From the NCBI RefSeq assembly GCF_007826885.1, contig NZ_ML675583.1:1-64000 (forward strand): a DNA stretch of 64,000 nucleotides, written 5' to 3'. Positions 1 through 64,000 of this stretch are shown piece after piece. Each line of letters begins with the position of its first letter. The stretch's first letter is position 1. A program made the translations under genes and the position numbers. Source of the stretch: Candidatus Nitrosocosmicus arcticus. GTDB lineage: Archaea > Thermoproteota > Nitrososphaeria > Nitrososphaerales > Nitrososphaeraceae. The notes under the pieces are model-generated. The model worked only from the letters and a program-made list of their open reading frames with translations. It was not told where the DNA came from and ran no database searches.

Positions 1-105
1 TGTTCATGCTATCCATTGGCATTGACATATTGTTCATTCCCATACTCATATTGTTCATGCTATCCATTGGCATTGACATATTGTTCATTCCCATACTCAT
101 ATTGT
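1..105. repeat. 51-bp tandem repeat encoding Met/Asn-rich 17-aa units
   Basis: Two consecutive 51-bp copies (1-51 and 52-102) are nearly identical and in frame with the CHRD gene. On the minus strand each encodes MNNMSMGMNNMSMPMDS. The array continues past the left window edge, so copy number is unknown. Confidence 0.85.
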
Positions 106-610
106 ACATTGCGATACCCATTATCTGTCCTCTGATTTCACCGTTTGGATTCTGTTCTGTGTGGAAGTTGACATAGGTGTTGCCGTCTTTCATTGCTGTT
201 ATCAAATCAGCTATCGTCATTCCTTGCATTTCACCCTCTAACATATCTGCGGTAATTGTCCCATTTTCAGAAACTTCGTTTTGAGCAGATGTGAAATTGA
301 ATAGAGTTACTACAACTGGACCATTTTCTCCTATAGCTCCACTATGTATGTGACCCTGAGTTACTCCTTGAATATTTGTTGCATTTACATCAAAATCAAC
401 TGTTTCATTATTTGGCATAACTGGAGTAAACTCTGCCATTCCAGTTGCTTGGTTGTCTACTGGTGGAACTTCTTCTTGACCTGAAAGATTAGCTACTTGC
501 TCATGTTTTGCAAATACAACAATTGTATTTGAAAAAGATGATAGTGCTGCTACACTTCCTAATACTACTGCTATGGTAAAAAATACTATTATACTATTTT
601 TGGTTCTCAT
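1..610 (-). CDS. Secreted CHRD-domain protein with Met-rich tail (C-terminus off window)
   Basis: Reading leftwards from the ATG at 608-610, about 35 residues form a signal peptide or N-terminal anchor. A CHRD domain follows, with LSGQEEVPPV at its start, HIHSGAIGENGP in the middle and FHTEQNPNGEIRGQI near its end. CHRD domains are extracellular beta folds first described in chordin; their role in archaea is not established. After the domain the chain enters methionine-rich 17-residue repeats and leaves the window without a stop. A second CHRD protein lies at 9205-9750 without such a tail. Family is clear; function is unknown. Confidence 0.85.
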   Translation of the reverse strand, partial: MRTKNSIIVFFTIAVVLGSVAALSSFSNTIVVFAKHEQVANLSGQEEVPPVDNQATGMAEFTPVMPNNETVDFDVNATNIQGVTQGHIHSGAIGENGPVVVTLFNFTSAQNEVSENGTITADMLEGEMQGMTIADLITAMKDGNTYVNFHTEQNPNGEIRGQIMGIAMYNMSMGMNNMSMPMDSMNNMSMGMNNMSMPMDSMN

Positions 611-798
611 CGACGATTTGTTTGTAACATAGTATATAACCACATTCCCAAATTGCACCCAAATGTGCACTATGTAAGATAGTAGTATTCAATACTGATC
701 GATTGCACAGATGTTATAAAACACTAGAAAAATCGAAAATTGCAGGTTGAATCAATTGTAATTTATATGATGTATTATATTTACATTCTTCGTTTCCT

Positions 799-981
799 CT
801 ATCTAGTATTTATCCATACCATTACTGCCAAACCAATCGTTTGAGCAAGGTTAATTACAAACAAATATAGTGCAGCTGCATCCACAACGGCCTTAATTGC
901 AGGACCATCTGTATATAGATTAAACCAGAAGATAACTATTACAATATTTTGGACCATAAATGCGGAAGCCACCGTTATCAA
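799..981 (-). CDS. Small membrane protein downstream of TatC
   Basis: This 60-residue ORF starts at TTG 979-981, 23 nt after the tatC stop on the same strand. It has two hydrophobic stretches (about residues 5-20 and 34-55) separated by a short polar loop with a Thr-Asp-Gly-Pro turn, so a two-helix membrane protein is likely. No family is recognised; it lacks the amphipathic helix of TatA. Co-transcription with tatC is inferred from spacing. The open frame extends a few codons upstream without an ATG, so the start is uncertain. Confidence 0.5.
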   Translation of the reverse strand: MITVASAFMVQNIVIVIFWFNLYTDGPAIKAVVDAAALYLFVINLAQTIGLAVMVWINTR

Positions 982-1004
982 ACCATATGTAAAATATGAT
1001 TTTA

Positions 1005-1808
1005 TTAATCTTGTATTCTGGACATTTTCGAGTCTACCTTAATTATGGTCATCCCAATAAAATACAAAAGCATCATTGGTCCTACTATAAACCACATGGT
1101 TAATCCACTCCCATCTGGAGTTATGATGGCACCTACAATAACTAGAACTATGAGAATGTACCTAAAGTTCTTTTTCCAGAAATCAGGTTTAACAAATTTG
1201 GTTTTGGTAACAGTCCACATAATTATTGGAAGTTGATAAGCAAATCCGAATATTATAAGTAAATTTAGTACGAAAATAATAAATGGAATGATTTCAAAAA
1301 AAGATACTACACCCATAGACTGTCCATAGTTATACAAAAAATCAAGGGTGTAGGGAATTACAATAAAATAAGAAAACAGACAGCCGAGTATAAATAACGC
1401 CATTACAGGTAACATGATTCCTTTAATGATCTTTTTCTCGTAATGATGAAGTGCAGGATTCAAAAAAGCAAACAGTTCACCAATTATGACTGGTAAACCG
1501 CTTACAATACCTATGATGATGGATACATACATCTGTGCGGTGAAAGCTTGTCCAGGAGTGACTTGCACCAAATCAACGGCATTAGGCAATAAATCATTTC
1601 GTATTTGGGAAATAATTTGAACTGATATACTATTAAAAGAATCTGGGTATAAAATTAAGAAATGATATCCATGAAAGTTAACGGCAGTGAAACCAAGAGT
1701 CATGCAAACCAGAATGATAATAATTATTACAATGCAGATTCTGATTGTCCTTACTCTAAGTTCGTATAATAGTTTTACAATTGGTTTATCCTCAGATATA
1801 TTTATCAA
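1005..1808 (-). CDS. tatC: Sec-independent protein translocase TatC
   Basis: TatC is the polytopic receptor of the twin-arginine pathway, which exports folded, often cofactor-containing proteins. The 267-aa product has the family's N-terminal cytosolic helix with LYELRVRTIR, like the conserved L-x-E-L-R-x-R signature, then six hydrophobic segments and the periplasmic Pro-rich stretch with LNPALHHYEKK. Length is normal. The start is TTG at 1806-1808 preceded by GAGAAGG. No tatA is visible within the window. The neighbouring molybdenum-enzyme gene and MoaA fit a Tat client locus. Confidence 0.9.
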   Translation of the reverse strand: MINISEDKPIVKLLYELRVRTIRICIVIIIIILVCMTLGFTAVNFHGYHFLILYPDSFNSISVQIISQIRNDLLPNAVDLVQVTPGQAFTAQMYVSIIIGIVSGLPVIIGELFAFLNPALHHYEKKIIKGIMLPVMALFILGCLFSYFIVIPYTLDFLYNYGQSMGVVSFFEIIPFIIFVLNLLIIFGFAYQLPIIMWTVTKTKFVKPDFWKKNFRYILIVLVIVGAIITPDGSGLTMWFIVGPMMLLYFIGMTIIKVDSKMSRIQD

Positions 1809-1963
1809 CCTTCTCTAATTTACTCATTCTATTAAAATTTTTATGGCGAGAGTATGAATCAAGATCTTTTTCATCATTAGTTATATATCAATGCTGGATA
1901 ATAATAGGTAATTATGATACCGGATGGATATTCAGGTAATATTGTATATTAGGGGTAATATAC

Positions 1964-2959
1964 TTGGAAAATAATCTTGTAGACAGTTTTGGAAGGATAG
2001 CAAAGAAACTAAGAATTTCAATAACTGATAGGTGTAACATGCAATGTATTTACTGCATGCCCTCAAACAATACCAAGTGGTTAGAACAAGATAACCTTCT
2101 GAGTTATGAACAAATAACTCGTCTTGCCAAGATATTTGTTTCTTTGGGAATTGAAAAGATAAAAATTACAGGAGGAGAACCTACAGTTCGTGGTAACGTA
2201 GAGAATCTAATCAAATCCCTGTCATCTATTGAAGGATTAAGATCGATTAGTATGACAACAAATGGAATCCTGCTAAAAGATAAAATAAAGATTCTCAAAG
2301 AATCTGGACTAGAAAGTTTAAACATTAGTTTGGATACATTCAAACCTGACAGATTTAAATCCATGAGTGGAATTGATGGCTTTTATAAAGTGATGGATGC
2401 AATAAACACCGCATTAAAAGAGAATTTGCCAGTAAAAATCAACACGGTAATCATGAGAGGATGGAATGACGATGAAATTTCACAATTCGTAAGATTTTCC
2501 CGAGACACTGGATGTATTGTTAAATTTATTGAATTTATGCCGTTGGATGGAACCGGTATTTGGTCCGAAGATCTAGTTGTAAGTAAGAAAAAAATGATAG
2601 AGACAATAAATAAAGATTTTGATAAATTATCTCCCCTTCATAATGATAAATCTGACCCCGCAAGATTGTACACTTTTGAAGATGGAAAAGGAGTTGTAGG
2701 ATTTATTCCCTCCATCACAGAGCCTTTTTGTCAAAACTGTGATAGAATGCGGTTAACTGCAGACGGTAAACTTTACAGTTGTTTATTTGACAAGTCAAGT
2801 AATGATTTAAAGAGTTTACTTGAAGAGGGAAAATCAGACATCGATATAATAAAATGCATCAACAAGTCTGTACAGGAAAAACCTGAAGGAATTATTAAAA
2901 TCATAAAAACACATTCATTAAGACCAACATTGAATGTTATGCATACTATTGGTGGATAG
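1964..2959 (+). CDS. moaA: MoaA-type radical SAM GTP 3',8-cyclase
   Basis: MoaA opens molybdopterin biosynthesis by converting GTP to the cyclic intermediate later made into cPMP. The radical-SAM motif CNMQCIYC has cysteines at 24, 28 and 31; TGGEPTVR follows. A C-terminal second cluster has cysteines at about 256, 259 and 273 (CQNCDRMRLT). The chain ends in Gly-Gly, as required in MoaA. Length 331 is normal. Start is TTG 1964-1966, seven bases after AGGGGT. It stands alone here without moaC, moaD or moaE, but next to a molybdoenzyme gene on the opposite strand. Confidence 0.92.
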   Translation: MENNLVDSFGRIAKKLRISITDRCNMQCIYCMPSNNTKWLEQDNLLSYEQITRLAKIFVSLGIEKIKITGGEPTVRGNVENLIKSLSSIEGLRSISMTTNGILLKDKIKILKESGLESLNISLDTFKPDRFKSMSGIDGFYKVMDAINTALKENLPVKINTVIMRGWNDDEISQFVRFSRDTGCIVKFIEFMPLDGTGIWSEDLVVSKKKMIETINKDFDKLSPLHNDKSDPARLYTFEDGKGVVGFIPSITEPFCQNCDRMRLTADGKLYSCLFDKSSNDLKSLLEEGKSDIDIIKCINKSVQEKPEGIIKIIKTHSLRPTLNVMHTIGG

Positions 2960-3158
2960 ACACAAAAAAAATAGTCAGATTAAAATATGCACAAGACATG
3001 AGACAGAGATTTTGAAATGGAAAAAAACATCAGTACTTTCCGGAATTAATCGGTCCACACTATATCCTTTTTTAGATCCATCTGCAAATCAAGGGCAAAT
3101 AATATCAATTATTGAACTAAAAAACAAAATACGGGCCTTCAAAATCAAAACATCGATA

Positions 3159-4856
3159 CTAAACTGAAATATCTAATTGATTATAGCCATCAGCACCGTT
3201 TGGGAATGGTTGTTCTAATTCAGAAGTTTGGACTTGGCCTGTTTTGTCTGTTGCTCTCACGATAATTTTATAATTCCCTTTATCTTCAGCGGTAAATCCA
3301 CTTGTCCATAGAACCCAGGTATATTGTGACAATGGATCTTTGACTATCGCAGTTTTCCATGTAGTTCCTCCATCTACACTTACCTCAACTTTGGAAATTC
3401 CTCTATCACCTGCAAATGCTATTCCTGCAACAGGGATATTTTTACCATTCAGGAAGCTGCTATTTGGCACTAAATTCGGGAAATTGTCATTTACGGGTTG
3501 ATTGCCAGGAATAACGATTGTTGAATAAATATTTTTGATACCATTATTTGTCCACCCCTTTCTTTGCCAAAAGCCTTCATAAGTTTTATCTACTAATTCT
3601 ATTTCTGTAATCCATTTTGGATTCATCATCCCATAGAATCCAGGTACTATTGCTCTGACAGGATATCCATGCTCGCTTGTCAAAGGCGAATTGTTCATGT
3701 CATATGCTAAAATGGTACTATCCATCATACCATTCTCTAATGGAATTCCTACATCATATCCATCCGAACATCTAAACACAATATATTTAACGCTAGACTG
3801 AACTCCAGCTTTAGAAAGTATGTCTCTAAGCCTCACTCCCTTCCACAAGGCGGTGCCTACAAGATTTCCACCTATTTTATTGCTGATACATGTCAAGGTT
3901 GCAAATTCTTCAACTGAATTCATACTCCTGATTTCTTCATAGTTAATTACAACAGGATTATCCACTAGTCCTTTGATAGTAAGATTCCAGTCATCAGCAT
4001 TGACAGTGGGTACTACTGTGTTTATATCTATCCTATAAAAGATGAAAGTTGGAGTAACCTCCGCATCTACTAGTGGAGTAAGAATAGGATTTTCAAAACC
4101 AGGGGGTTTTGATTTTGATTGTAAAAATTGCTGAATTGATTGGTCAAGGGCACGGGGCTGTTGTTGCTGTTGTTCTGACCCAGATATTAAACGGTTAAAT
4201 CCAAAATACACTAATGGAATGGCGATAACTGAAATTATTAAAGCACGGATCATGTCTCTCTTGTTATAATCGATATTTGTAGTAGCTTTGCTACTTTTAT
4301 TGATAATCTTCTCTGCCTCAACAATATCAGAATGAGTTTCAACCAGATCAATTCTCTTATTTTTATTACCAAACAAAAATGCAAAGATTAAGCCATAAAC
4401 GGCACTTGGTAGTAAAAATAACACAAATGATTTGACAGGAATAGATATGGATTGCCCCGGCGTTGTACTAAGCACCAAAAAAATAATTGTTATTGCAATC
4501 AAGATTATATAAGAAACAAATGTAGATATACTAGATTTGATTACAAATTTAGGCGATTTCATTTTCATAAACAATTTTCCTAAAATGATACCTATTATTC
4601 CATAAAGTAAAACGTTGACCACGATTGCACCTATAATTGTAGAATATTTAGCTAACGGACCTAGTGTTAGTACTGCTTGCGATTCGATTTCTCCAGATGT
4701 AATCGAGATTAATCCCTGGGAAGCAATTTCAGGTATAAATAATCCATCAATAGTTAATTTTAAGAAAAGTGATAAGGATAAACTGGCTACTCCGGCAGCG
4801 AGGCCAAATAAGAAAAATACAATATAATTATTGCCCCTTAATCCTAGGACCACCAT
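3159..4856 (-). CDS. Membrane-anchored sulfite-oxidase-family molybdopterin oxidoreductase
   Basis: The 565-aa protein joins an N-terminal membrane region of about five or six hydrophobic segments (residues 10-221) to a soluble sulfite-oxidase-type domain (from about 245). The molybdopterin domain has the expected ligand cysteine C323 in LTCISN, followed by LWKGVRLRDIL, FRCSDGY and YPVRAIVPG. A C-terminal Ig-like Mo-co dimerisation region carries SVDGGTTW. Just before the last membrane helix is NKRDMIR (198-204), which resembles the Tat consensus S/T-R-R-x-F-L-K with KR in place of RR. The catalytic domain is predicted extracytoplasmic. The substrate cannot be named from sequence. Confidence 0.88.
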   Translation of the reverse strand: MVVLGLRGNNYIVFFLFGLAAGVASLSLSLFLKLTIDGLFIPEIASQGLISITSGEIESQAVLTLGPLAKYSTIIGAIVVNVLLYGIIGIILGKLFMKMKSPKFVIKSSISTFVSYIILIAITIIFLVLSTTPGQSISIPVKSFVLFLLPSAVYGLIFAFLFGNKNKRIDLVETHSDIVEAEKIINKSSKATTNIDYNKRDMIRALIISVIAIPLVYFGFNRLISGSEQQQQQPRALDQSIQQFLQSKSKPPGFENPILTPLVDAEVTPTFIFYRIDINTVVPTVNADDWNLTIKGLVDNPVVINYEEIRSMNSVEEFATLTCISNKIGGNLVGTALWKGVRLRDILSKAGVQSSVKYIVFRCSDGYDVGIPLENGMMDSTILAYDMNNSPLTSEHGYPVRAIVPGFYGMMNPKWITEIELVDKTYEGFWQRKGWTNNGIKNIYSTIVIPGNQPVNDNFPNLVPNSSFLNGKNIPVAGIAFAGDRGISKVEVSVDGGTTWKTAIVKDPLSQYTWVLWTSGFTAEDKGNYKIIVRATDKTGQVQTSELEQPFPNGADGYNQLDISV

Positions 4857-5098
4857 ATAATCAAACTACATAAGAGATTTAAGGTTTTTTCCAAATTAGC
4901 GTATTAGTCGTGATATACTTTCTGGATGAATTATCAATTAATGGTTATTGATCAAGGAATTAATATTTATCCTGATTTCTTATCATGTTCACAACTTAGT
5001 ATTTCTTAATTAAATAACTTGGTTTAACTTCGCTGCTACAAAATCACTGTGTGAGTGTAAAAATCTACTAATTTATTTCTTATCGCCTACAATATTAG

Positions 5099-5491
5099 TT
5101 AGGAATTAGAATATGTATTTACTATGTTGCAGATTTTGGTTTCTACCTTCATTATCCCACCGGTACAGTCACTAGAAAGGGAGGAATTGTAGTTAGGAAT
5201 GGGGGATATGGTGACACTGTACATCCCCATCGATAGTTTTACAGCAGTTCCTGATGAATTTCCTTTAAATGTTGCAGGGATGGGATCATTGGCATGAATA
5301 TTTACGGTGAAATCTGAGGATTTGTTATTACCCTCATCACCATTAACAGTGGTTATATTTACTATTAATGTTCCTTTATTTGTATCCGAAGTTAATGGGG
5401 TGTTTTCACTACCAAGACTGCTTGCTATAGCAGATGAACTCACTATTGTATACATAAGGGATATTAAAAATAAAGTGCAAACAAATTTCAT
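5099..5491 (-). CDS. Secreted protein with beta-rich extracellular domain
   Basis: This 130-aa product has a signal peptide (residues 1-24, cleavable after SSSAIAS). The short domain contains KGTLIVNITTVNG, a DFTVNIHAND strand, a glycine-serine turn and MYSVTISPIPNY. The pattern resembles SpaA or prealbumin-like beta domains of archaeal surface proteins. Two cysteines in the last 25 residues could form a disulfide. Function is not assignable. The gene stands alone between long AT-rich spacers. Confidence 0.6.
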   Translation of the reverse strand: MKFVCTLFLISLMYTIVSSSAIASSLGSENTPLTSDTNKGTLIVNITTVNGDEGNNKSSDFTVNIHANDPIPATFKGNSSGTAVKLSMGMYSVTISPIPNYNSSLSSDCTGGIMKVETKICNIVNTYSNS

Positions 5492-5606
5492 AGAAGATCT
5501 TTACACTACTATATTAAAAAGACTCGGTCTATTTAATGATTTTTCAATTTCATATTCATTAATTTATGAAAAGATTCAACCTGTTACTAAATGTTCTTCC
5601 ATCAAT

Positions 5607-5828
5607 TCATGAGGTATAGTTGTAAAACAAATTGCAATTTTGTTCTATTGATGAAGGTTGAATACTTATGAAATCGAGAAACATTTGTAGCCTTCTGGGA
5701 TATTGGCGTTTTGATTCTCTGGCACCTAAAGCATAAATGAATTTTTCATATGAAGAGAAATTTGAAGGATAATGTTTTTCTCGCTTATTGCTCTCTACTT
5801 CATAGGTCACTATAGGAGGTGGATCCAT
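5607..5828 (-). pseudogene. Probable N-terminal remnant of a tyrosine recombinase
   Basis: The 73-aa frame from ATG 5826-5828 contains SSYEKFIYALGARESKRQYPRRLQMFLDF, shown here in pieces: SSYEKFIYALGA then RESKRQYPRRLQMFLDF. This resembles the SAM-like core-binding domain at the start of archaeal integrases. The frame then ends with no catalytic domain (no R, H-x-x-R or Y motifs) and nothing continuing in the flanking bases. A truncated mobile-element remnant is the simplest reading; a short live protein is possible. The resemblance is from memory of the family. Confidence 0.45.
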
Positions 5829-5959
5829 TGTTTGATGTCAAACGGGCCTAGTGGGCTTCAAGACGTTATCGGTCCTTAAAGATGAATTCTATTTTTCAGA
5901 TGTCACCTTATTTTAAATTTTTTCAACGGTAGATTCGTGATATATAATGATGCAGTATC

Positions 5960-7237
5960 TCATCCAAATGTAAATACATATGCTTGGAATCCTTTTCCTT
6001 TAATATCCACTAAAAGCGTTCGATTATCACTGCTATATGATTGGTGATTAACTATGTTGTACAGTCTTGGTTCATCTATAGTGAATTTACTGTTATTTTT
6101 AACGTCAATACCTTTGGATTTGTCCGATATCAAAGAATTGTCTTCATAAATGGTTACTTGACTTTGATTTTGGCTATTGTCACTGCTATTGACTCCAACT
6201 ACCATGTTAACGGACTTTGCTGAATAGCTTAGTAGTATACGGCCTGTATTACTTTGTAATTCCACATTATCCGGATTGTTTTTCCATTGTCCTTCTAAGT
6301 ATATTGTATTAGGTTTGATGCTTGAATTTGACGTCAATGAAGAAGATGGCAGGAAATAATTTATAGCCTGACCCAAATGAAGACCTTCTGGATTTCCTAT
6401 TGCTGAACGAGATGATTGATTTCCAAAATACAATTCGGGTGTTTTGATTTTTGAAAAGTCGATAGGTTGTGCGAGAAAACTACTAACGTTATTTTTATAA
6501 GTATTTTGAATTATATTACTATTGGTGTAATAAGAAAAAATATCATTATCTGTATTTTTAATATCTTTATTAGTATCTAGTTCATTTAGAAGAGACTGAA
6601 TTACCTTTTCTGTATGACCATAATCACTCTCACCAATCTTATCATACCTTACATATCCTTGAGCATCTATAAGATACATTCTAGGCCAATAGTTGTTCTC
6701 GTATGCATTCCAAGTACCATAGGCATTATCCTGGAGGACTGGATATTTTATACCGTATTTGTGCACTGCAGATTTTACATTATCAGTATTTTTTTCAAAT
6801 TCAAATTCTGGTGTATGAATACCAACTATTACTAATCCACTATCAGAATATTTTGTATCCCAGTCGATGAGATGTGGAAGAGTCCTTAGAACATTAATAC
6901 AACTATAAGTCCAAAAGTTGACAAGTACTACTTTCCCTTTTAATGAGACTAGTGATATTGGAGCACTATCATTGGTGTTTATACTTCCTTCAATTTTCTG
7001 AAATTCCGGGGCCCTTTTAAATTGCGATGTTGTATCATTATCCATAATCTTATCTTCACTAATTTCAGAGATTGTTTTTGATTTTTGAATACTGCCCCCG
7101 TCGTCTTGATTTAAAACTGCTTTGTTCAATATCTCACCAAAGACATAATTAGAGAAAGAAGAGGTGGTGTGTACATAACCCACAATTGATATCATAGATA
7201 AAATCACAATTACAATGACAAAATAATCCTTATTCAT
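5960..7237 (-). CDS. DipZ-like extracellular thioredoxin-fold protein lacking the resolving cysteine
   Basis: The 425-aa protein has an N-terminal membrane anchor (5-27), a redoxin domain (about 75-220) and a C-terminal beta domain starting KTPELYFGNQ and ending QAYVFTFG. This order matches the C-terminal half of DipZ/TlpA-type proteins. In those proteins the active site is usually WTYSCINC. Here it reads WTYSCINV: Cys113 is kept but position 116 is GTT (Val). The rest (NFWTYSC, HTPEFEFE, YPVLQD, WPRMYLID) is well conserved. A dithiol oxidoreductase is therefore unlikely; a peroxidatic or mixed-disulfide role is possible. Confidence 0.8.
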   Translation of the reverse strand: MNKDYFVIVIVILSMISIVGYVHTTSSFSNYVFGEILNKAVLNQDDGGSIQKSKTISEISEDKIMDNDTTSQFKRAPEFQKIEGSINTNDSAPISLVSLKGKVVLVNFWTYSCINVLRTLPHLIDWDTKYSDSGLVIVGIHTPEFEFEKNTDNVKSAVHKYGIKYPVLQDNAYGTWNAYENNYWPRMYLIDAQGYVRYDKIGESDYGHTEKVIQSLLNELDTNKDIKNTDNDIFSYYTNSNIIQNTYKNNVSSFLAQPIDFSKIKTPELYFGNQSSRSAIGNPEGLHLGQAINYFLPSSSLTSNSSIKPNTIYLEGQWKNNPDNVELQSNTGRILLSYSAKSVNMVVGVNSSDNSQNQSQVTIYEDNSLISDKSKGIDVKNNSKFTIDEPRLYNIVNHQSYSSDNRTLLVDIKGKGFQAYVFTFG

Positions 7238-7484
7238 TTGTTAATCCGTTCTTATTGGGTTTTTATTGTTATTATAGATATATTGTAATGAACTAACAAG
7301 ATAATTCAGATATGGAGGTACATTTATAATCGCCACAGGTTTTCTTACGATTTATCAAACACCGTTAGGAATATTATGAATACTTATCATGAATTGGGAT
7401 TTTATATATACTTGGCCGAATCACTAGGGTTGTATAATTAATGATTCTGACAATGTCTATAAAGAAAAAAAGTTATGAGATATC

Positions 7485-9050
7485 CTACTTGGATATTTTC
7501 CAAATTACTCCCGTGTCTGGATAGGGCCACGTGACCGTATGATTCAACGGTGCGCCTGTTGCTGGAATTGTGTCTCGTAATTCTAATTTACCTAAATCAG
7601 CTATATACAATGCAGTATTATTTTTATCAAATGAAAGTCCTACTGGTGTAAATGCTGATGGATCCTTAATAACAGACAAAAAGTCTGCATAATTACCTGT
7701 CTTTGGATCTAAAGCTACAACTTTATGTCCTACAACCCCTTTATCTATTGTTTCGAAAGTATGGGTTATTGGAGTAAATGTTCCAGATGCGCCTATGAAT
7801 GCCATTCCCGGATTTCCAAAGTCAGAGCTATTTGATATTACCACCTGAGTTAAGGATGGGCCAACTCTCAACTCAGCCAGTGGTTTTACTACTTCTGGAT
7901 GATTCTGCATTAGGAATTTTATTGGTTCTTTAGCACTTGGTGATTTAAATTTAGGATCAGTTACTGGTTCCCCGTTTCCAGCAAAGTCAGGCCAACCATA
8001 AAACTTGCCTAAGTTACTAGCATTAGTTATATCTATAACATGAACCTTATCTGGATCATTTGCTATTTGTCTGCTTCCTCGTTCGTCTGCACCATTATTG
8101 GATACAACAAGCTTATTGTCATCAGTAAATGCCATTCCATAAGGATTTCTAAGTCCTTCTGCAACTAGTTTAAGATCACTCCCATCTAGTTTTGCACTTA
8201 AAATGCAACCATTACATTTTATATTTCCCTCAACTTCTTGACCTTCTCTCGTAGTTGTATTAAAGGGAACAAATCCACCCGTATTAGCGAAATTATTTTC
8301 TGAACCTGTGAATGGATTCGTTGTATTGAAATTTTGACCTGTTAAAGATATATTTCTAGAAGGTATGTCATGAACTTCAGGGGTATATTTTGGCCATTGC
8401 AAACCAAAGATGTTATCTTCTCCAACGACACCACTATTTGTAGCAGTACCTTGAGAAATATATAGCCTACCATCAGGACCAAATGCTATTTGATTATTTT
8501 GATGGTCACCGCTACTTGGTAATCCTATGATTATATCTTTTATAATGCCACTTACAGGATCTAGTGCTGAAACAACTCCTTTGTGTGAGACATAAATTTT
8601 TCCTTTATAAAATTCTATATCTGTAATTGGTCCGTAAAGGAATCTATCAGCAATAACGGATGTATTGCCCTTTGTATCAATCTTTATTATGGTAGGAGTA
8701 CTAAAGAACCACTCTCCAAAGCCTGATTGTGCTACATACATATTTCCTTTATCATCAAATGTTACGCTAGTAGGCATAGTAAGGTTCCAAAATATTGGTT
8801 CAATTTTATAACCCGCTGTCAAGTTAAAGTTTTCTATGCCCGGTTTAGCACCTGAATTTATGACTTTAAGAACAGGTGGTTTTTCTGATGCAAATAGCTG
8901 TTGTTGTGGATTAATTATGATACTACCTGAAAAAAAGCTTGATAAAAGTATCATGGCCAGCGTAACTGTTACGAGAGTCGATAGTTTTGATTTATTTTGA
9001 TTATTATTTTTTTTTTGATAATTTTTATTCAAATGATTCGGTACATTCAT
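7485..9050 (-). CDS. Secreted sorbosone/glucose-dehydrogenase-like beta-propeller protein
   Basis: The 521-aa product has a polar N-terminus, a hydrophobic export segment (about residues 25-48) and a six-bladed propeller domain. Family features include GPITDIEFYKGKIYVS, HQNNQIAFGPDGRLYIS, GLRNPYGMAFTDDNKL and TPVGLSFDKNNTALYIADLG. These match the PQQ-dependent sugar/sorbosone dehydrogenase superfamily. Whether the protein binds PQQ or is catalytic cannot be told. It lies between the thioredoxin-like and CHRD genes, all encoding exported proteins. Start is ATG 9048-9050. Confidence 0.82.
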   Translation of the reverse strand: MNVPNHLNKNYQKKNNNQNKSKLSTLVTVTLAMILLSSFFSGSIIINPQQQLFASEKPPVLKVINSGAKPGIENFNLTAGYKIEPIFWNLTMPTSVTFDDKGNMYVAQSGFGEWFFSTPTIIKIDTKGNTSVIADRFLYGPITDIEFYKGKIYVSHKGVVSALDPVSGIIKDIIIGLPSSGDHQNNQIAFGPDGRLYISQGTATNSGVVGEDNIFGLQWPKYTPEVHDIPSRNISLTGQNFNTTNPFTGSENNFANTGGFVPFNTTTREGQEVEGNIKCNGCILSAKLDGSDLKLVAEGLRNPYGMAFTDDNKLVVSNNGADERGSRQIANDPDKVHVIDITNASNLGKFYGWPDFAGNGEPVTDPKFKSPSAKEPIKFLMQNHPEVVKPLAELRVGPSLTQVVISNSSDFGNPGMAFIGASGTFTPITHTFETIDKGVVGHKVVALDPKTGNYADFLSVIKDPSAFTPVGLSFDKNNTALYIADLGKLELRDTIPATGAPLNHTVTWPYPDTGVIWKISK

Positions 9051-9204
9051 CTGTAAAAATTTTATAGAAACATATTATTAAAGAATTATCGGTATGATTT
9101 CTAGTATAAAATTGTACAACTTAATTGTACTATTAATTTGTACAACAAAATAATCCATCATTCATTCTAAATATTATTAAATACAATTGTTTAGTAATCA
9201 AGTA

Positions 9205-9750
9205 ATGTTTATCAAAAAAGATACTAAAAAAATCTATTCTGTTTCCACATTTATTTTGCTTGGACTGTTTTTTATAGGGAGTGCTTTTTTAATTACGGAC
9301 AAATCAATCCTGCCTTTTATTATCGCACAAGAACAAAATAATCTTCAGTTCATCGCCAATTTGACTGGAAATGAAGAGGTGCCTGCTACTAATATTATAT
9401 CGACAGGGAATGCAACTTTCCAGGCGGATTCGAAAACAAACAATACATCGTTTTCACTAACCGTAAAAGATTTGGAAGGCATAACTGCAGCACATATCCA
9501 CAATGGTACAATGGGTTATAATGGTAAAGTTATAGTTACATTATTTTTGTCACCTTCTCCTTCAAGTGAAGATACTCCTTCCTTAGCAATTAAAGGGAAT
9601 ATCACAAATGAGGATCTTGAAGGGCCCCTAGCCAAAAAACAAATGAGTGACTTAATCAGTCTGATGAATAATAAATCATCATATGTGAATGTTCACACAG
9701 AGCAAAACCCGTTAGGAGCGATTAGAGGACAAATATCGAATGGAGAATAA
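9205..9750 (+). CDS. Secreted CHRD-domain protein
   Basis: About 181 aa from ATG 9205. A TTG at 9187 would add six residues. After a signal anchor (about residues 10-35) comes a CHRD domain: LTGNEEVPATN at the start, AAHIHNGTMGYNGK in the middle, and VHTEQNPLGAIRGQI at the end. It is shorter than the CHRD protein at the left edge and lacks its Met-rich tail. The stop is followed by a run of Ts at about 9773, a likely termination site. Biological role unknown. Confidence 0.82.
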   Translation: MFIKKDTKKIYSVSTFILLGLFFIGSAFLITDKSILPFIIAQEQNNLQFIANLTGNEEVPATNIISTGNATFQADSKTNNTSFSLTVKDLEGITAAHIHNGTMGYNGKVIVTLFLSPSPSSEDTPSLAIKGNITNEDLEGPLAKKQMSDLISLMNNKSSYVNVHTEQNPLGAIRGQISNGE

Positions 9751-9907
9751 TTCAATAGATCTAATTAAAGTATTTTTTTAATATCACTCAATTTATTATT
9801 AACTAAATTATTTGCATTATTTATTAATATAAATAATTAATAGAAGTATCGATAAGGAAAAAACAAGCTACATAAAATTTATTTGTTATTAATACCCAAA
9901 AGTAGAA

Positions 9908-10189
9908 ATGAAAGTAAAATTCAGTTGGGCATCTGATGATACAAAAACTGATATAAAAGAATTTAAGTCTATAGAAGAAATGTTAGATTTTACGTTTAAT
10001 ATCTCTGATAGAATAATATTACATAAACTATCTAAAAACCGCGAGGATATCAAGTATGTTGATGATAAAAGCGACAACATTCCTTTTGATTTCTTTGTAA
10101 TGATTTATGATTATAATGTAGAAGATCATGAGGAAAAAAATAAAATATTTCTTGTAGACGACATCATTGCAGGTTTAAAGTTAAGTTAA
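9908..10189 (+). CDS. Uncharacterised 93-aa acidic protein
   Basis: No family is recognised. The product is soluble and acidic, with MKVKFSWASDD at the N-terminus and alternating charged and hydrophobic residues suggesting a small alpha/beta fold. It has no signal peptide, cysteines or metal motif. The gene follows the CHRD gene after about 160 bp and seems independent. Typical lysine-, isoleucine- and aspartate-rich codon use supports it being real. Confidence 0.55.
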   Translation: MKVKFSWASDDTKTDIKEFKSIEEMLDFTFNISDRIILHKLSKNREDIKYVDDKSDNIPFDFFVMIYDYNVEDHEEKNKIFLVDDIIAGLKLS

Positions 10190-10443
10190 AGATAAGATAT
10201 TTTTGTTGTTCCGATATAAATATATCAAGGCATTTATTAGGACGGGCTAACCTAAGTTGTTTGGTTTTGCAAGGAAAATAATGATGAATCCTTCTGTCTT
10301 ATCTTCAGTAAGTGCATCATCCTTATTCTCAATCTTATCAGATGGATTAATACGATGCTCAGTCTGAGAATATAACCCTTCTGTCTAGAATGGAATGATT
10401 TGTATAATCTTTTACAATGGTCAATCATCATCTTATCTCACCT

Positions 10444-11529
10444 TCAAAATTTATTGATTACTGATCGTAACCCAGAATAATTTTCCGTAGATATAATCGC
10501 CTTTTCTATATCATCCAGCGAAAATCTTTGAGTTATCATTTGAGACAAATCAATATCCTTAGCTGACGCTAATCTAGATGCTTCTACAAGCATTTTAGGG
10601 ACCGAACTGAAACTACCTGAAATTGAAATTTGATTGTAATGTAACCAGTTAGGGTCTATCGCAAATGGAATATTTCTTTTTGACATACCTGCAAAGATCA
10701 TAATTTTAGAATTTTTACTTGATATCCTAATTGCAAAATCCAATGCAGCAGGGTCACTAGTAGCTATAATAATAACATTAGCGCCAACACCTTTTGTGGA
10801 TTTCCAAATCTTATCCTCTAATGATCTAATTCCGTCGATATTATTATCCTTCGGAAAAGAAACTACTAAATCTGCTCCCAGTGATTTTGCTTTTTGCAAT
10901 CTTGAGGATATTTTGCCAATGATAGTCACGAATTTGATATCAAGAATGTTTTTGGCAATTTGTAGGTTAATTAATCCCAAAGGGCCGTCTCCAAATATTA
11001 CAACTGTATTTATTACTTTTCCAGATGTGGTAATAAAGTTATTAAAAGCATTCAAACAACATGCAAGTGGCTCAAGCAAAGATGCTTCTTCATTACTTAA
11101 ACTATCAGAAATAGGAACAAGTCCGCCAATCGCTATAGTACTTTGTGGTATTTTAATATATTCTGCAAATCCACCATTTACAGTAGAACCTATCTCTTTT
11201 AGATCATCACACATATTGTATTGTTTGATATTACAGTACCAACATCTAAGGCATGGAACTAAGGGAGAAACCACTACTCTAGATCCAATTTTAATAAAGC
11301 CAGCACTGAAGCTTGTATTGTTTTGAATCACTTCGCCACAAATTTCATGACCTAATATAATAGGTGGTTTTACTTTACGGTGTCCATTCCTAAATACTCG
11401 AGCATCATATCCACATACTGCACAAGAATTCACCTTGAGTAGGATAGTTTGTTCGTTTTCTTCGTTTTGAGGAAGTTTTATCTCTTTAATATCTATAGTC
11501 TCTGGTTTATAAAATATCGCCGCACGCAT
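10444..11529 (-). CDS. Zinc-dependent MDR-family alcohol/polyol dehydrogenase
   Basis: The protein of about 361 aa is a medium-chain dehydrogenase. ATG 11527-11529 is preferred because families of this kind begin like MRAAIFYKPE; a TTG at 11553 would add eight atypical residues. Catalytic zinc ligands are in NSCAVCGYD and GHEICGEV. Structural zinc comes from the four cysteines in LRCWYCNIKQYNMC and the preceding VPCL. The Rossmann region carries VVIFGDGPLGLINLQ. Substrate could be an alcohol, polyol or amino alcohol. It is divergent from the TatD-like gene at 11712. Confidence 0.88.
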   Translation of the reverse strand: MRAAIFYKPETIDIKEIKLPQNEENEQTILLKVNSCAVCGYDARVFRNGHRKVKPPIILGHEICGEVIQNNTSFSAGFIKIGSRVVVSPLVPCLRCWYCNIKQYNMCDDLKEIGSTVNGGFAEYIKIPQSTIAIGGLVPISDSLSNEEASLLEPLACCLNAFNNFITTSGKVINTVVIFGDGPLGLINLQIAKNILDIKFVTIIGKISSRLQKAKSLGADLVVSFPKDNNIDGIRSLEDKIWKSTKGVGANVIIIATSDPAALDFAIRISSKNSKIMIFAGMSKRNIPFAIDPNWLHYNQISISGSFSSVPKMLVEASRLASAKDIDLSQMITQRFSLDDIEKAIISTENYSGLRSVINKF

Positions 11530-11711
11530 AAAATCTTTTGCTAGTCGTAACAACCATAACTTTTTTAGTTAAAATTCTATTTAAGAAATCAGATATAATC
11601 AACTACAATAATATTGTACAATAATATTGTACAATAAAGCGTTATAAGTTTTATAAATAAAGGAGTAAAATATCCTTGAATGAAAACATTCCCGGAAAAA
11701 GGAGATGAATT

Positions 11712-12527
11712 TTGGTAACCCTATTTGATCCTCATATTCACATGTATTCAAGGACTACTGATGATTATGAATTAATGTCAAAGGCTGGGATTGAAATTGT
11801 AGTAGAACCATCTTTTTGGCTAGGCGGTCTCAGAACATCCGTAGGGACTTTTATAGATTATTGGGAACACATAATATCTTTTGAAGCCAGAAGAGCTAAA
11901 GAATATGGAATCGAGCATTTTGCATGTATATCCGTTAATCCAAAAGAGTCTATGAATAGAACATTAGCTTTAGCGGCTATCGAGTCCATGAGGAAATATG
12001 TTGATAGGGAAAATGTAGTTGCAATAGGTGAGATAGGATACAACCTAATTAATGATTTAGAAGAGGAGATTTTTGTTAAACAATTGGAAATAGCAATAGA
12101 AAAGAACATGTTAATTATGATTCATTTACCACATTATAATAAAAAAGAGGCAATAACACGAATAGAAGGTTTAATGAACCACAATTCACAAATTGGAACA
12201 TATGATAGGAAGAAAATATTAATAGATCATAACACTGAGGAAACAATTAAAAAAGTTCTTGATATGGGAGTATATGCAGGACTGACTGTTTATCCAGTCA
12301 CAAAGTTATCTCCTGAGAGAGCTATTAAAATAATTAGAATTCAAGGATCTGACAAAATTATGATAAATAGTTCAGCTGATTGGGGACCATCAGATCCTTT
12401 GAGTGTACCCACAGTGTCAAGAGAGATGAGAAAAGAGAACATGAGTAAAAAAGATATTGAAAATGTTACTTTTTTTAATGCATATGATTTCTATAAACAA
12501 TCTCCCAAATTTACATGGAGGGGTTAA
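11712..12527 (+). CDS. TatD-family metal-dependent hydrolase, EboB-like
   Basis: The 271-aa TIM-barrel protein begins with metal ligands in FDPHIHM (D6, H8, H10). It continues with VEPSFWLGGLRTSVGTF, VAIGEIGYN, IHLPHYNK, ILIDHNTEE and a closing SSADWGPSDPLSVP. This conserved order is what I recall for EboB of the ebo (eustigmatophyte/bacterial operon) cluster, whose product handles a prenylated metabolite. No other ebo gene is in the window. Start is TTG 11712-11714, five bases after AAAGGAGATGA, a strong Shine-Dalgarno. Catalysis and substrate are unproven. Confidence 0.75.
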   Translation: MVTLFDPHIHMYSRTTDDYELMSKAGIEIVVEPSFWLGGLRTSVGTFIDYWEHIISFEARRAKEYGIEHFACISVNPKESMNRTLALAAIESMRKYVDRENVVAIGEIGYNLINDLEEEIFVKQLEIAIEKNMLIMIHLPHYNKKEAITRIEGLMNHNSQIGTYDRKKILIDHNTEETIKKVLDMGVYAGLTVYPVTKLSPERAIKIIRIQGSDKIMINSSADWGPSDPLSVPTVSREMRKENMSKKDIENVTFFNAYDFYKQSPKFTWRG

Positions 12528-13082
12528 AAAAATGTATGTATCTAAGGATTAATAAATAGAAATGACTCAATTATCTCCATATTTACGTGAAAATCTAAAG
12601 TTTTCGGACTAATATTATAGGGGATAGTATTAAAGGTAGTATGAATTGCAAAAAATCTTGCATATTGAAAAATTGATCATTACTTGCAAATCCTTCATGT
12701 CTTTTGAATACAAAACTATTATTTTAATCGTTTGAAAATAATTTTTCACATTTTCTCCAGTTAATCTAATTTCAAAAAATATAATAAAATATAACATAAC
12801 ATAGATTTTATTTTCTTGAGTTTGAGCACATTTATTTACTATACAGAGCTCAAAAATTTGAAAGTCTATTTTATGATGGATGTATACAATATATTTACCA
12901 TTTTGTATATTTATTGTTGATGTTTGCTATTATGTTGATTTAGTTCCTCTTGGCTGTTAAATGATGTTTACATTGTCCACATCTGTATTGATTTGAAATC
13001 TTAACATCCAGTAATTTGTTTAGTTGTGTAACAAAGCAGGTAACACTATCAAAATCTTTTGTCTTCTAAGGGTATAATTTAT
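12528..13082. other. AT-rich intergenic region without a clear gene
   Basis: This 555-bp stretch has no ORF with a usual start. On the minus strand, about 12939-13064 stays open for 41 codons and ends NQYRCGQCKHHLTAKRN, a possible zinc-finger tail, but it lacks ATG, GTG or TTG. Otherwise only AT-rich sequence is seen. Confidence 0.5.
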
Positions 13083-14504
13083 CTAATTGATTCCGCTAGC
13101 CGCTCTAGCGATTACTTCAGAAAGTGCTGGATGAATATGTATAGTATTTGAAATGCTATCTATAGTACCGTTTCCGGATCTCATTGTTACAAGTACCTCA
13201 TGAATCAACGTAGATGCATCAGTTCCAATAATATGACATCCCAATATTTTTCTATCGTTTTTATCGACTAGAAATTTAACAAAACCATCTCTATCTTCTA
13301 TTGCTTCACCCATTCCTGTCTGAATGTATGGATATGTGGATTTAAGATATTCTGTCCCCTTCTTCCGTAATTCTTGTTCTGTAAAACCTACTCCTGCTAC
13401 TTGTGGTGAGCTAAAAATTGCGTGTGGCATAGCAGTATAGTCTACCGACATTTTCTTACTACCATGTATGATATTGTTATACGCATATTGGGATTCTAGA
13501 TTTGCATTGTGTTTGAATAGATATTTTCCTACAACATCTCCTATAGCAAAAATCCCCTTCATCGTTGTTTCAAGATATTCATCGACAATAATGAAACCTT
13601 TTTCATTGATCTTTATACCACTTTTATCCAAGTCAAGTGACTCGGTATTAGAAATCCTTCCTGTAGATACTAGTAATTGATCAGAGTCAATCTCTAGAAT
13701 TTCTCCTGATGAATTTTTTGCTACTACGTGAAATGTATCTGCAGTGTGATTGTTCGTATTGTTAATCTTTAGAATTGACTCGGTATTGTATCCTAAATGA
13801 ATGTTATATTTTCTGGAGAACACTTCAGTGAATTTTTGAGATATTTCTTCGTCTTCTTGAGGAATTAAAAGATTGTTACGTTGTATTATATGTATTTTAG
13901 TTCCAAGACTACCAAAAAAGTGTGCCAACTCACAAGCTACATAACCTCCGCCAATAATAGTAAGAACTTGAGGTTGCTTCTTAAGACGTAGTGCTTCATC
14001 ACTGGTGATATATCCTGTTTCTTCAAGACCTTTTATTTTTGGAATAATAGGTTTGGTTCCAGAGGCAATCACTATCTTTTCGGCACTTATTATTTCATCT
14101 TCCTCGTCACCATCCAATTTTTTACCTTCCCTTTTAAAGGCAATTTTTTTCTCTCCTACAAATCTACACTCCTTTGCAAAGAGCTTTGGATTATCTGATT
14201 GCATCAATCCCTTTTTTATTTCATCTGATTCAGAATCAGTAATTCCATTAACCCTATTCATTATTTTCTCAAAATCAATAGAAAAATCATTAACTTTTAT
14301 TCCGAAGGTATCTGACTGTTTTATAATTTCTGCTATGTTAGCGCTATGTATTAGTAATTTAGAAGGTATGCATCCTCTATTCAAACATGTTCCTCCCATC
14401 CTATCTTTTTCAATAATTGCTACTTTAAGTCCGTGCTGAGCTGCAGCACTAGCAATATCTAACCCAGAGCCACCTCCAATAACTATAAGATCAAATTCTT
14501 GCAA
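13083..14504 (-). CDS. Dihydrolipoamide-dehydrogenase-like flavoprotein disulfide reductase
   Basis: The 473-aa protein is a class I pyridine nucleotide-disulfide oxidoreductase. An N-terminal FAD Rossmann motif (IVIGGGSGLDIAS) precedes redox cysteines C40 and C45 in GGTCLNRGCIPSK. A NAD(P)H-binding IIGGGYVACELA motif follows. The FAD contact IFAIGDV is present, and the C-terminal dimer domain has H458 and E463 in HPALSE. No E1, E2 or lipoyl genes are nearby, so lipoamide, mycothiol-like or metal substrates are all possible. Start is ATG 14502-14504. Confidence 0.85.
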   Translation of the reverse strand: MQEFDLIVIGGGSGLDIASAAAQHGLKVAIIEKDRMGGTCLNRGCIPSKLLIHSANIAEIIKQSDTFGIKVNDFSIDFEKIMNRVNGITDSESDEIKKGLMQSDNPKLFAKECRFVGEKKIAFKREGKKLDGDEEDEIISAEKIVIASGTKPIIPKIKGLEETGYITSDEALRLKKQPQVLTIIGGGYVACELAHFFGSLGTKIHIIQRNNLLIPQEDEEISQKFTEVFSRKYNIHLGYNTESILKINNTNNHTADTFHVVAKNSSGEILEIDSDQLLVSTGRISNTESLDLDKSGIKINEKGFIIVDEYLETTMKGIFAIGDVVGKYLFKHNANLESQYAYNNIIHGSKKMSVDYTAMPHAIFSSPQVAGVGFTEQELRKKGTEYLKSTYPYIQTGMGEAIEDRDGFVKFLVDKNDRKILGCHIIGTDASTLIHEVLVTMRSGNGTIDSISNTIHIHPALSEVIARAASGIN

Positions 14505-14642
14505 CTATAATTTATTATGTATAAATGATAATAACTTTTAGATAGAATGTTGTACAATAAATTAATCCACTATCGTGTACCTTAATATTGTACAATAATA
14601 AAGCACATTCTTTAAATAAAGTAGGTGGCTATATATTGATCA

Positions 14643-14750
14643 ATGTCATCACAAAATGAAAAACCATATAAATGTACAAAATGTCAAGGCTATTCCTTTA
14701 ATTCAGATCAAGAATTAAAACAACATGATAAGGAACACCATTCACAATAG
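14643..14750 (+). CDS. Micro-protein with one C2H2 zinc finger
   Basis: A complete 35-aa ORF from ATG 14643 to TAG 14748-14750. It reads MSSQNEKPYKCTKCQGYSF and then NSDQELKQHDKEHHSQ, giving C-x2-C-x13-H-x3-H spacing. The linker-like EKPYKC and the final histidines are typical of a single C2H2 zinc finger. A GGTGG motif sits about 14 bases upstream. Small C2H2 proteins occur in archaea and may bind DNA, RNA or protein. No partner is suggested by neighbours. Confidence 0.7.
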   Translation: MSSQNEKPYKCTKCQGYSFNSDQELKQHDKEHHSQ

Positions 14751-15179
14751 GTAAAACAAGCCGATAAACTCTATATTCACTCTATAATATATCCATTTCC
14801 ATGTTTTTCTATTGAAATATTTATGATATTACGAAAAGTAGATATTTTTATTGACTCATAAATGAAAAACTGGGAAGTTGATCTGAATTTATTATGGAAT
14901 AGATAATGATGTAAATTAAGTAAGACGATATTCATTGCCTTTTTTTTAAAAGTATTACATAATGTCTATCAATTTTTTTGTTAAGTATATTCTAAATATA
15001 TTTCAGATTTTTTAATTCAGCTAAAATCTCCATAATTTTCTTCCATTGAAAAATGGAATCAATTTATTATTGCATTCTCCAACAATATTGTCAACAGATT
15101 TTTTTATAAATTTGTGACTTTATTTTTTCCTTTTAGTCATAATTGGTAGCTATTATAGTTTAATGTTCCATTTATCGTA
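14751..15179. other. AT-rich spacer upstream of the SDR gene
   Basis: About 430 bp rich in A/T runs. No supported ORF, RNA gene or repeat seen. The SDR promoter is presumably in its right part. Confidence 0.4.
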
Positions 15180-16016
15180 TTGTCAACTGAAAATATCAAT
15201 AAAGAAGATAATAAATCAAGTTATGGAAATAATGTGAATCCAAAAAAGTTTGATAAACGCATTGCAATTGTAACAGGTTCAGATTCAGGTATAGGTCAAG
15301 CTATCGCAATTGCATTCGCAAAACAAGGGGCCAATATAGTCATAACTCATCATAAAGATAGCAAAGGAACAGAAGAAACAAAGAAAGCAGTAGAAAATGA
15401 AGGTCAACTTGCAATTGTTGTTGGCCTTGATCAAAAGAACCCCTCATCTATAGAAAAGGTATTTCAAGAAACAAAAAACAAATTAGGAATTCCAACAATC
15501 CTTGTAAATAACGCGGGAGCAGATAGTACTGGAAAAAATGTAAAGGATATGTCTATAGAAGAATGGGATGATAGAATACGTACTAATCTATATGGGCCGT
15601 TTTATTTTTGCAAGTATTTTTTAAAAGAATTGGAGAATTCTAATGAAAAAGCCTCAATTATAAATATAACAAGTGTTCATCAAGAAATTCCGAGAGCAGG
15701 AGCATCGGATTATTGCGCGGCCAAGGGTGCTTTAAGAAATCTTACATACTGTTTAGCATTAGAAGTAGCAGAAAAAAACATTACCGTAAATAATATTGCT
15801 CCAGGAATGGTTTTAACGCCTTTCAATCAAGAAGCAGTGGATAATCCAAAAGTAAGAGAACAACAGGTACAATCAATACCAGTAAAGAGGGCGGCAAAGC
15901 CAGAAGAAATAGCAAATGCTGCAGTATTCTTAGCTTCAGATGAATCTTCATATATACATGGTACCACATTATTTATCGATGGTGGACTGATGCAATACCA
16001 AGGGCAAGGAGCATAG
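15180..16016 (+). CDS. SDR-family NAD(P)-dependent oxidoreductase (glucose-1-dehydrogenase-like)
   Basis: The 278-aa product is a classical short-chain dehydrogenase. It has TGSDSGIGQA for cofactor binding, NNAG, the catalytic serine in INITSV, and Y-x-x-x-K in DYCAAKGAL. It ends with FIDGGLMQYQ, as in glucose-1-dehydrogenase-like SDRs. The N-terminal 25 residues are polar and probably flexible. Start is TTG 15180-15182. The next gene, 122 bp away on the same strand, is a GH63-type glycosidase, suggesting sugar or compatible-solute metabolism. Substrate is not known. Confidence 0.88.
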   Translation: MSTENINKEDNKSSYGNNVNPKKFDKRIAIVTGSDSGIGQAIAIAFAKQGANIVITHHKDSKGTEETKKAVENEGQLAIVVGLDQKNPSSIEKVFQETKNKLGIPTILVNNAGADSTGKNVKDMSIEEWDDRIRTNLYGPFYFCKYFLKELENSNEKASIINITSVHQEIPRAGASDYCAAKGALRNLTYCLALEVAEKNITVNNIAPGMVLTPFNQEAVDNPKVREQQVQSIPVKRAAKPEEIANAAVFLASDESSYIHGTTLFIDGGLMQYQGQGA

Positions 16017-16138
16017 ATTTCACTTGTTTACATATGATAGTAAAAGTTTTGATACAATGCTCTTATTCAGGCTTTTTAATATGTTGACCTCATGTCCACA
16101 AAAGCTCTGTTTTACTATTATTTAAAAAGGTAAACCTT

Positions 16139-17476
16139 ATGGATGATCTTTTAACAAGTGCAAATCGTATTCTAGAAAAAAATTGGAATGGAAATTATAC
16201 TATTCCAGCCAAGTCTCTCTATCCTCATCAATGGAGTTGGGATTCATGCTTTACAGCTATTGGAAATTCATATGTAAATACAGATAGAGCAATAAAAGAA
16301 CTCCAATACCTAATCAATGCACAATGGAAGAACGGTATGATTCCTAACATTGTTTTTGATGAAAAAGAGAAATCGTATTTTCCATCAACTGATTTCTATG
16401 AAATAAAAAGATCTGAAAATGCACCTGAAAATATTAGTACATCCGGAATAACTCAACCACCAGTGCACTCTATTGCTTGTTACTATATCTATAAAAATGC
16501 AAAAGATAAAACAAAGGGTTTAAGATTTTTAGAAAAAAATTATCAAAATTTAAAGAAATTCCAAAACTATCTTGTTACTAATAGGGATCCAGAAAATTCA
16601 GGCCTAACAACAATTTTACACCCGTGGGAATCAGGTATGGATAATTCTCCTATTTGGGATGAACCGTTGTCAAACATAGTTATTAAAGACTTGCCTGAAT
16701 TTAAAAACACAGATAAAAAAATTGTTGAGAGATCTAAAGCATCGCGAACTGACGAGGAAGATTACAAAAAATTATTATATCTTTTGGAGTTAATGAAGCA
16801 AAATAATTATGATGAGAAAAAAATATACTCCAAATTCCCTTTCAAGATAAAGGATGTTTTGTTTAGTAGTATATTTCATGTTGCAAATAAATATCTTGTA
16901 GAAATTGCAAATATCATAGGGGAAGATACAAAGGAGATTGAGAGATGGATCGCTCAAACAGAAAAAAACTTTTACAAATATTTTCTCTCAGATGAAAAAG
17001 AATTTAATTCGAGCGAAGATAATTTATTCTTTGACTATGACTTAATTCAAAAAGAATGGATCAAAAAGAAAACGGTAGCATCATTTATACCAATTTATAC
17101 TGGATTGATGTCAAAAGAAGATGTACAAAATTTTGTGAAATGGATAAAACATTCCCATTTCTGCACAAATAATGGTTTCTGTCATGTTCCGGCGGTTCCA
17201 GGAGCAGATACAAATGAACCTTATTTTAATAAAAGCAATTATTGGAGAGGCCCTATATGGATTAATACTAATTGGATGTTATGGATAGGCCTGCTAAAAT
17301 ATGGTTTTAAAGACGAGGCAGAAGTGATAAAAAGTGCTGTTTTTGAATTGGTTAAAAATCATGGATTTAGAGAATATTATAATCCCACCACTGGGGAAGG
17401 AATAGGAGGAAATGATTTTTCTTGGACTGCAGCACTGGTAATAGATATGATAAAAAGAAACGGGAATGAAATTTAA
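16139..17476 (+). CDS. GH63-type glycosidase, mannosylglycerate-hydrolase-like
   Basis: The 445-aa protein has an (alpha/alpha)6-barrel pattern of GH63/MGH-like enzymes: YPHQWSWDSCF near residue 25, GITQPPVHS, LHPWESGMDNSP, NYWRGPIWINTNW and GFREYYNPTTGEG, with GGNDFSWTAALV near the end. There is no signal peptide, so it acts in the cytoplasm. Mannosylglycerate or glucosylglycerate turnover is a plausible role by family. AAGGT lies upstream of ATG 16139-16141. Confidence 0.8.
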   Translation: MDDLLTSANRILEKNWNGNYTIPAKSLYPHQWSWDSCFTAIGNSYVNTDRAIKELQYLINAQWKNGMIPNIVFDEKEKSYFPSTDFYEIKRSENAPENISTSGITQPPVHSIACYYIYKNAKDKTKGLRFLEKNYQNLKKFQNYLVTNRDPENSGLTTILHPWESGMDNSPIWDEPLSNIVIKDLPEFKNTDKKIVERSKASRTDEEDYKKLLYLLELMKQNNYDEKKIYSKFPFKIKDVLFSSIFHVANKYLVEIANIIGEDTKEIERWIAQTEKNFYKYFLSDEKEFNSSEDNLFFDYDLIQKEWIKKKTVASFIPIYTGLMSKEDVQNFVKWIKHSHFCTNNGFCHVPAVPGADTNEPYFNKSNYWRGPIWINTNWMLWIGLLKYGFKDEAEVIKSAVFELVKNHGFREYYNPTTGEGIGGNDFSWTAALVIDMIKRNGNEI

Positions 17477-17500
17477 TTTAGTGTAAAATATTTACCGGAT

Positions 17501-17653
17501 ATGACCTTATGTCTAAATTGCAAAGATGCTGGGAACCCAGTATATACACACAAAATGTATGGTGAAACAGAGGAAGAATTAATAGAAAAATGCGAAGAGA
17601 CATGGCATAGAAGTTCATGGATATACAATAGAGCCGTTCAGAGGAAATGGTAA
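17501..17653 (+). CDS. Small Cys-containing protein (50 aa)
   Basis: A complete ORF from ATG 17501 to TAA 17651-17653. The product begins MTLCLNCKDAGNPVYTHKM and continues with an acidic helix (ETEEELIEKCEETWH) and a basic C-terminus. One C-x2-C pair and a later cysteine could bind zinc or form a disulfide. No family is recognised. It begins 24 bp after the glycosidase stop on the same strand and could share its transcript. Confidence 0.55.
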   Translation: MTLCLNCKDAGNPVYTHKMYGETEEELIEKCEETWHRSSWIYNRAVQRKW

Positions 17654-17888
17654 AGAACTTGGAACATTTTAGAAAATTAATAAAACTAACTGATTTTTAT
17701 CATATTTTTTAAACTAAATTGGACTGATTTGCAGAATTAAGCAAAGACCTAAGCAACCTAGTTTCACATGTAGTTTTTGTTAGGTTTTCAACAACTGAAT
17801 GAAAATTAGAACAGATAAGGCTCAGAAAAAGTTGTCCTTGAAAACCAAATGATTGCGGATTTAGTAACCGCAACCTAATGATGTTCAT

Positions 17889-18261
17889 TTATTCTAGTTT
17901 CTTTGCGTAGTCTCCCATTCCAGTAAGGCCAATTGAAACACATGGTTCATTCCCCACTACCCATGCATCATGTCCTGGCGGTATTACTGCTGAATCTTCT
18001 GATCCTCCTTCAATTTCGGGACCATTATCTATCCTTACTTTCATTCTTCCGGATATTATTACTGAAGTATGCGGAGCCTGACAACTAACTATCTGTATGC
18101 ACTAGTGGTTTTACGCATTTTCCCCAACTCCATCCTGGCTCAAGTGTTGCTCTACCGATGATCACATTTCCCAGGTTTACAATTTCTAGCTTTCCCTTTT
18201 CAAAGGTTCGCACTTCATCAGGTGTGTCAAAACTTTTTGCTAATATCTCTGTTGTTGACAT
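17889..18261 (-). pseudogene. Cupin-domain protein disrupted by a 4-bp duplication
   Basis: From ATG 18259-18261 the frame encodes MSTTEILAKSFDTPDEVRTF, then a cupin start (RATLEPGWSWGKCVKPLVHT) and stops at 18085. Removing four bases from the tandem aactaact at 18083-18090 restores one 122-aa frame: HTDSCQAPHTSVIISGRM, then VIPPGHDAWVVGNEPC, ending at TAA 17889-17891. The restored protein is a complete single-cupin. The cause is either a recent natural frameshift or an assembly error in a short repeat. The initially open ORF extends upstream to 18351 but the cupin start fits best. Confidence 0.8.
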
Positions 18262-18507
18262 TTTTATTATCAAAAGTAGGTTTGAATTACTTTGATTATA
18301 AGCAATATTCCAAATCTGTCCAGATTTTTGAATAGATCTAATAATTTGCATAGTATAACTAATCTTCTGTTATAGCAATGAGTATCGATATATTATCATC
18401 CCTTTAGGACAAGTATATATGAAGCTAATACAATAAAAATTTCATAGATTGTTACTATTGACAACAGAAATTGAATTGAGTATACTAAACTCCTTCACCT
18501 TTTTCCA

Positions 18508-19161
18508 TTATTGAACTTTGAGTTCAACACTACCAAAAAGAACCGAAAATGCCTTGCACCATATCAATACTGTATCATACTTTGACAAGTCAGTACCGGT
18601 TGGGATATTGTAATTTTGATTTCCATTATTAGCTTTTAGTTTCCCAAGGTTTACAATATCAGATGCACTCTTGTCTGTTGATAAATAAACATACAGGTCT
18701 GGTCCGTTTGTTACCTTTAGATTTTCTAATCTAAGGATATTCGAATCGACCTGCTGAAGTGGGACTACTTTTGCTGTCCCTTCAGCATTGTGAATTCCAT
18801 CGTTAACGCCTATAAACGAGCCTGATATTAGCGAATTATTTGGTTCAGACAAACTTTCAGTTTCATTCATAGATTCATCAATGATGTTAGTAGCGTTACT
18901 ATCTGAATTGGCATACTGAATCATCAATTCATTTTTCTGAGAAGCACTCATGTTTTCTGCAGATTTAGCCCTCTCATCTTCGCTCATTATACTAAAATTC
19001 TCAAAAGAGACCAAAGCAGCAGAATTTGGAGGAAAGGGTTCATTTATTTCTGTTGATATGAACAATGGCGAGGCTAGATACACTGTTACCACAGCAGCAA
19101 TTATGGCGACAGTTAGATAAGTGATTTTTTTATAAAGGTTTTTGTGTTCTGTATCTTTCAC
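18508..19161 (-). CDS. Membrane-anchored DM13-domain protein
   Basis: About 217 aa from GTG 19159-19161; a TTG at 19194 would add eleven hydrophobic residues. A single membrane anchor is followed by a linker and a C-terminal DM13 domain: SGSFIGVNDGIHNAEGTAKV, NGPDLYVYLST, and VLIWCKAFSVLFGSVEL. DM13 domains are proposed electron-transfer or redox modules with a near-invariant cysteine in this last motif. The domain would lie outside the membrane. No redox partner is next to it. Confidence 0.82.
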   Translation of the reverse strand: MKDTEHKNLYKKITYLTVAIIAAVVTVYLASPLFISTEINEPFPPNSAALVSFENFSIMSEDERAKSAENMSASQKNELMIQYANSDSNATNIIDESMNETESLSEPNNSLISGSFIGVNDGIHNAEGTAKVVPLQQVDSNILRLENLKVTNGPDLYVYLSTDKSASDIVNLGKLKANNGNQNYNIPTGTDLSKYDTVLIWCKAFSVLFGSVELKVQ

Positions 19162-19354
19162 GAGAAGTAGATTAATCTTGAGGATTATAAGCAATTTTCC
19201 ATATTATGTCCACATCTGTTCCAAATCCTAAATTTAATAAAAATCATATTTGGTTTTTTTTGGTTTTATCTAGAGAAATATTGAGTGTTACAGATCACTA
19301 CTGCTTAAAAAAAAGATAATTTAACAACGAAAAGAGTTGAATTAGCTTGGCAAT

Positions 19355-19642
19355 TTATTCCCGAGTTATCTTAAGGAATATGATCAGGCCTGCCATCTCA
19401 GCAATGGAAATGGAAAGTAGATATGGTACAAGTAAATCTGAGAATAACGCTGACATGGTAATGTAAGAATAAACGGAGATAATGCTATTTATCATAAGTA
19501 AGCTGCAAAAAAAGATCAAGCCTAAAGTAAAGTTGGCTCTGCTGTTTCGGTATATTTTTGTAAATGTAAAAACCAAAGCACCTAGCAATCCCAAATTTAC
19601 CATATTAATAAGTGCGTTGGTTGTCCCCATCCAAATGTCCAT
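19355..19642 (-). CDS. Small three-helix membrane protein
   Basis: A 95-aa product with three hydrophobic helices (about 8-30, 38-61 and 68-92) joined by short basic loops. No family can be named. Start is ATG 19640-19642. It is on the same strand as the DM13 gene and 193 bp upstream of its start, so a shared role is possible but unsupported. Confidence 0.55.
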   Translation of the reverse strand: MDIWMGTTNALINMVNLGLLGALVFTFTKIYRNSRANFTLGLIFFCSLLMINSIISVYSYITMSALFSDLLVPYLLSISIAEMAGLIIFLKITRE

Positions 19643-20117
19643 TTAACTAAATCGTATGTAACTGCAAAGTTAGTGTTTATTTACTTATTTCCATATCTAT
19701 TCCATATCCGAATCTTAGGTTTTATTTTTTTCATCCTTTGTACGCATTTGACATCATTTAAGACGTTTCGTTATTTATCCTCATTGGCATTCAGAACTAG
19801 TGATGGTTCTTACCTATAAGATGCATAAACTTTCGTCCTATAGACTGGGCCCTAACACCAGTTAGTATTAAAGTATTAGGGAAAAAAGTAGAATTTAGCT
19901 CGGAAAGCTAAGTAGCATGTGTCACCCCTCCTGCACACTAAACAAAGTAGATCTCTTGCGTAAATATCATAGTTTAACAGTATTTTCTAACCATTGTCGA
20001 ATTTTATAACTAACAGACATTCCTTATTTTGTAGTTTACCAGTCCTGATACGATATCTGATATCCTATCATACCTACTCAATCTGTTTCTGAAACACCAT
20101 CCATTATCCTGTATTAG
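19643..20117. other. Intergenic region left of the integrated element
   Basis: 475 bp with no ORF that can be supported. It contains a hairpin with adjacent T-run on the minus strand (19880-19911). On the minus strand a GGAGGGGTGA motif (about 19923-19932) precedes a seven-codon ATG frame that ends inside that hairpin. No copy of the tRNA-Lys 3' end was seen here. Confidence 0.4.
19880..19911 (-). terminator. Candidate hairpin terminator
   Basis: An inverted repeat TTAGCT / AGCTAA (19895-19900 and 19906-19911, 5-nt loop) is followed on the minus strand by TTCTACTTTTTT. It may end transcription from the HTH gene. Hairpin terminators are not standard in archaea, so the T-run may be the functional part. 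Confidence 0.4.
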
Positions 20118-20651
20118 TCAAGCCCCCGGGATTTTTCCCTTCTGAACTTCATCTTCTAAGCACTTCTTTCTTAATATCAGACAATTGATCTCATGTTGTA
20201 ACCGGTTTTTCATGCTGTTGAAGTTTTTGAATTGATTTACGCAATTAATAAGATCATCGACATCAATTTCGAATAATTCGAATTGTTTCATCTTCTCTAT
20301 TATTCTAAGGAGAAATGGCAAAATCTTTTGATGATCTCTATAGAAATCGATAAACTCGGTTAGATTCTTTAATGTCAAGTATTCTCCGTAGTATACCCTA
20401 ACTTCATTATAGCTTAGATCTAGAGATGTCAAAACTTCAATAGTGCTTTTTCCCTCTGCAAACATTTCAAAGGCTTTGGCTCGATTTGATTTAGGTTTTT
20501 CTTGCTCTGGCTCCTTATAGTGTTCCTTTAATATTTTGTTAATATCTCGGGGTGAGATCCTGGCTGTTTTCGCGATCTCACGAAATGTCTTGCCGTCTTC
20601 ATGCAGCTTAATTACCAATTCTTTCTTTTGATTCCTATTGAGAACCATCAA
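20118..20651 (-). CDS. Helix-turn-helix DNA-binding protein
   Basis: The 177-aa product begins with a resolvase-like HTH (GKTFREIAKTARISPRDINKIL, residues about 18-39). A second possible HTH-like stretch (GKSTIEVLTSLDLSYNEVRVYY) follows at 66-87, then a long helical region with a Lys/Glu-rich coiled-coil tail. This suits a regulator or a recombination accessory protein. Start is ATG 20649-20651 or the next codon. It faces away from the PrimPol gene's promoter and lies within the putative mobile element. Confidence 0.7.
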   Translation of the reverse strand: MMVLNRNQKKELVIKLHEDGKTFREIAKTARISPRDINKILKEHYKEPEQEKPKSNRAKAFEMFAEGKSTIEVLTSLDLSYNEVRVYYGEYLTLKNLTEFIDFYRDHQKILPFLLRIIEKMKQFELFEIDVDDLINCVNQFKNFNSMKNRLQHEINCLILRKKCLEDEVQKGKIPGA

Positions 20652-21311
20652 TTTCTTATGTTTAAAAAATGTATAAAAGGTAGTTTCAAGTAAATACCAT
20701 TTTTTTTAAAATTATACCTTTGATATCCTTGATTCCAACAACTTTTTCTTCAAAAAACCCATGAGTGAAAACTACTTGTAGTATGATATGAATTATTTTT
20801 ACATAGCAAAGTTTGATCTTGATTTGTTACATAAACTAACTTTTTACTTTTTAGACTTTAGCGAATCTTAATTTCAGACTATTTTCTACTTTTGTGATGG
20901 ATGTATTCATCATACAACTTGGAGTGATTGTTGAAATAAAGAAATATAATGTCATTAGATTGTCCTAAAATATTTGATAGTTGTCTATACGTTATTAACA
21001 ACCTATCTTTGTATCCAAATAGTTTTTTAGTATAGAAATAAAATTACAAGATTAAAACAGAAATGTTTATGAATATTGCATCCACGGTCTGAATGATCAC
21101 CGTTGTGAGAAGATGGTACAAATATTTAGGCTTGACTAATTATGACTAAAAACTGGTAATAAAGGTAATAATCTTTTTTTATAATTTTTGCATAATATAA
21201 CTGCTCTATCATAAAATATTAAAATTAGTTCCATTTTTGATCAAAAATTAATATATTTTTGTTATTACCGTTATTACCGATAAAATATATAGTTTCTAAT
21301 AAATAGATTTT
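20652..21311. other. AT-rich non-coding region between HTH and PrimPol genes
   Basis: 660 bp without a supportable ORF. Its left half is upstream of the HTH gene and should carry that promoter. Its right part has the GGTAATAA inverted array and a 16-bp palindrome (ATTTTTGATCAAAAAT at 21233-21248). It could contain a replication origin or operators. Confidence 0.5.
21155..21278. repeat. Inverted pair of doubled GGTAATAA motifs
   Basis: The left half at 21155-21171 is GGTAATAAAGGTAATAA. The right half at 21262-21278 is its reverse complement with one mismatch (TTATTACCGTTATTACC). Each half has two motif copies nine bases apart. The 90-bp spacer is almost pure A/T and includes a palindrome. The array sits 34 bp beyond the PrimPol stop. 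Confidence 0.7.
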
Positions 21312-24275
21312 CTATGATTTAGTTTCAGTTTCTTCTATTTGAGCTAAGAGAAAATCGATTAACGATTGTTTAGGACCAAACGCCATCTTTACGCTTTTTC
21401 CATTTATCATTCTGTTGCCATACTCAAACCCGGGAATTTCGTTTGCAACATCACTTAGAGTTTTTAGATTGTTAAATCCAACTTTCTTTTTAATTATTTC
21501 TTTTAATATTGGGTATGTCATGCAGATTTTCTCTTCACCATTTTTATAAGTTTGTTTTATTAGGTATAGAATAAGCCTATTATCAAGACAAAATGCTATT
21601 CTATCAATGAAACCCGTACTGGTAAGTTCATAACCTGTGCTGGTTCTATTTGGGATTGGAGGTAAAGATTTGGCATATTTATTAAAATGTTCATTTATCT
21701 CATTTACCATAAAGGCTCTTAAATCCACAGTTGTATTTTCTTTATTTTCCTCCAGTGCATTGTTCTCTAATATGTCGTTTATCCAACTAGGTAAAGTTTT
21801 GCCTACAGCACTATAGAAGCCTCTCAGTATTTCTTTAGATACATCTTCCCAAGCAAGAACTCCGTTTATCAAATTAGGATTATCTTTTATATAAGAATAA
21901 GCAAAATCCCCTAAAATTCCAAATTGGTCCATTTTTGGCTTTAACCACTCTTCAAAAACCTTGGATTCTTCTTTGGTTTTAGATGAGTATTTATTAAAGT
22001 AAATAGGTAGAATTCTTCGCATAAAACCGGAATCATCTGGCGGCGGGCTCCGATTGCTTGTTAAAATTAATGGACTTAGGGCTTGAATAGACGTATAATT
22101 ACTATAATTTACCATTAAACCTCTTACGTCCTGATTTTCAACTGCGCTTTTCAAAGTTTCAATCAGGTTGAGTAACTTTGGTTCTGTTAGGGCACCAACC
22201 CCATTAACTAGACGAGGATACGCATCCATACTAATAACATGTCCTAATCTAGCCTCCGTATTGATCTTTGCAAAACTTAACTCATGGCTAATTCTCGAAC
22301 TTTTACTTTCGTATTTTCTCCATATGGCTAACGCGATACAACCCAGGGTAGTTTTGCCCGCATTAGAAGATCCAAATAAGAATAAGTATGGCATCCATCT
22401 TCTATTCTGTTTTAGTATAAAGCTAAATGACGACATTAAAGCCCATTTAAGCACAGTAGAAAAAACTCCTTTTTCCCATTTATTGACTGATTCATCAAGT
22501 AAATGTATACAAGATAGTATTTTTTCCGCTTCCGTATTCTGAATAAATAAAGAATAGTTATTGCTCTGTGAGGCGCTATTAGAAAAAGGGTTCACCTTAT
22601 TGTAAACTATAGGAATATACGTTTGGTTAGTATCGCTGGCTGTGAATTCCCCATCTATAATGTAGTATCCAGGATTTACTGCAGCATCATATATTATTGC
22701 TTTTCCTGTTTCAATGAATGCAGAAATTATTGCCGATACGGTATCATGTATATTAGATTTTTTTAAAATCATGTTTCTAGCTTGGAGTTCATTAATGATA
22801 TATTCTAGACTTCCTGGACCAATTCGTATTGACTTTTTTTTGGATTCTATTAAAAATAAGAGTTCGTATTGGATGCTCTTGTTTATTGGATTATCAAGTA
22901 TAATGACTTTTGTAAGGAAAGCATCAATCAATATATCTCCAAAATTCAGATAGCTGGTATGTAACTTCTCTGAGTTATTTTTCTTGTCATTATTTATTTC
23001 TCTTGAACTGACAAAACCATATACTATTTTTTTAAAACCCGAATGTGCTACTATCAATTTGATAGGGTTACCAATCGAGGTTATCTTGAAAACATGTTCT
23101 GAAAGCTCTTCCTTTATATCATCAGGCAGGATACCTTCTACCGTTTGTTTCATATTCAAATTCATTGTATTATCTAGGATTTTTGTAATACTTTTGATAA
23201 ATTGATTAGCAGCTTCGTCATTAGCAATTATTTTAGTAAAGACTTCAGAAAGATGTGTAATTCCAGTAACTTCCTCGCCGTTGGTCCATTTTTGATAAGT
23301 TTTATGTACTACCATAACCCTTTGATCTTTTTGTTCATCATTACAACGGACACACAGTCTAATTACAAACCTTTTGATACAGTCTAAAGAATGAAACTTT
23401 TTAAATAACAATCCCGATAATCCGAAAATGATGTCGTCTCTTTGACCTTTAACATAAACAGGTTCTAGTATCTCTATCAATTTTTTTTCCTGTTCATCAG
23501 AGAGGGTATTACACTCCGGTTTAGATTCTAAATTTATGAGACTATTAGTATTCTTGTTACTTATTTCCTTCTTTTCATAAAATGTGCTTTTCTTGATTGT
23601 ATCGTTGTCAAATCCGGTTAGTAACTTGACGATGTCTTCTTTTGAAAACATAACAGGTTTGGCATGCTTTATGAACTCGTATCTATTACCAATATTAGAA
23701 AGGGATGGTGGCATTAACACGTAAGCACCTTCAGCTTTTAGAGCAATTTCACTATGTTCATCATTTCCTTTCCATAATTTCTTTGACTTAATATCTTCGG
23801 CACCAAATTCCTTGGGATCGAAAGCAATTATGTAATGTTTCCCATTACCGCTTCCTGTTTTGGTTTGAGTAGTATTTCTTATTGCGTTTTCAATTTCAGG
23901 TTCATTGATTTTTTTTATGATTGAATAAAAACGATCTTCCGCATCCTTTCCATCGATGTCAAAAACAATTAAGCCAGATACTTTTCCAGTTACAATCCCT
24001 ATATTACAATTTCCTTTATCATTGAATAATTTTACTACTACTTCCCTTGATTGTTTTTTCTGTATCCATTCTGACCATGAGCCATATCCTCCAGCTGCCT
24101 TTCCATCAGCTATCGCACCAACATTTTTCTGTATGTTGCCATCCCAAACTTGTTTTATTATTTCACCAGGTTTTGGAATAGGAAGTACGTTATAGCCTTT
24201 AGAACAATATAATAAAGATATATCTAACATATTGGTAAGCCCATTGATATTAAGAAAATTCTCAGAAACTTGCAA
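21312..24275 (-). CDS. PrimPol-superfamily 3 helicase replication protein
   Basis: The 987-aa protein pairs an N-terminal archaeo-eukaryotic primase-polymerase domain with a C-terminal D5/SF3-like helicase. PrimPol features are GYGSWSEW, catalytic VFDIDG at about residue 100 and the GSGNGKHY motif at about 140. The helicase Walker A is FGSSNAGKTT at about 630, followed by Walker B-like ISMDAYPRL and LTSNRSPPP. Such proteins replicate archaeal and bacterial plasmids and viruses. Start is TTG 24273-24275 right after the preceding gene's stop, with AGGGAAGAGAG upstream, so translation is probably coupled. Confidence 0.88.
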   Translation of the reverse strand: MQVSENFLNINGLTNMLDISLLYCSKGYNVLPIPKPGEIIKQVWDGNIQKNVGAIADGKAAGGYGSWSEWIQKKQSREVVVKLFNDKGNCNIGIVTGKVSGLIVFDIDGKDAEDRFYSIIKKINEPEIENAIRNTTQTKTGSGNGKHYIIAFDPKEFGAEDIKSKKLWKGNDEHSEIALKAEGAYVLMPPSLSNIGNRYEFIKHAKPVMFSKEDIVKLLTGFDNDTIKKSTFYEKKEISNKNTNSLINLESKPECNTLSDEQEKKLIEILEPVYVKGQRDDIIFGLSGLLFKKFHSLDCIKRFVIRLCVRCNDEQKDQRVMVVHKTYQKWTNGEEVTGITHLSEVFTKIIANDEAANQFIKSITKILDNTMNLNMKQTVEGILPDDIKEELSEHVFKITSIGNPIKLIVAHSGFKKIVYGFVSSREINNDKKNNSEKLHTSYLNFGDILIDAFLTKVIILDNPINKSIQYELLFLIESKKKSIRIGPGSLEYIINELQARNMILKKSNIHDTVSAIISAFIETGKAIIYDAAVNPGYYIIDGEFTASDTNQTYIPIVYNKVNPFSNSASQSNNYSLFIQNTEAEKILSCIHLLDESVNKWEKGVFSTVLKWALMSSFSFILKQNRRWMPYLFLFGSSNAGKTTLGCIALAIWRKYESKSSRISHELSFAKINTEARLGHVISMDAYPRLVNGVGALTEPKLLNLIETLKSAVENQDVRGLMVNYSNYTSIQALSPLILTSNRSPPPDDSGFMRRILPIYFNKYSSKTKEESKVFEEWLKPKMDQFGILGDFAYSYIKDNPNLINGVLAWEDVSKEILRGFYSAVGKTLPSWINDILENNALEENKENTTVDLRAFMVNEINEHFNKYAKSLPPIPNRTSTGYELTSTGFIDRIAFCLDNRLILYLIKQTYKNGEEKICMTYPILKEIIKKKVGFNNLKTLSDVANEIPGFEYGNRMINGKSVKMAFGPKQSLIDFLLAQIEETETKS

Positions 24276-24276
24276 T

Positions 24277-24465
24277 TTAGCTCTCTTCCCTACTAAATTT
24301 GCTTATACATTTGTCACAAACGATGATTTCCAATATACCATAGATGCCACAGTCTACGTCAGTCTTAATTGTACCCACACGGTCACACCCGGAGGCGTTA
24401 CAAACATCAACTTTATTACGCTCTGTTTTACTATCGTATTTTGTTGTAGAAAAACTCACAGTCAT
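24277..24465 (-). CDS. Small zinc-ribbon-like protein of the element
   Basis: A 62-aa product with cysteines in VCNASGCDRVG, DVDCGI and VCDKCISKF, an arrangement suggesting a zinc ribbon. It starts at ATG 24463-24465, one base after the stop of the ribbon-helix-helix gene, and ends one base before the PrimPol start. This tight order implies one polycistronic message. It may be a replication accessory or regulator, but function is inferred only from position. Confidence 0.65.
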   Translation of the reverse strand: MTVSFSTTKYDSKTERNKVDVCNASGCDRVGTIKTDVDCGIYGILEIIVCDKCISKFSREES

Positions 24466-24466
24466 T

Positions 24467-24619
24467 TTACAACACCTTTAGTTCGGTTGATTTGCCAGAA
24501 TTAACCGAACCTTCTATTTTTTCTAGTAACTCGCTTATGATGTCGTCATAAGTTTGTTCCTTCCGCCCTAGATACTTGAGCTTATTTCTTGTCTCCTTTC
24601 TAATAACAATAGTTGACAT
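24467..24619 (-). CDS. Ribbon-helix-helix-like small protein (50 aa)
   Basis: An ORF from ATG 24617-24619 to TAA 24467-24469. It reads MSTIVIRKETRNKLKYLGRK, then EQTYDDIISELLEKIEG and a short polar tail. This matches the short RHH/antitoxin-like proteins of archaea that start with a beta strand and carry a T-Y-D-D-I-I-x-x-L-L helix. It is the first gene of the RHH-zinc ribbon-PrimPol series and could repress it. No toxin partner is visible. Confidence 0.7.
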   Translation of the reverse strand: MSTIVIRKETRNKLKYLGRKEQTYDDIISELLEKIEGSVNSGKSTELKVL

Positions 24620-24676
24620 CGATTACTAATAGTATTAACTAATAATTATATACCACTAAGTATACTTGATAATCAT

Positions 24677-25549
24677 TTGTCTTATAGTTCTTCTCCAAAT
24701 GTAAGAAATGTTATCAATGAAAGGAAAATGAAAGAGGCGTTGATAAATTATATAAAGAAAAATCCACAATGTAATAAAAATACCGTAATACATCATTGTG
24801 TTGAAGAAAAAGGAATTGGATCACGCCGTCCCTTACTCAATATGATAAAAAGACTAATAGATGGAAGAATTCTAAAGTGTGAAAAAAGAGGCAAATCACA
24901 TCTGTTAACTGTAGTTTCTGAAAATCTCTTGGTATCGATTCCATCGGATTTGGAAGCTGTGTTTGCCAAATTCGTTGGATTCTTGAACGCAGTCAAAGAA
25001 GTTGAAAAAGAAAGAACATATTTAAATCAAAAATACCTTTATCGTGGTAAAAAAGCTATGCAAGATATTGCAATAGTAGATCGGGTGCTCTTGCTACCAT
25101 ATGAAGTATTGGAAGTCATAACGGAAATTTATATGAAATTCTATGAATCCGTAATAAAATTCAAACTTGACAATCCAAATCAAATTAGTCAATTGTATGG
25201 TCATTATTGTGAATACAAGGATAAAATGCAGTTATTCCTTTCTGATAATTTCTCTCCCACGAAAGATTTGATTAATTTATTAGAAAATAGAAAGATTGAA
25301 TCCCCTCTAGGTAAATTATGCAATATTGTAGACATATGCAAATTCTTAGGAATTGAAAAATATTTTTATGATTTTTTATATTTACTAATGACACGGAACA
25401 TTGAAGCATGTCTCTTATTATACGGCTTAGAAAATAAGAAAGCGAAAAATAACCATCTTGCAAGACGAGACAAAAAGATACGACACAATATTGATATTAT
25501 TATTGACCAGATTAGGTCAAAGGTAGATTACTTTCTAAACGAGCAATGA
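24677..25549 (+). CDS. Winged-helix-like uncharacterised protein of the element
   Basis: The 290-aa protein starts at TTG 24677-24679 with the divergent RHH operon 57 bp away. Residues 15-75 look like a winged helix (MKEALINYIKKNPQCNKNTV, GSRRPLLNMIKRLIDGRILKCEKRG). The remaining 215 residues are helical and unassigned, with one KKAMQDIAIVDRVLLLPYEV segment. It may control the divergent operon or serve partition or copy-number control. It converges on the integrase gene. Confidence 0.6.
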   Translation: MSYSSSPNVRNVINERKMKEALINYIKKNPQCNKNTVIHHCVEEKGIGSRRPLLNMIKRLIDGRILKCEKRGKSHLLTVVSENLLVSIPSDLEAVFAKFVGFLNAVKEVEKERTYLNQKYLYRGKKAMQDIAIVDRVLLLPYEVLEVITEIYMKFYESVIKFKLDNPNQISQLYGHYCEYKDKMQLFLSDNFSPTKDLINLLENRKIESPLGKLCNIVDICKFLGIEKYFYDFLYLLMTRNIEACLLLYGLENKKAKNNHLARRDKKIRHNIDIIIDQIRSKVDYFLNEQ

Positions 25550-25590
25550 AATATGTATTTGCAGAGCAAAAAAAAGGGCCGCGTGTATAT

Positions 25591-26994
25591 CTAAGTAACT
25601 ATCTCTTTTTTATTTATACTGCGTTTTACTTTCTCTAGTATCTCTGGTTTGACATGCGCTAGAGATGGATTTTGTTGAATAATGGATAACATTTGTGCAA
25701 GTTTATTCTCCATATCGGTTGTCAAATCAGAAATTTTCTTGGAATAGACATTTTCTAATTCTTCAAATCGTCTCTTTTCACTTTGCTTAATCTCATCAAA
25801 TGCTTCAGATGTCAACGGGTAGCTACATTTTGAGCAATACTTGTTTTCTAGTATATTCACTAATGTACATCGAGGGCAATTAGAAATCAGAGGTTTTGTC
25901 TTCTGGATTTCTTCTGAGATTATTCCATTATGCTCTAGAATCTTATTTTTTAGTTCATTGCCCATCCTTGTCTTTATATATCGTGATCCTTGTCTTGAAT
26001 TCATAGACCACCTAACCTTCTTTTTTAATGCATATTCTGGTAGATAATCCGAGTCTGCAGTTATTGCAGAATGCCTAATGCAATAAGGATTCCACTTCTT
26101 TGTTCTCAAAAGAAATTCCATCTTTTCTATTTCTTGTGTATCCTTGATTGATCCTTCATTTAACAAACGTACAATCCTTTTTTGTAATTGTTTCATAACT
26201 GTCCATAATGCTTCAGGGGTTATTGGAGAACCGGATTGAATATTGCATATTAACCTGGCGCTAGGTTCATTCTTAAAGGGATGTTCGTTGAGCCAATCTC
26301 TAACGTAAGGAAAAGAGCATGTTAACAGTATAGGACCAGTACCGGTCTTTGCTTCATAAGGTATTTCACCTTCACCGTATTTTTCTTTAAGACGAATATG
26401 TTTTATTTTTAGAAGTGTAACCTCATGGGGACGAGCGTCTAAATCCCAAAGCAGTGTTAAAGCAGCTTTATTTCTTTTATAATTGTCATATTTAACAATA
26501 GTTAAGACATCCTCCTTTTCCCATAGCTCGGATTCTAAATAAGGGCTTAATCTCTTAGTTTTCTTCTTATCTATTTTTAAGAATGAAGGTGTTTTCCATT
26601 CTGCTATTGGAATATAGATATCTTCATCGTATCGATTAGAACTTAGTAATCCGCCAGAATTTTTAGTATTATGTAACCATCTAAAGAAATATTTTATCCT
26701 ACCAAGATAGTCATTCCATGTTGTAATCCATCTTTTATCAGGATCTACCTGCGAATTCTTAATCTTTGTATCTAGAAAAGCTATAATTTGATCCCTCTTA
26801 GTAATAGTTTGGAATGATATGGTAGGTTCCAAAAATCTTCCAAATGCTATTATGGTTTTAAGGTTATTATTTTGATATTTATCGGACGTACTCGATGACT
26901 TCATAAATTTATAAAATTCATTAACCAATTTTTGATTATTTTCATTAGGTATAGTTTGAATATTGCTGATAGTTGTCGATAGTTTAACTGGCAA
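25591..26994 (-). CDS. Tyrosine recombinase / integrase with C-terminal zinc ribbon
   Basis: The 467-aa protein has an N-terminal core-binding domain (20-130) and a catalytic domain. Catalytic candidates are the arginine in LDARPHEVTLLK (about 187), YCIRHSA (about 305, with Tyr or Cys where HxxR usually has His), W in VRWSMNSRQ, and the tyrosine in SRYIKTRMG (about 336). A C-terminal zinc ribbon (CPRC...CSKC, about 373-395) and a coiled coil follow. This extra tail is seen in other archaeal integrases. It starts 64 bp from the 3' end of tRNA-Lys, the likely attachment site. Confidence 0.87.
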   Translation of the reverse strand: MPVKLSTTISNIQTIPNENNQKLVNEFYKFMKSSSTSDKYQNNNLKTIIAFGRFLEPTISFQTITKRDQIIAFLDTKIKNSQVDPDKRWITTWNDYLGRIKYFFRWLHNTKNSGGLLSSNRYDEDIYIPIAEWKTPSFLKIDKKKTKRLSPYLESELWEKEDVLTIVKYDNYKRNKAALTLLWDLDARPHEVTLLKIKHIRLKEKYGEGEIPYEAKTGTGPILLTCSFPYVRDWLNEHPFKNEPSARLICNIQSGSPITPEALWTVMKQLQKRIVRLLNEGSIKDTQEIEKMEFLLRTKKWNPYCIRHSAITADSDYLPEYALKKKVRWSMNSRQGSRYIKTRMGNELKNKILEHNGIISEEIQKTKPLISNCPRCTLVNILENKYCSKCSYPLTSEAFDEIKQSEKRRFEELENVYSKKISDLTTDMENKLAQMLSIIQQNPSLAHVKPEILEKVKRSINKKEIVT

Positions 26995-27058
26995 TCATAT
27001 CACTCTCTAATGACTATATTCGTTAAAGTTGATCTGATATATGAACCCTATTACTCAG

Positions 27059-27146
27059 CGGGCCCGTGGGGATTCGAACCCCAGACAGCCGGATTTCTTT
27101 CTATGAGTTAAAAGTCCGGTACTCTACCTGGCTGAGCTACGGGCCC
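27059..27146 (-). tRNA. tRNA-Lys(TTT) with 14-nt intron
   Basis: The minus strand folds as a 74-nt tRNA plus intron: acceptor GGGCCCG pairs with CGGGCCC, D-stem GCTC/GAGT, anticodon stem CCGGA/TCCGG and T-arm TGGGG-TTCGAAT-CCCCA. The anticodon loop is CTTTTAA with TTT at 27110-27112. Fourteen bases at about 27095-27108 interrupt the loop after position 37, the canonical archaeal intron site. CCA is not encoded. The discriminator is G. Confidence 0.93.
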
Positions 27147-27333
27147 ATTACCTTTCTATATAAAACTAGTATAATTTAATTTTATAGATTAATGATATGA
27201 AGACTGACCTCTAGATTGCATGAATGCTATAAACCTAGCCCACAAGGAAGAAAAACAGCCCAAAACAGGTACAAATTGACTAAAAAATTATAATCAATAA
27301 ATATTTTTAATAATTTTACTATCCAACAAAAGC

Positions 27334-27408
27334 AGTAACATGTATCCAAACTATGATATAATTAATTTCAATTATACATTCTGATTACAATGAGTAACAT
27401 AACAAAAA
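27334..27408. repeat. 75-bp direct repeat, copy 1 (leader plus first codons)
   Basis: Identical to 28039-28113. It covers 56 bp upstream of the first small secreted-protein gene and its first 19 coding bases. It therefore includes the shared promoter region; an AT-rich ATGATATAATTAA is a possible TATA element. Confidence 0.85.
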
Positions 27409-27659
27409 CCCACAAAGTTGGACTTTTTGCAATGTTTATTGCAGCAGCCCTAATTGGTTCAGTAGTAGCTTTTGGCGATAACATGGCATATGCAGGCGGA
27501 AAGAAGAAATCTAACGATGCAGAACAAGAAATTGAACAAGGACAAGCAAATGAACAATCAGGACAGTGTGTTACTGGAACAATATCATTGATTAACTGTA
27601 ACAACGTAGGATTACTATTTCAAAATAACGACGGCAACTTGGCATTAGGCCAACAATAA
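27390..27659 (+). CDS. Secreted small acidic protein, paralog 1
   Basis: The 89-aa precursor has a signal peptide (residues 1-35; FAMFIAAALIGSVVAFG, with MAYA before the cleavage region). The mature peptide has a Glu/Gln-rich run (EQEIEQGQANEQ) and a conserved end with QCVTG, INCNNVGLLFQ and GQQ. Two cysteines could form one disulfide. It is a close paralog of 28095-28361, with identical upstream DNA. The family seems common in Nitrososphaeria, but its role is not known. Confidence 0.8.
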   Translation: MSNITKTHKVGLFAMFIAAALIGSVVAFGDNMAYAGGKKKSNDAEQEIEQGQANEQSGQCVTGTISLINCNNVGLLFQNNDGNLALGQQ

Positions 27660-28094
27660 ATTCTTTTTTTTATTTAAATTTTAATACATAATACAATTCA
27701 TCCGAATAGTTCTTGAATATTCTTACCACTTTGAAATAATTTTTTATACGTTTTGTTATAATATTTTGAAATAACCTAATACTAACTTGTTAGTATATAA
27801 AAATTTTCAAAAAACAAATAATAAAACTACAGTAACTTAAAAGATGGAGAAATACCTCTCGTATAACAGGCACATATAATCATAAAGAAACAATTGTGTA
27901 AACACCCGGACCTTTCAATAATAAATTTGGCTGATATTGTTATTTGAATACTGGTAATTTATGCATGTAATCTTAAAACAAAAATAGATACAAAATTCTA
28001 ATAAATAAATACGCTATATTATTTCATATAAAAATGATAGTAACATGTATCCAAACTATGATATAATTAATTTCAATTATACATTCTGATTACA
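27660..28094. other. Spacer between the two secreted-peptide paralogs
   Basis: 435 bp of AT-rich DNA. It starts with an eight-T run after the first paralog (about 27663-27671), a likely terminator, and ends with copy 2 of the 75-bp leader repeat. No ORF supported. Confidence 0.5.
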
Positions 28095-28113
28095 ATGAGT
28101 AACATAACAAAAA
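28039..28113. repeat. 75-bp direct repeat, copy 2
   Basis: Exact match to 27334-27408, ending within codon 7 of the second paralog. The sequences diverge on both sides immediately. Confidence 0.85.
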
Positions 28114-28361
28114 ACTATAAAGTAGGAATATTTGCAATGTTTATTGCAGCAGCCCTAATTGGTTCAGTAGCAGCTTTTGGCGATAACATGGCATTTGCAA
28201 CAAAGAAATCAAGCAATGAGTCAGAGCAAGAAATCGAGCAAGAACAAGAAAACGAACAGAATGCACAATGTGTATCTGGAGATTTCACAATAGCTGGATG
28301 TAACAACGTAGGTTTAATGTTCCAATTCCAAGACGGTAACATAGCCGCAGGACAACAATAA
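28095..28361 (+). CDS. Secreted small acidic protein, paralog 2
   Basis: The 88-aa precursor mirrors paralog 1: same signal peptide with AAALIGSVAAFGDNMAFA, a Glu/Gln-rich run (EQEIEQEQENEQNAQ), then QCVSGDFTIAGCNNVGLMFQ and GQQ. Differences concentrate in the mature acidic part. A T-rich tract directly after the stop (28366-28379) is a likely terminator. Secretion is predicted; an envelope, matrix or peptide role cannot be decided. Confidence 0.8.
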   Translation: MSNITKNYKVGIFAMFIAAALIGSVAAFGDNMAFATKKSSNESEQEIEQEQENEQNAQCVSGDFTIAGCNNVGLMFQFQDGNIAAGQQ

Positions 28362-28437
28362 ACTCCTTTTTTTCTTTTTGTATCTTTAAATTCGACCGAA
28401 ATATATATTATATCTTATAACAATAAAAATTAGTTAG

Positions 28438-28917
28438 TTAGTTAGTGGTTTTTAGCCTATCAAACAGTAACTCACCAAGTAACCATTTTAGTGAAACAAT
28501 ATTGCGATTTGCCATTTTATTATCGCGTGTTTGTAAAACCAGCGTGTTGTGATCCTTCTCCTCCTCGAGATTATCTAATTTTTCGGATCTAACATAGAAT
28601 TTCTCTTCACGATAAAATACAGTTGATCCCCCACTATCAATAAACATAATAAATGAGACATTCATGCTGTATTTTTCAACAATGCAAATATGGTGTTTTT
28701 TATCGTTAAGCAGATTTTTTTGTGAATTATTCTTGTCCTCAAAGTTCAATATATTCATATAATGTTCTAAGAGTGGAATCATTTTTCGTATGAAATTTTT
28801 AAAAGCGCTTGATTCACTTGGACAAATACCATAGTCGTTATCAGACCACTTAAAAAAATAAGAACCTATTCTTACAGAAGGTTTTAAAGGAAAATCACGA
28901 TTAACTTCATTTGTCAA
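28438..28917 (-). CDS. Uncharacterised 159-aa protein
   Basis: Soluble, mixed-charge, no known motif. It starts with TTG 28915-28917 and contains KPSVRIGSYFFKWSDNDYGICPSES and a C-terminal VSLKWLLGELLFDRLK helix. It follows the Fe-S helicase gene by 77 bp on the same strand, so may be its operon partner. No function can be given. Confidence 0.5.
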   Translation of the reverse strand: MTNEVNRDFPLKPSVRIGSYFFKWSDNDYGICPSESSAFKNFIRKMIPLLEHYMNILNFEDKNNSQKNLLNDKKHHICIVEKYSMNVSFIMFIDSGGSTVFYREEKFYVRSEKLDNLEEEKDHNTLVLQTRDNKMANRNIVSLKWLLGELLFDRLKTTN

Positions 28918-28994
28918 CTACGAAAGCATCTCCGCAAAAAGACTCAAAATGAAGATCATTTGTCCAATTAATCACTATAAAATTTGGTATGTAG

Positions 28995-30713
28995 TTATCT
29001 TGTAATAATAGCTTCCGAAAACCATTTGGGAATCATCTCTTTTCCGTTTTTTAATAAAAACGAAACACTGCTGTCAAGAATATAGGTATTTGCGTAATCA
29101 TCAGCATTTCTAACACTTCTCCCATATGCTTGTATTAGTCGAAGTATCGTGTTCCATTCATACCATTTTGGATTACGCTGTTTTAGTACCGAGACTTTCT
29201 TATCAGTTAAATCAGGATATGGAACTTTTACGATTACTTGGAATCTAGAAAGATCGTCCTTAAGGTCCACCCCTAAGAACATAGATGGAGATATAAGAAC
29301 TGTGGGTTTTGTACTTTGAGTATGTTTTAGTATCATTTCATTTCTATCAAACTTTGGATTGGTTTCAATGAGCCTTGATAAATTTTCCTTGGATAAGTTA
29401 TTCTTGATAAATTGAACCTGGGAGTACGACGTTGTATGAATTATGCCCTTGTCATTCTTATGTACAGAAAGAAGATTATCAAGTACTTTGACTATATTTG
29501 GCAAAGACTCGCTCATGGTTCTTGCATTTAGCCATGCTACATTCATTAGATAGATAGGTCTATTTTTAATTGGGAAATCTGAATTTTCAATTCTTATAAA
29601 CTTTACATCTTCGTTCTTTAATCCCACGGCCTTGCACAGATTTTCTTTACTTAAAATAGTAGCGCTCATCAACAATGAAACGGAACCTTTATCAAAAATA
29701 TCTGTAAAATAACTTGATACTACTAGTGGTTCTAATTTAATTCGTGATAGTTTATTGTCTATTTCATTTTTAGTAATGTTTGTAACTAGCCAGTTTTCCT
29801 TGTTATTACGCAAATCCTCTAAAAAGGTCAACAAATTTTTTTCATAATTTATGGCATCTATAAGATTCTTTTCACTAACATGAATATCCTGATTGCTGCC
29901 ACCTGATCCTAAAATATTTGCGGATTTCTCCACGTAACCAGTAAATTGTTCTTTTAATCCTGTACAAAAATCTATCCAGGTTTCGACATCGGTTTGTTTA
30001 TTATCAGGTAAATTTATTTTTGGAAAGAACCTAACTAACGATTCTTTACTGAATATGATATTTTTGAAAGAAGATACTTCAGATTCTAGCGTGTGAGCTT
30101 CATCTAGGATCAAGAGCTTTCTTTTGTTTACACCAGATGAATAAAAGAGATCAGATAGAAAATATTTGTAATTATAGATAGTATGACTAGATTTTATAGA
30201 AATCCATTTTTGATGATAATATGAACAAGGCTTCCATTCGATTCTAACAAGCTGGGAATGTTCTTTTGCTTTGTCATGATATTTTTTTAACGCGTATTTG
30301 TTTATGTCCACGTTTTCATAAATGGTTCCTTCAGACTGTACATCGTAATCACTCATTCTAGTCTTATAGATACAATCAAAATCATCGTCCTTCAGGCAAG
30401 GTCCATATTCACAACTTTCTCTTATGCCCATATCCTCTTTAACAATGCAAGGAAAATTATTTCGACCTTTAACTTCAGAAAGATATGGAAAATCTCTATT
30501 GTATTGGGTTTGAAGATCCTTTGTTGATGTGCAGATATGAGAGCTCCCTAGAAATCGTGCAAGCGTTACAGCTACCGCACTCTTTCCAAATCCGGTTGGT
30601 GCTTCTAAAAATATGAATTTGTAATCGGATTTGAGTGCTTGATCAAGTTCATCAAGCACTTTATCCTGGTTAGGACGGATATAATCTAGAGGGAAAAAAT
30701 TTCGCATAGACAT
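28995..30713 (-). CDS. XPD/Rad3-like Fe-S DNA helicase
   Basis: The 572-aa SF2 helicase has Walker A EAPTGFGKSA, DEAH as LLILDEAHTLE, motif III LLMSATIL and motif VI QAYGRSVRN. After KGRNNFPC three further cysteines (ESCEYGPC and later WKPCSYY) fit the 4Fe-4S site of XPD-type helicases. XPD unwinds DNA 5'-3' in repair. It could also be a DinG-like relative. A SelB-like factor lies upstream and an unknown protein downstream, all on one strand. Start is ATG 30711-30713. Confidence 0.87.
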   Translation of the reverse strand: MSMRNFFPLDYIRPNQDKVLDELDQALKSDYKFIFLEAPTGFGKSAVAVTLARFLGSSHICTSTKDLQTQYNRDFPYLSEVKGRNNFPCIVKEDMGIRESCEYGPCLKDDDFDCIYKTRMSDYDVQSEGTIYENVDINKYALKKYHDKAKEHSQLVRIEWKPCSYYHQKWISIKSSHTIYNYKYFLSDLFYSSGVNKRKLLILDEAHTLESEVSSFKNIIFSKESLVRFFPKINLPDNKQTDVETWIDFCTGLKEQFTGYVEKSANILGSGGSNQDIHVSEKNLIDAINYEKNLLTFLEDLRNNKENWLVTNITKNEIDNKLSRIKLEPLVVSSYFTDIFDKGSVSLLMSATILSKENLCKAVGLKNEDVKFIRIENSDFPIKNRPIYLMNVAWLNARTMSESLPNIVKVLDNLLSVHKNDKGIIHTTSYSQVQFIKNNLSKENLSRLIETNPKFDRNEMILKHTQSTKPTVLISPSMFLGVDLKDDLSRFQVIVKVPYPDLTDKKVSVLKQRNPKWYEWNTILRLIQAYGRSVRNADDYANTYILDSSVSFLLKNGKEMIPKWFSEAIITR

Positions 30714-30817
30714 AAGAGGGGATGTTTATGTGTAGACAAACGGATTATTAAAGCGTAACCAACTAATCATGCAAGAAATGATTCAACTTGTTTGGGCATG
30801 CAAGATATAGTTATAAT

Positions 30818-31825
30818 TCACTTCATGATTCCATGGCCTATTATCCGCATACTCTTTGAATCCGGTTTAAATAAAATGCACAAATCATTCTTTACAAATG
30901 CCAGTGGTTTTTCAAATGAAATCAATAAAATTGAATCTGGCATTTGCTTTATTTTCACTGTTCGTATCTGAAGCCCTACACTCATCATATAATTCTGTGT
31001 TTCAGATATTTCTTCCTTAAAGTATGGATTTTTGATAAACTTTAACTGAAAATCAGCAGTTGCTATTTTAGCAAATCCTGGAGATGTAATAACATCTCCT
31101 CTTGATATATCCTTAGCAGACGCTCCCTTAATGGCCAGGCCTACACGAGAATTTTTTTTCGAAGTATTAACTGGGTCATCATGCATCTGAATGGATTTGA
31201 TAACCACCGTTTTATTTGATGGGCTTAAAACTAACTCATCATAAGTTTTAATTTCTCCCTGTTTCACTGTTCCCAGAACTACTGTACCTACTCCCTTAAC
31301 GTCAAAGACATGATCTACTACAATACAAGCTTCAGAGGGTTGGAGACTCTCACCTCCTTTATCTTTTAGATCCATTTCTGTTTCTGTTTCTGTTTCTGTT
31401 TCTGTTTCTGTTTCTGTTTCTGTTTTTGATTCCATTTCAGCTATACTGTTTTTCAGCTGTTCCAAACTATCCAGTATTTGAAATGATGATAAGCGGGTAT
31501 TCTTTATGATATTTCTTACTTTTTCAACGTCTATCTCATAGCCGTATAAAATAAAACCACTCTTTATGCCAAAAATATCAACTGCTATCAGCTGTTCGCC
31601 AAGAAAAGAATCGAGTTTGGAGATATTGATAATTGCATAGTTAGACATTGCTATAGACTGTAGTAGAGGCTGAAGTTTTTCAGGATAAGTATTAGGGAAA
31701 CAATAAGAAATAATTTTATCACTGGTTTTTCTATCATATATGGTGATATCACTTGAAGTCCCCTTTTTTCCCAACTCATTTGCAATTGTTGCATCCCCTA
31801 GTAAAACAAAATTAAAACTATTCAA
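30818..31825 (-). CDS. SelB/EF-Tu-like protein lacking a P-loop
   Basis: The 335-aa protein resembles archaeal SelB-like elongation-factor paralogs. The N-terminal part (GDATIANELGKKGTSSDITI) retains fold-like segments but no G-x4-G-K-S/T. The EF-Tu domain-2-like part has VFDVKGVGTVVLGTVKQG, KSIQMHDD and GLAIKGASAKDISRGDVI. A Glu-Thr microsatellite splits the two. It is probably not a GTPase, and may act in RNA or translation contacts. It lies upstream of the XPD-like gene on the same strand. Confidence 0.8.
   Translation of the reverse strand: MNSFNFVLLGDATIANELGKKGTSSDITIYDRKTSDKIISYCFPNTYPEKLQPLLQSIAMSNYAIINISKLDSFLGEQLIAVDIFGIKSGFILYGYEIDVEKVRNIIKNTRLSSFQILDSLEQLKNSIAEMESKTETETETETETETETEMDLKDKGGESLQPSEACIVVDHVFDVKGVGTVVLGTVKQGEIKTYDELVLSPSNKTVVIKSIQMHDDPVNTSKKNSRVGLAIKGASAKDISRGDVITSPGFAKIATADFQLKFIKNPYFKEEISETQNYMMSVGLQIRTVKIKQMPDSILLISFEKPLAFVKNDLCILFKPDSKSMRIIGHGIMK
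31375..31422. repeat. Hexanucleotide array (TTTCTG)8 inside the SelB-like gene
   Basis: Eight perfect tandem TTTCTG units, encoding an alternating Glu-Thr run on the minus strand. In-frame length changes of two residues would be expected from slippage. It separates the two domains of the protein. Confidence 0.9.
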
Positions 31826-31922
31826 AACTTTTGATTAGTATAGTTTTTTTTAAATAAAATCGTTGCTTTTAGATCAAATAATGATTAAATAACCCACAAT
31901 TTAGAACATTATAATACATTGC

Positions 31923-31932
31923 TTTTTATATA
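31923..31932 (+). promoter_or_regulatory. Candidate TATA box of the DEAD-box gene
   Basis: TTTTTATATA at 31923-31932 is 40 bases before the TTG start. Transcription about 26 bases downstream would leave a leader of about 14 nt. Confidence 0.45.
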
Positions 31933-31971
31933 GTACAATCGTATATAGAAATCCTGAGCTGAATATATTAA

Positions 31972-33402
31972 TTGGTTAGTTTTGAAGAACTTGGTATTGA
32001 AAAATCTATAGTTAAAGCATTGAAAGAAACTGGAATCGAACAACCATTTCCTATTCAAGAATCAATAATTCCACTTATTTTAAAAGGAGAAGATGTTATT
32101 GGTAGATCGAATACAGGAACTGGTAAAACAGCCGCATTCGTACTACCTATGTTGAGTAAGTTAAATCCGAAAAATTTTCTACAAGGACTGATTTTGGTTC
32201 CTACTAGAGAATTGGCTATACAAATTACAAGCACGATAAATGAACTTGTAAAATATAGCAACCTGAGGTCCGTTGCAATCTATGGCGGGCAGAATTTCCA
32301 AATGCAGAGGAAAATACTCAATAAAGGTGTAAATATCGTAGTTGCAACCCCAGGAAGACTCTTGGATCATATGAATCAAAGAACTATTACGTTAAGTAAG
32401 GTTAATTTCCTTATCCTTGATGAAGCAGATAGAATGTTAGATATGGGTTTTATTGATGATATCAAAGAAATCCTATCTCATATCGATAGTAAAAAGCAAA
32501 TTTGCCTTTTCTCTGCAACGATGCCTGATTCTATTATGCAACTGGCAAAAGAACAAATGAAGAATCCGAAACATATTAGCATTGAAAAGACGATCTCACA
32601 GGCAAACATAAATCAATCGTATTTGATGCTTTACGAAAAGGACAAATTCCAGCAATTAGTTAGCACTTTGAAGCCTATTTCAAACAATGGCGCAAGTCAT
32701 ATTATTGTCTTTACGGCAACAAAGCAACGAGCTAGAGATTTGGCATATAAATTAAGAAACGACGACTTTTTTGTAGATAGTATCCATGGAGATTTAAATC
32801 AGAGACAAAGGGAGAGTACCCTTTCAAGATTTAGGAATAAGAAATTCAACATTCTTATCGCTACAGACGTCGCATCAAGAGGACTAGATATTACTACGGT
32901 CAGTCATATTATCAACTACGACATACCTGATGATGTAGAGACATATTTCCATAGAATAGGGAGAACAGCAAGAGCAGGAGCAAATGGTACAGCACTTTCC
33001 TTTGTTTCCCAACACGATATGTTTACCCTTAGAAAAATACAAAATATCGCAGCAAACTCGCTAAAGAATTTAAACACAGAATATGGAATAGAAGTAGATT
33101 TCAAATTCAATAGCGCACCTAGGCCTAATCGTTTCAGATCTAATTATGGTAGAAGAGGATATGGTCAAAGCGGGTATAGTCGAAGCAAGGTTCCAGCAGA
33201 ACAAAGGTCAAGGAATAATTATGATAATAGTAACAGCAGCAGCGGCAGGTATCCATCTAGAAATAATTATGATAATAGTAACAGCAGTTACCCATCTAGA
33301 AATAATTATGATAATAGTAACAGCAGTTACCCATCTAGAAGACTAAGTGGTATTACTAGACCTCTTGGCCGAAGGAATAATTATAACAGAGACTCTAACT
33401 AA
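31972..33402 (+). CDS. DEAD-box RNA helicase with Asn/Ser/Arg repeat tail
   Basis: The 476-aa protein is a complete DEAD-box helicase: Q motif FEELGIEKS, Walker A RSNTGTGKTAAF, PTRELAIQ, VATPGRLLDH, DEAD, SAT, and HRIGRTARAG. The core ends near 375. The tail is basic and repetitive (RNNYDNSNSS units), typical of cold- or RNA-chaperone-linked DEAD-box proteins. It likely remodels RNA in the cytoplasm. Start is TTG 31972-31974. Confidence 0.93.
   Translation: MVSFEELGIEKSIVKALKETGIEQPFPIQESIIPLILKGEDVIGRSNTGTGKTAAFVLPMLSKLNPKNFLQGLILVPTRELAIQITSTINELVKYSNLRSVAIYGGQNFQMQRKILNKGVNIVVATPGRLLDHMNQRTITLSKVNFLILDEADRMLDMGFIDDIKEILSHIDSKKQICLFSATMPDSIMQLAKEQMKNPKHISIEKTISQANINQSYLMLYEKDKFQQLVSTLKPISNNGASHIIVFTATKQRARDLAYKLRNDDFFVDSIHGDLNQRQRESTLSRFRNKKFNILIATDVASRGLDITTVSHIINYDIPDDVETYFHRIGRTARAGANGTALSFVSQHDMFTLRKIQNIAANSLKNLNTEYGIEVDFKFNSAPRPNRFRSNYGRRGYGQSGYSRSKVPAEQRSRNNYDNSNSSSGRYPSRNNYDNSNSSYPSRNNYDNSNSSYPSRRLSGITRPLGRRNNYNRDSN
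33211..33336. repeat. Tandem 39/48-bp repeats in the DEAD-box C-terminal tail
   Basis: Units at 33211-33258 (48 bp), 33259-33297 and 33298-33336 (39 bp each) encode RNNYDNSNSSYPS-type peptides. The last two are nearly identical; the first has a three-residue insert (Ser-Gly-Arg). Confidence 0.85.
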
Positions 33403-33667
33403 GTAGACAAAAAAAAGACAGATGCACGCACAGTGCATAACATTTTGTGTATGCGTTTGAATCAACTTTTATATTTTTTAATATTCTTTATTTGTTATCA
33501 AATCATTTCAGAGTCACTGAGTTTTCTCGTCTACTGTAATATTTTGAAAGAATCAGCAAAGCCTTAAAGATATTGGTAAATTAGATGTGCGACCTTTTAC
33601 TTTTATCTTATAAATAATAATCAAGGAAAAAAATCAATCAAAAAAAGATGAAAAGATTGATTTAATC

Positions 33668-34381
33668 TTATTCGTGATGATCTCCGGCTAATGGAGCTAT
33701 TTCATTAACTCCTATTACCACAGTAGATGTAGCTGGAAAGTCAATATCTTCTGTAGAGTTATTTTGAATTGCTATATCTGTAATAGGAGTTGTTTCATCT
33801 GATGCAACATCTACATGATAAAGACAGAGTTCTCCAGATTCAGAGAGTTCCGGAATAAACTCAAATTCAGCGACGTTTAGTGCAGGAGCTTGGCCAATTA
33901 GGACATTAACACTTGTATCATTAAGTTCATTGCAAGGAAGTTTGGTAGCAATGTGACCATTCATTATTTGATATGGTGTAGAGTCATACAAATGAATAAA
34001 ACTGCCTTCAGGTAAGCTTTCACCTTCTAATAATATAGTTTGGGAATCCCTAGTGACGGTGTTAGCATGAGAGGTCTCATTTGCGTGTTCGTCTGTTTGT
34101 TCTGCAACTTCATCTCTAGGTGTTGCGCTAGTTGCATTATCAGTAATCAATCCATCGCTAGTAACCAATCCGTCTGTTGTTGTTGGTAATAATTCTGCTT
34201 CAACTGGCACGCTATCGGTTTCATTAGTGAAATTTTGCTCTGCTGCATCTGTTACATTCAAAGCCTCAGACAAGGTTACATTTTGTTGTGCGTATACATT
34301 TCCATTAACAGTAAATATTGCTGATACGAGTACAAAAGCTACAAAAAGTGATATTTTTGTACTAGTTGATTTGTTAGTCAT
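33668..34381 (-). CDS. Secreted Thr/Glu-rich protein
   Basis: The 237-aa product has a clear signal peptide (KISLFVAFVLVSAIFTVNGNVYA). A low-complexity acidic region rich in Thr, Asn and Val follows, with many N-x-S/T sequons (NVT, NET, NAT). The second half (from about 120) holds a beta-like domain with two cysteines (KLPCNELND, GELCLYHVD). No family is recognised. A glycosylated surface protein is plausible. Confidence 0.65.
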   Translation of the reverse strand: MTNKSTSTKISLFVAFVLVSAIFTVNGNVYAQQNVTLSEALNVTDAAEQNFTNETDSVPVEAELLPTTTDGLVTSDGLITDNATSATPRDEVAEQTDEHANETSHANTVTRDSQTILLEGESLPEGSFIHLYDSTPYQIMNGHIATKLPCNELNDTSVNVLIGQAPALNVAEFEFIPELSESGELCLYHVDVASDETTPITDIAIQNNSTEDIDFPATSTVVIGVNEIAPLAGDHHE

Positions 34382-34434
34382 TATTTTATATTAAAAATAC
34401 TGGTATTTATGTAATTTTTAGTACAATCATCGAA

Positions 34435-35148
34435 CTATTCACTCACCCTTTTTACATCTTTGCGCCCCCTTAATTTCACAATAAAGGAAATTCCAATCAA
34501 AGCAGCAAGTGGTATGTAAATATAATAATAATTCACCATAAAGATTTGCAAAAGATCATAGATTCTTTCTGCTATTGGAACTTCAACATTAACTTCAAAT
34601 ACAAAGTTCAAAATATTTAAGGTATAGAAAATATCCTTAATATCCACAAATAAAAGATACTTTCCGGGCTCACTAAAGATATAATCAAAATCGTAATGTC
34701 CTTGTCTAACGATTGTAAAATTATTTGGATTGGAGAATACAGGCTTTCCGTCTTTAAAAATATAAAAGGAAACAGGAAGTTCTATCAATTCATCTCCCGC
34801 ACTAGAAGTAAGACGGAAAAGAAAAGTTGTATCTTTGCCAATCATGGGTTTCGATGGATTTACTAAAAGCTCTACCACGTAATTTCCTATTGATTGAGTT
34901 TGAGTGCCATTAAAACCAGCATCATTACCTCCAAAAAAAGAATGTGCAAAAGCTAGTTGCTCATTGCCAAAGGGGTAGCAAGAACATACTATAAACAGAA
35001 AAAAGATAAAACCAAAAACCAAAAACCAAATTTTTGACGGTTGAAAACGTCCAAAGATTCTGATTAGAGGAGGATGATAATTTAGATGATATGTTAAACC
35101 TAGAAAAATGACATATTTAAAAAACAAAACCTTGTCAGATGAAAACAC
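34435..35148 (-). CDS. Membrane-anchored extracellular beta-domain protein
   Basis: The 237-aa product has a hydrophobic N-terminal region with a signal around 40-70, an extracellular Ig-like beta domain (about 85-190: VVELLVNPSKPMIGKDTTFLF, then FDYIFSEPGKYLLFVDI) and a C-terminal helix (YIYIPLAALIGISFIVKL) followed by a basic tail. This shape resembles thaumarchaeal cupredoxin-associated or YtkA-like proteins, but no metal ligands are clear. Start is GTG 35146-35148; an internal start nearer the signal is possible. Confidence 0.6.
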   Translation of the reverse strand: MFSSDKVLFFKYVIFLGLTYHLNYHPPLIRIFGRFQPSKIWFLVFGFIFFLFIVCSCYPFGNEQLAFAHSFFGGNDAGFNGTQTQSIGNYVVELLVNPSKPMIGKDTTFLFRLTSSAGDELIELPVSFYIFKDGKPVFSNPNNFTIVRQGHYDFDYIFSEPGKYLLFVDIKDIFYTLNILNFVFEVNVEVPIAERIYDLLQIFMVNYYYIYIPLAALIGISFIVKLRGRKDVKRVSE

Positions 35149-35412
35149 ATCAATAATTGGTCAAAGTTTAATATAAATTCTAAATGATGAGCTTAAAATT
35201 ACTTTATAGGTATGGATATATGTTCTGCAATTTTTTGTTAAATATTACGATATATTACAATTTACATAAAATTTGAAAAATGATGTAATATATTATGAAT
35301 TAATAACATGGTTTCAATAAAAACACGAATGTATTTCTCAATCTGCTGATGGGCATGACTTGACATGCCAAGGAAACAAGACTATTTTAAGAATTTAAAA
35401 GTCTGATTCCAT

Positions 35413-35925
35413 ATGATGGATATATTGACAGACGAGTTTCAACCACCACAAAATAAACCCAAAAAAACAGTCCAAGAATCAGAAGCAGAGACTACTATAG
35501 TAATGCTGCCTTCCGATGCTAACCCACTTGGAAATGTTTTTGGCGGAATGATTCTAAAATATGTGGACCTGTTGGCCGGTTTAGTGGCAAAGAGACATGC
35601 AGGTCATGCAAATATTGTAACAGCGAGCATGGATAGCATGACATTTCTAAAGCCAGTATATATCGGAAATGCTTTGATTTTAAAGGCAAGAATAAACTAC
35701 GTTAGGCGAAGTTCTATGGAAGTTGAGATAAAAATAGAAGCAGAAGATCTAAACAAGTCCCAAAAGGTTCACACAGGCACTGCATATGTGACCCTAGTAG
35801 CACTAGACGAAAAAGGAAAGTCGACAGAGGTTCCTCAATTGCTTTTGAGAGATGAGGAAGAAAAAAGAAGATTTTTAGAAGGTCAAGTCAGGATGGAAAT
35901 GAGGCTCAAAAATCGTAAAAAGTAA
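35413..35925 (+). CDS. Hotdog-fold acyl-CoA thioesterase
   Basis: The 170-aa protein has the YciA/BACH-type hotdog pattern: TIVMLPSDANPLGNVFGGMI, then VDLLAGLVAKRHAG, and ASMDSMTFLKPVYIGNAL. It should hydrolyse acyl-CoA thioesters in the cytoplasm. The ATG pair at 35413 and 35416 gives two equivalent starts. Regions on both sides are AT-rich and gene-free, so it is probably transcribed alone. Confidence 0.88.
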   Translation: MMDILTDEFQPPQNKPKKTVQESEAETTIVMLPSDANPLGNVFGGMILKYVDLLAGLVAKRHAGHANIVTASMDSMTFLKPVYIGNALILKARINYVRRSSMEVEIKIEAEDLNKSQKVHTGTAYVTLVALDEKGKSTEVPQLLLRDEEEKRRFLEGQVRMEMRLKNRKK

Positions 35926-36466
35926 TAGAAAGTGGTAATCCATAAGAGTAGTTTAACGATTTTCACCACTAGTTTGTCATAATGGCCTCAACCGCCCGCA
36001 ACTTCAGTATGATATAAAACGTCAATAAACAAGAAAATGAAAATCCTCTCAGATGTAACATTACAGACTGTTAAATACAGACAAATTAAAAAGGAATTAA
36101 CAGTACCTTATTTACAGAAGCAGAATTTATGTATAGAATTCAATTTAGGCCTTATTATTTATGTACAAGTTCTAGTTAGCAATTAATCTACAGTATATTA
36201 CGAATTTCAGAATCATAAATGAAATATAAGAACAAATACGGATGATTGTATTTAGTTGCAATTATCATTATTTATTGTATATAAAAAACATTAGATACAG
36301 AAATCGAAGAATAGAATTAAGAACAGATTTTTTTAAATTTACTGACTTGTATATGTGTGTGTGTTTATCTTCTACCGTGTATTAAAAAATTTACAAAATA
36401 GCGTGAAGGAACAAACGGGTAGAAAATGTTAACCAGTCAGATCAGGTCAGGTCTATGCATAAGCAA
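35926..36466. other. Gene-free region
   Basis: 541 bp with no supportable ORF. It contains a short TG-rich run (TATATGTGTGTGTGTTT at about 36352-36366). Nothing else recognised. Confidence 0.4.
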
Positions 36467-37525
36467 TTATTTCAGATTTAAAACCTTAGATTCATCTAGA
36501 TGATAAACATACACATTAGCTTTCTCATCTTCTATTTTTAAGGAATCCAGCATTATGGAACCCTTCAATTCTGATTTGTCTATTCCCCAACCTTTTTTTC
36601 CCAAAATACAGGTGTCGTCTATAGCATAGTCAAGAGTGGCAGGATTGAAAGGCTCTAATGTTACTCTTTCTTCACCTAATAACCCCGCAGCCCTTATGGA
36701 TTCAGACATTTTTCTACCACCGTCATTTAATAGATACTTAACACCATACTTTTCTCTTAGGATACATAGTCCTTTGTGCATATCAAATTTTTCTCCAGTA
36801 TCAATAAAAGTGATAAGGTTGGATTCTTTGACGATTTTTGAAAGATGGGCATAAATAGCACTGGTAGTAAGTATGATTACCTTTTGATTGTTCTTTGGAT
36901 TCAGCATTGCTATTTTATTTTTCTCATAAAATTCAACCAAATGTGATTCGGCAATGCTTTCTAGTGAACGGATGGAAACAATAAAATAAAAATTATCAGG
37001 ATGCACAAATTTCTTTGAAAGATTCAAAAGGTCGCTGTATAGAGTCGGATACTGCTCCTTTAAATGGTTTCCAAAAAAATCCCAAGACCAAATTTGACCA
37101 TAGTTCTCCATCATGTTATTTACTGTAACCATAATAGCCTGATTTCCTACAATCATACGATGCAAAGAAGCAAATATGTTGTCACCTAACTTTCTACTCC
37201 CACCTGTAAGTAACGTAACACCCCCTCCTCTTAACCCAAGAAGCTTAAAAGCAAAAATTCCACTATTTGGTGAATAAGCTTCAGCTGCAATAAAACTTGT
37301 AGCTTGATATGGCACACTCATCTTACTGACGAATTCATCCGAAGCACCAATTACTATGTACGGAATTATTTTAGATAGATGACTACATTCTAAATCCCTA
37401 TTAGTATCGTATATTTTGACACCTCTTTTCTCATAATGAGTAAAAGTATCGCAATCTAATAGCTTATTTTCAAAAAGCAACCCGAGTTTATCAAAGTAAT
37501 TCTTTTTGATCGAATCAGAATCCAT
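36467..37525 (-). CDS. RibD C-terminal-domain / DHFR-like protein
   Basis: About 352 aa from ATG 37523-37525; a GTG at 37546 would add seven residues. The C-terminal part resembles the RibD reductase domain: KYLLNDGGRKMSESIRAAGLL, then ERVTLEPFNP. The N-terminal half (IPYIVIGASDEFVSKMSV, LTGGSRKLGDNIFASLHR) is less typical. No deaminase HAE/PCxxC motif is seen. A pteridine- or riboflavin-like reductase is possible, but family membership is a weak call. Confidence 0.55.
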   Translation of the reverse strand: MDSDSIKKNYFDKLGLLFENKLLDCDTFTHYEKRGVKIYDTNRDLECSHLSKIIPYIVIGASDEFVSKMSVPYQATSFIAAEAYSPNSGIFAFKLLGLRGGGVTLLTGGSRKLGDNIFASLHRMIVGNQAIMVTVNNMMENYGQIWSWDFFGNHLKEQYPTLYSDLLNLSKKFVHPDNFYFIVSIRSLESIAESHLVEFYEKNKIAMLNPKNNQKVIILTTSAIYAHLSKIVKESNLITFIDTGEKFDMHKGLCILREKYGVKYLLNDGGRKMSESIRAAGLLGEERVTLEPFNPATLDYAIDDTCILGKKGWGIDKSELKGSIMLDSLKIEDEKANVYVYHLDESKVLNLK

Positions 37526-37546
37526 AGGTTCTTTACGCAAAAACAC

Positions 37547-38039
37547 AATAATAAGTACACACTTGATTATTCATCCTTTAATTTTTTTGAAATATTCTTC
37601 TCAAACATATATAATCTCATTCATCGATTCTAAGGCCATCAACATAAGAAGTTCTAAAGTATGTTTAATATCGTGTCATCCAAGTATTATGGATATTTAA
37701 CGTTTGTTCCGGTATCTATGGATATAGTGGTGGTAATAATGATAAGCAGTACTGGATCTAGATTGATTGGTAATAATCACCATCAGTCAAGTATTTCCAC
37801 TTTCAAGAAATATTCCTTTAATTTAATTTAATTTAACAATCTAGTACCATGTTTGCTCAATCGATTCTTTAAATGAGGAGATATAACACGGATTAGTTTA
37901 GGGGTTTGCAACTTGCAAATTACAGAAATATCAAGAGAAAGGCTTCAAACTTGGAATATCACAATGATTGTATTTAAAAAAGAAATCATTGACTGTGACA
38001 GACACTGAGTGATCAAGAACAAGAACTAACTAAAAAAAA
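37547..38039. other. Gene-free AT-rich region
   Basis: About 490 bp. No supportable ORF or RNA gene seen; several short imperfect repeats only. Confidence 0.4.
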
Positions 38040-38705
38040 TTAGCTGTTGTAGTTCTGGGCACATTTTTCAATTTCACCAGTTGACAAGTAATCTCCCTTT
38101 TCATATGCTCTTTCAAAGCAGGTGGTAAGCAATAATTTGCGCTCATCTTTAGTCACAGTACTTTCGTTGTATACTTTTGCATCTTTGTCGTTATCATTGT
38201 TATCATCATTTACATTTACATTTACATTGTTAGTATCACTAGGATTGCTGTTAGTTGTTACAAATGAAGAGGATTGTGCTGGGGTATAGCTACCAGCATT
38301 AGAATTCATATCCACGACTCGAACTACTCCTACGCCCGAACCATCTGTGACGCCTGTTTGAGGACTATCAGTTGACGGTAAACCCTGACTTTGGCTACTT
38401 GGAGCAGCAGGTGACAATGATGGGCTGCTACTACCAGTAGCAGTACTACTATTGTTACAATTTTCAGCTGATGAAGCTGTATATACATAGCTTGTCATGA
38501 AATTCACCACACAATCAGCATTTTGCATGGCGGAGTCTTTATTAGGATCGTTGGGGGATGTATATGTTTGAAAGTTATTGTTGTAGTTTACCAGATCACC
38601 TGTAGCAGCATTAACCAATTTGACTGACGAAGAGTTAGCTGAACTTATAACTAATAATAAGAAAATTGCAGATATGAAACCCGAAGTTAGTTTATTGTAA
38701 TACAT
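38040..38705 (-). CDS. Secreted Ser/Asn/Asp-rich protein
   Basis: The 221-aa product has a signal peptide (FISAIFLLLVISSANSSS), a serine/proline-rich middle and a low-complexity Asn-Asp stretch (VNVNVNDDNNDND). The terminal 40 residues are more ordered, with cysteines in TTCFERAY and KCAQN. It is likely a surface protein. No domain is recognised. Confidence 0.65.
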   Translation of the reverse strand: MYYNKLTSGFISAIFLLLVISSANSSSVKLVNAATGDLVNYNNNFQTYTSPNDPNKDSAMQNADCVVNFMTSYVYTASSAENCNNSSTATGSSSPSLSPAAPSSQSQGLPSTDSPQTGVTDGSGVGVVRVVDMNSNAGSYTPAQSSSFVTTNSNPSDTNNVNVNVNDDNNDNDKDAKVYNESTVTKDERKLLLTTCFERAYEKGDYLSTGEIEKCAQNYNS

Positions 38706-38899
38706 GGTTATAATTTCTTAGAGGATATTCTTTATGAGGATTGTTTTTAATAATTATGTACTTATTTTGTTCTCAAAACTATAATTCAATTCTAGCAGAA
38801 GATTAATTGGCTTTGATTTCTTTTTTTTGTCTTTGAACTGTTTTTGCAGATCAATAAAAAAAGTAAATATTCAAATAATAAACAAATGAGAAAAAACTA

Positions 38900-39514
38900 A
38901 TGACAATAAAATTATTGGGAATTGCAGGAAGTATGAGGAGCAATTCCTATAGTTTTAAAGCATTAGAGCACGCTTTAAAAATAGCTAAGAATAATTACAA
39001 TGCAGAGATTAATTTATTTGACCTCAGAAAAAATAGGTTGCCTATTTATGAACCCAATTTAAATCATGATCAAATTCAAACGGCAGAAAAAGAAAGCTTA
39101 CAAATGGCCAATACCCTGGTCCAATGGGCAGATGCGATTATTTTGAGTTCACCTGATTACCATGGTTCAATGTCAGGTGTAATAAAGAATTTTTTAGACT
39201 ATTTTTGGAAGGAATTTTCTGGAAAAACATTTGGATACATTTGTGCATCTCATGAAAAAGGCCTTACAGTAATGGAACAAATGAGGACTGCAGTAAGACA
39301 ATGCTACGGATGGAGTATGCCCTATGGCATCTCAACGAGCTCCGATGACTTTGATGATGCAGGCAACATAACAAACAAAAAAACACTACTAAGGATAGAA
39401 ATGCTATCTAGAGATATAGTTTATTACGGAAAAGCTATTAGAAATCAATTTCTCACAGATGCGTCAAATAAAGTCAAAGAATCTTATTCTTTTCTTACTT
39501 CAGATAAAGACTGA
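38900..39514 (+). CDS. NADPH-dependent FMN reductase family protein
   Basis: The 204-aa flavodoxin-fold protein has the FMN phosphate loop GIAGSMRSNSYS, then AIILSSPDYHGSMSGVIKNFLDYF and GKTFGYICASH. It would reduce FMN, quinones or azo compounds with NAD(P)H in the cytoplasm. ATG 38900-38902 is the only suitable start. It is monocistronic in appearance. Confidence 0.87.
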   Translation: MTIKLLGIAGSMRSNSYSFKALEHALKIAKNNYNAEINLFDLRKNRLPIYEPNLNHDQIQTAEKESLQMANTLVQWADAIILSSPDYHGSMSGVIKNFLDYFWKEFSGKTFGYICASHEKGLTVMEQMRTAVRQCYGWSMPYGISTSSDDFDDAGNITNKKTLLRIEMLSRDIVYYGKAIRNQFLTDASNKVKESYSFLTSDKD

Positions 39515-39618
39515 AAAATAATACTAATAAAAGCGTTTTATTAGTTTTTACCATAATTTAATGACATAGAAAACAATCATATGTCTTAATGACAATTTAG
39601 TCCATAATTACATACCAA

Positions 39619-40533
39619 TTGTACAAAACCAACACAACATCTTTTTTGAAATGGGCAGGTGGAAAGAGAAGGCTAGTTACATTATTAGACAAACTTACAC
39701 CAACTAACATTGACAGATATTTTGAGCCCTTTTTAGGTAGTGGCGCTTTTTTCTTTCATTTAATCCAATCAAGGAAACAGTTTAAAGCTTACTTATCAGA
39801 TTCAAATCCTCATCTAATTAACACGTATAGAGAAGTAAGAGATAGCGTAAATGAACTGATAGAAATGCTGATGGATCATCAAGGCCGTTATCATAATAGC
39901 GGAGAAAAGTATTACTATTTTGTTAGGGATGATCAAAGTAACAAGACAAATACAGAAGCAGCAGCGAAGTTTATTTTCTTGAATAAGACATGTTATAATG
40001 GATTGTACAGGGTAAACAAGATAGGAAACTTTAATGTTCCTCATGGAAGGTATTTCAATCCAAAAATATGTAACAAAGAGAAGCTTATTGATTGCTCCAT
40101 TTTACTTAATAGCGCGGAAGTAAAGATTGTTTGTGATATTTATAAAAACACTACATTAAAGTGTAAAGACAATGATTTTGTTTATTTGGATCCCCCCTAT
40201 TTTCCAGTATCAAGAACATCAAACTTTACAGATTACACTAAAGAAAGTTTTGGAATTCAGCAACACAAAGAATTGGCAAGTGAATTTGACCGGCTAGACA
40301 ATATTGGTTCAAAAGTATTGCTTTCTAATTCTAATTCAGATTATATTAAATCATTATATAAAAAATACTGTATTTTAAAGGTGAAATCTACTAGGAGTAT
40401 TAACTGCAATGCAGATAGAAGAAGTGATCATCACGACTTGATAATCTCAAATTACAACAGAAGAATAAAAGATACTGAGAAAACAGCCCATAAGTTAAAC
40501 AAGCTGATGATATCAAAAATAGTAAGCGACTGA
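39619..40533 (+). CDS. Dam-type DNA adenine N6-methyltransferase (orphan)
   Basis: The 304-aa protein is a D12-class adenine methylase. SAM binding is FLKWAGGKRRL, then RYFEPFLGSGAFFFHL, and catalysis VYLDPPYFP. It has the size of Dam/M.DpnII-type enzymes. There is no restriction gene nearby, so it may be an orphan methylase with a regulatory or self-protection role, or a remnant of a mobile system. Start is TTG 39619-39621. Confidence 0.9.
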   Translation: MYKTNTTSFLKWAGGKRRLVTLLDKLTPTNIDRYFEPFLGSGAFFFHLIQSRKQFKAYLSDSNPHLINTYREVRDSVNELIEMLMDHQGRYHNSGEKYYYFVRDDQSNKTNTEAAAKFIFLNKTCYNGLYRVNKIGNFNVPHGRYFNPKICNKEKLIDCSILLNSAEVKIVCDIYKNTTLKCKDNDFVYLDPPYFPVSRTSNFTDYTKESFGIQQHKELASEFDRLDNIGSKVLLSNSNSDYIKSLYKKYCILKVKSTRSINCNADRRSDHHDLIISNYNRRIKDTEKTAHKLNKLMISKIVSD

Positions 40534-40534
40534 T

Positions 40535-40572
40535 GATGTATATATGCATGTATGCATGTATATACATACATC
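40535..40572. repeat. Imperfect inverted repeat between convergent genes
   Basis: GATGTATATATGCATG and, after a short loop, CATGTATATACATACATC form a near-palindrome directly behind the methylase stop. It may form a hairpin and serve as a bidirectional terminator between the methylase and top6A. Confidence 0.45.
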
Positions 40573-40619
40573 CTATCAATTAGTTATCAAAAAATATTTT
40601 TCAGAATTCTCGAGCTCAC

Positions 40620-41720
40620 TCAGATTAAACCCACCATACGAAGCTTTTGAGGCAAATAGGTTTCGGATAGATATTTAAATCCATGTTTAAAAAAAGCGTC
40701 CAATTCACATTTTTCTTTTTTATTTAAAAAGAGATTTAGTTCTTTTTGCCATTGTTTATTTTGCATCCAAGGTTTCTTTTTCATGTCATTGGCTCTATTA
40801 ATATCTTCATCACTTGCTGTCAATCGAGCAACTTCTGGAATGTTATACTGATAAATATCTGAAAACATCATCCCAAGGACCTGAGCATTTGGAGTTACCA
40901 GCCTTTCACTATCATAACTCAACGATTCGCTACCAATTTTGTACCTTAAGGCAATACCTAAGCCCCAAGGATCTGCATCGGCAAAAACTACCACAGGCTT
41001 TTTCCACTGTTCATTTAGAATCTTCACCATCATTCTTGTTGCACGATCCGGTTCACCCGATCCGGTCAATAAAATAGCGTTGTATTTCTGGATAAAACCA
41101 GATTTTCTTATATTATTTAGAACGGTGTCTTTTTCGACCACCATTACAAAATCCGCCTTGACGTCATCTATCTGGACATCTCCCATGTTGGTTGGAATAA
41201 GTTGAGATGTGGCTCTGCTTCCAAGATTGCAATCTATTATATCACCTCCAACTCGCAATTTTATAGGACCAGAAATCATTCCTTTGGGTTTTGAAGTTAC
41301 AGAAAACTCTTCTCTTGGGATTCCAGTTAAAAGTTCAACAGCTTTTATAGCATTATCAGAATCCTCTTGGCCTGTCCAAAATTTTTGCCTGTTTTTACCG
41401 TCCCCTACATTACTAAGGGTTGCATAATACATCCCTCGAATAGTACTTTCCATATCTTCATCAATTAGTTTTTTTACCGCATTGGCCATGACCAAATATT
41501 GAGCAAAAGTAGGTATTTTCTTTACACTATCGGGACTAACTTCAATTTTTTTGTCTCCTGTTGTAAGCATTCTTTTTTCATCGGACCAAACAGTATTATC
41601 ATATCCTATTTTTGGTAAATCCAAGATAGGCATTTGATTTTGTTTGATTACATCATCAGATATTTTCCTCATAATCCTTTTTATGATAGTCACAAATTCT
41701 TGTTTTTTTGCAGTAGACAA
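40620..41720 (-). CDS. top6A: DNA topoisomerase VI subunit A
   Basis: The 366-aa Spo11-family subunit makes the double-strand cut of topoisomerase VI. The active-site tyrosine is in RGMYYATLS (Y98 or Y99). The Toprim metal-binding region has VVEKDTVLNN, then LTGSGEPDRATR and VFADADPWGLGI. Length is normal. It begins 12 nt after the top6B stop, so the two subunits form one operon. Confidence 0.95.
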   Translation of the reverse strand: MSTAKKQEFVTIIKRIMRKISDDVIKQNQMPILDLPKIGYDNTVWSDEKRMLTTGDKKIEVSPDSVKKIPTFAQYLVMANAVKKLIDEDMESTIRGMYYATLSNVGDGKNRQKFWTGQEDSDNAIKAVELLTGIPREEFSVTSKPKGMISGPIKLRVGGDIIDCNLGSRATSQLIPTNMGDVQIDDVKADFVMVVEKDTVLNNIRKSGFIQKYNAILLTGSGEPDRATRMMVKILNEQWKKPVVVFADADPWGLGIALRYKIGSESLSYDSERLVTPNAQVLGMMFSDIYQYNIPEVARLTASDEDINRANDMKKKPWMQNKQWQKELNLFLNKKEKCELDAFFKHGFKYLSETYLPQKLRMVGLI

Positions 41721-41732
41721 TAGATAGATTAT

Positions 41733-44141
41733 TTATTTCTTTTTACCCTTATTTACCCTTTTACTATAGGAATCAATCGTTGGTTGAACTTCTTTAGTTT
41801 TAGATTGATTAGAAGATTTGTTAAAAGATTTATTAATTTTTGTCCGGTTAACACTTGTTTTCACAGGTGGGTTCTTGTTTTTCTTATTTGTAGTGCCTTT
41901 TTCTTTGATGATTAATTTCTTGTCTGTACCTTTGGGTTTTTTATTTTTAGTAACATTTCTTGTAGGGTCAACCTTACTTAGTTTACCAGATAAGCTCAGA
42001 TCGACCCTTTTATTGTCCTTTTTCTTGCGTTCTAACTTGTTCAAGTTTGGTTTAGAAAAGGCTGCGACTTTGGTCTCTTTGGCCTTTTGGGTCTGTTGAG
42101 TATCTTTGGTATCTTCGGTATCTTTGGTATCTTGTATGTCTGGCTCCATATCTATATCTGCAAGATCCATTTTATGAGATGCTTGGACGGGTAAAGTAGA
42201 ATCAGCAGAAGAAGCGTCACCTATGTCTATGTCTATTTGGGGTTTTTTGGATAAATGATTCTCAATTAATCTAGAAAACGATTCGTTTAATTTTGAATTT
42301 TTACTCCCAAGCGATTCATTTATTGAATCTACTATGAATGGCAGATAGTGTTTATATAGTCTGATCTTATTTTCTGCCTCCTTTAATTTGAGTTCCTTGC
42401 GTATTTGTGTACTTAATTTCCTATATAGTTCAGATAGACATGATTTCATATAGTATTTCAGTTCGCCTTCTGAAGCGATGCTTTCTTTTCCGGCGGTTTT
42501 GTAAGGGATTTTGGTTGAACAAATATGGAAAAAAATATGCAATGGCAAAACCTCAATGACTCTATCTTTTTTTGATTCTTTGTTGACGGAAAATTGTTCC
42601 TTTGCCTGTTTTTTGGTGATCCCCATCTTATTAATCTCTACTTCTGATATAACCTCTCTAGCAACGTCGGACCCTTCATCGTATAATAGAGGAATTTTAT
42701 TAGCAAAACGATATAACTTGAATGAAGGAATATCCCCACCATAGGCCAAACCAGTTTCAACTACTGTGGGTCTGTTATTTATGACACATGTTCTTGATGT
42801 ATAAGTAGTAAGGACGGGCTTAAGGACTTTAACTGAAAAATTTGATTTTGATAAATTATTTTTGAATGGTGTTGGTGTTGGTTTCTCATTTTGTGTTGAT
42901 TCAAAAGTTGATGCAGTAACAGTATCATCGGTTCCCGGAGGATTAAGATTGGTATCATGAAGGATAGGCTCTTCAGCTGTGGCTGTGGCCGTTACTCCTG
43001 TACTATCATTCCCTTTATTTGATACAATAGTATATTCTGACATCATTCCGATTGTAAGAACTTCTCGACCAATAGGACTTAAATGGTCTGTATTGGGGTT
43101 CTGGAATTTAGTTTTTTTGCAAATGTTTACAATTTTAATAAGATCATGTTCACTGAAATCACCAGTAGGGGTCTTTAATGATAATCCAGTATTAGTAACA
43201 ATATCCTTCGCTTTTTCATAAGAAAGCTTTTGAAATGATGAGCTTAAAATTTTTGGTAAAGACATTTTTTGAGTTTGGAATTTAGAAATGGCTTTTTTTA
43301 GGGTTTTTAGATCCATATCAGAGGGATGGGGCAAGATTTCTTGTGCCGGATTAGGCATTATTGATGTCCTTCTATTAAATTGAAATACACCATCATCTGT
43401 TTCAAAGGTTATGGATGAATAGGGATTTACAATACTCGTTTCAGAAACATATTCATAAATTTTGTTCTTAGTAACGGGTACTAACTTTGCCCTCAAAATG
43501 ACTTCTATTCGAAAACCAGATGTGTACTGAATACGATAATGTTGTTTAAGCAGTAATTTTTTTGACAATACAATAGGTTTATTGGTTCCAATATCAGTTC
43601 GTAACTCAAAATAATATTCATCTTGCTCATCAATTGATTTATTCCAAACTTTTATTGGAAAATCAGTATCCTTTGTAGAAAAAGCCGCAACCATTTTCAA
43701 ACCAACTCCAAAGAGTCCCCTTTGTTGTTTCTCCATGTATTTTGCAGAAGTTAGGAAAGAGCAAACGGCTATGGGCAATTTATCTGAATTTATACCCGTT
43801 CCATTATCTTCGCACGTCAACGTCCACAAATCATTAGATTGATCAAAAATTTTTAATGAAATTTTAATAGACGGTAGAATCGAAAAACTTTCGCAAGAGT
43901 CCAAAGAGTTTTCTATCAGCTCTCTTATGGCCATGTATAAAATACGTTCACCGGTAAAACCAGCTAATGCGGAATTATCCACAAAAAATTCGGATTCTGC
44001 CTTCTTATTATAAATAATTTTGTACTTTTCTAGATTTGTTGTTGATTTAGAGTTATCCCTCTTTAATTCTTCAACTTCTACTTTTAATTTTACTTTTTCT
44101 TCGGCATGGTCTAAGACGGTGGAGGCAGATTTATTCGGCAT
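41733..44141 (-). CDS. top6B: DNA topoisomerase VI subunit B with long basic C-terminus
   Basis: About 802 aa from ATG 44139-44141. The GHKL ATPase has ELIENSLDSC, EDNGTGI and GLFGVGLKM. The transducer region has conserved basic residues around 200-600. The last 190 residues are lysine/threonine-rich, low-complexity and probably disordered, longer than in typical archaeal Top6B. ATP binding dimerises the subunit and gates DNA passage. It heads the top6B-top6A operon. Confidence 0.93.
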   Translation of the reverse strand: MPNKSASTVLDHAEEKVKLKVEVEELKRDNSKSTTNLEKYKIIYNKKAESEFFVDNSALAGFTGERILYMAIRELIENSLDSCESFSILPSIKISLKIFDQSNDLWTLTCEDNGTGINSDKLPIAVCSFLTSAKYMEKQQRGLFGVGLKMVAAFSTKDTDFPIKVWNKSIDEQDEYYFELRTDIGTNKPIVLSKKLLLKQHYRIQYTSGFRIEVILRAKLVPVTKNKIYEYVSETSIVNPYSSITFETDDGVFQFNRRTSIMPNPAQEILPHPSDMDLKTLKKAISKFQTQKMSLPKILSSSFQKLSYEKAKDIVTNTGLSLKTPTGDFSEHDLIKIVNICKKTKFQNPNTDHLSPIGREVLTIGMMSEYTIVSNKGNDSTGVTATATAEEPILHDTNLNPPGTDDTVTASTFESTQNEKPTPTPFKNNLSKSNFSVKVLKPVLTTYTSRTCVINNRPTVVETGLAYGGDIPSFKLYRFANKIPLLYDEGSDVAREVISEVEINKMGITKKQAKEQFSVNKESKKDRVIEVLPLHIFFHICSTKIPYKTAGKESIASEGELKYYMKSCLSELYRKLSTQIRKELKLKEAENKIRLYKHYLPFIVDSINESLGSKNSKLNESFSRLIENHLSKKPQIDIDIGDASSADSTLPVQASHKMDLADIDMEPDIQDTKDTEDTKDTQQTQKAKETKVAAFSKPNLNKLERKKKDNKRVDLSLSGKLSKVDPTRNVTKNKKPKGTDKKLIIKEKGTTNKKNKNPPVKTSVNRTKINKSFNKSSNQSKTKEVQPTIDSYSKRVNKGKKK

Positions 44142-44210
44142 CAAATACTTTAATTAATATCTTATTTGATTTAATCGTTATTCATCCCACTTGCATATTA
44201 CCCGCTTAAT

Positions 44211-44369
44211 CTAATCGATTTGAGAACCATATGGGGTAGATGAATTTTTCAATTCCTTTAAAGTAGGTGGAACAATTTCTACATAATACCGCTTTTTTTC
44301 CTTTTGAATAACTAGATAATCAGAGCCAGACCCAACTATATTTCCATCCAATAATTCTTTAATTTTCAA
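44211..44369 (-). CDS. Possible small protein (52 aa)
   Basis: A frame from TTG 44367-44369 to TAG 44211-44213. The product begins MKIKELLDGNIVGSGSDYLV, then has IQKEKKRYYVEIVPP and a short tail. Composition and strand-like pattern look protein-coding. There is no clear ribosome site. It sits 69 bp upstream of top6B on the same strand. Confidence 0.4.
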   Translation of the reverse strand: MKIKELLDGNIVGSGSDYLVIQKEKKRYYVEIVPPTLKELKNSSTPYGSQID

Positions 44370-44460
44370 ACAGGTTAATTAGGTACATTAGTCAATATTT
44401 TTGGTTTTCCATAATAAAGAATACGATTTTGAAGGTTAACATGATATAATGCCAATCAAT

Positions 44461-44500
44461 CAGCCAGTCAGCCAGTCAGCCAGTCAGCCAGTCAGCCAGT
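44461..44500. repeat. Octanucleotide array (CAGCCAGT)5
   Basis: Five perfect copies of CAGCCAGT, flanked by degenerate half-copies (CAATCAGC to the left, TAACCAAC to the right). It is non-coding and begins 116 bp upstream of the zinc-ribbon ATG. Confidence 0.9.
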
Positions 44501-44575
44501 TAACCAACTGTGTACTTGAATTGGTTTCAAAGATTAGCGTAAAAATATTTAAGAATTTAACAACCAATACTCATC

Positions 44576-44755
44576 ATGGACGCCAGATGTGTAAGTTGCA
44601 ATAACAAGGCTAATTTTGATATCGAAAAGAATAAGATAAAATGTGAAAAATGTGGAATGGAAATAGATTACGATGATTATATCGAACAGATGAAAGAAAA
44701 GGCGGTTACGTTAGCAGATAATTTTCAATCAAGTTGGGATAAAGGGGGATTCTGA
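44576..44755 (+). CDS. Zinc-ribbon protein (59 aa) upstream of S6e
   Basis: A complete ORF from ATG 44576 to TGA 44753-44755. It reads MDARCVSCNNKANFDIEKN, then KIKCEKCGMEIDYDD, with two C-x2-C knuckles, and ends in an acidic/helical tail (ADNFQSSWDKGGF). This is a typical TFIIS/ribosomal-type zinc ribbon. It may belong to the S6e-aIF2-gamma cluster, about 150 bp downstream. Confidence 0.75.
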   Translation: MDARCVSCNNKANFDIEKNKIKCEKCGMEIDYDDYIEQMKEKAVTLADNFQSSWDKGGF

Positions 44756-44903
44756 ATCATCTGAAAAAAATAATCTAAATACAATGAGTTGTTAGATAAA
44801 AATAAAAGTTTAGGGTGAAAATTTCATTGAACAAAAGGACACTGAGGAAGAATGAAATTTTTAGCAAGATTAATTAAGGCTGAAAATTTATCTAATAAAG
44901 ACT

Positions 44904-45302
44904 TTGGTAGAATTTAAAGTAGTTATTTCAGATTCAACGGGTAAAAGCACTAATCAAGAGTTAAAGGATAAAAGTGCTCAACCACTATTAGGTTCTAAGC
45001 TTGGAGACATATTAGAATCGTCTATTTTAGGATTTAAGGAAGGGAAAATAAAGTTAACCGGCGGGAGCGACAAATCAGGTACACCTATGCGTTCAGATCT
45101 GCACGGGGCCACAAAAAAATATGTCCTCATGACAAGAGGAGTCGGAATGCGAAATCTAGCACCTGGAGAAAGAAAAAGAAAATTGGTCAGGGGGAATATG
45201 ATCACAGAAGAAATCTATCAATTAAATTGTCGTCTGATTGATGCTACATTGCCTGAAAAAGAGCAACAATCTTCAACACAAGAAGCCCAGGTAACTAAAT
45301 AA
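44904..45302 (+). CDS. rps6e: Ribosomal protein S6e
   Basis: The 132-aa protein carries the eS6 signatures: VEFKVVISD at the N-terminus, LTGGSDKSGTPMRSDLHG, then GVGMRNLAPGERKRKLVRGN. It is a small-subunit ribosomal protein. The start is TTG 44904-44906, giving the usual short N-terminus. It leads to aIF2-gamma 68 bp downstream, a common archaeal pairing. Confidence 0.95.
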   Translation: MVEFKVVISDSTGKSTNQELKDKSAQPLLGSKLGDILESSILGFKEGKIKLTGGSDKSGTPMRSDLHGATKKYVLMTRGVGMRNLAPGERKRKLVRGNMITEEIYQLNCRLIDATLPEKEQQSSTQEAQVTK

Positions 45303-45370
45303 ATTAAAAAAATATCTGTTTTATTTTCATTTCATAATTATCGGGTTTAACACTTTAAGTAAATTAATAT

Positions 45371-46657
45371 TTGAAAGAAAAAATACAACATGTATTGCAC
45401 TGGAAGGATACTTTACCTGAGTGGTATATTCAAAAATATGGTTATCAACCATGTATAAACATAGGTACCTCAGGACATGTAGATCATGGTAAAACTACAC
45501 TTATTGAAGCTATAACAGGAGTTTGGACAAGCGGTCATAGTGAAGAGCTTCGACGAGGAATTACGATTAAAGTAGGCTATGCAGATGCCGCTTTTTATAA
45601 ATGTCCCAATTGTCCACCCCCATCAAATTATTCTGTTCAACCCCAATGTGGTATATGTAATTCTGAAGCACAATTATCAAGAGTAGTAAGTTTTGTTGAC
45701 TCTCCTGGTCATGAAAGTTTAATGGCTAATATGCTTTCTGGAGGTGCTCTTATGGATGGAGCAATATTAGTTGTTGCAGCTAACGAAAAAGTACCCCAAC
45801 CACAAACTAGAGAACATCTATTAGCATTACAGGTACTAGGCATTGAAAATATTGTAATCGTACAAAACAAAGTCGATCTAACTGAAAAAGAAAATGCAGT
45901 AGAAAATTATAACCAAATAAAAGAATTTGTAAAGGGGAGTGTGGCTGAAAATGCTCCAATAATTCCCATATCAGCACAGCATAAGGCAAATATCGATGTA
46001 TTAATCGAATACATTGAAAAAAATATTCCCACGCCAGAAAGAATTCACAATAAAAATGGTATAATGCATATATTGAGATCTTTTGATATCAACAAACCAG
46101 GTACACCCATTAAAAACATCAAAGGAGGTGTATTAGGAGGAGCCTTAATTCAAGGTGAATTTGAAGCAGGCAGCGAAATAGAAATTTTGCCTGGAATTTA
46201 CAATGAAAAGAAGAACAAATATGAATCTATTTTTTCTGAAATAGGGTCATTAGCTACTGGTGCAGGGTTGGTGGACAAAGTGAAACCAGGCGGATTGGTC
46301 GCAATAGGTTCAAAACTGGATCCGTCATTTATTAAAAGTGATTCGTTGATAGGTGCAGTAGTTGGAAAACCGAATTCATTGCCTCCAGTCGTCGATGAAA
46401 TTACCATAGACATTAATTTATTCGATACCGCGGTGGGAACACAGGATTTGGTTAAGGTTGAACCTATAAAAACCAAGGAAAATTTAAGATTGAATATCGG
46501 AACAGCAGTTACGATAGGAAATGTTACGAATTCAAAAAATCAGAGGATCGAAGTAAAAATAAAGAAGCCGATCTGTCTGATGCCCCAAAGCAGGGTAGCT
46601 TTAAGCCGGAGAATATCAGATCGATGGCGATTGATAGGTGCAGGAATAGCTGTATAA
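45371..46657 (+). CDS. eif2g: Translation initiation factor aIF2 subunit gamma
   Basis: The 428-aa GTPase has G1 GTSGHVDHGKTT, G2 RRGITIKVG, G3 DSPGHE and G4 NKVD, all intact. A zinc knuckle of two C-x2-C pairs lies at about 78-97 (KCPNCPPP and CGICN). Domains II and III complete the protein. As part of aIF2 it brings Met-tRNAi to the ribosome. Start is TTG 45371-45373. The PIN gene begins 6 nt after its stop, so they are co-transcribed. Confidence 0.96.
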   Translation: MKEKIQHVLHWKDTLPEWYIQKYGYQPCINIGTSGHVDHGKTTLIEAITGVWTSGHSEELRRGITIKVGYADAAFYKCPNCPPPSNYSVQPQCGICNSEAQLSRVVSFVDSPGHESLMANMLSGGALMDGAILVVAANEKVPQPQTREHLLALQVLGIENIVIVQNKVDLTEKENAVENYNQIKEFVKGSVAENAPIIPISAQHKANIDVLIEYIEKNIPTPERIHNKNGIMHILRSFDINKPGTPIKNIKGGVLGGALIQGEFEAGSEIEILPGIYNEKKNKYESIFSEIGSLATGAGLVDKVKPGGLVAIGSKLDPSFIKSDSLIGAVVGKPNSLPPVVDEITIDINLFDTAVGTQDLVKVEPIKTKENLRLNIGTAVTIGNVTNSKNQRIEVKIKKPICLMPQSRVALSRRISDRWRLIGAGIAV

Positions 46658-46663
46658 ATTAAG

Positions 46664-47113
46664 ATGGAGGTTATTTCTGACACCAGTTTTTTAATGGTTT
46701 TATGCTTTGATCCAGTCAAAAACCTTGAAGATCTAGAATCCAGATTTGGAAAGTTGGTATGGCTCATTCATCCTGAGACGATTAACGAACTAGTACAGAT
46801 AGAAAAAACGGCAGGAATAAAGAGATCAAAAATTGCCAGCCTTTCCTTAAAAATAATAAATGATCAGATAAAAAAAGGGGATTTCAAGTATTTAGACAAC
46901 GATGAACTCGATAAGTTAGAAATAACACAACCCAATTCAACAGTGGATTCCATTTTATTAAATATCTCAGCGGAAAAAAGGCGCCCATTAGCAACAATAG
47001 ACAAGAATTTAATTAAAAGGGCTCTTAAAAAAGGAGTGGATGTGATCACATTAAAAAGTAATAGAATTATTTTTGTACATTCCAAAGTTAGGTCAAATTT
47101 AAATTATTCCTAA
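46664..47113 (+). CDS. PIN-domain ribonuclease-like protein
   Basis: The 149-aa product begins MEVISDTSFLMVL, with the first acidic metal ligand in SDTS. It continues with LIHPETINELVQI and LATIDKNLIKRALKKGVDVITL, typical PIN acidic positions. In many archaea a PIN/Fcf1-like gene follows aIF2-gamma, as here. RNA cleavage in rRNA maturation or tRNA surveillance is possible. Confidence 0.85.
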   Translation: MEVISDTSFLMVLCFDPVKNLEDLESRFGKLVWLIHPETINELVQIEKTAGIKRSKIASLSLKIINDQIKKGDFKYLDNDELDKLEITQPNSTVDSILLNISAEKRRPLATIDKNLIKRALKKGVDVITLKSNRIIFVHSKVRSNLNYS

Positions 47114-47132
47114 GAGCTTTCTTTATACATAT

Positions 47133-47792
47133 ATGATGAACATAGAAGGGATCGAAATAAGGTGGAATGGCCATGATGGATTTAAAATTCAAGTAAATGG
47201 TAATAAAATTTATGTTGATCCGTATAAATTAATTCCATCATATGCTCACAAGAGTGATGCAGATATACTTTTGATTTCTCATAATCATTTTGATCATCTA
47301 AGTATAGAGGATATTAATAATGTGATAAACGAAAATACAAAAATAATTTGCTCTCATGAATGCGTGGAAGTATTAAAAAATAATTATGCAGATAATGAAA
47401 TAATTCCCTTAAGACACAAAGAAGCTAAGGCGGTTGGAAATATGGAAATAAGAGGTATTGAAGCATATAATACCAATAAAAAATTTCATCCGAAAAAAGA
47501 TGAAAAAATCGGATTTATCATAAATGTAAATGACTTAAAAATATACCATACAGGAGACACAGATATTATTCCAGAAATGGAAAATGTAAACCCCGATATT
47601 TTATTTGTGCCTGTTTCTGGTACTTATGTAATGACCGCAAAGGAAGCAGCAAAAGCCACAAATGAGTTGATCAAGCCCAAAAAAATCGCGGTACCTATGC
47701 ATTATGGATCCATTGTTGGAACAGTCAAGGACGCAGAAGATTTTTGCAAAGATGTGAGTATTTGTAAAACCGCAATAATGGAAATCGAATAA
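47133..47792 (+). CDS. UPF0173-family metallo-beta-lactamase-fold hydrolase
   Basis: The 219-aa protein has the metal site HNHFDHLS, then SHECVEV, HTGDTDIIPEM and VPMHYGS. This is the UPF0173 (YtkL-like) branch. It is cytoplasmic with no signal. It follows the PIN gene by 19 bp and may be in that operon. Substrate unknown. ATG 47133 and 47136 are equivalent starts. Confidence 0.88.
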   Translation: MMNIEGIEIRWNGHDGFKIQVNGNKIYVDPYKLIPSYAHKSDADILLISHNHFDHLSIEDINNVINENTKIICSHECVEVLKNNYADNEIIPLRHKEAKAVGNMEIRGIEAYNTNKKFHPKKDEKIGFIINVNDLKIYHTGDTDIIPEMENVNPDILFVPVSGTYVMTAKEAAKATNELIKPKKIAVPMHYGSIVGTVKDAEDFCKDVSICKTAIMEIE

Positions 47793-47872
47793 ATCGGTCT
47801 AATCAAAACTTCATCACTACGAATGATTAAATATTAAACAAAGTTTAAAAAATTATAATAAGCGTGTAGGTA

Positions 47873-50710
47873 ATGGCAGGAAGAGAGTTTTTAAAATCAG
47901 AGAAGAGTCGTAGGGCAACTAAGTATCTTCTTATAATCGCAGTGTTATGTTTAGCTTTTAGCATTGCATTCATCCTTAGAGCATACCCAATCAAATATGG
48001 ATTTTATTTAAATGAATTTGATCCTTTTTTTGATTATAGGGCTACGGAATATATAGTAAATAACGGATTTGGACCATATCTTGAATGGCATGACTACAAG
48101 TCATGGTTTCCAGAAGGCAGAGATATTGCTGGAACATCGCAGTCCGGCTTACATCTAACTGCGGCCACGCTCTACAAAATTTTTGGTATGAACATGTCTT
48201 TGATGGATTTCACAATATGGTTTCCGGTAGTCATAGGATCCGCATCCACCATACTTATGTTCTTGGTAGTAAGAGCTATAACCGGAAGCACCATTCCAGG
48301 ATTAATTTCATCTCTTTTCTTTGCTGTGAGTCCTGCGATAATTCAAAGAGGAAACTTGGGATGGTTTAAGTCAGAGCCACTAGGGCTTTTTTATGGGTTA
48401 GGAGGCACATATCTGTTTTTATCTGCATTAAAAGATAAAAAATACAAATTTTTGATGCCCAAAGCGATTTTTGGAGGAATCTTAATTGGACTTGCAGTAA
48501 CCTCCTGGGGTGGAGCTCAGTATTTCGTAATTCCTATTGGTATATTTATAATAGTCCTTGGATTTGTATCCAAAGATCTCAAAAATAATTTAGTGGTAGC
48601 GGTTCTTTTTACAGCTTCAGTTATCTTACTCGCTGGGGCTTTTCCGAGGCCAGGTATGTCATTTGTTCTGGGATTGCCAGGCTTATTGTTAATGACTAGC
48701 ACATTATTCCTATTAGTCACCACCGTAGTAAGGTTAAAAAGTTCTGAGAGAAGAGCCACTTTAAAAACTGCAATAATTCTAGGAATTTTCGTAATAATAG
48801 GAATGTCCATAGTAGTCGGTGGCTTTTACAAAGTACCTTCCTTTAGATATCTCAATGCAATAAACCCATTTCTTTCTTCAGAGAACAAACTAGTAGAGTC
48901 TGTTGCAGAACATTTCACACCCACGATAGTAGATTACTTTAGACAGTTTTCAATTCTGATCATTTTTGCGGGGCTAGGAATATGGCTAGCGTTTAAGAAT
49001 AAAAGCAATAGCAACATGATTTTCGGATTGATAATAGGACTTACTGGAATTTATATTAGTGCGACATTTGCAAGGCTTTTGGTATTTGCATCGATAAGCA
49101 TCATAATATTATCAAGTATAGGAATTTATCAATCAATTAGAGCCATAACATCGATTAGGACAGAAGCGGAACAAACACTAGCGACTTCAAATAGGAACGG
49201 AGCAAAATCACAAAAGAGCATGAAACTCAAAAAAGAATTTTTACCATATGTAGGATTTGCATCCATTTTAATAGTAATGTTGACCATTCCTATGGTTTAC
49301 GATGCTAACACAAATTGGATTACTTCTGCAGATGTTCCTACATCCATTGCTAATGGAGGTACTAATTATCGATTAACAACTGACGATTGGATAGAAACAC
49401 TAGATTGGATGTCCAAGAACACACCAGCTGATTCAGTGGTAACAGCATGGTGGGATTACGGATATTGGATAACAACATTGGGAAATAGAACATCTATTGC
49501 AGATAATGCAACAATTAATCAAACAAGAATAGAAACAATAGCAAAAATGTTCATCAGTCCTGAAGAAGAAGGATGGAAAATTGCTAATGATTTGAAATCG
49601 GACTATATTTTGATATATGTAGTTGGACAAAAATTGCCTTCTTTGGATCCCACCAATCCAAGTCCTCTATATGTATTAGGAAGTGGTGGAGATGAAAGTA
49701 AAAAGCATTGGTTTATTCGAATAGGTGGATTTAATGAATCAGAATATGTTGAATCTAATGGAGATACTCCAAAACAAAAGTACTGGGATTCGCTTTTGGG
49801 GAATATGATGCCGTTTCAAACGATTGGATTCTTTAATCCAAGTAGTGGAACATTATCACCAGCATACCAGCCTAATGCGATACCCTTTTATATAAAGGAC
49901 ATAAAGTATCCAAAAGGTAACACTTCAGAACCACTATCATTAGAATACGCTTCAAAGAGTTTTGAAAGTGATGATCCAGGATTATTTTTTGGAGTGTTGG
50001 TGTACAAAGTGAATCATGATTTCAAAACAAACAGCGCAGATGGTACTTCCTCCAATGCTACTACTTTAGCTAGTAGTAATTTGACAAATGGTACTTCCTC
50101 CAATGCTACTACTTTAGCTAGTAGTAATTTGACAAATGGTACTTCAAATTTAATTTTAGAATCTAATGTTTTAAATAATATCAACAATACAACATCAAAC
50201 AATAGTATGACTACTACCACAAATAACACAGCAATTATTGAAACTACTCAAGGTCCAATAAAAATTGAGTTTTATTCTGATGTAGCACCAAATCACGTGA
50301 AGAACTTTCAAGATCTAGCTAGCAAAGGATTTTACGATGGAGTAATATTTCACAGAATAGTACCAGGTTTCGTTATTCAGGTTGGAGACCCAAATACAAA
50401 AAATGACAACGGTAGCAGAGATACTTGGGGTACTGGAGGTCCCGGGTACACAATAAATCAAGAGTTCAACAGCATACCTCACGAAAGAGGAATATTATCG
50501 ATGGCTCGAACAAATGATCCTAATAGTGCTGGTTCACAGTTCTTTATTGTATTAAATGATTCAAAATTTTTGGATAATCAATATACAGTATTTGGAAAAG
50601 TAACAGAAGGGTTAGAGATTGTTGACAAAATTGCAAATTCAACTACTAATGCAATGGATCAGCCAGAGGACCCCAATTCGGCTCGAATCAACAAAATCAT
50701 CCTTCAATAG
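47873..50710 (+). CDS. aglB: AglB/STT3 oligosaccharyltransferase fused to cyclophilin-type peptidyl-prolyl isomerase
   Basis: The 945-aa protein has an STT3 membrane domain (about 1-470, with EFDPFFDYR as the first catalytic motif and many helices) and an outside domain with WWDYGYWI at 526-533, the sequon-binding motif. Residues about 717-785 are a linker with 16-residue repeats rich in N-x-S/T. A full cyclophilin domain (785-945) follows: IETTQGPIKIEF, then FHRIVPGFVIQVGD, AGSQFFIVL and VFGKV. The arginine and SQFFI of the isomerase site remain; the cyclosporin-contacting Trp is Phe here. N-glycosylation and proline isomerisation outside the cell would thus be joined. Confidence 0.93.
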   Translation: MAGREFLKSEKSRRATKYLLIIAVLCLAFSIAFILRAYPIKYGFYLNEFDPFFDYRATEYIVNNGFGPYLEWHDYKSWFPEGRDIAGTSQSGLHLTAATLYKIFGMNMSLMDFTIWFPVVIGSASTILMFLVVRAITGSTIPGLISSLFFAVSPAIIQRGNLGWFKSEPLGLFYGLGGTYLFLSALKDKKYKFLMPKAIFGGILIGLAVTSWGGAQYFVIPIGIFIIVLGFVSKDLKNNLVVAVLFTASVILLAGAFPRPGMSFVLGLPGLLLMTSTLFLLVTTVVRLKSSERRATLKTAIILGIFVIIGMSIVVGGFYKVPSFRYLNAINPFLSSENKLVESVAEHFTPTIVDYFRQFSILIIFAGLGIWLAFKNKSNSNMIFGLIIGLTGIYISATFARLLVFASISIIILSSIGIYQSIRAITSIRTEAEQTLATSNRNGAKSQKSMKLKKEFLPYVGFASILIVMLTIPMVYDANTNWITSADVPTSIANGGTNYRLTTDDWIETLDWMSKNTPADSVVTAWWDYGYWITTLGNRTSIADNATINQTRIETIAKMFISPEEEGWKIANDLKSDYILIYVVGQKLPSLDPTNPSPLYVLGSGGDESKKHWFIRIGGFNESEYVESNGDTPKQKYWDSLLGNMMPFQTIGFFNPSSGTLSPAYQPNAIPFYIKDIKYPKGNTSEPLSLEYASKSFESDDPGLFFGVLVYKVNHDFKTNSADGTSSNATTLASSNLTNGTSSNATTLASSNLTNGTSNLILESNVLNNINNTTSNNSMTTTTNNTAIIETTQGPIKIEFYSDVAPNHVKNFQDLASKGFYDGVIFHRIVPGFVIQVGDPNTKNDNGSRDTWGTGGPGYTINQEFNSIPHERGILSMARTNDPNSAGSQFFIVLNDSKFLDNQYTVFGKVTEGLEIVDKIANSTTNAMDQPEDPNSARINKIILQ
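50041..50136. repeat. Two 48-bp repeats in the AglB-cyclophilin linker
   Basis: Copies at 50041-50088 and 50089-50136 are essentially identical. Each encodes GTSSNATTLASSNLTN, followed by a third partial start. They are in frame and add several N-x-S/T sites. Confidence 0.9.
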
Positions 50711-50742
50711 ATCTTAAACTTCATCCAAGAAGAACACTTTTT

Positions 50743-51723
50743 TTATTTTGATATCAAGCCATAGTAAATGAATGGTAACACAGTGCTCACATCCGCATGA
50801 ATTGTAATTTGTTTAGCTTGTGTAGTAACCTTTCCCCAAGAAATAGCCTCGGCAACTGGAGCTCCACTTAAGCTTCCATCCCATTCAGATGCGGTTGTAA
50901 TATATACCGCATAGTCCAATCCACCTCTATACTGATTCCACCATAGAGTATGATGTTTTGAAAGTCCTCCTCCCATCATGAAAGCTCCAGTCTTTTTTGC
51001 ATCAAAAATTATCTCAGATAACTTTGTCTGATCTTTTAGGATATCAATTTTGAAATCTTTATGAGATTGATTAAATAGCCAAATCTGGTTCCCCACCGCA
51101 CCATCAACAATTCCAGGAACAAATACAGGAATATCATTCTTAAAAGCCCAATACAAAAAGGACGATTCGTTTAAGTGACTTCCAATATATCTAATTATTT
51201 CAGATGGTGCCAATTCTCGCGAAGATTTTGAATTATCGTATAATTTTTGCAAAATAGGCTGAACTTTATTTTCAATAAGAGGTCCATAATTTTTGTTTGG
51301 TATTAGAATGTTGCCCAATCTATGAATATCTTTCTTTAGTAGAAATTGATCATCTAATCTAAAATCACCTTCATAATATGATGAAAAAGATTTAGCAATA
51401 TCGTGATCTAGTGCACCGCACGTTGTGATAATACAATCGAACATCTTATTTTTTATCATATCACGTACAATACCTCGATTCCCCGTAGACATAAGGGCAC
51501 CAACAAATGATATGAACCTAGTACAATTTTTTTCGTTTAGCATTTTTTTGAGTATTTCAATGCCATTGGCCAAATGCCTTCCCTCAAATCCCCCGGAATC
51601 AGCCATATTTTTTAAAATCTGGGTTATAGATGTTTTTTGGTTTATAGAATAATCCCGTACATCTTTGGATAAATAATTCGGACTATCTTTTACATCAACA
51701 TTCTTTTTTTTGACTTGTCTCAA
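50743..51723 (-). CDS. dys: Deoxyhypusine synthase, canonical type
   Basis: The 326-aa enzyme would transfer the aminobutyl group from spermidine to aIF5A. It has the catalytic-site order of true DHS: GGGLSKHHTLWW, YAVYITTASEWDGSLSGAP, then AISWGK with the lysine K298. H257 is 41 residues earlier, the same spacing as H288 and K329 in human DHS. Start is TTG 51721-51723. It diverges from a second DHS-like gene with 110 bp between. Confidence 0.92.
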   Translation of the reverse strand: MRQVKKKNVDVKDSPNYLSKDVRDYSINQKTSITQILKNMADSGGFEGRHLANGIEILKKMLNEKNCTRFISFVGALMSTGNRGIVRDMIKNKMFDCIITTCGALDHDIAKSFSSYYEGDFRLDDQFLLKKDIHRLGNILIPNKNYGPLIENKVQPILQKLYDNSKSSRELAPSEIIRYIGSHLNESSFLYWAFKNDIPVFVPGIVDGAVGNQIWLFNQSHKDFKIDILKDQTKLSEIIFDAKKTGAFMMGGGLSKHHTLWWNQYRGGLDYAVYITTASEWDGSLSGAPVAEAISWGKVTTQAKQITIHADVSTVLPFIYYGLISK

Positions 51724-51833
51724 TAAAATGATGTAAATATTTTCATATTAATAAATTACTTTAAATTATATACTTTACTTGGTGTCACCTAACTAGATTA
51801 CAATTATAATAAGTTCAATCTAGACTAAAGGGA

Positions 51834-52946
51834 TTGAACCATAACCGACATAGTTTTTCAGGAAAAAAAATTGACCCCCCGGAAATCTTTGCTAATATGA
51901 ATATATCAGAATTGATAGATTTATTCAGAAATACAGGATATAATGCAAGGAGATTAGCAGAGGCGGCAGATCTAATGAAAAAAATGGTGGAATCTGATGC
52001 AACAATTTGTTTAACTATAGCAGGAGCATTAACACCAATCGGATTTGGGAAGATTATATCAACTATGATAGAGAACGGTTTTGTTGATTGGATTGTTACA
52101 ACAGGTGCAAATGCCTATCATGATTTACACTTTGCATATGACTTGCCGGTTAGACAGGGCCATTTTGACGTGGATGATGATATATTATATTCGAAACAAA
52201 TTGTAAGAATTTATGATGTATATATAAAAGAATACGGGACACTTCAATCCCAGGATACAATAATACAAAAAAATATTCAAAACATATACCAAAAACATAT
52301 CGACATTACAAATAGCTCAACTGCTGATCTATCTTATTTGATAGGAAAAGAAGCTGCTGAAAAATCCAAGGCACCTGGCAAATCATTTATGGTCTCAGCA
52401 TACAAATCTAATGTCCCTATCTATATACCAGCACTCAGCGATTCTTCAATCGGATTGAACATGCTACCTTCGATGCTTGATGGAAAGCCATCGATAAATC
52501 CTATTAAAGATATTGCAGAATCAACAGCAATTTTATGGAAAAGTAATATTTCAGGTGGATTTGAGTTGGGTGGAGGAGTACCAAAGAACTTTTTTCAGCA
52601 GACCGGCCCAGCCCTGTATCAAATCTTAAAAATAAAGGAAGGAGGACATGATTTCATAATCCAACTCACCGACGCAAGACCTGATACAGGCGGTCTATCC
52701 GGAGCGACATTGCAAGAGGGTAAAAGTTGGGGAAAGATAAAGACTTCGCACAAAGGAAACGTAATAGTTTATGGTGATACATCTGTCTATTTTCCAATTC
52801 TTTGTTCTTATTTGCTGAGTGAATGCAAACCAAGGAGTAAAAAACAAATTTACAAGAAAAAGGATTCCTGGGTAGAAGAAATGAAAACACAATATATGAA
52901 AAAAATAAAATTAAACAACACGATGGATAAAATAATAGTAATATAG
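51834..52946 (+). CDS. Deoxyhypusine-synthase-like paralog (SpeY/homospermidine-synthase-like type)
   Basis: The 370-aa paralog keeps GGLSGATLQEGKSWGKIK with the Lys, but has GGGVPKNFFQQ where true DHS has GGGxxKHH. This resembles bacterial DHS-like proteins such as SpeY. The conserved His is missing, so polyamine chemistry other than aIF5A modification is plausible. Start is TTG 51834-51836 with AAGGGA upstream. The pyrI gene begins 36 bp after its stop. Confidence 0.85.
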   Translation: MNHNRHSFSGKKIDPPEIFANMNISELIDLFRNTGYNARRLAEAADLMKKMVESDATICLTIAGALTPIGFGKIISTMIENGFVDWIVTTGANAYHDLHFAYDLPVRQGHFDVDDDILYSKQIVRIYDVYIKEYGTLQSQDTIIQKNIQNIYQKHIDITNSSTADLSYLIGKEAAEKSKAPGKSFMVSAYKSNVPIYIPALSDSSIGLNMLPSMLDGKPSINPIKDIAESTAILWKSNISGGFELGGGVPKNFFQQTGPALYQILKIKEGGHDFIIQLTDARPDTGGLSGATLQEGKSWGKIKTSHKGNVIVYGDTSVYFPILCSYLLSECKPRSKKQIYKKKDSWVEEMKTQYMKKIKLNNTMDKIIVI

Positions 52947-52982
52947 AAAAAACAGAAAATAGACTAATGTATCTGTATACAC

Positions 52983-53444
52983 ATGTCAGAATTCAATCAA
53001 CTTTTGGTAAGAAGAATACGAAACGGTACCGTCATTGATCATATAGAATCGCCCAGGGCGCTGCTTGTTCTCAACATATTAAATATTACAGGTCAAGAGG
53101 GAAATGTAATAACAGTAGCATTAAACGTACCAAGTGTTAAGCAGAAGAAAAAAGACATTATAAAGGTAGAAAACAAGTTTTTGGAAAAGAAAGAAACCGA
53201 CAAGCTCGCATTAATTGCTCCTAATGCAACCATCAACATTATTAAAGATTATAAATTAACCGAAAAGAGAAGGATTCAGCTTCCAGATAAGATAATAGGT
53301 TTTTTTAAATGTCCTAATTTAAGATGCATTACAAACACCGAAGAAGGATTAAGTTCAAAAATTGAAATAATTGATAAAAAAAATATACTGTTGAAATGTC
53401 AATATTGTGCACGATCTATAACCACTAATGAATTAATTAAATAG
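52983..53444 (+). CDS. pyrI: Aspartate carbamoyltransferase regulatory subunit PyrI
   Basis: The 153-aa subunit binds nucleotides allosterically to the PyrB catalytic chain. N-terminal domain motifs are VRRIRNGTVIDHI and TVALNVPS. The C-terminal zinc site is FFKCPNLRC and LKCQYC (C-x4-C, C-x2-C). Length is normal. No pyrB lies in the window; upstream is the DHS-like gene. Start is ATG 52983. Confidence 0.95.
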   Translation: MSEFNQLLVRRIRNGTVIDHIESPRALLVLNILNITGQEGNVITVALNVPSVKQKKKDIIKVENKFLEKKETDKLALIAPNATINIIKDYKLTEKRRIQLPDKIIGFFKCPNLRCITNTEEGLSSKIEIIDKKNILLKCQYCARSITTNELIK

Positions 53445-53650
53445 AACACAAACATCAAAAAGAAGACTAAGAATTGAAGAGAGGAAGAGAGAGAAACCGT
53501 TTATGGTTTTTGTTATTTTCAAAATGCTCTGAAAAAAGATTGAAACGTCCTATAGTACGATTCCTGAATTATTCCTGTATAAATGAAAAGTATTGTCCAC
53601 CCCCTACATGCAACAAAACCATATGATCAAAATATGCTTGCCAATATCTG

Positions 53651-54220
53651 TCACTCCCCTCTGCAAACTTCACAGGTGTAAGAACCATCTGCATAAAGTA
53701 GAAAATCAGACCATTCACCACATTCATCGCAGTATCCAGAAATATTTCGCGGAGAGCGTCCAATCTCGCCTCTTATAAGCAGCGATTTTTCAGAAACTAC
53801 ATCAAATAATTCCGGTGTGACGGAAAGAACATCAGACACCGAAATAATTCCGACTAAATTATCTTTATGGGTCACTCCTAAACGCTTAATTCCATGTTGT
53901 CGTAAAAGTCTGGCAGCGGATGTAATACTTTCCTCTCCAGTAATAGTAATTAACTGTTTCATTATATCCGATGCTTTAATTTCAGAAGGGATTGAACCGG
54001 CAGCTATTGCTTTGGAAACAATATCCCAATCAGTAATTATTCCAAGCGGTGTATCATTATCTAAAATAACAATGCTTCCAATCCGAGCATCAGTCATAAG
54101 TTTTGAAATCGTGACAAGGTCATCGTTTGGTCCTGCATGAACTATAGGGCTATTCATGACATCACTGACTAATACTCGAGTGGTCATACCTGTAGTTTCA
54201 TCTCTAATATCTTTAGACAC
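53651..54220 (-). CDS. CBS-domain pair with C-terminal zinc ribbon
   Basis: The 189-aa protein has two CBS repeats: VSDVMNSPIVHA with IVILDNDTPLGIITDWDIVS, then ASDIMKQLITI with VGIISVSDVLS. A zinc knuckle follows (GYCDECGEWSDF, then YTCEVC). CBS pairs bind adenylates. It could be a sensor or regulator. GTG 54218-54220 is the assumed start; ATG at residue 12 (54187) is an alternative. Confidence 0.87.
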   Translation of the reverse strand: MSKDIRDETTGMTTRVLVSDVMNSPIVHAGPNDDLVTISKLMTDARIGSIVILDNDTPLGIITDWDIVSKAIAAGSIPSEIKASDIMKQLITITGEESITSAARLLRQHGIKRLGVTHKDNLVGIISVSDVLSVTPELFDVVSEKSLLIRGEIGRSPRNISGYCDECGEWSDFLLYADGSYTCEVCRGE

Positions 54221-54311
54221 ATCAAATCTTCAGGGTTTGAATTTAATTACTTTTCTATTCTGCCTCCCATTCGTACCTATCAAATCTTCAGAGTTTGAAT
54301 TTAATTACTTT
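54221..54311. repeat. 33-bp direct repeat between the NFACT and CBS genes
   Basis: Copies at 54221-54253 and 54279-54311 (ATCAAATCTTCAGGGTTTGA and one mismatch in the second, then ATTTAATTACTTT). The second copy overlaps the end of the NFACT gene, and the first ends at the CBS gene start. The period is 58 bp. Confidence 0.85.
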
Positions 54312-56314
54312 GGTAAAAAATTATTAAAATCATACTTTAACTCACCTTTTTCAATAGGCAATAGTTTGAATTGACCTACAGGCAAGATTCTTACTATTTC
54401 ATCTATTGATAAATTCTTTAGATGATGTATTAAGCGTTCAGGAAATTCATTTTTTATAGAGTAATCTACAAAATCAGATTTTATCTTTTTTGAAGCCTTT
54501 ACAACATCAAAGCCAGACGGAATCATATTTCTTAAACTTATGGATCTTTTCAAAATTGCAGAGAAGGGTCCGACAATAAATAATGGTCTGTCTTCAATGA
54601 AAGATAGACCAATTGCAAGTTTTATTTCCAAATTTTTTACAAAATTTCTCTTGCCTTCAATTATAAATGCCCCTTTTGGAAGATACTGACCCGTAGGTGC
54701 GCCTTTTTTTACCTGAGATGGATAGACCCAATACGCATCAGCAGAAGAAAGATTATCCTTCCAAGACCTACTAAAAGATACAGTTGCCTGAGCAGTTTCA
54801 ATGATACTTTGTGATAGATCCGTGCTGGTTTTGTTATTAGCGTTCTTTAATATAAAGAAAGGGGAGCCATTGACCTCTGCATGAAAAACATAGTCGTTTT
54901 CTGTAAGATGTCTTCTTATAAGTACTGAATTTGACGATGAATCCCTGCCGCCTATAGCTAAAACATCGTCGGTTGTAAGAAACCATCGATATTTTTCATA
55001 CCATTCTTTATTAGTTAAAATCTTAATTTCTGATAATGATGGTTTTTTGTTTTTCTGTTTTTGAATTTTGTCCATTTGTTCAAGCAATTTTGAATGGGAA
55101 TTTTCTATGGTAATCAATCCTCTTTCCATATCCTTTGCAACATTAAATAGCAAGGAAGAAATTTTTGGGATGTTAGAATTCCCTATATCTATAGATATTT
55201 TTTCGTCTACAATTTCCAGATAATCCCTACCTTTTATGCTCAAAATTTTAGCATCCGAATCATGAAGTAATTTTGCAATTGAGTGTTTTTCTGGATTCAA
55301 CACACCGTCAGTCTCTTGCATAAGCAGATTGGCAAAATCTCTGAGCTGGTTTGATTTGGAAATAACAAGGTCTTTAGCTTTTTTCTGTTCATTCAAATCA
55401 TGCTCTAATGACTCGATCTGCTTTTCTAATTCGGAATTTCTCGAGGAACTAGTATGTAAAACGGAATAGTTTAGAAATTCATCAATTGCATCAGTGTACA
55501 AACTATATTTTCTAATATGATCCGGAGGAATATCTGATGGAGTTATTGGACTTACGTCTGCAGGATTATTATCATCATCTAAAATAATGCACGGTTCATG
55601 TCCGATACCGGTTGAAATATTTCTTATTAATGAGGTCAATTCTTCGAACAAGTTCTTTAGTTCAACTGAAGTCAGATCTCTAACTTTCTTGTTAGGTACT
55701 TTACTATTTTGAACTGCCAATTCGATAAATTTCTTTGAGATTGATAACGTTCGTCCTAACCATCTTTTTATATCAATATTCCCCTGATCGCTATTTTTGA
55801 CTAAAGATAAAAAATCGTCAAAATTTAAAGATAGCGGGTCAGCTCCTCTAGAAGGAGGAGGAAAATATTTCAACCCAGGTTTCAACACTCTATGTCGAAC
55901 GTTAATGGTATTTAGAATATTCAAAATCTTGTGCGATTCATTGCAAATTATTATGTTGCCATGACCAAATAGTTCGACAATTAAATAATATTTCATTCCT
56001 TGAATGGATTGAAAAACAAATTCAACTATTCGTTCTCCAGATACGACAGAGATATCGATCAGTTTTGAACGTTCAAGATCAGTCTTAATTTTTTTTAAAG
56101 AGTCATTATCTTCAATAATAGAATACTTATACTTGGTAATACAGATTCCCAAGGAAGAAACAAGAAGTGAAACATCATTTTTTTGTGAATGGTGAAATTT
56201 TAGGATCAGAGCGTTTTTTGTTATAAGAGAAATATTGCTTACATAATAAACACTATCAATAACTTCTTTGATGTTATTTACAATATATCTAAGTTCAATC
56301 TCTGAAATAGCCAT
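54305..56314 (-). CDS. rqcH: NFACT/Rqc2-family ribosome quality control protein
   Basis: The 669-aa protein has the NFACT-N domain (MAISEIELRYIVNNI), the helix-hairpin-helix and coiled-coil regions and a C-terminal NFACT-R-like domain (KYRWFLTTDDVLAIGGRD, DYVFHAEVNGSPFFILKN, SQVKKGAPTGQYLPKGAF). In archaea and bacteria this family recognises split ribosomes and tails stalled chains. Size matches the family. Start is ATG 56312-56314. Confidence 0.92.
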   Translation of the reverse strand: MAISEIELRYIVNNIKEVIDSVYYVSNISLITKNALILKFHHSQKNDVSLLVSSLGICITKYKYSIIEDNDSLKKIKTDLERSKLIDISVVSGERIVEFVFQSIQGMKYYLIVELFGHGNIIICNESHKILNILNTINVRHRVLKPGLKYFPPPSRGADPLSLNFDDFLSLVKNSDQGNIDIKRWLGRTLSISKKFIELAVQNSKVPNKKVRDLTSVELKNLFEELTSLIRNISTGIGHEPCIILDDDNNPADVSPITPSDIPPDHIRKYSLYTDAIDEFLNYSVLHTSSSRNSELEKQIESLEHDLNEQKKAKDLVISKSNQLRDFANLLMQETDGVLNPEKHSIAKLLHDSDAKILSIKGRDYLEIVDEKISIDIGNSNIPKISSLLFNVAKDMERGLITIENSHSKLLEQMDKIQKQKNKKPSLSEIKILTNKEWYEKYRWFLTTDDVLAIGGRDSSSNSVLIRRHLTENDYVFHAEVNGSPFFILKNANNKTSTDLSQSIIETAQATVSFSRSWKDNLSSADAYWVYPSQVKKGAPTGQYLPKGAFIIEGKRNFVKNLEIKLAIGLSFIEDRPLFIVGPFSAILKRSISLRNMIPSGFDVVKASKKIKSDFVDYSIKNEFPERLIHHLKNLSIDEIVRILPVGQFKLLPIEKGELKYDFNNFLPK

Positions 56315-56560
56315 CTAAATTTATCATGATCCTATTGAATATAATAAGATACAATATACCACTATACAGGGTTTGAGATTAGCATAACCAAATGAAATTG
56401 AATTCAAGAATAATTATTAAAATTGATTTTATTGTGGGCTTAAGTGTTGAAACCAATGACGTTCATATAAGATCATCGTGCTTGCAGAGCATGCCTTCTT
56501 TTTCTGAGCCAAGAAAGTAGGAATTAAATGTGGTTGATTAAAAACTAATAGCGCATATCA

Positions 56561-56854
56561 TTGCTAATAGAAGATAAAATATATTATTTAAGAGTCGTTA
56601 TGGCTGCAACCGCAGGATCCATTTTGGGCGCCATTGTAAAACCTAATTCTGATCAATCCAATACTATAGGATTAACAATATTAATAGGCATTATTTTTTA
56701 CTCCATATCCCAGATAATTGCAACTAGGATGGCTGGGGACCTTCCTAAAGAAAAAAAGAAAAAAATAATCACAATAGCAATTTTTGGCTTTATTTTCATG
56801 TTATTTACATTTATGGTGTTAACCTATACGGTGTTAAACCAACATATCATATGA
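56561..56854 (+). CDS. Small three-helix membrane protein upstream of cbiT
   Basis: The 97-aa product has two or three hydrophobic helices (about 11-25, 34-50, 68-93) with short Lys-rich loops (KEKKKKI). Start is TTG 56561-56563. cbiT begins 4 nt after its stop, so it is probably translated in the same operon. It is not similar to known cobalt transporter parts. Confidence 0.6.
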   Translation: MLIEDKIYYLRVVMAATAGSILGAIVKPNSDQSNTIGLTILIGIIFYSISQIIATRMAGDLPKEKKKKIITIAIFGFIFMLFTFMVLTYTVLNQHII

Positions 56855-56858
56855 AACG

Positions 56859-57452
56859 ATGGAAATGATCTGGAATTACAAGACTCCCGGCATTCCTGAC
56901 GAATTTTTTGACAGGATAGACAACGTACCAATTACAAAAGAAGACATTAGATCGATAATAATTAGTAAATTACGACTAAAAGAAGGGTTTACGGCATTGG
57001 ATATTGGATGTGGTAGTGGTAGTATAACTGCGGAATTGATTCTTCAAACAAAAGGTAAAGTTTATGCCATTGATATGGACAAGGTTGCGATTGACCTAAC
57101 GGAGAAAAATTTAACAAAATTTGGGATCTTAAATGATGCCACGATTATACATGGATTAGCTCAAGATGTTTTACCCAAATTGCCTAATGTTGACGCAATT
57201 GTAATAGGTGGAACTACTGGGGAAACCGAACAGATAATAAAATTAGCTATTTCCAAGCTAAATGAAGGAGGGAGAATAGTGGTCACATCCATCTTGATAG
57301 AAACTATATACAACGCGCTTAAAGCTATGCAAGATTCAGAGTTGCAGGAGATAGATATAACCCAGGTGACTATTGCAAAGGCAAAAAAAACCAGCTCAGG
57401 TACTATGATGATTTCAAGAAATCCGGTAATAATTTTCTCCGGTACAAAGTAA
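56859..57452 (+). CDS. cbiT: CbiT, cobalt-precorrin-6B C15-methyltransferase (decarboxylating)
   Basis: The 197-aa SAM enzyme begins with EMIWNYKTPGIPDEFF and has the SAM-binding DIGCGSGS, then VYAIDMDK and VDAIVIGG. It fits CbiT, which methylates C15 and decarboxylates in cobalamin ring building. It leads the CbiT-CbiL-CbiF group; cbiL begins 39 bp later. Confidence 0.9.
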   Translation: MEMIWNYKTPGIPDEFFDRIDNVPITKEDIRSIIISKLRLKEGFTALDIGCGSGSITAELILQTKGKVYAIDMDKVAIDLTEKNLTKFGILNDATIIHGLAQDVLPKLPNVDAIVIGGTTGETEQIIKLAISKLNEGGRIVVTSILIETIYNALKAMQDSELQEIDITQVTIAKAKKTSSGTMMISRNPVIIFSGTK

Positions 57453-57491
57453 AATACAAAAACTTTAATTAATATTTTTTAAAAATCCTTT

Positions 57492-58223
57492 ATGGGTAAT
57501 TCTACATTATATTGTGTTGGCTGTGGTCCTGGTGATCCCGATTTACTAACCTTGAAAGCAATCAATATCATAAAAAACGCTGATGTGATTTATACCCCAA
57601 CTGCGAGGGAGAATAAACCTAGTGTTGCTTTGTCAATAGTCGAAAAATTCCTCGCCAAAGAAACTGAAATTCGTCAGTTAGTTTTTCCCATGGTAAAAGA
57701 TTACGAGAAATTAAGAGAATATTGGAAGATCAATGCCAAAGAAATAGCAGATGCGGTCAGGAATGGAAAAAAAGCTGTTTATTTAACTGTAGGTGATCCA
57801 TCTCTTTACAGTACTTGGATATACATTCATAGAGAAATGTGCAAAAACTATAAGGACATTGAGATAAATATAGTACCAGGAATAACATCCATTTTCTCGT
57901 TTTCCGCCGAAATCAAAACTCCAATAGGAGAAGGAGAGGAGATAATAGGAATAATCCCCGCGTGTTATAATCTGGACAGATTAAAAATAGCAGCAGAATG
58001 TTGTGATACACTTGTTTTCTTAAAGGATGGTAGATATTTTAATAATGTAATAGACATACTAATGGAATCAAGTTTCCCGGAGGATTCAGATATTTTTATT
58101 GCTGAAGATGTCTCAACCGATAATGAAACATTACAAAAAAGGAAGCTTGTTGACGTCGCAAAAAACAAAAATGAAAACAATGATAAGTACTTTTCAATAA
58201 TGATAGCCAAAAAGAAAAAATGA
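57492..58223 (+). CDS. cbiL: CbiL, cobalt-factor-II C20-methyltransferase
   Basis: The 243-aa tetrapyrrole methylase begins LYCVGCGPGDPDLLTLKAI, continues with YLTVGDPSLYSTW and VPGITSIFSFSA. It corresponds to the precorrin-2/cobalt-factor II C20-methyltransferase. Its stop overlaps the start of cbiF by four bases (ATGA), so translation is coupled. Confidence 0.9.
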   Translation: MGNSTLYCVGCGPGDPDLLTLKAINIIKNADVIYTPTARENKPSVALSIVEKFLAKETEIRQLVFPMVKDYEKLREYWKINAKEIADAVRNGKKAVYLTVGDPSLYSTWIYIHREMCKNYKDIEINIVPGITSIFSFSAEIKTPIGEGEEIIGIIPACYNLDRLKIAAECCDTLVFLKDGRYFNNVIDILMESSFPEDSDIFIAEDVSTDNETLQKRKLVDVAKNKNENNDKYFSIMIAKKKK

Positions 58224-59011
58224 TCCAAAAGAACACAGTTTATTTTGTAGGTTCAGGACCCGGAGACCCTGAATTAATTACAATAAAAGCAAAGAACCTT
58301 TTAGAAAACGCCGATGTAATAATATATTCTGGATCGTTATTAAATCCTGAATTACTGAGGTATACTAAAAGAGATGCTCAATTATACGATGCAGCAAAAT
58401 TAGATAGGTTAGAAATATATGAAATTCTAAAGGATTCTACAAAAAATGGCAAGTTGGCGATTAGATTTCATGATGGAGACCCAGGTATTTTTAGCACTAT
58501 AAGAGAACAAATAGACAGATTAGAGAAAGATGAAATAGAATGTAATGTTATTCCTGGAATCACTTCACTTCTTGGTGCAGCAGCAGCTATGAATCTAGAA
58601 TTAACTTTGCCTGGCATTACTCAAACAATAATCATAACTCGTGCAGAATTCAGAACACCTGTTCCAGATAGAGAACGAATTTCAGAATTGTCAAAACATG
58701 GATCGACCATGGCATTTTATTTAAGCGTGCATTTACTTGAAAGGGTTATTGAAGAATTATTGAAGGGCGGAGTTTATACTAACGATACCCCAGTTGCAAT
58801 AATATACAAAGCAACATGGAAAGATCAAAAAATACTGAAAGGCACTCTTGGTACCATTGTAAAGAGAGTCAAAGAAGAAAGAATTGTTAAAACTGCATTA
58901 ATAGTGGTTGGAGATGTAATAGCACCAAAAAAATATGAATTTTCCAAAGTTTATGATTCACAGTTTACCCATGGATATAGAAAAAGTAAAGAGAGTAATT
59001 CTGGCTCTTAA
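58220..59011 (+). CDS. cbiF: CbiF, cobalt-precorrin-4 C11-methyltransferase
   Basis: The 263-aa protein has the methylase motifs VYFVGSGPGDPELITIKA, IRFHDGDPGIFST and VIPGITSLLGAAAA. YSGSLLNPELL is characteristic of CbiF/CobM. It is the last gene of the cobalamin run seen here. Cobalamin synthesis is known in ammonia-oxidising archaea. Start overlaps the cbiL stop. Confidence 0.92.
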   Translation: MIQKNTVYFVGSGPGDPELITIKAKNLLENADVIIYSGSLLNPELLRYTKRDAQLYDAAKLDRLEIYEILKDSTKNGKLAIRFHDGDPGIFSTIREQIDRLEKDEIECNVIPGITSLLGAAAAMNLELTLPGITQTIIITRAEFRTPVPDRERISELSKHGSTMAFYLSVHLLERVIEELLKGGVYTNDTPVAIIYKATWKDQKILKGTLGTIVKRVKEERIVKTALIVVGDVIAPKKYEFSKVYDSQFTHGYRKSKESNSGS

Positions 59012-59304
59012 TTAAGAGGGATACGCTGTAATTCTTTTTGATTTACAGTCGCCCAGGCTCCCATACCGCGTCCGTTAGTTCCATTGAAATCTATAATTTG
59101 ACTCAATACAATTTCTGTCGGAGCCATTGGAGGCCATAACATCGCAACTAAATCACCCTCATTACCGGGTTTATTCATATCAGCCAGAACTAATTTTTCT
59201 GTTTTCATACCAATTTCACCAAGTCTTGATTTAACAGTTTCAAATAATTGCTTTTGACCATGAACTATTACATGAACATTTTTTTCGGCATCATAATTAG
59301 ACAT
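59008..59304 (-). CDS. Uncharacterised small protein convergent with cbiF
   Basis: The 98-aa product is soluble, with VHVIVHGQKQLFETVKSRL, then DLVAMLWPPMAPTEIV and GTNGRGMGAWA. Its stop overlaps cbiF's end by four bases on the opposite strand. No family named. The Gly-rich and Trp-Pro-Pro pattern looks conserved rather than random. ATG 59302-59304. Confidence 0.6.
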   Translation of the reverse strand: MSNYDAEKNVHVIVHGQKQLFETVKSRLGEIGMKTEKLVLADMNKPGNEGDLVAMLWPPMAPTEIVLSQIIDFNGTNGRGMGAWATVNQKELQRIPLN

Positions 59305-59704
59305 ACTAAACTAAATACTGCATATTTATAAAATCATTACTAATTATTACTATTTTATAAATTCCGGCTGTACATTTTCATTTTCATTTTCACCAGTCAA
59401 ATTAACAACAACATGTAATTGAAAAAACTAACCCGTTTTGAAGAATTTAATTTCAATTATCATGAATAAATTAATACCGAGTAGTACATATACTCAAGGG
59501 ACTTTGCTGTTATTGATTATTCCTGTCTTTAAACATAATGATAAAAAAAATAGTAGAAAATCACCTTATTTTGTAAATTTTGTATGAATTTACTTTATTA
59601 ATTCATAAAATAACCCTATAATAAAGAATGTTTAAATATATTCAAAATTTCCAAATACTAATTAAAAAACATTTAATACCATCCTTGATTAACTTAGATG
59701 CAAC
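59305..59704. other. AT-rich gene-free region
   Basis: 400 bp with no ORF or RNA candidate supported; divergent promoters of the flanking small genes are expected here. Confidence 0.4.
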
Positions 59705-59968
59705 ATGACATTACCGAAGGGATTTGGTTCACAATCTAATACTCAAAAGAACAGAACATTTGATGAATGGTGGGCAACCGTACCGGGAGATTTGAAAACA
59801 AAAGCTCGCAAGGGCGATGAAGCCAATAAGGTTTTATTGAATCAGGTAAATTATGTATTACTTCATCTTCATCTTCAAGGTAAACATGATACAAAACCAT
59901 CACACGAAGAATTAAAAGACTGGCTTCATAGTGGTCAAGTAGACGTGATGCGTCAAATTAAAAAATAA
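59705..59968 (+). CDS. Uncharacterised 87-aa protein
   Basis: A soluble helical protein with KNRTFDEWWATVPGDLK, YVLLHLHLQGKHDTKPSH and a basic end. It has Trp-Trp and histidine-rich stretches, but no known domain. It appears conserved-looking and free-standing, followed by a ten-T run. Confidence 0.55.
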   Translation: MTLPKGFGSQSNTQKNRTFDEWWATVPGDLKTKARKGDEANKVLLNQVNYVLLHLHLQGKHDTKPSHEELKDWLHSGQVDVMRQIKK

Positions 59969-59978
59969 TTTTTTTTTT
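59969..59978 (+). terminator. Oligo-T terminator
   Basis: Ten consecutive Ts begin immediately after the stop codon at 59966-59968, a typical archaeal termination signal. Confidence 0.6.
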
Positions 59979-60038
59979 AAAGTAATATTATTTTATTATT
60001 ATATTTAATATAACATAAAAACAAGTAAAAAATAAAAA

Positions 60039-60050
60039 TATATATAAATA
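60039..60050 (+). promoter_or_regulatory. Candidate TATA element upstream of the 230-aa gene
   Basis: A TATATATAAATA stretch 28-39 bases before the TTG start at 60078. Leaderless or near-leaderless transcription is expected. Confidence 0.35.
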
Positions 60051-60077
60051 TACTAACAGATAAAAAGTATTCGAGTT

Positions 60078-60770
60078 TTGAAGAGAGGCAGCCATATAGC
60101 AATTTTTGATACTTTTAAAACTCATCAAGCAAAATCAACTAGAGAATCCAAGAGACAAAGAGGAATAATAGCACACATAGCGTTAGAAAAAGACCCGAGT
60201 GGGAAAACAAGGACTTCCATAGCTCACATTTTAGCTAAGAAATATGGCATAGCCTGGCAAAATATTTACTCGGCCATTTTTAAAGATCTTGACGAGGTAT
60301 TGATACCGGCAAAGGTAGTGAAGGAGGGCGGCAGATTGCCAATAAAAAGAGGTCCAAAAGCCCTTCAAATTGAAGGAATACCGTACTACGAGCTTACTAA
60401 TACCGGCCTCATAATTGCATCAACTATTGAAGAAACAGGTGACATCAGGTTGCGAATGAAGCTGCTTGAGACTTATCTTTTAAATTCCAATGTGAATAAT
60501 ACAGGCAATAATGAGAATAATGGTGAAATAAATGACGGCATCTTATTACTATCACGGTATGCTCCTTCCTTTATTTTGAAAATAATAAACGAGTACATTA
60601 TGGCATACAATCGTGGAGAAATAGAAAGAATAGACAGGCTCGACATTAAAAACCTAAAGAAAGTAATATCTAATCACATAACAATTGAAAAAGAATTGGT
60701 AGAGGCCTGTATGGTGCTATCTAATGATAAGAAGGAAATACTAAAGAACTTTATAGAAAAGATCAGTTAA
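60078..60770 (+). CDS. Uncharacterised HTH-like protein
   Basis: The 230-aa product begins MKRGSHIAIFDTFKTHQAKS. A winged-helix-like segment (HILAKKYGIAWQNIYSAIFKDL) and a PIKRGPKALQIEGIPYYELTNTG wing follow. The remaining C-terminal part is helical with a low-complexity Asn insert. It could be a transcription regulator restricted to this lineage. TTG 60078 is the start. It ends 16 bp before the RNase Z stop, convergently. Confidence 0.6.
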   Translation: MKRGSHIAIFDTFKTHQAKSTRESKRQRGIIAHIALEKDPSGKTRTSIAHILAKKYGIAWQNIYSAIFKDLDEVLIPAKVVKEGGRLPIKRGPKALQIEGIPYYELTNTGLIIASTIEETGDIRLRMKLLETYLLNSNVNNTGNNENNGEINDGILLLSRYAPSFILKIINEYIMAYNRGEIERIDRLDIKNLKKVISNHITIEKELVEACMVLSNDKKEILKNFIEKIS

Positions 60771-60786
60771 TGACGGCATCTTGATT

Positions 60787-61716
60787 CTATCTTAAGTAAT
60801 GAACGGGTATTATTTTCAGATCAAATGCTAATTCCGTATGAACGAATATTGATTTGGATTCATCTAATAAGATATCCAGATCTTTATATCTACTGCTAAA
60901 GTGGGTAAGACATAATCTATGTACGGAGGCCAATTTAGCTAAAGTTGCAGTTTCGATGGCAGTAGAATGATAGGATTCCATTGCCTTTGTAAGTTCGTTG
61001 GATGAGAATGTTGATTCGAAGATCAGTAAATCACAATTTCTAAAAAAATCGCACAGACTGTCAGATGGACGCGTGTCTCCAGAAATACCAATTTTCCTAC
61101 CAGGTCTTGTAGGGCCAACGATATCATGAGAATAAAATAATTTATCATCATAAATAACATCAATACCTCTTTGAAGTGAGCCATATAATTCTCCTTCAGG
61201 AATACCTAATTCTTTTGCTCTTCCTATGTTGAATTTCCCAGGTCTCTCATTTTCAAGCAAACAATAAGCATATGAACAAATATTAGGACCATGTTCGGAT
61301 TTACAGTATAATATCTTATAGTCCTTCTCCTCTACAAGAGTTCCTTTAGAATTAGGAATTATATGAATGTCTAGTTGAAAAGTTAATTTAATCTGGAGTA
61401 ATTTCATGTTCTCAACTAAGAAATCATAAAGTAGTTCTGGACCAAATATATCAACCGATGTCTTTCTACCTTGTAGTGATAGTGTTTGTAGAAAACCCAA
61501 TATGCCCAAGATATGATCAGAGTGCATATGAGTAATGAATAGCATAGTTTTCTTATTAAACCCCAATCTAGTACGAATAAAATTATATTGCATCCCCTCC
61601 CCGGCATCAAAAATCAATAAAGTTCCATTTCTATTTACTACAAGAGAAGAAAGCGACCGGTCTTCTGCAGGCATCGCTGCAGATGTTCCAAGAAAAATAA
61701 CTTCGAGATTTACCAT
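60787..61716 (-). CDS. rnz: Ribonuclease Z (tRNA 3'-end processing)
   Basis: About 309 aa from ATG 61714-61716, giving the usual MVNLEVIFLGTSAA start; a longer frame to 61761 is less likely. The metal site HMHSDHILG, then SEHGPN, ISGDTRPSD, and FSSRYKD are present. RNase Z removes the 3' trailer of tRNA precursors. It starts 7 bp after the prs stop and should be in the same operon. Confidence 0.92.
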   Translation of the reverse strand: MVNLEVIFLGTSAAMPAEDRSLSSLVVNRNGTLLIFDAGEGMQYNFIRTRLGFNKKTMLFITHMHSDHILGILGFLQTLSLQGRKTSVDIFGPELLYDFLVENMKLLQIKLTFQLDIHIIPNSKGTLVEEKDYKILYCKSEHGPNICSYAYCLLENERPGKFNIGRAKELGIPEGELYGSLQRGIDVIYDDKLFYSHDIVGPTRPGRKIGISGDTRPSDSLCDFFRNCDLLIFESTFSSNELTKAMESYHSTAIETATLAKLASVHRLCLTHFSSRYKDLDILLDESKSIFVHTELAFDLKIIPVHYLR

Positions 61717-61723
61717 ATAATGC

Positions 61724-62626
61724 TCAATCGCGTGACAAAATGGAGCACAAGGTTTTTGCAATCTCGCTACTCAAATCAATCTTTGAACAGGATCTTGGGA
61801 TACTATTCGTAGAAACAATCTCATTTATTCCAGAACTTTTCAACAAATTTATGGATTTTTCATCTGATAAAGCATGAACGCACATAACAAAGATTTTACC
61901 GCAATTATTATTTTTTAATATATCAACGGCCCTTAATATAGTTCCTCCACTGGATACCATATCGTCAAGAATCACAATATCTCGATTCGTAACTGTAATA
62001 TCTAGTTTTTCATCCATGGTAATATTTCCAGTGAATCTATCTCTATTTTTTTTTAACCCAATGAAAGAAGCATTCATGATCCCAGCCAACTCTTTTGCTC
62101 TAGGAACTCCTCCAAGGTCTGGTGAAACAACAATAGGCTCCATTAAACTAAAATTGTTAATGGCATATTCTGCCAGTAAGGGTATAGAAGAAATATTAAA
62201 AACATCATAATTGAAATAAGATAATGCCTTAGTACTGTGTATATCAACAGTTATCAGATTACGGGTTCCAAAATATTCAAACAGTTTTGCGATCATAGAT
62301 ATGGTCACAAATTCGCCTTCCAGAAATATTCTATCTTGTCTAGCATAACCCATGTAAGGAATAACGGGGATAACTTCTGAAGCGCCAGAGTTATTACAAT
62401 ATGACAGCATCATCAAGGTTTGTAAAAAATGCGAATCTACAGGAGGATAAGTGGATTGTACAACAATGCATTTTTTATTAAGTAAATTCGCATCAATTCT
62501 TATTTTACTTTCTCCATCAGAAAAAGTACGTAATTCGACTCCGACGGGATTAACATTTAGACACGAAGCGATAGAATTCCCCAACTCTATTGAAGAAGGT
62601 CCCGGCAATACGACTACATCTTTCAT
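61724..62626 (-). CDS. prs: Ribose-phosphate pyrophosphokinase (PRPP synthetase)
   Basis: The 300-aa enzyme makes PRPP from ribose-5-phosphate and ATP. It has VVLPGPSSIELGN, IPYMGYARQDR for ATP binding, VTVDIHSTKA-like ITVDIHSTKAL, and the PRPP loop ILDDMVSSGGTI. Length is typical for archaeal forms. It precedes rnz, with only 7 bp between. ATG 62624-62626. Confidence 0.94.
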   Translation of the reverse strand: MKDVVVLPGPSSIELGNSIASCLNVNPVGVELRTFSDGESKIRIDANLLNKKCIVVQSTYPPVDSHFLQTLMMLSYCNNSGASEVIPVIPYMGYARQDRIFLEGEFVTISMIAKLFEYFGTRNLITVDIHSTKALSYFNYDVFNISSIPLLAEYAINNFSLMEPIVVSPDLGGVPRAKELAGIMNASFIGLKKNRDRFTGNITMDEKLDITVTNRDIVILDDMVSSGGTILRAVDILKNNNCGKIFVMCVHALSDEKSINLLKSSGINEIVSTNSIPRSCSKIDLSSEIAKTLCSILSRD

Positions 62627-62932
62627 GACATGATTGAAATAATATGAGAATCTTAAAAATGTTGAACTATGAATGATATCATTTATTAAATATAATTAAA
62701 TCTCCACAATAGATCAATTGGATTGATAGAATTGATATGTATCTGCGATTTGTTATCAATATTCACAAAAATATAGTATCGAAAAGCGATAAAGGATAAG
62801 GCAAGATCGAGAGAATTTCCATGGTCAGGAATATGATTAAAAATTATTTACCACTTCATGTAATAAATATAGAGATCAATTTGATGTAATTATGTATCAA
62901 TACGAAATCATATTGTGCAATAAATATAAGGG
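62627..62932. other. Intergenic region upstream of prs
   Basis: About 306 bp, AT-rich. The prs promoter is expected in its left part. No ORF or RNA gene seen. Confidence 0.4.
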
Positions 62933-64000
62933 CTATTGCTTAATAATTAGCAAGACCTCAGAATCAATTTTATCCAACTGTTCTCTAATGGCTTGAATTA
63001 CTTGTTCGTTCGCGTTTAGGCTAGAAAAATCCAATAATTGAAACCCATCAACCAATTGAACATTTGGAGATAGATCAGAATTTGAGGAAAATTTGGAGAT
63101 GATCGATGGGAGATCTGCAGACATTTTGGCTGAAAAGCTATGTATCAATTTGCCATTATCCAATGAGAGGCGCACTCTTCCAAATTTATCTAATATCAAT
63201 ATAGATTGCATTCTTGTTTTAAAGAATAATTTTTTTTTCTGATATGTATTAGTAAAAATACAATAATTTCCTAGTTTATGTTCCAAAGTAATATCGCCAT
63301 CATGATGGAATAAATCTTTTGCAATCTCTACTAATTCTTCTTGTTTTAACTCTCTAGAACTGATATTATTCAAGTCTAGAGCAACATTACCGATAACAGT
63401 GACTCTCAAAATTGAACGATCGCTTATATATTCCGATTGAACGGATAGTGAATCTGGAGCCGCATTTTTTCTAATAGCTACATCTTTAATCTCCGTTATT
63501 AATTGAGTAACATCTTCAGGAGTAGGATTATTAATGGTTTTCTCTTTCTCTTCATAAATCATTCCCGTGGCTACACCTATAGATGAAATGACATCGGCGT
63601 AATCTGCCTTTTTGTATTCAAAACTGAGTTTCTTAGCAACAAGTGGTACCAAAACGGAAGCACCGCCGCCTCCTCCAATAACTACAATTCTGTTCTTTGA
63701 TAATTTGTACTCTTTTACCATTGGAATGATATAATCAGATATCTTTGAAACAGAAATATCTAAAACTTGTCTAGTAATTGGCTCAGGGGACATTCCCATA
63801 TAGGTAGCCAACTTCGTAAATGCAATCCTAGCTGAATCCACATTTCCATATGCATTATCATCCTTAGGGATGAGACCTAATGCATTTGCGGCACATGTAT
63901 TGGTGATCCCGTATGCTTTTCCTCCAGGAACTTTGATACTAATGTAGTCATTTGGATCATTATTCAATGGACTAATAGGTACAATTTCACCCTTTATCAA
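62933..64000 (-). CDS. Hydantoinase A/oxoprolinase-family protein (N-terminus off window)
   Basis: The C-terminal 355 residues of a HyuA-like ATP-dependent amidohydrolase: KVPGGKAYGITNTCAANALG, YGNVDSARIAFTKLATYMG, IVVIGGGGGASVLVPLVAKKL and YADVISSIGVATGMI. The reading frame stays open to the right edge, so it starts beyond 64000. Substrates of this family include hydantoins, oxoproline and acetone; which applies is not decided. It is likely transcribed alone. Confidence 0.85.
   Translation of the reverse strand: MIKGEIVPISPLNNDPNDYISIKVPGGKAYGITNTCAANALGLIPKDDNAYGNVDSARIAFTKLATYMGMSPEPITRQVLDISVSKISDYIIPMVKEYKLSKNRIVVIGGGGGASVLVPLVAKKLSFEYKKADYADVISSIGVATGMIYEEKEKTINNPTPEDVTQLITEIKDVAIRKNAAPDSLSVQSEYISDRSILRVTVIGNVALDLNNISSRELKQEELVEIAKDLFHHDGDITLEHKLGNYCIFTNTYQKKKLFFKTRMQSILILDKFGRVRLSLDNGKLIHSFSAKMSADLPSIISKFSSNSDLSPNVQLVDGFQLLDFSSLNANEQVIQAIREQLDKIDSEVLLIIKQ

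Follow-up and report, generated by a model that had tools for sequence, protein, structure and literature searches.

The closest described relatives of the locus presented here are the thaumarchaeal cryptic integrated elements, which combine a tyrosine integrase, a tRNA 3' end as target, a short att and a primpol gene and carry no virion or conjugation genes (PMC6563490). Origin iterons are not mentioned in that account of these elements (Krupovic 2019, PMC6563490). As for replication, plasmid pRN1 needs orf56/orf904 and a stem-loop of ~100 nt situated ~54 bp behind orf904, which is conserved in form and not in sequence and is said to be devoid of iteron structure (PMC4234260). The initiator helicases of SaPI and SCC elements, on the other hand, bind iterons located just downstream of their own genes (PMC7581432). 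The element described below belongs to an already known class, that of the cryptic integrated elements, while the design of its putative origin (opposed 9-bp iterons 3' of PrimPol) is new, no description of it having been found in the literature searched.

The host is an ammonia-oxidising archaeon of soil, of the genus Nitrosocosmicus. The window, i.e., the whole stretch of 64,000 nucleotides that was analyzed, corresponds to contig C6:1-64000 of its 2.64-Mb genome, assembled in 22 contigs (genome code G000). On the minus strand, a tRNA-Lys gene is followed by an integrase, a ribbon-helix-helix (RHH) protein, a 62-aa Cys protein, a PrimPol-helicase and an HTH protein, with a single divergent gene on the plus strand separating the integrase from the RHH gene. 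The features, read from the tRNA toward the left edge, are as follows.

27058-27146, minus strand: tRNA-Lys(UUU) with a 14-nt intron, the integration target (ARAGORN; Rfam RF00005, 58 bits)
27059-27074, minus strand: att core AATCCCCACGGGCCCG, formed by the tRNA 3' end (a further copy lies on contig C9)
25591-26994, minus strand: tyrosine integrase, 467 aa, with a C-terminal zinc ribbon (Pfam, PHROG, alignment)
24677-25549, plus strand: wHTH-like divergent regulator, 290 aa (weak family match; mainly position)
24467-24619, minus strand: RHH/CopG-like protein, 50 aa (DUF7557, E 4e-7; VapB-like match)
24277-24465, minus strand: Cys-rich protein, 62 aa (homologue at locus L138, E 2.5e-11)
21312-24275, minus strand: PrimPol-helicase replication protein (Rep), 987 aa (PF09250, E 5e-15; open frame)
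21262-21278, minus strand: iteron cluster 2 (GGTAATAAC GGTAATAA), opposed to cluster 1 (period-9 tandem)
21155-21171, plus strand: iteron cluster 1 (GGTAATAAA GGTAATAA) (period-9 tandem)
20118-20651, minus strand: HTH protein, 177 aa (paralogue in a tRNA-linked element on G000:C1)
19948-20113, minus strand: 3' remnant of an IS5-type (DDE_Tnp_4) element, last ~165 bp (broken left edge)
17473-19727, no strand assigned: host DNA, the DM13 locus (collinear with G002, G003, G004 and G012; homology stops at 19727)

The preliminary description had placed an integrase, small DNA-binding proteins, a PrimPol-helicase and a tRNA gene in order and had seen no virion or conjugation genes. Both observations held, as the gene order was confirmed with every frame open and no such family appeared among the six proteins of the element. 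The element shares with the thaumarchaeal cryptic integrated elements a tyrosine integrase next to the 3' end of a tRNA and the lack of viral hallmark or conjugation genes, and differs from them in having no distal att at the locus. The integrase gene is unsplit, with an intact frame outside the tRNA, unlike the split integrase of SSV-type proviruses. As in the pRN1 family, the RHH gene lies upstream of PrimPol, here with the 62-aa gene between them. A PADLOC search found nothing.

The tRNA at the element end was confirmed by ARAGORN and by Rfam, its identity, Lys(TTT) with a 14-nt intron, being obtained with introns allowed. The Pfam match of the integrase was below the cut-off (E 1e-3) and the PHROG integrase match reached E 6e-12; alignment with seven relatives showed that the catalytic R, K, RH, W and Y are all kept. 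Its first codon lies 63 to 64 bp from the tRNA 3' end, in agreement with the 64 bp reported earlier. Members of the same integrase subfamily are found 60 to 65 bp behind tRNAs Lys-UUU, Arg-UCG, Arg-UCU, Ile-GAU and Ala-CGC, and 94 bp behind tRNA-Lys-CUU, and in relatives carrying this subfamily the att repeat corresponds to the last 17 to 21 nt of the tRNA, with a copy 11 to 33 kb away. Two integrase families use tRNA-Lys. At tRNA-Lys of G012 stands a decayed version of the window's integrase (74% identity), the second family starts 48 to 57 bp behind it in G001, G003 and others, and in G005 no integrase follows the tRNA. Elsewhere in the window's genome, a tRNA-Ser(GCT)-linked element (G000:C1:185.8k-191.8k) carries a related integrase starting 65 bp behind the tRNA together with a gene paralogous to the HTH gene of the window (76% DNA identity), and the integrase remnants at tRNA-Lys(CTT) (G000:C14, ~53.8-54.2k) and tRNA-Ala(CGC) (C7, ~152k) are older, decayed insertions of the window's integrase subfamily. 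A tandem pair of secreted proteins of ~89 aa and unknown family (window positions 27390-27659 and 28095-28361) is conserved genus-wide beside tRNA-Lys.

Rep is homologous to proteins of HAV2 (5e-49), pORA1 (3e-47), pTI1 and pIT3, with a further relative in Methanobacterium virus Drs3; no PrimPol relatives were found among viral contigs. Its distribution is patchy, with PrimPol present in 7 of 300 genomes of the class, all from one family. The helicase core conserves a Walker A motif (GSSNAGKTT), and the putative SF3 helicase region gave weak matches to DUF5906/DUF927. A structure model of the C-terminal part (pLDDT 73), whose best fold match (E 0.07) is only suggestive, hints at a winged helix there. 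Assignment of the helicase and C-terminal wHTH domains, drawn from motifs and weak matches, is thus tentative. The full-length PrimPol model (pLDDT 42) was unusable and was discarded. As to homology with ORF904, the replication protein of pRN1, neither sequence nor profile searches gave Rep a solved-structure match with E<1.

Directly 3' of the PrimPol stop, the segment 21141-21311 is AT-rich (17.5% GC) and contains 9-bp iterons in two clusters of opposite orientation, at a distance of 107 bp. The arm of cluster 1 is GGTAATAAAGGTAATAA, with its inverted counterpart at 21262-21278; the arms are 17 nt long, 94% complementary and separated by a spacer of 90 nt with 16% GC. In a strict paired test, in which each arm had to hold a period-9 tandem and the two had to be inverted complements, the only matches in the 64 kb were those 3' of PrimPol, and none of 300 shuffles gave one; at periods 7, 8 and 10 to 13 the same test found none. 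The claim is carried by this strict test, because the window's value in a relaxed iteron score was reached in 6 of 60 shuffles. Folding of the iteron-region DNA was not significant (z -1.6).

Iterons of the same period and diverged sequence were found at ten other PrimPol loci, one of them a second element of the window's own genome. The strict test picked out G013:C160 (iteron TTGGAACAT), G277:C261 (ATGTAATTT) and G249:C49 and C394 (GGTTACATC), as well as G306:C150, G323:C747, G085:C14 and G201:C61 (G085 and G201 fitting the PrimPol profile mainly in the primase part) and G277:C438, where the iterons lie ~1 kb downstream. The sequences differ from locus to locus and the design is one. Among 1.73 Mb of DNA scanned, only two matches fell away from PrimPol, both in AT-rich DNA. 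Versions with 8/9-bp iterons were found at L177, L190 and L195, and in the second element of the window's genome, on contig C9, the only period-8/9 inverted pairs within 80 kb lie ~125 nt beyond the stop of PrimPol. Outside the phylum, the relaxed test was reached in 0 of 60 shuffles for HAV2, Drs3 and pTI1 and in 1 of 60 for pORA1, and gave no score for pT26-2, pGE2 and pIT3. The Rep homologues L176/L198, L192 and L197 were without clear iterons, and one alignment (A2) proved too divergent to be scanned for patterns.

On this pattern, the opposed clusters are probably the replication origin. That they are instead operator sites or a terminator is unlikely, even though RHH proteins bind short repeats and the array of pTI1 lies upstream of its RHH gene: the other cases are found 3' of Rep, mostly 0 to 400 bp from the stop, the 800 bp preceding the frame hold none, arms ~100 nt apart are unlike those of a terminator, and the position is that of the essential pRN1 stem-loop and of the SaPI iterons (PMC4234260, PMC7581432). 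Like pRN1 and pIT3/pORA1, the element has an RHH gene upstream of the PrimPol-helicase and, close behind rep, an inverted-repeat structure of ~100 nt that keeps its form and not its sequence (PMC4234260, PMC3869888), although here 9-bp direct iterons make up the arms, whereas the pRN1 origin is said to be devoid of iteron structure. The probable origin shares with those of SaPI Rep and SCC Cch2 the short iterons immediately behind the helicase gene (PMC7581432), but differs in the archaeal PrimPol fusion, the strict 9-bp period and the two opposed clusters, and no helper phage is known for it. Origins of this type would thus combine a pRN1-like placement and size with SaPI-like direct repeats. 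Direct repeats inside the arms are not needed for a stem-loop, so that recognition of the 9-bp units by a protein, namely Rep, is favored.

Comparison with relatives shows that the locus is a mobile element. On the 5' side of the tRNA, nine relatives are collinear with the window from 27.4 kb onward, and on its 3' side nearly every relative has something different in the first kilobases. A gene order common to all relatives would have spoken against a mobile element, and they do not have it in common; mobile-element homologues do exist, in archaeal plasmids and viruses. The order integrase (-), wHTH (+), RHH (-), Cys protein (-), PrimPol (-) recurs at L138, in another genus, with a divergent gene at the corresponding place. 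At L135 a tRNA-like end, integrase, PrimPol and HTH gene come in order, L025 has RHH, a small gene analogous to that of the 62-aa protein, and PrimPol, and part of the module is also present at L139. We consider it very probable that the locus is a real integrated PrimPol element, a thaumarchaeal cryptic integrated element with its distal end cut off, as directly supported by the gene content, the conserved module, the tRNA hotspot, the att rule of the relatives, the broken left edge and the iteron pattern.

The preliminary description left a choice between a minimal plasmid-like element and a decayed virus. The former fits better, given the intact frames, the putative origin and an RHH-PrimPol operon like that of pIT3 and pTI1, where the RHH gene is directly upstream of PrimPol; the latter fits less well. 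There is only a small chance that the cluster derives from a virus or a conjugative element and has lost the virion or transfer genes. PrimPol relatives do exist in HAV2 and Methanobacterium virus Drs3 and the distal part is missing from the locus, but inspection of open reading frames showed that the homologous L138 locus of ~10 kb is also without virion or transfer genes, and the small plasmids pIT3 and pTI1 have the RHH-PrimPol operon too. Two independent insertions, with integrase and PrimPol neighbors by chance, are very improbable: the same integrase subfamily does sit beside tRNAs in many genomes without this PrimPol, but the module order is repeated in another genus, tRNA, integrase, PrimPol and HTH come together at L135, and integrase, regulator, small protein and PrimPol do so again on C9.

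The integrated PrimPol element has lost its left boundary. No left att had been found before, and it is indeed absent from the window. Around 19 to 21 kb, where a search for a duplicate of the tRNA 3' sequence had been suggested, the best match to the 20-nt att core was 10/20 ungapped, below the shuffle mean (scan of 19.7-21.3 kb), and in the whole window exact k-mers, the 20-mer and gapped alignment gave nothing above shuffles. Genome-wide, the 20-mer with up to 3 mismatches hit only tRNA-like sites. However, a 16-nt exact copy of the core is present at G000:C9:134490-134523, differing in the first four bases of the 20-mer and therefore missed at that threshold. The missing att is explained by the host DNA, intact to 19,727, abutting the IS5-type remnant: a rearrangement removed the distal end, so that 20118 marks a break instead of a natural terminus. 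A new mobile unit was considered for the dispersed repeat at 19948-20113 and rejected, because the repeat is the 3' end of the IS5-type element. In G002, G003, G004 and G012 an ArsR-type gene without a match in the window's genome follows the DM13 locus, which in G004 and G002 lies in the same orientation 122 to 198 kb behind tRNA-Lys. The gene adjoining tRNA-Lys in G005 is 133 to 223 kb away in complete relatives and has no counterpart in the window's genome among the matches listed. When the distal flanks of three complete genomes were compared over 100 kb, no collinear host flank emerged. At window position 19227-19301, this genome has a deletion of ~2.5 kb, which in relatives holds one CcdA-like gene and one gene of 404 aa; a paralogue of the 404-aa gene is at 5960-7237.

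On C9 the junction reads conserved element end, AATCCCCACGGGCCCG, start of a second-family integrase and another PrimPol. This second PrimPol element (minus strand, ~126-135 kb) comprises a type-2 integrase (417 aa), an opposite-strand gene of 398 aa, an 81-aa protein and a PrimPol-like frame of 880 codons. In the simplest reading, the ancestral order would have been tRNA-Lys, the window's element, att, the second element and an array, with everything distal of the HTH gene having moved. At L057 (G005:C88), two identical tRNA-Lys-type att junctions are separated by 14,741 bp, and genes are repeated on either side, reflecting either a tandem duplication or the assembly of a circular element.

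Behind tRNA-Lys, a repeat of ~50 bp (GAACCCTACTACCACNNGGAACTTAATCCCCACGCGCCCARACT), with a core resembling the tRNA 3' end, punctuates 40 to 100 kb in G001 to G004 at a spacing of ~1 to 25 kb. The copies number 8, 14, 8 and 12, respectively, all on the tRNA's strand and none on the opposite one, and the repeat was found in 13 of 15 genomes of the genus (0 for a reversed-pattern control). The arrays are located as follows.

G001:C24
G002:C1:1122k-1175k
G003:C1:552k-623k
G004:C1:220k-321k
C9:67151-134523, in the window's own genome, on one strand

Judged by sequence, these repeats possibly form a cassette-like array of att-like sites. The tRNA-Lys locus might even be an integron-like capture platform: PrimPol replicons with tRNA-anchored integrases would sit at the tRNA, a cargo array of >100 kb would follow, its segments divided by ~50-bp sites that all point one way and have a core matching the 3' end of the tRNA, and the replicons would use a hybrid iteron/stem-loop origin so far undescribed in archaea; we regard this broader view as rather doubtful.

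In the proposed life of the element, the integrase would join the circular replicon to the tRNA-Lys 3' end by recombination in the last ~16 nt, which would keep the tRNA intact and put the integrase gene 63 bp behind it. In the free form, Rep may bind both opposed iteron clusters 3' of its own gene, its helicase domain would melt the AT-rich spacer and both strands would then be primed, while the RHH protein may repress the rep operon. A later rearrangement, with one end near the IS5-type copy, would have removed or moved the distal end, so that this copy presumably no longer excises in the normal way.

To our knowledge, ammonia-oxidising archaea have no replicating vectors. The RHH, Cys protein and PrimPol genes and the iteron region of ~130 bp form a compact module that would provide a testable origin and a seed for such vectors, and the module recurs with independent iteron sequences. 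The period-9 rule bears on whether the 3' structure of pRN1-type replicons acts as a stem-loop or as protein-binding repeats, and it favors protein binding. The iteron pattern may also offer a route to origins beside other archaeal PrimPol genes.
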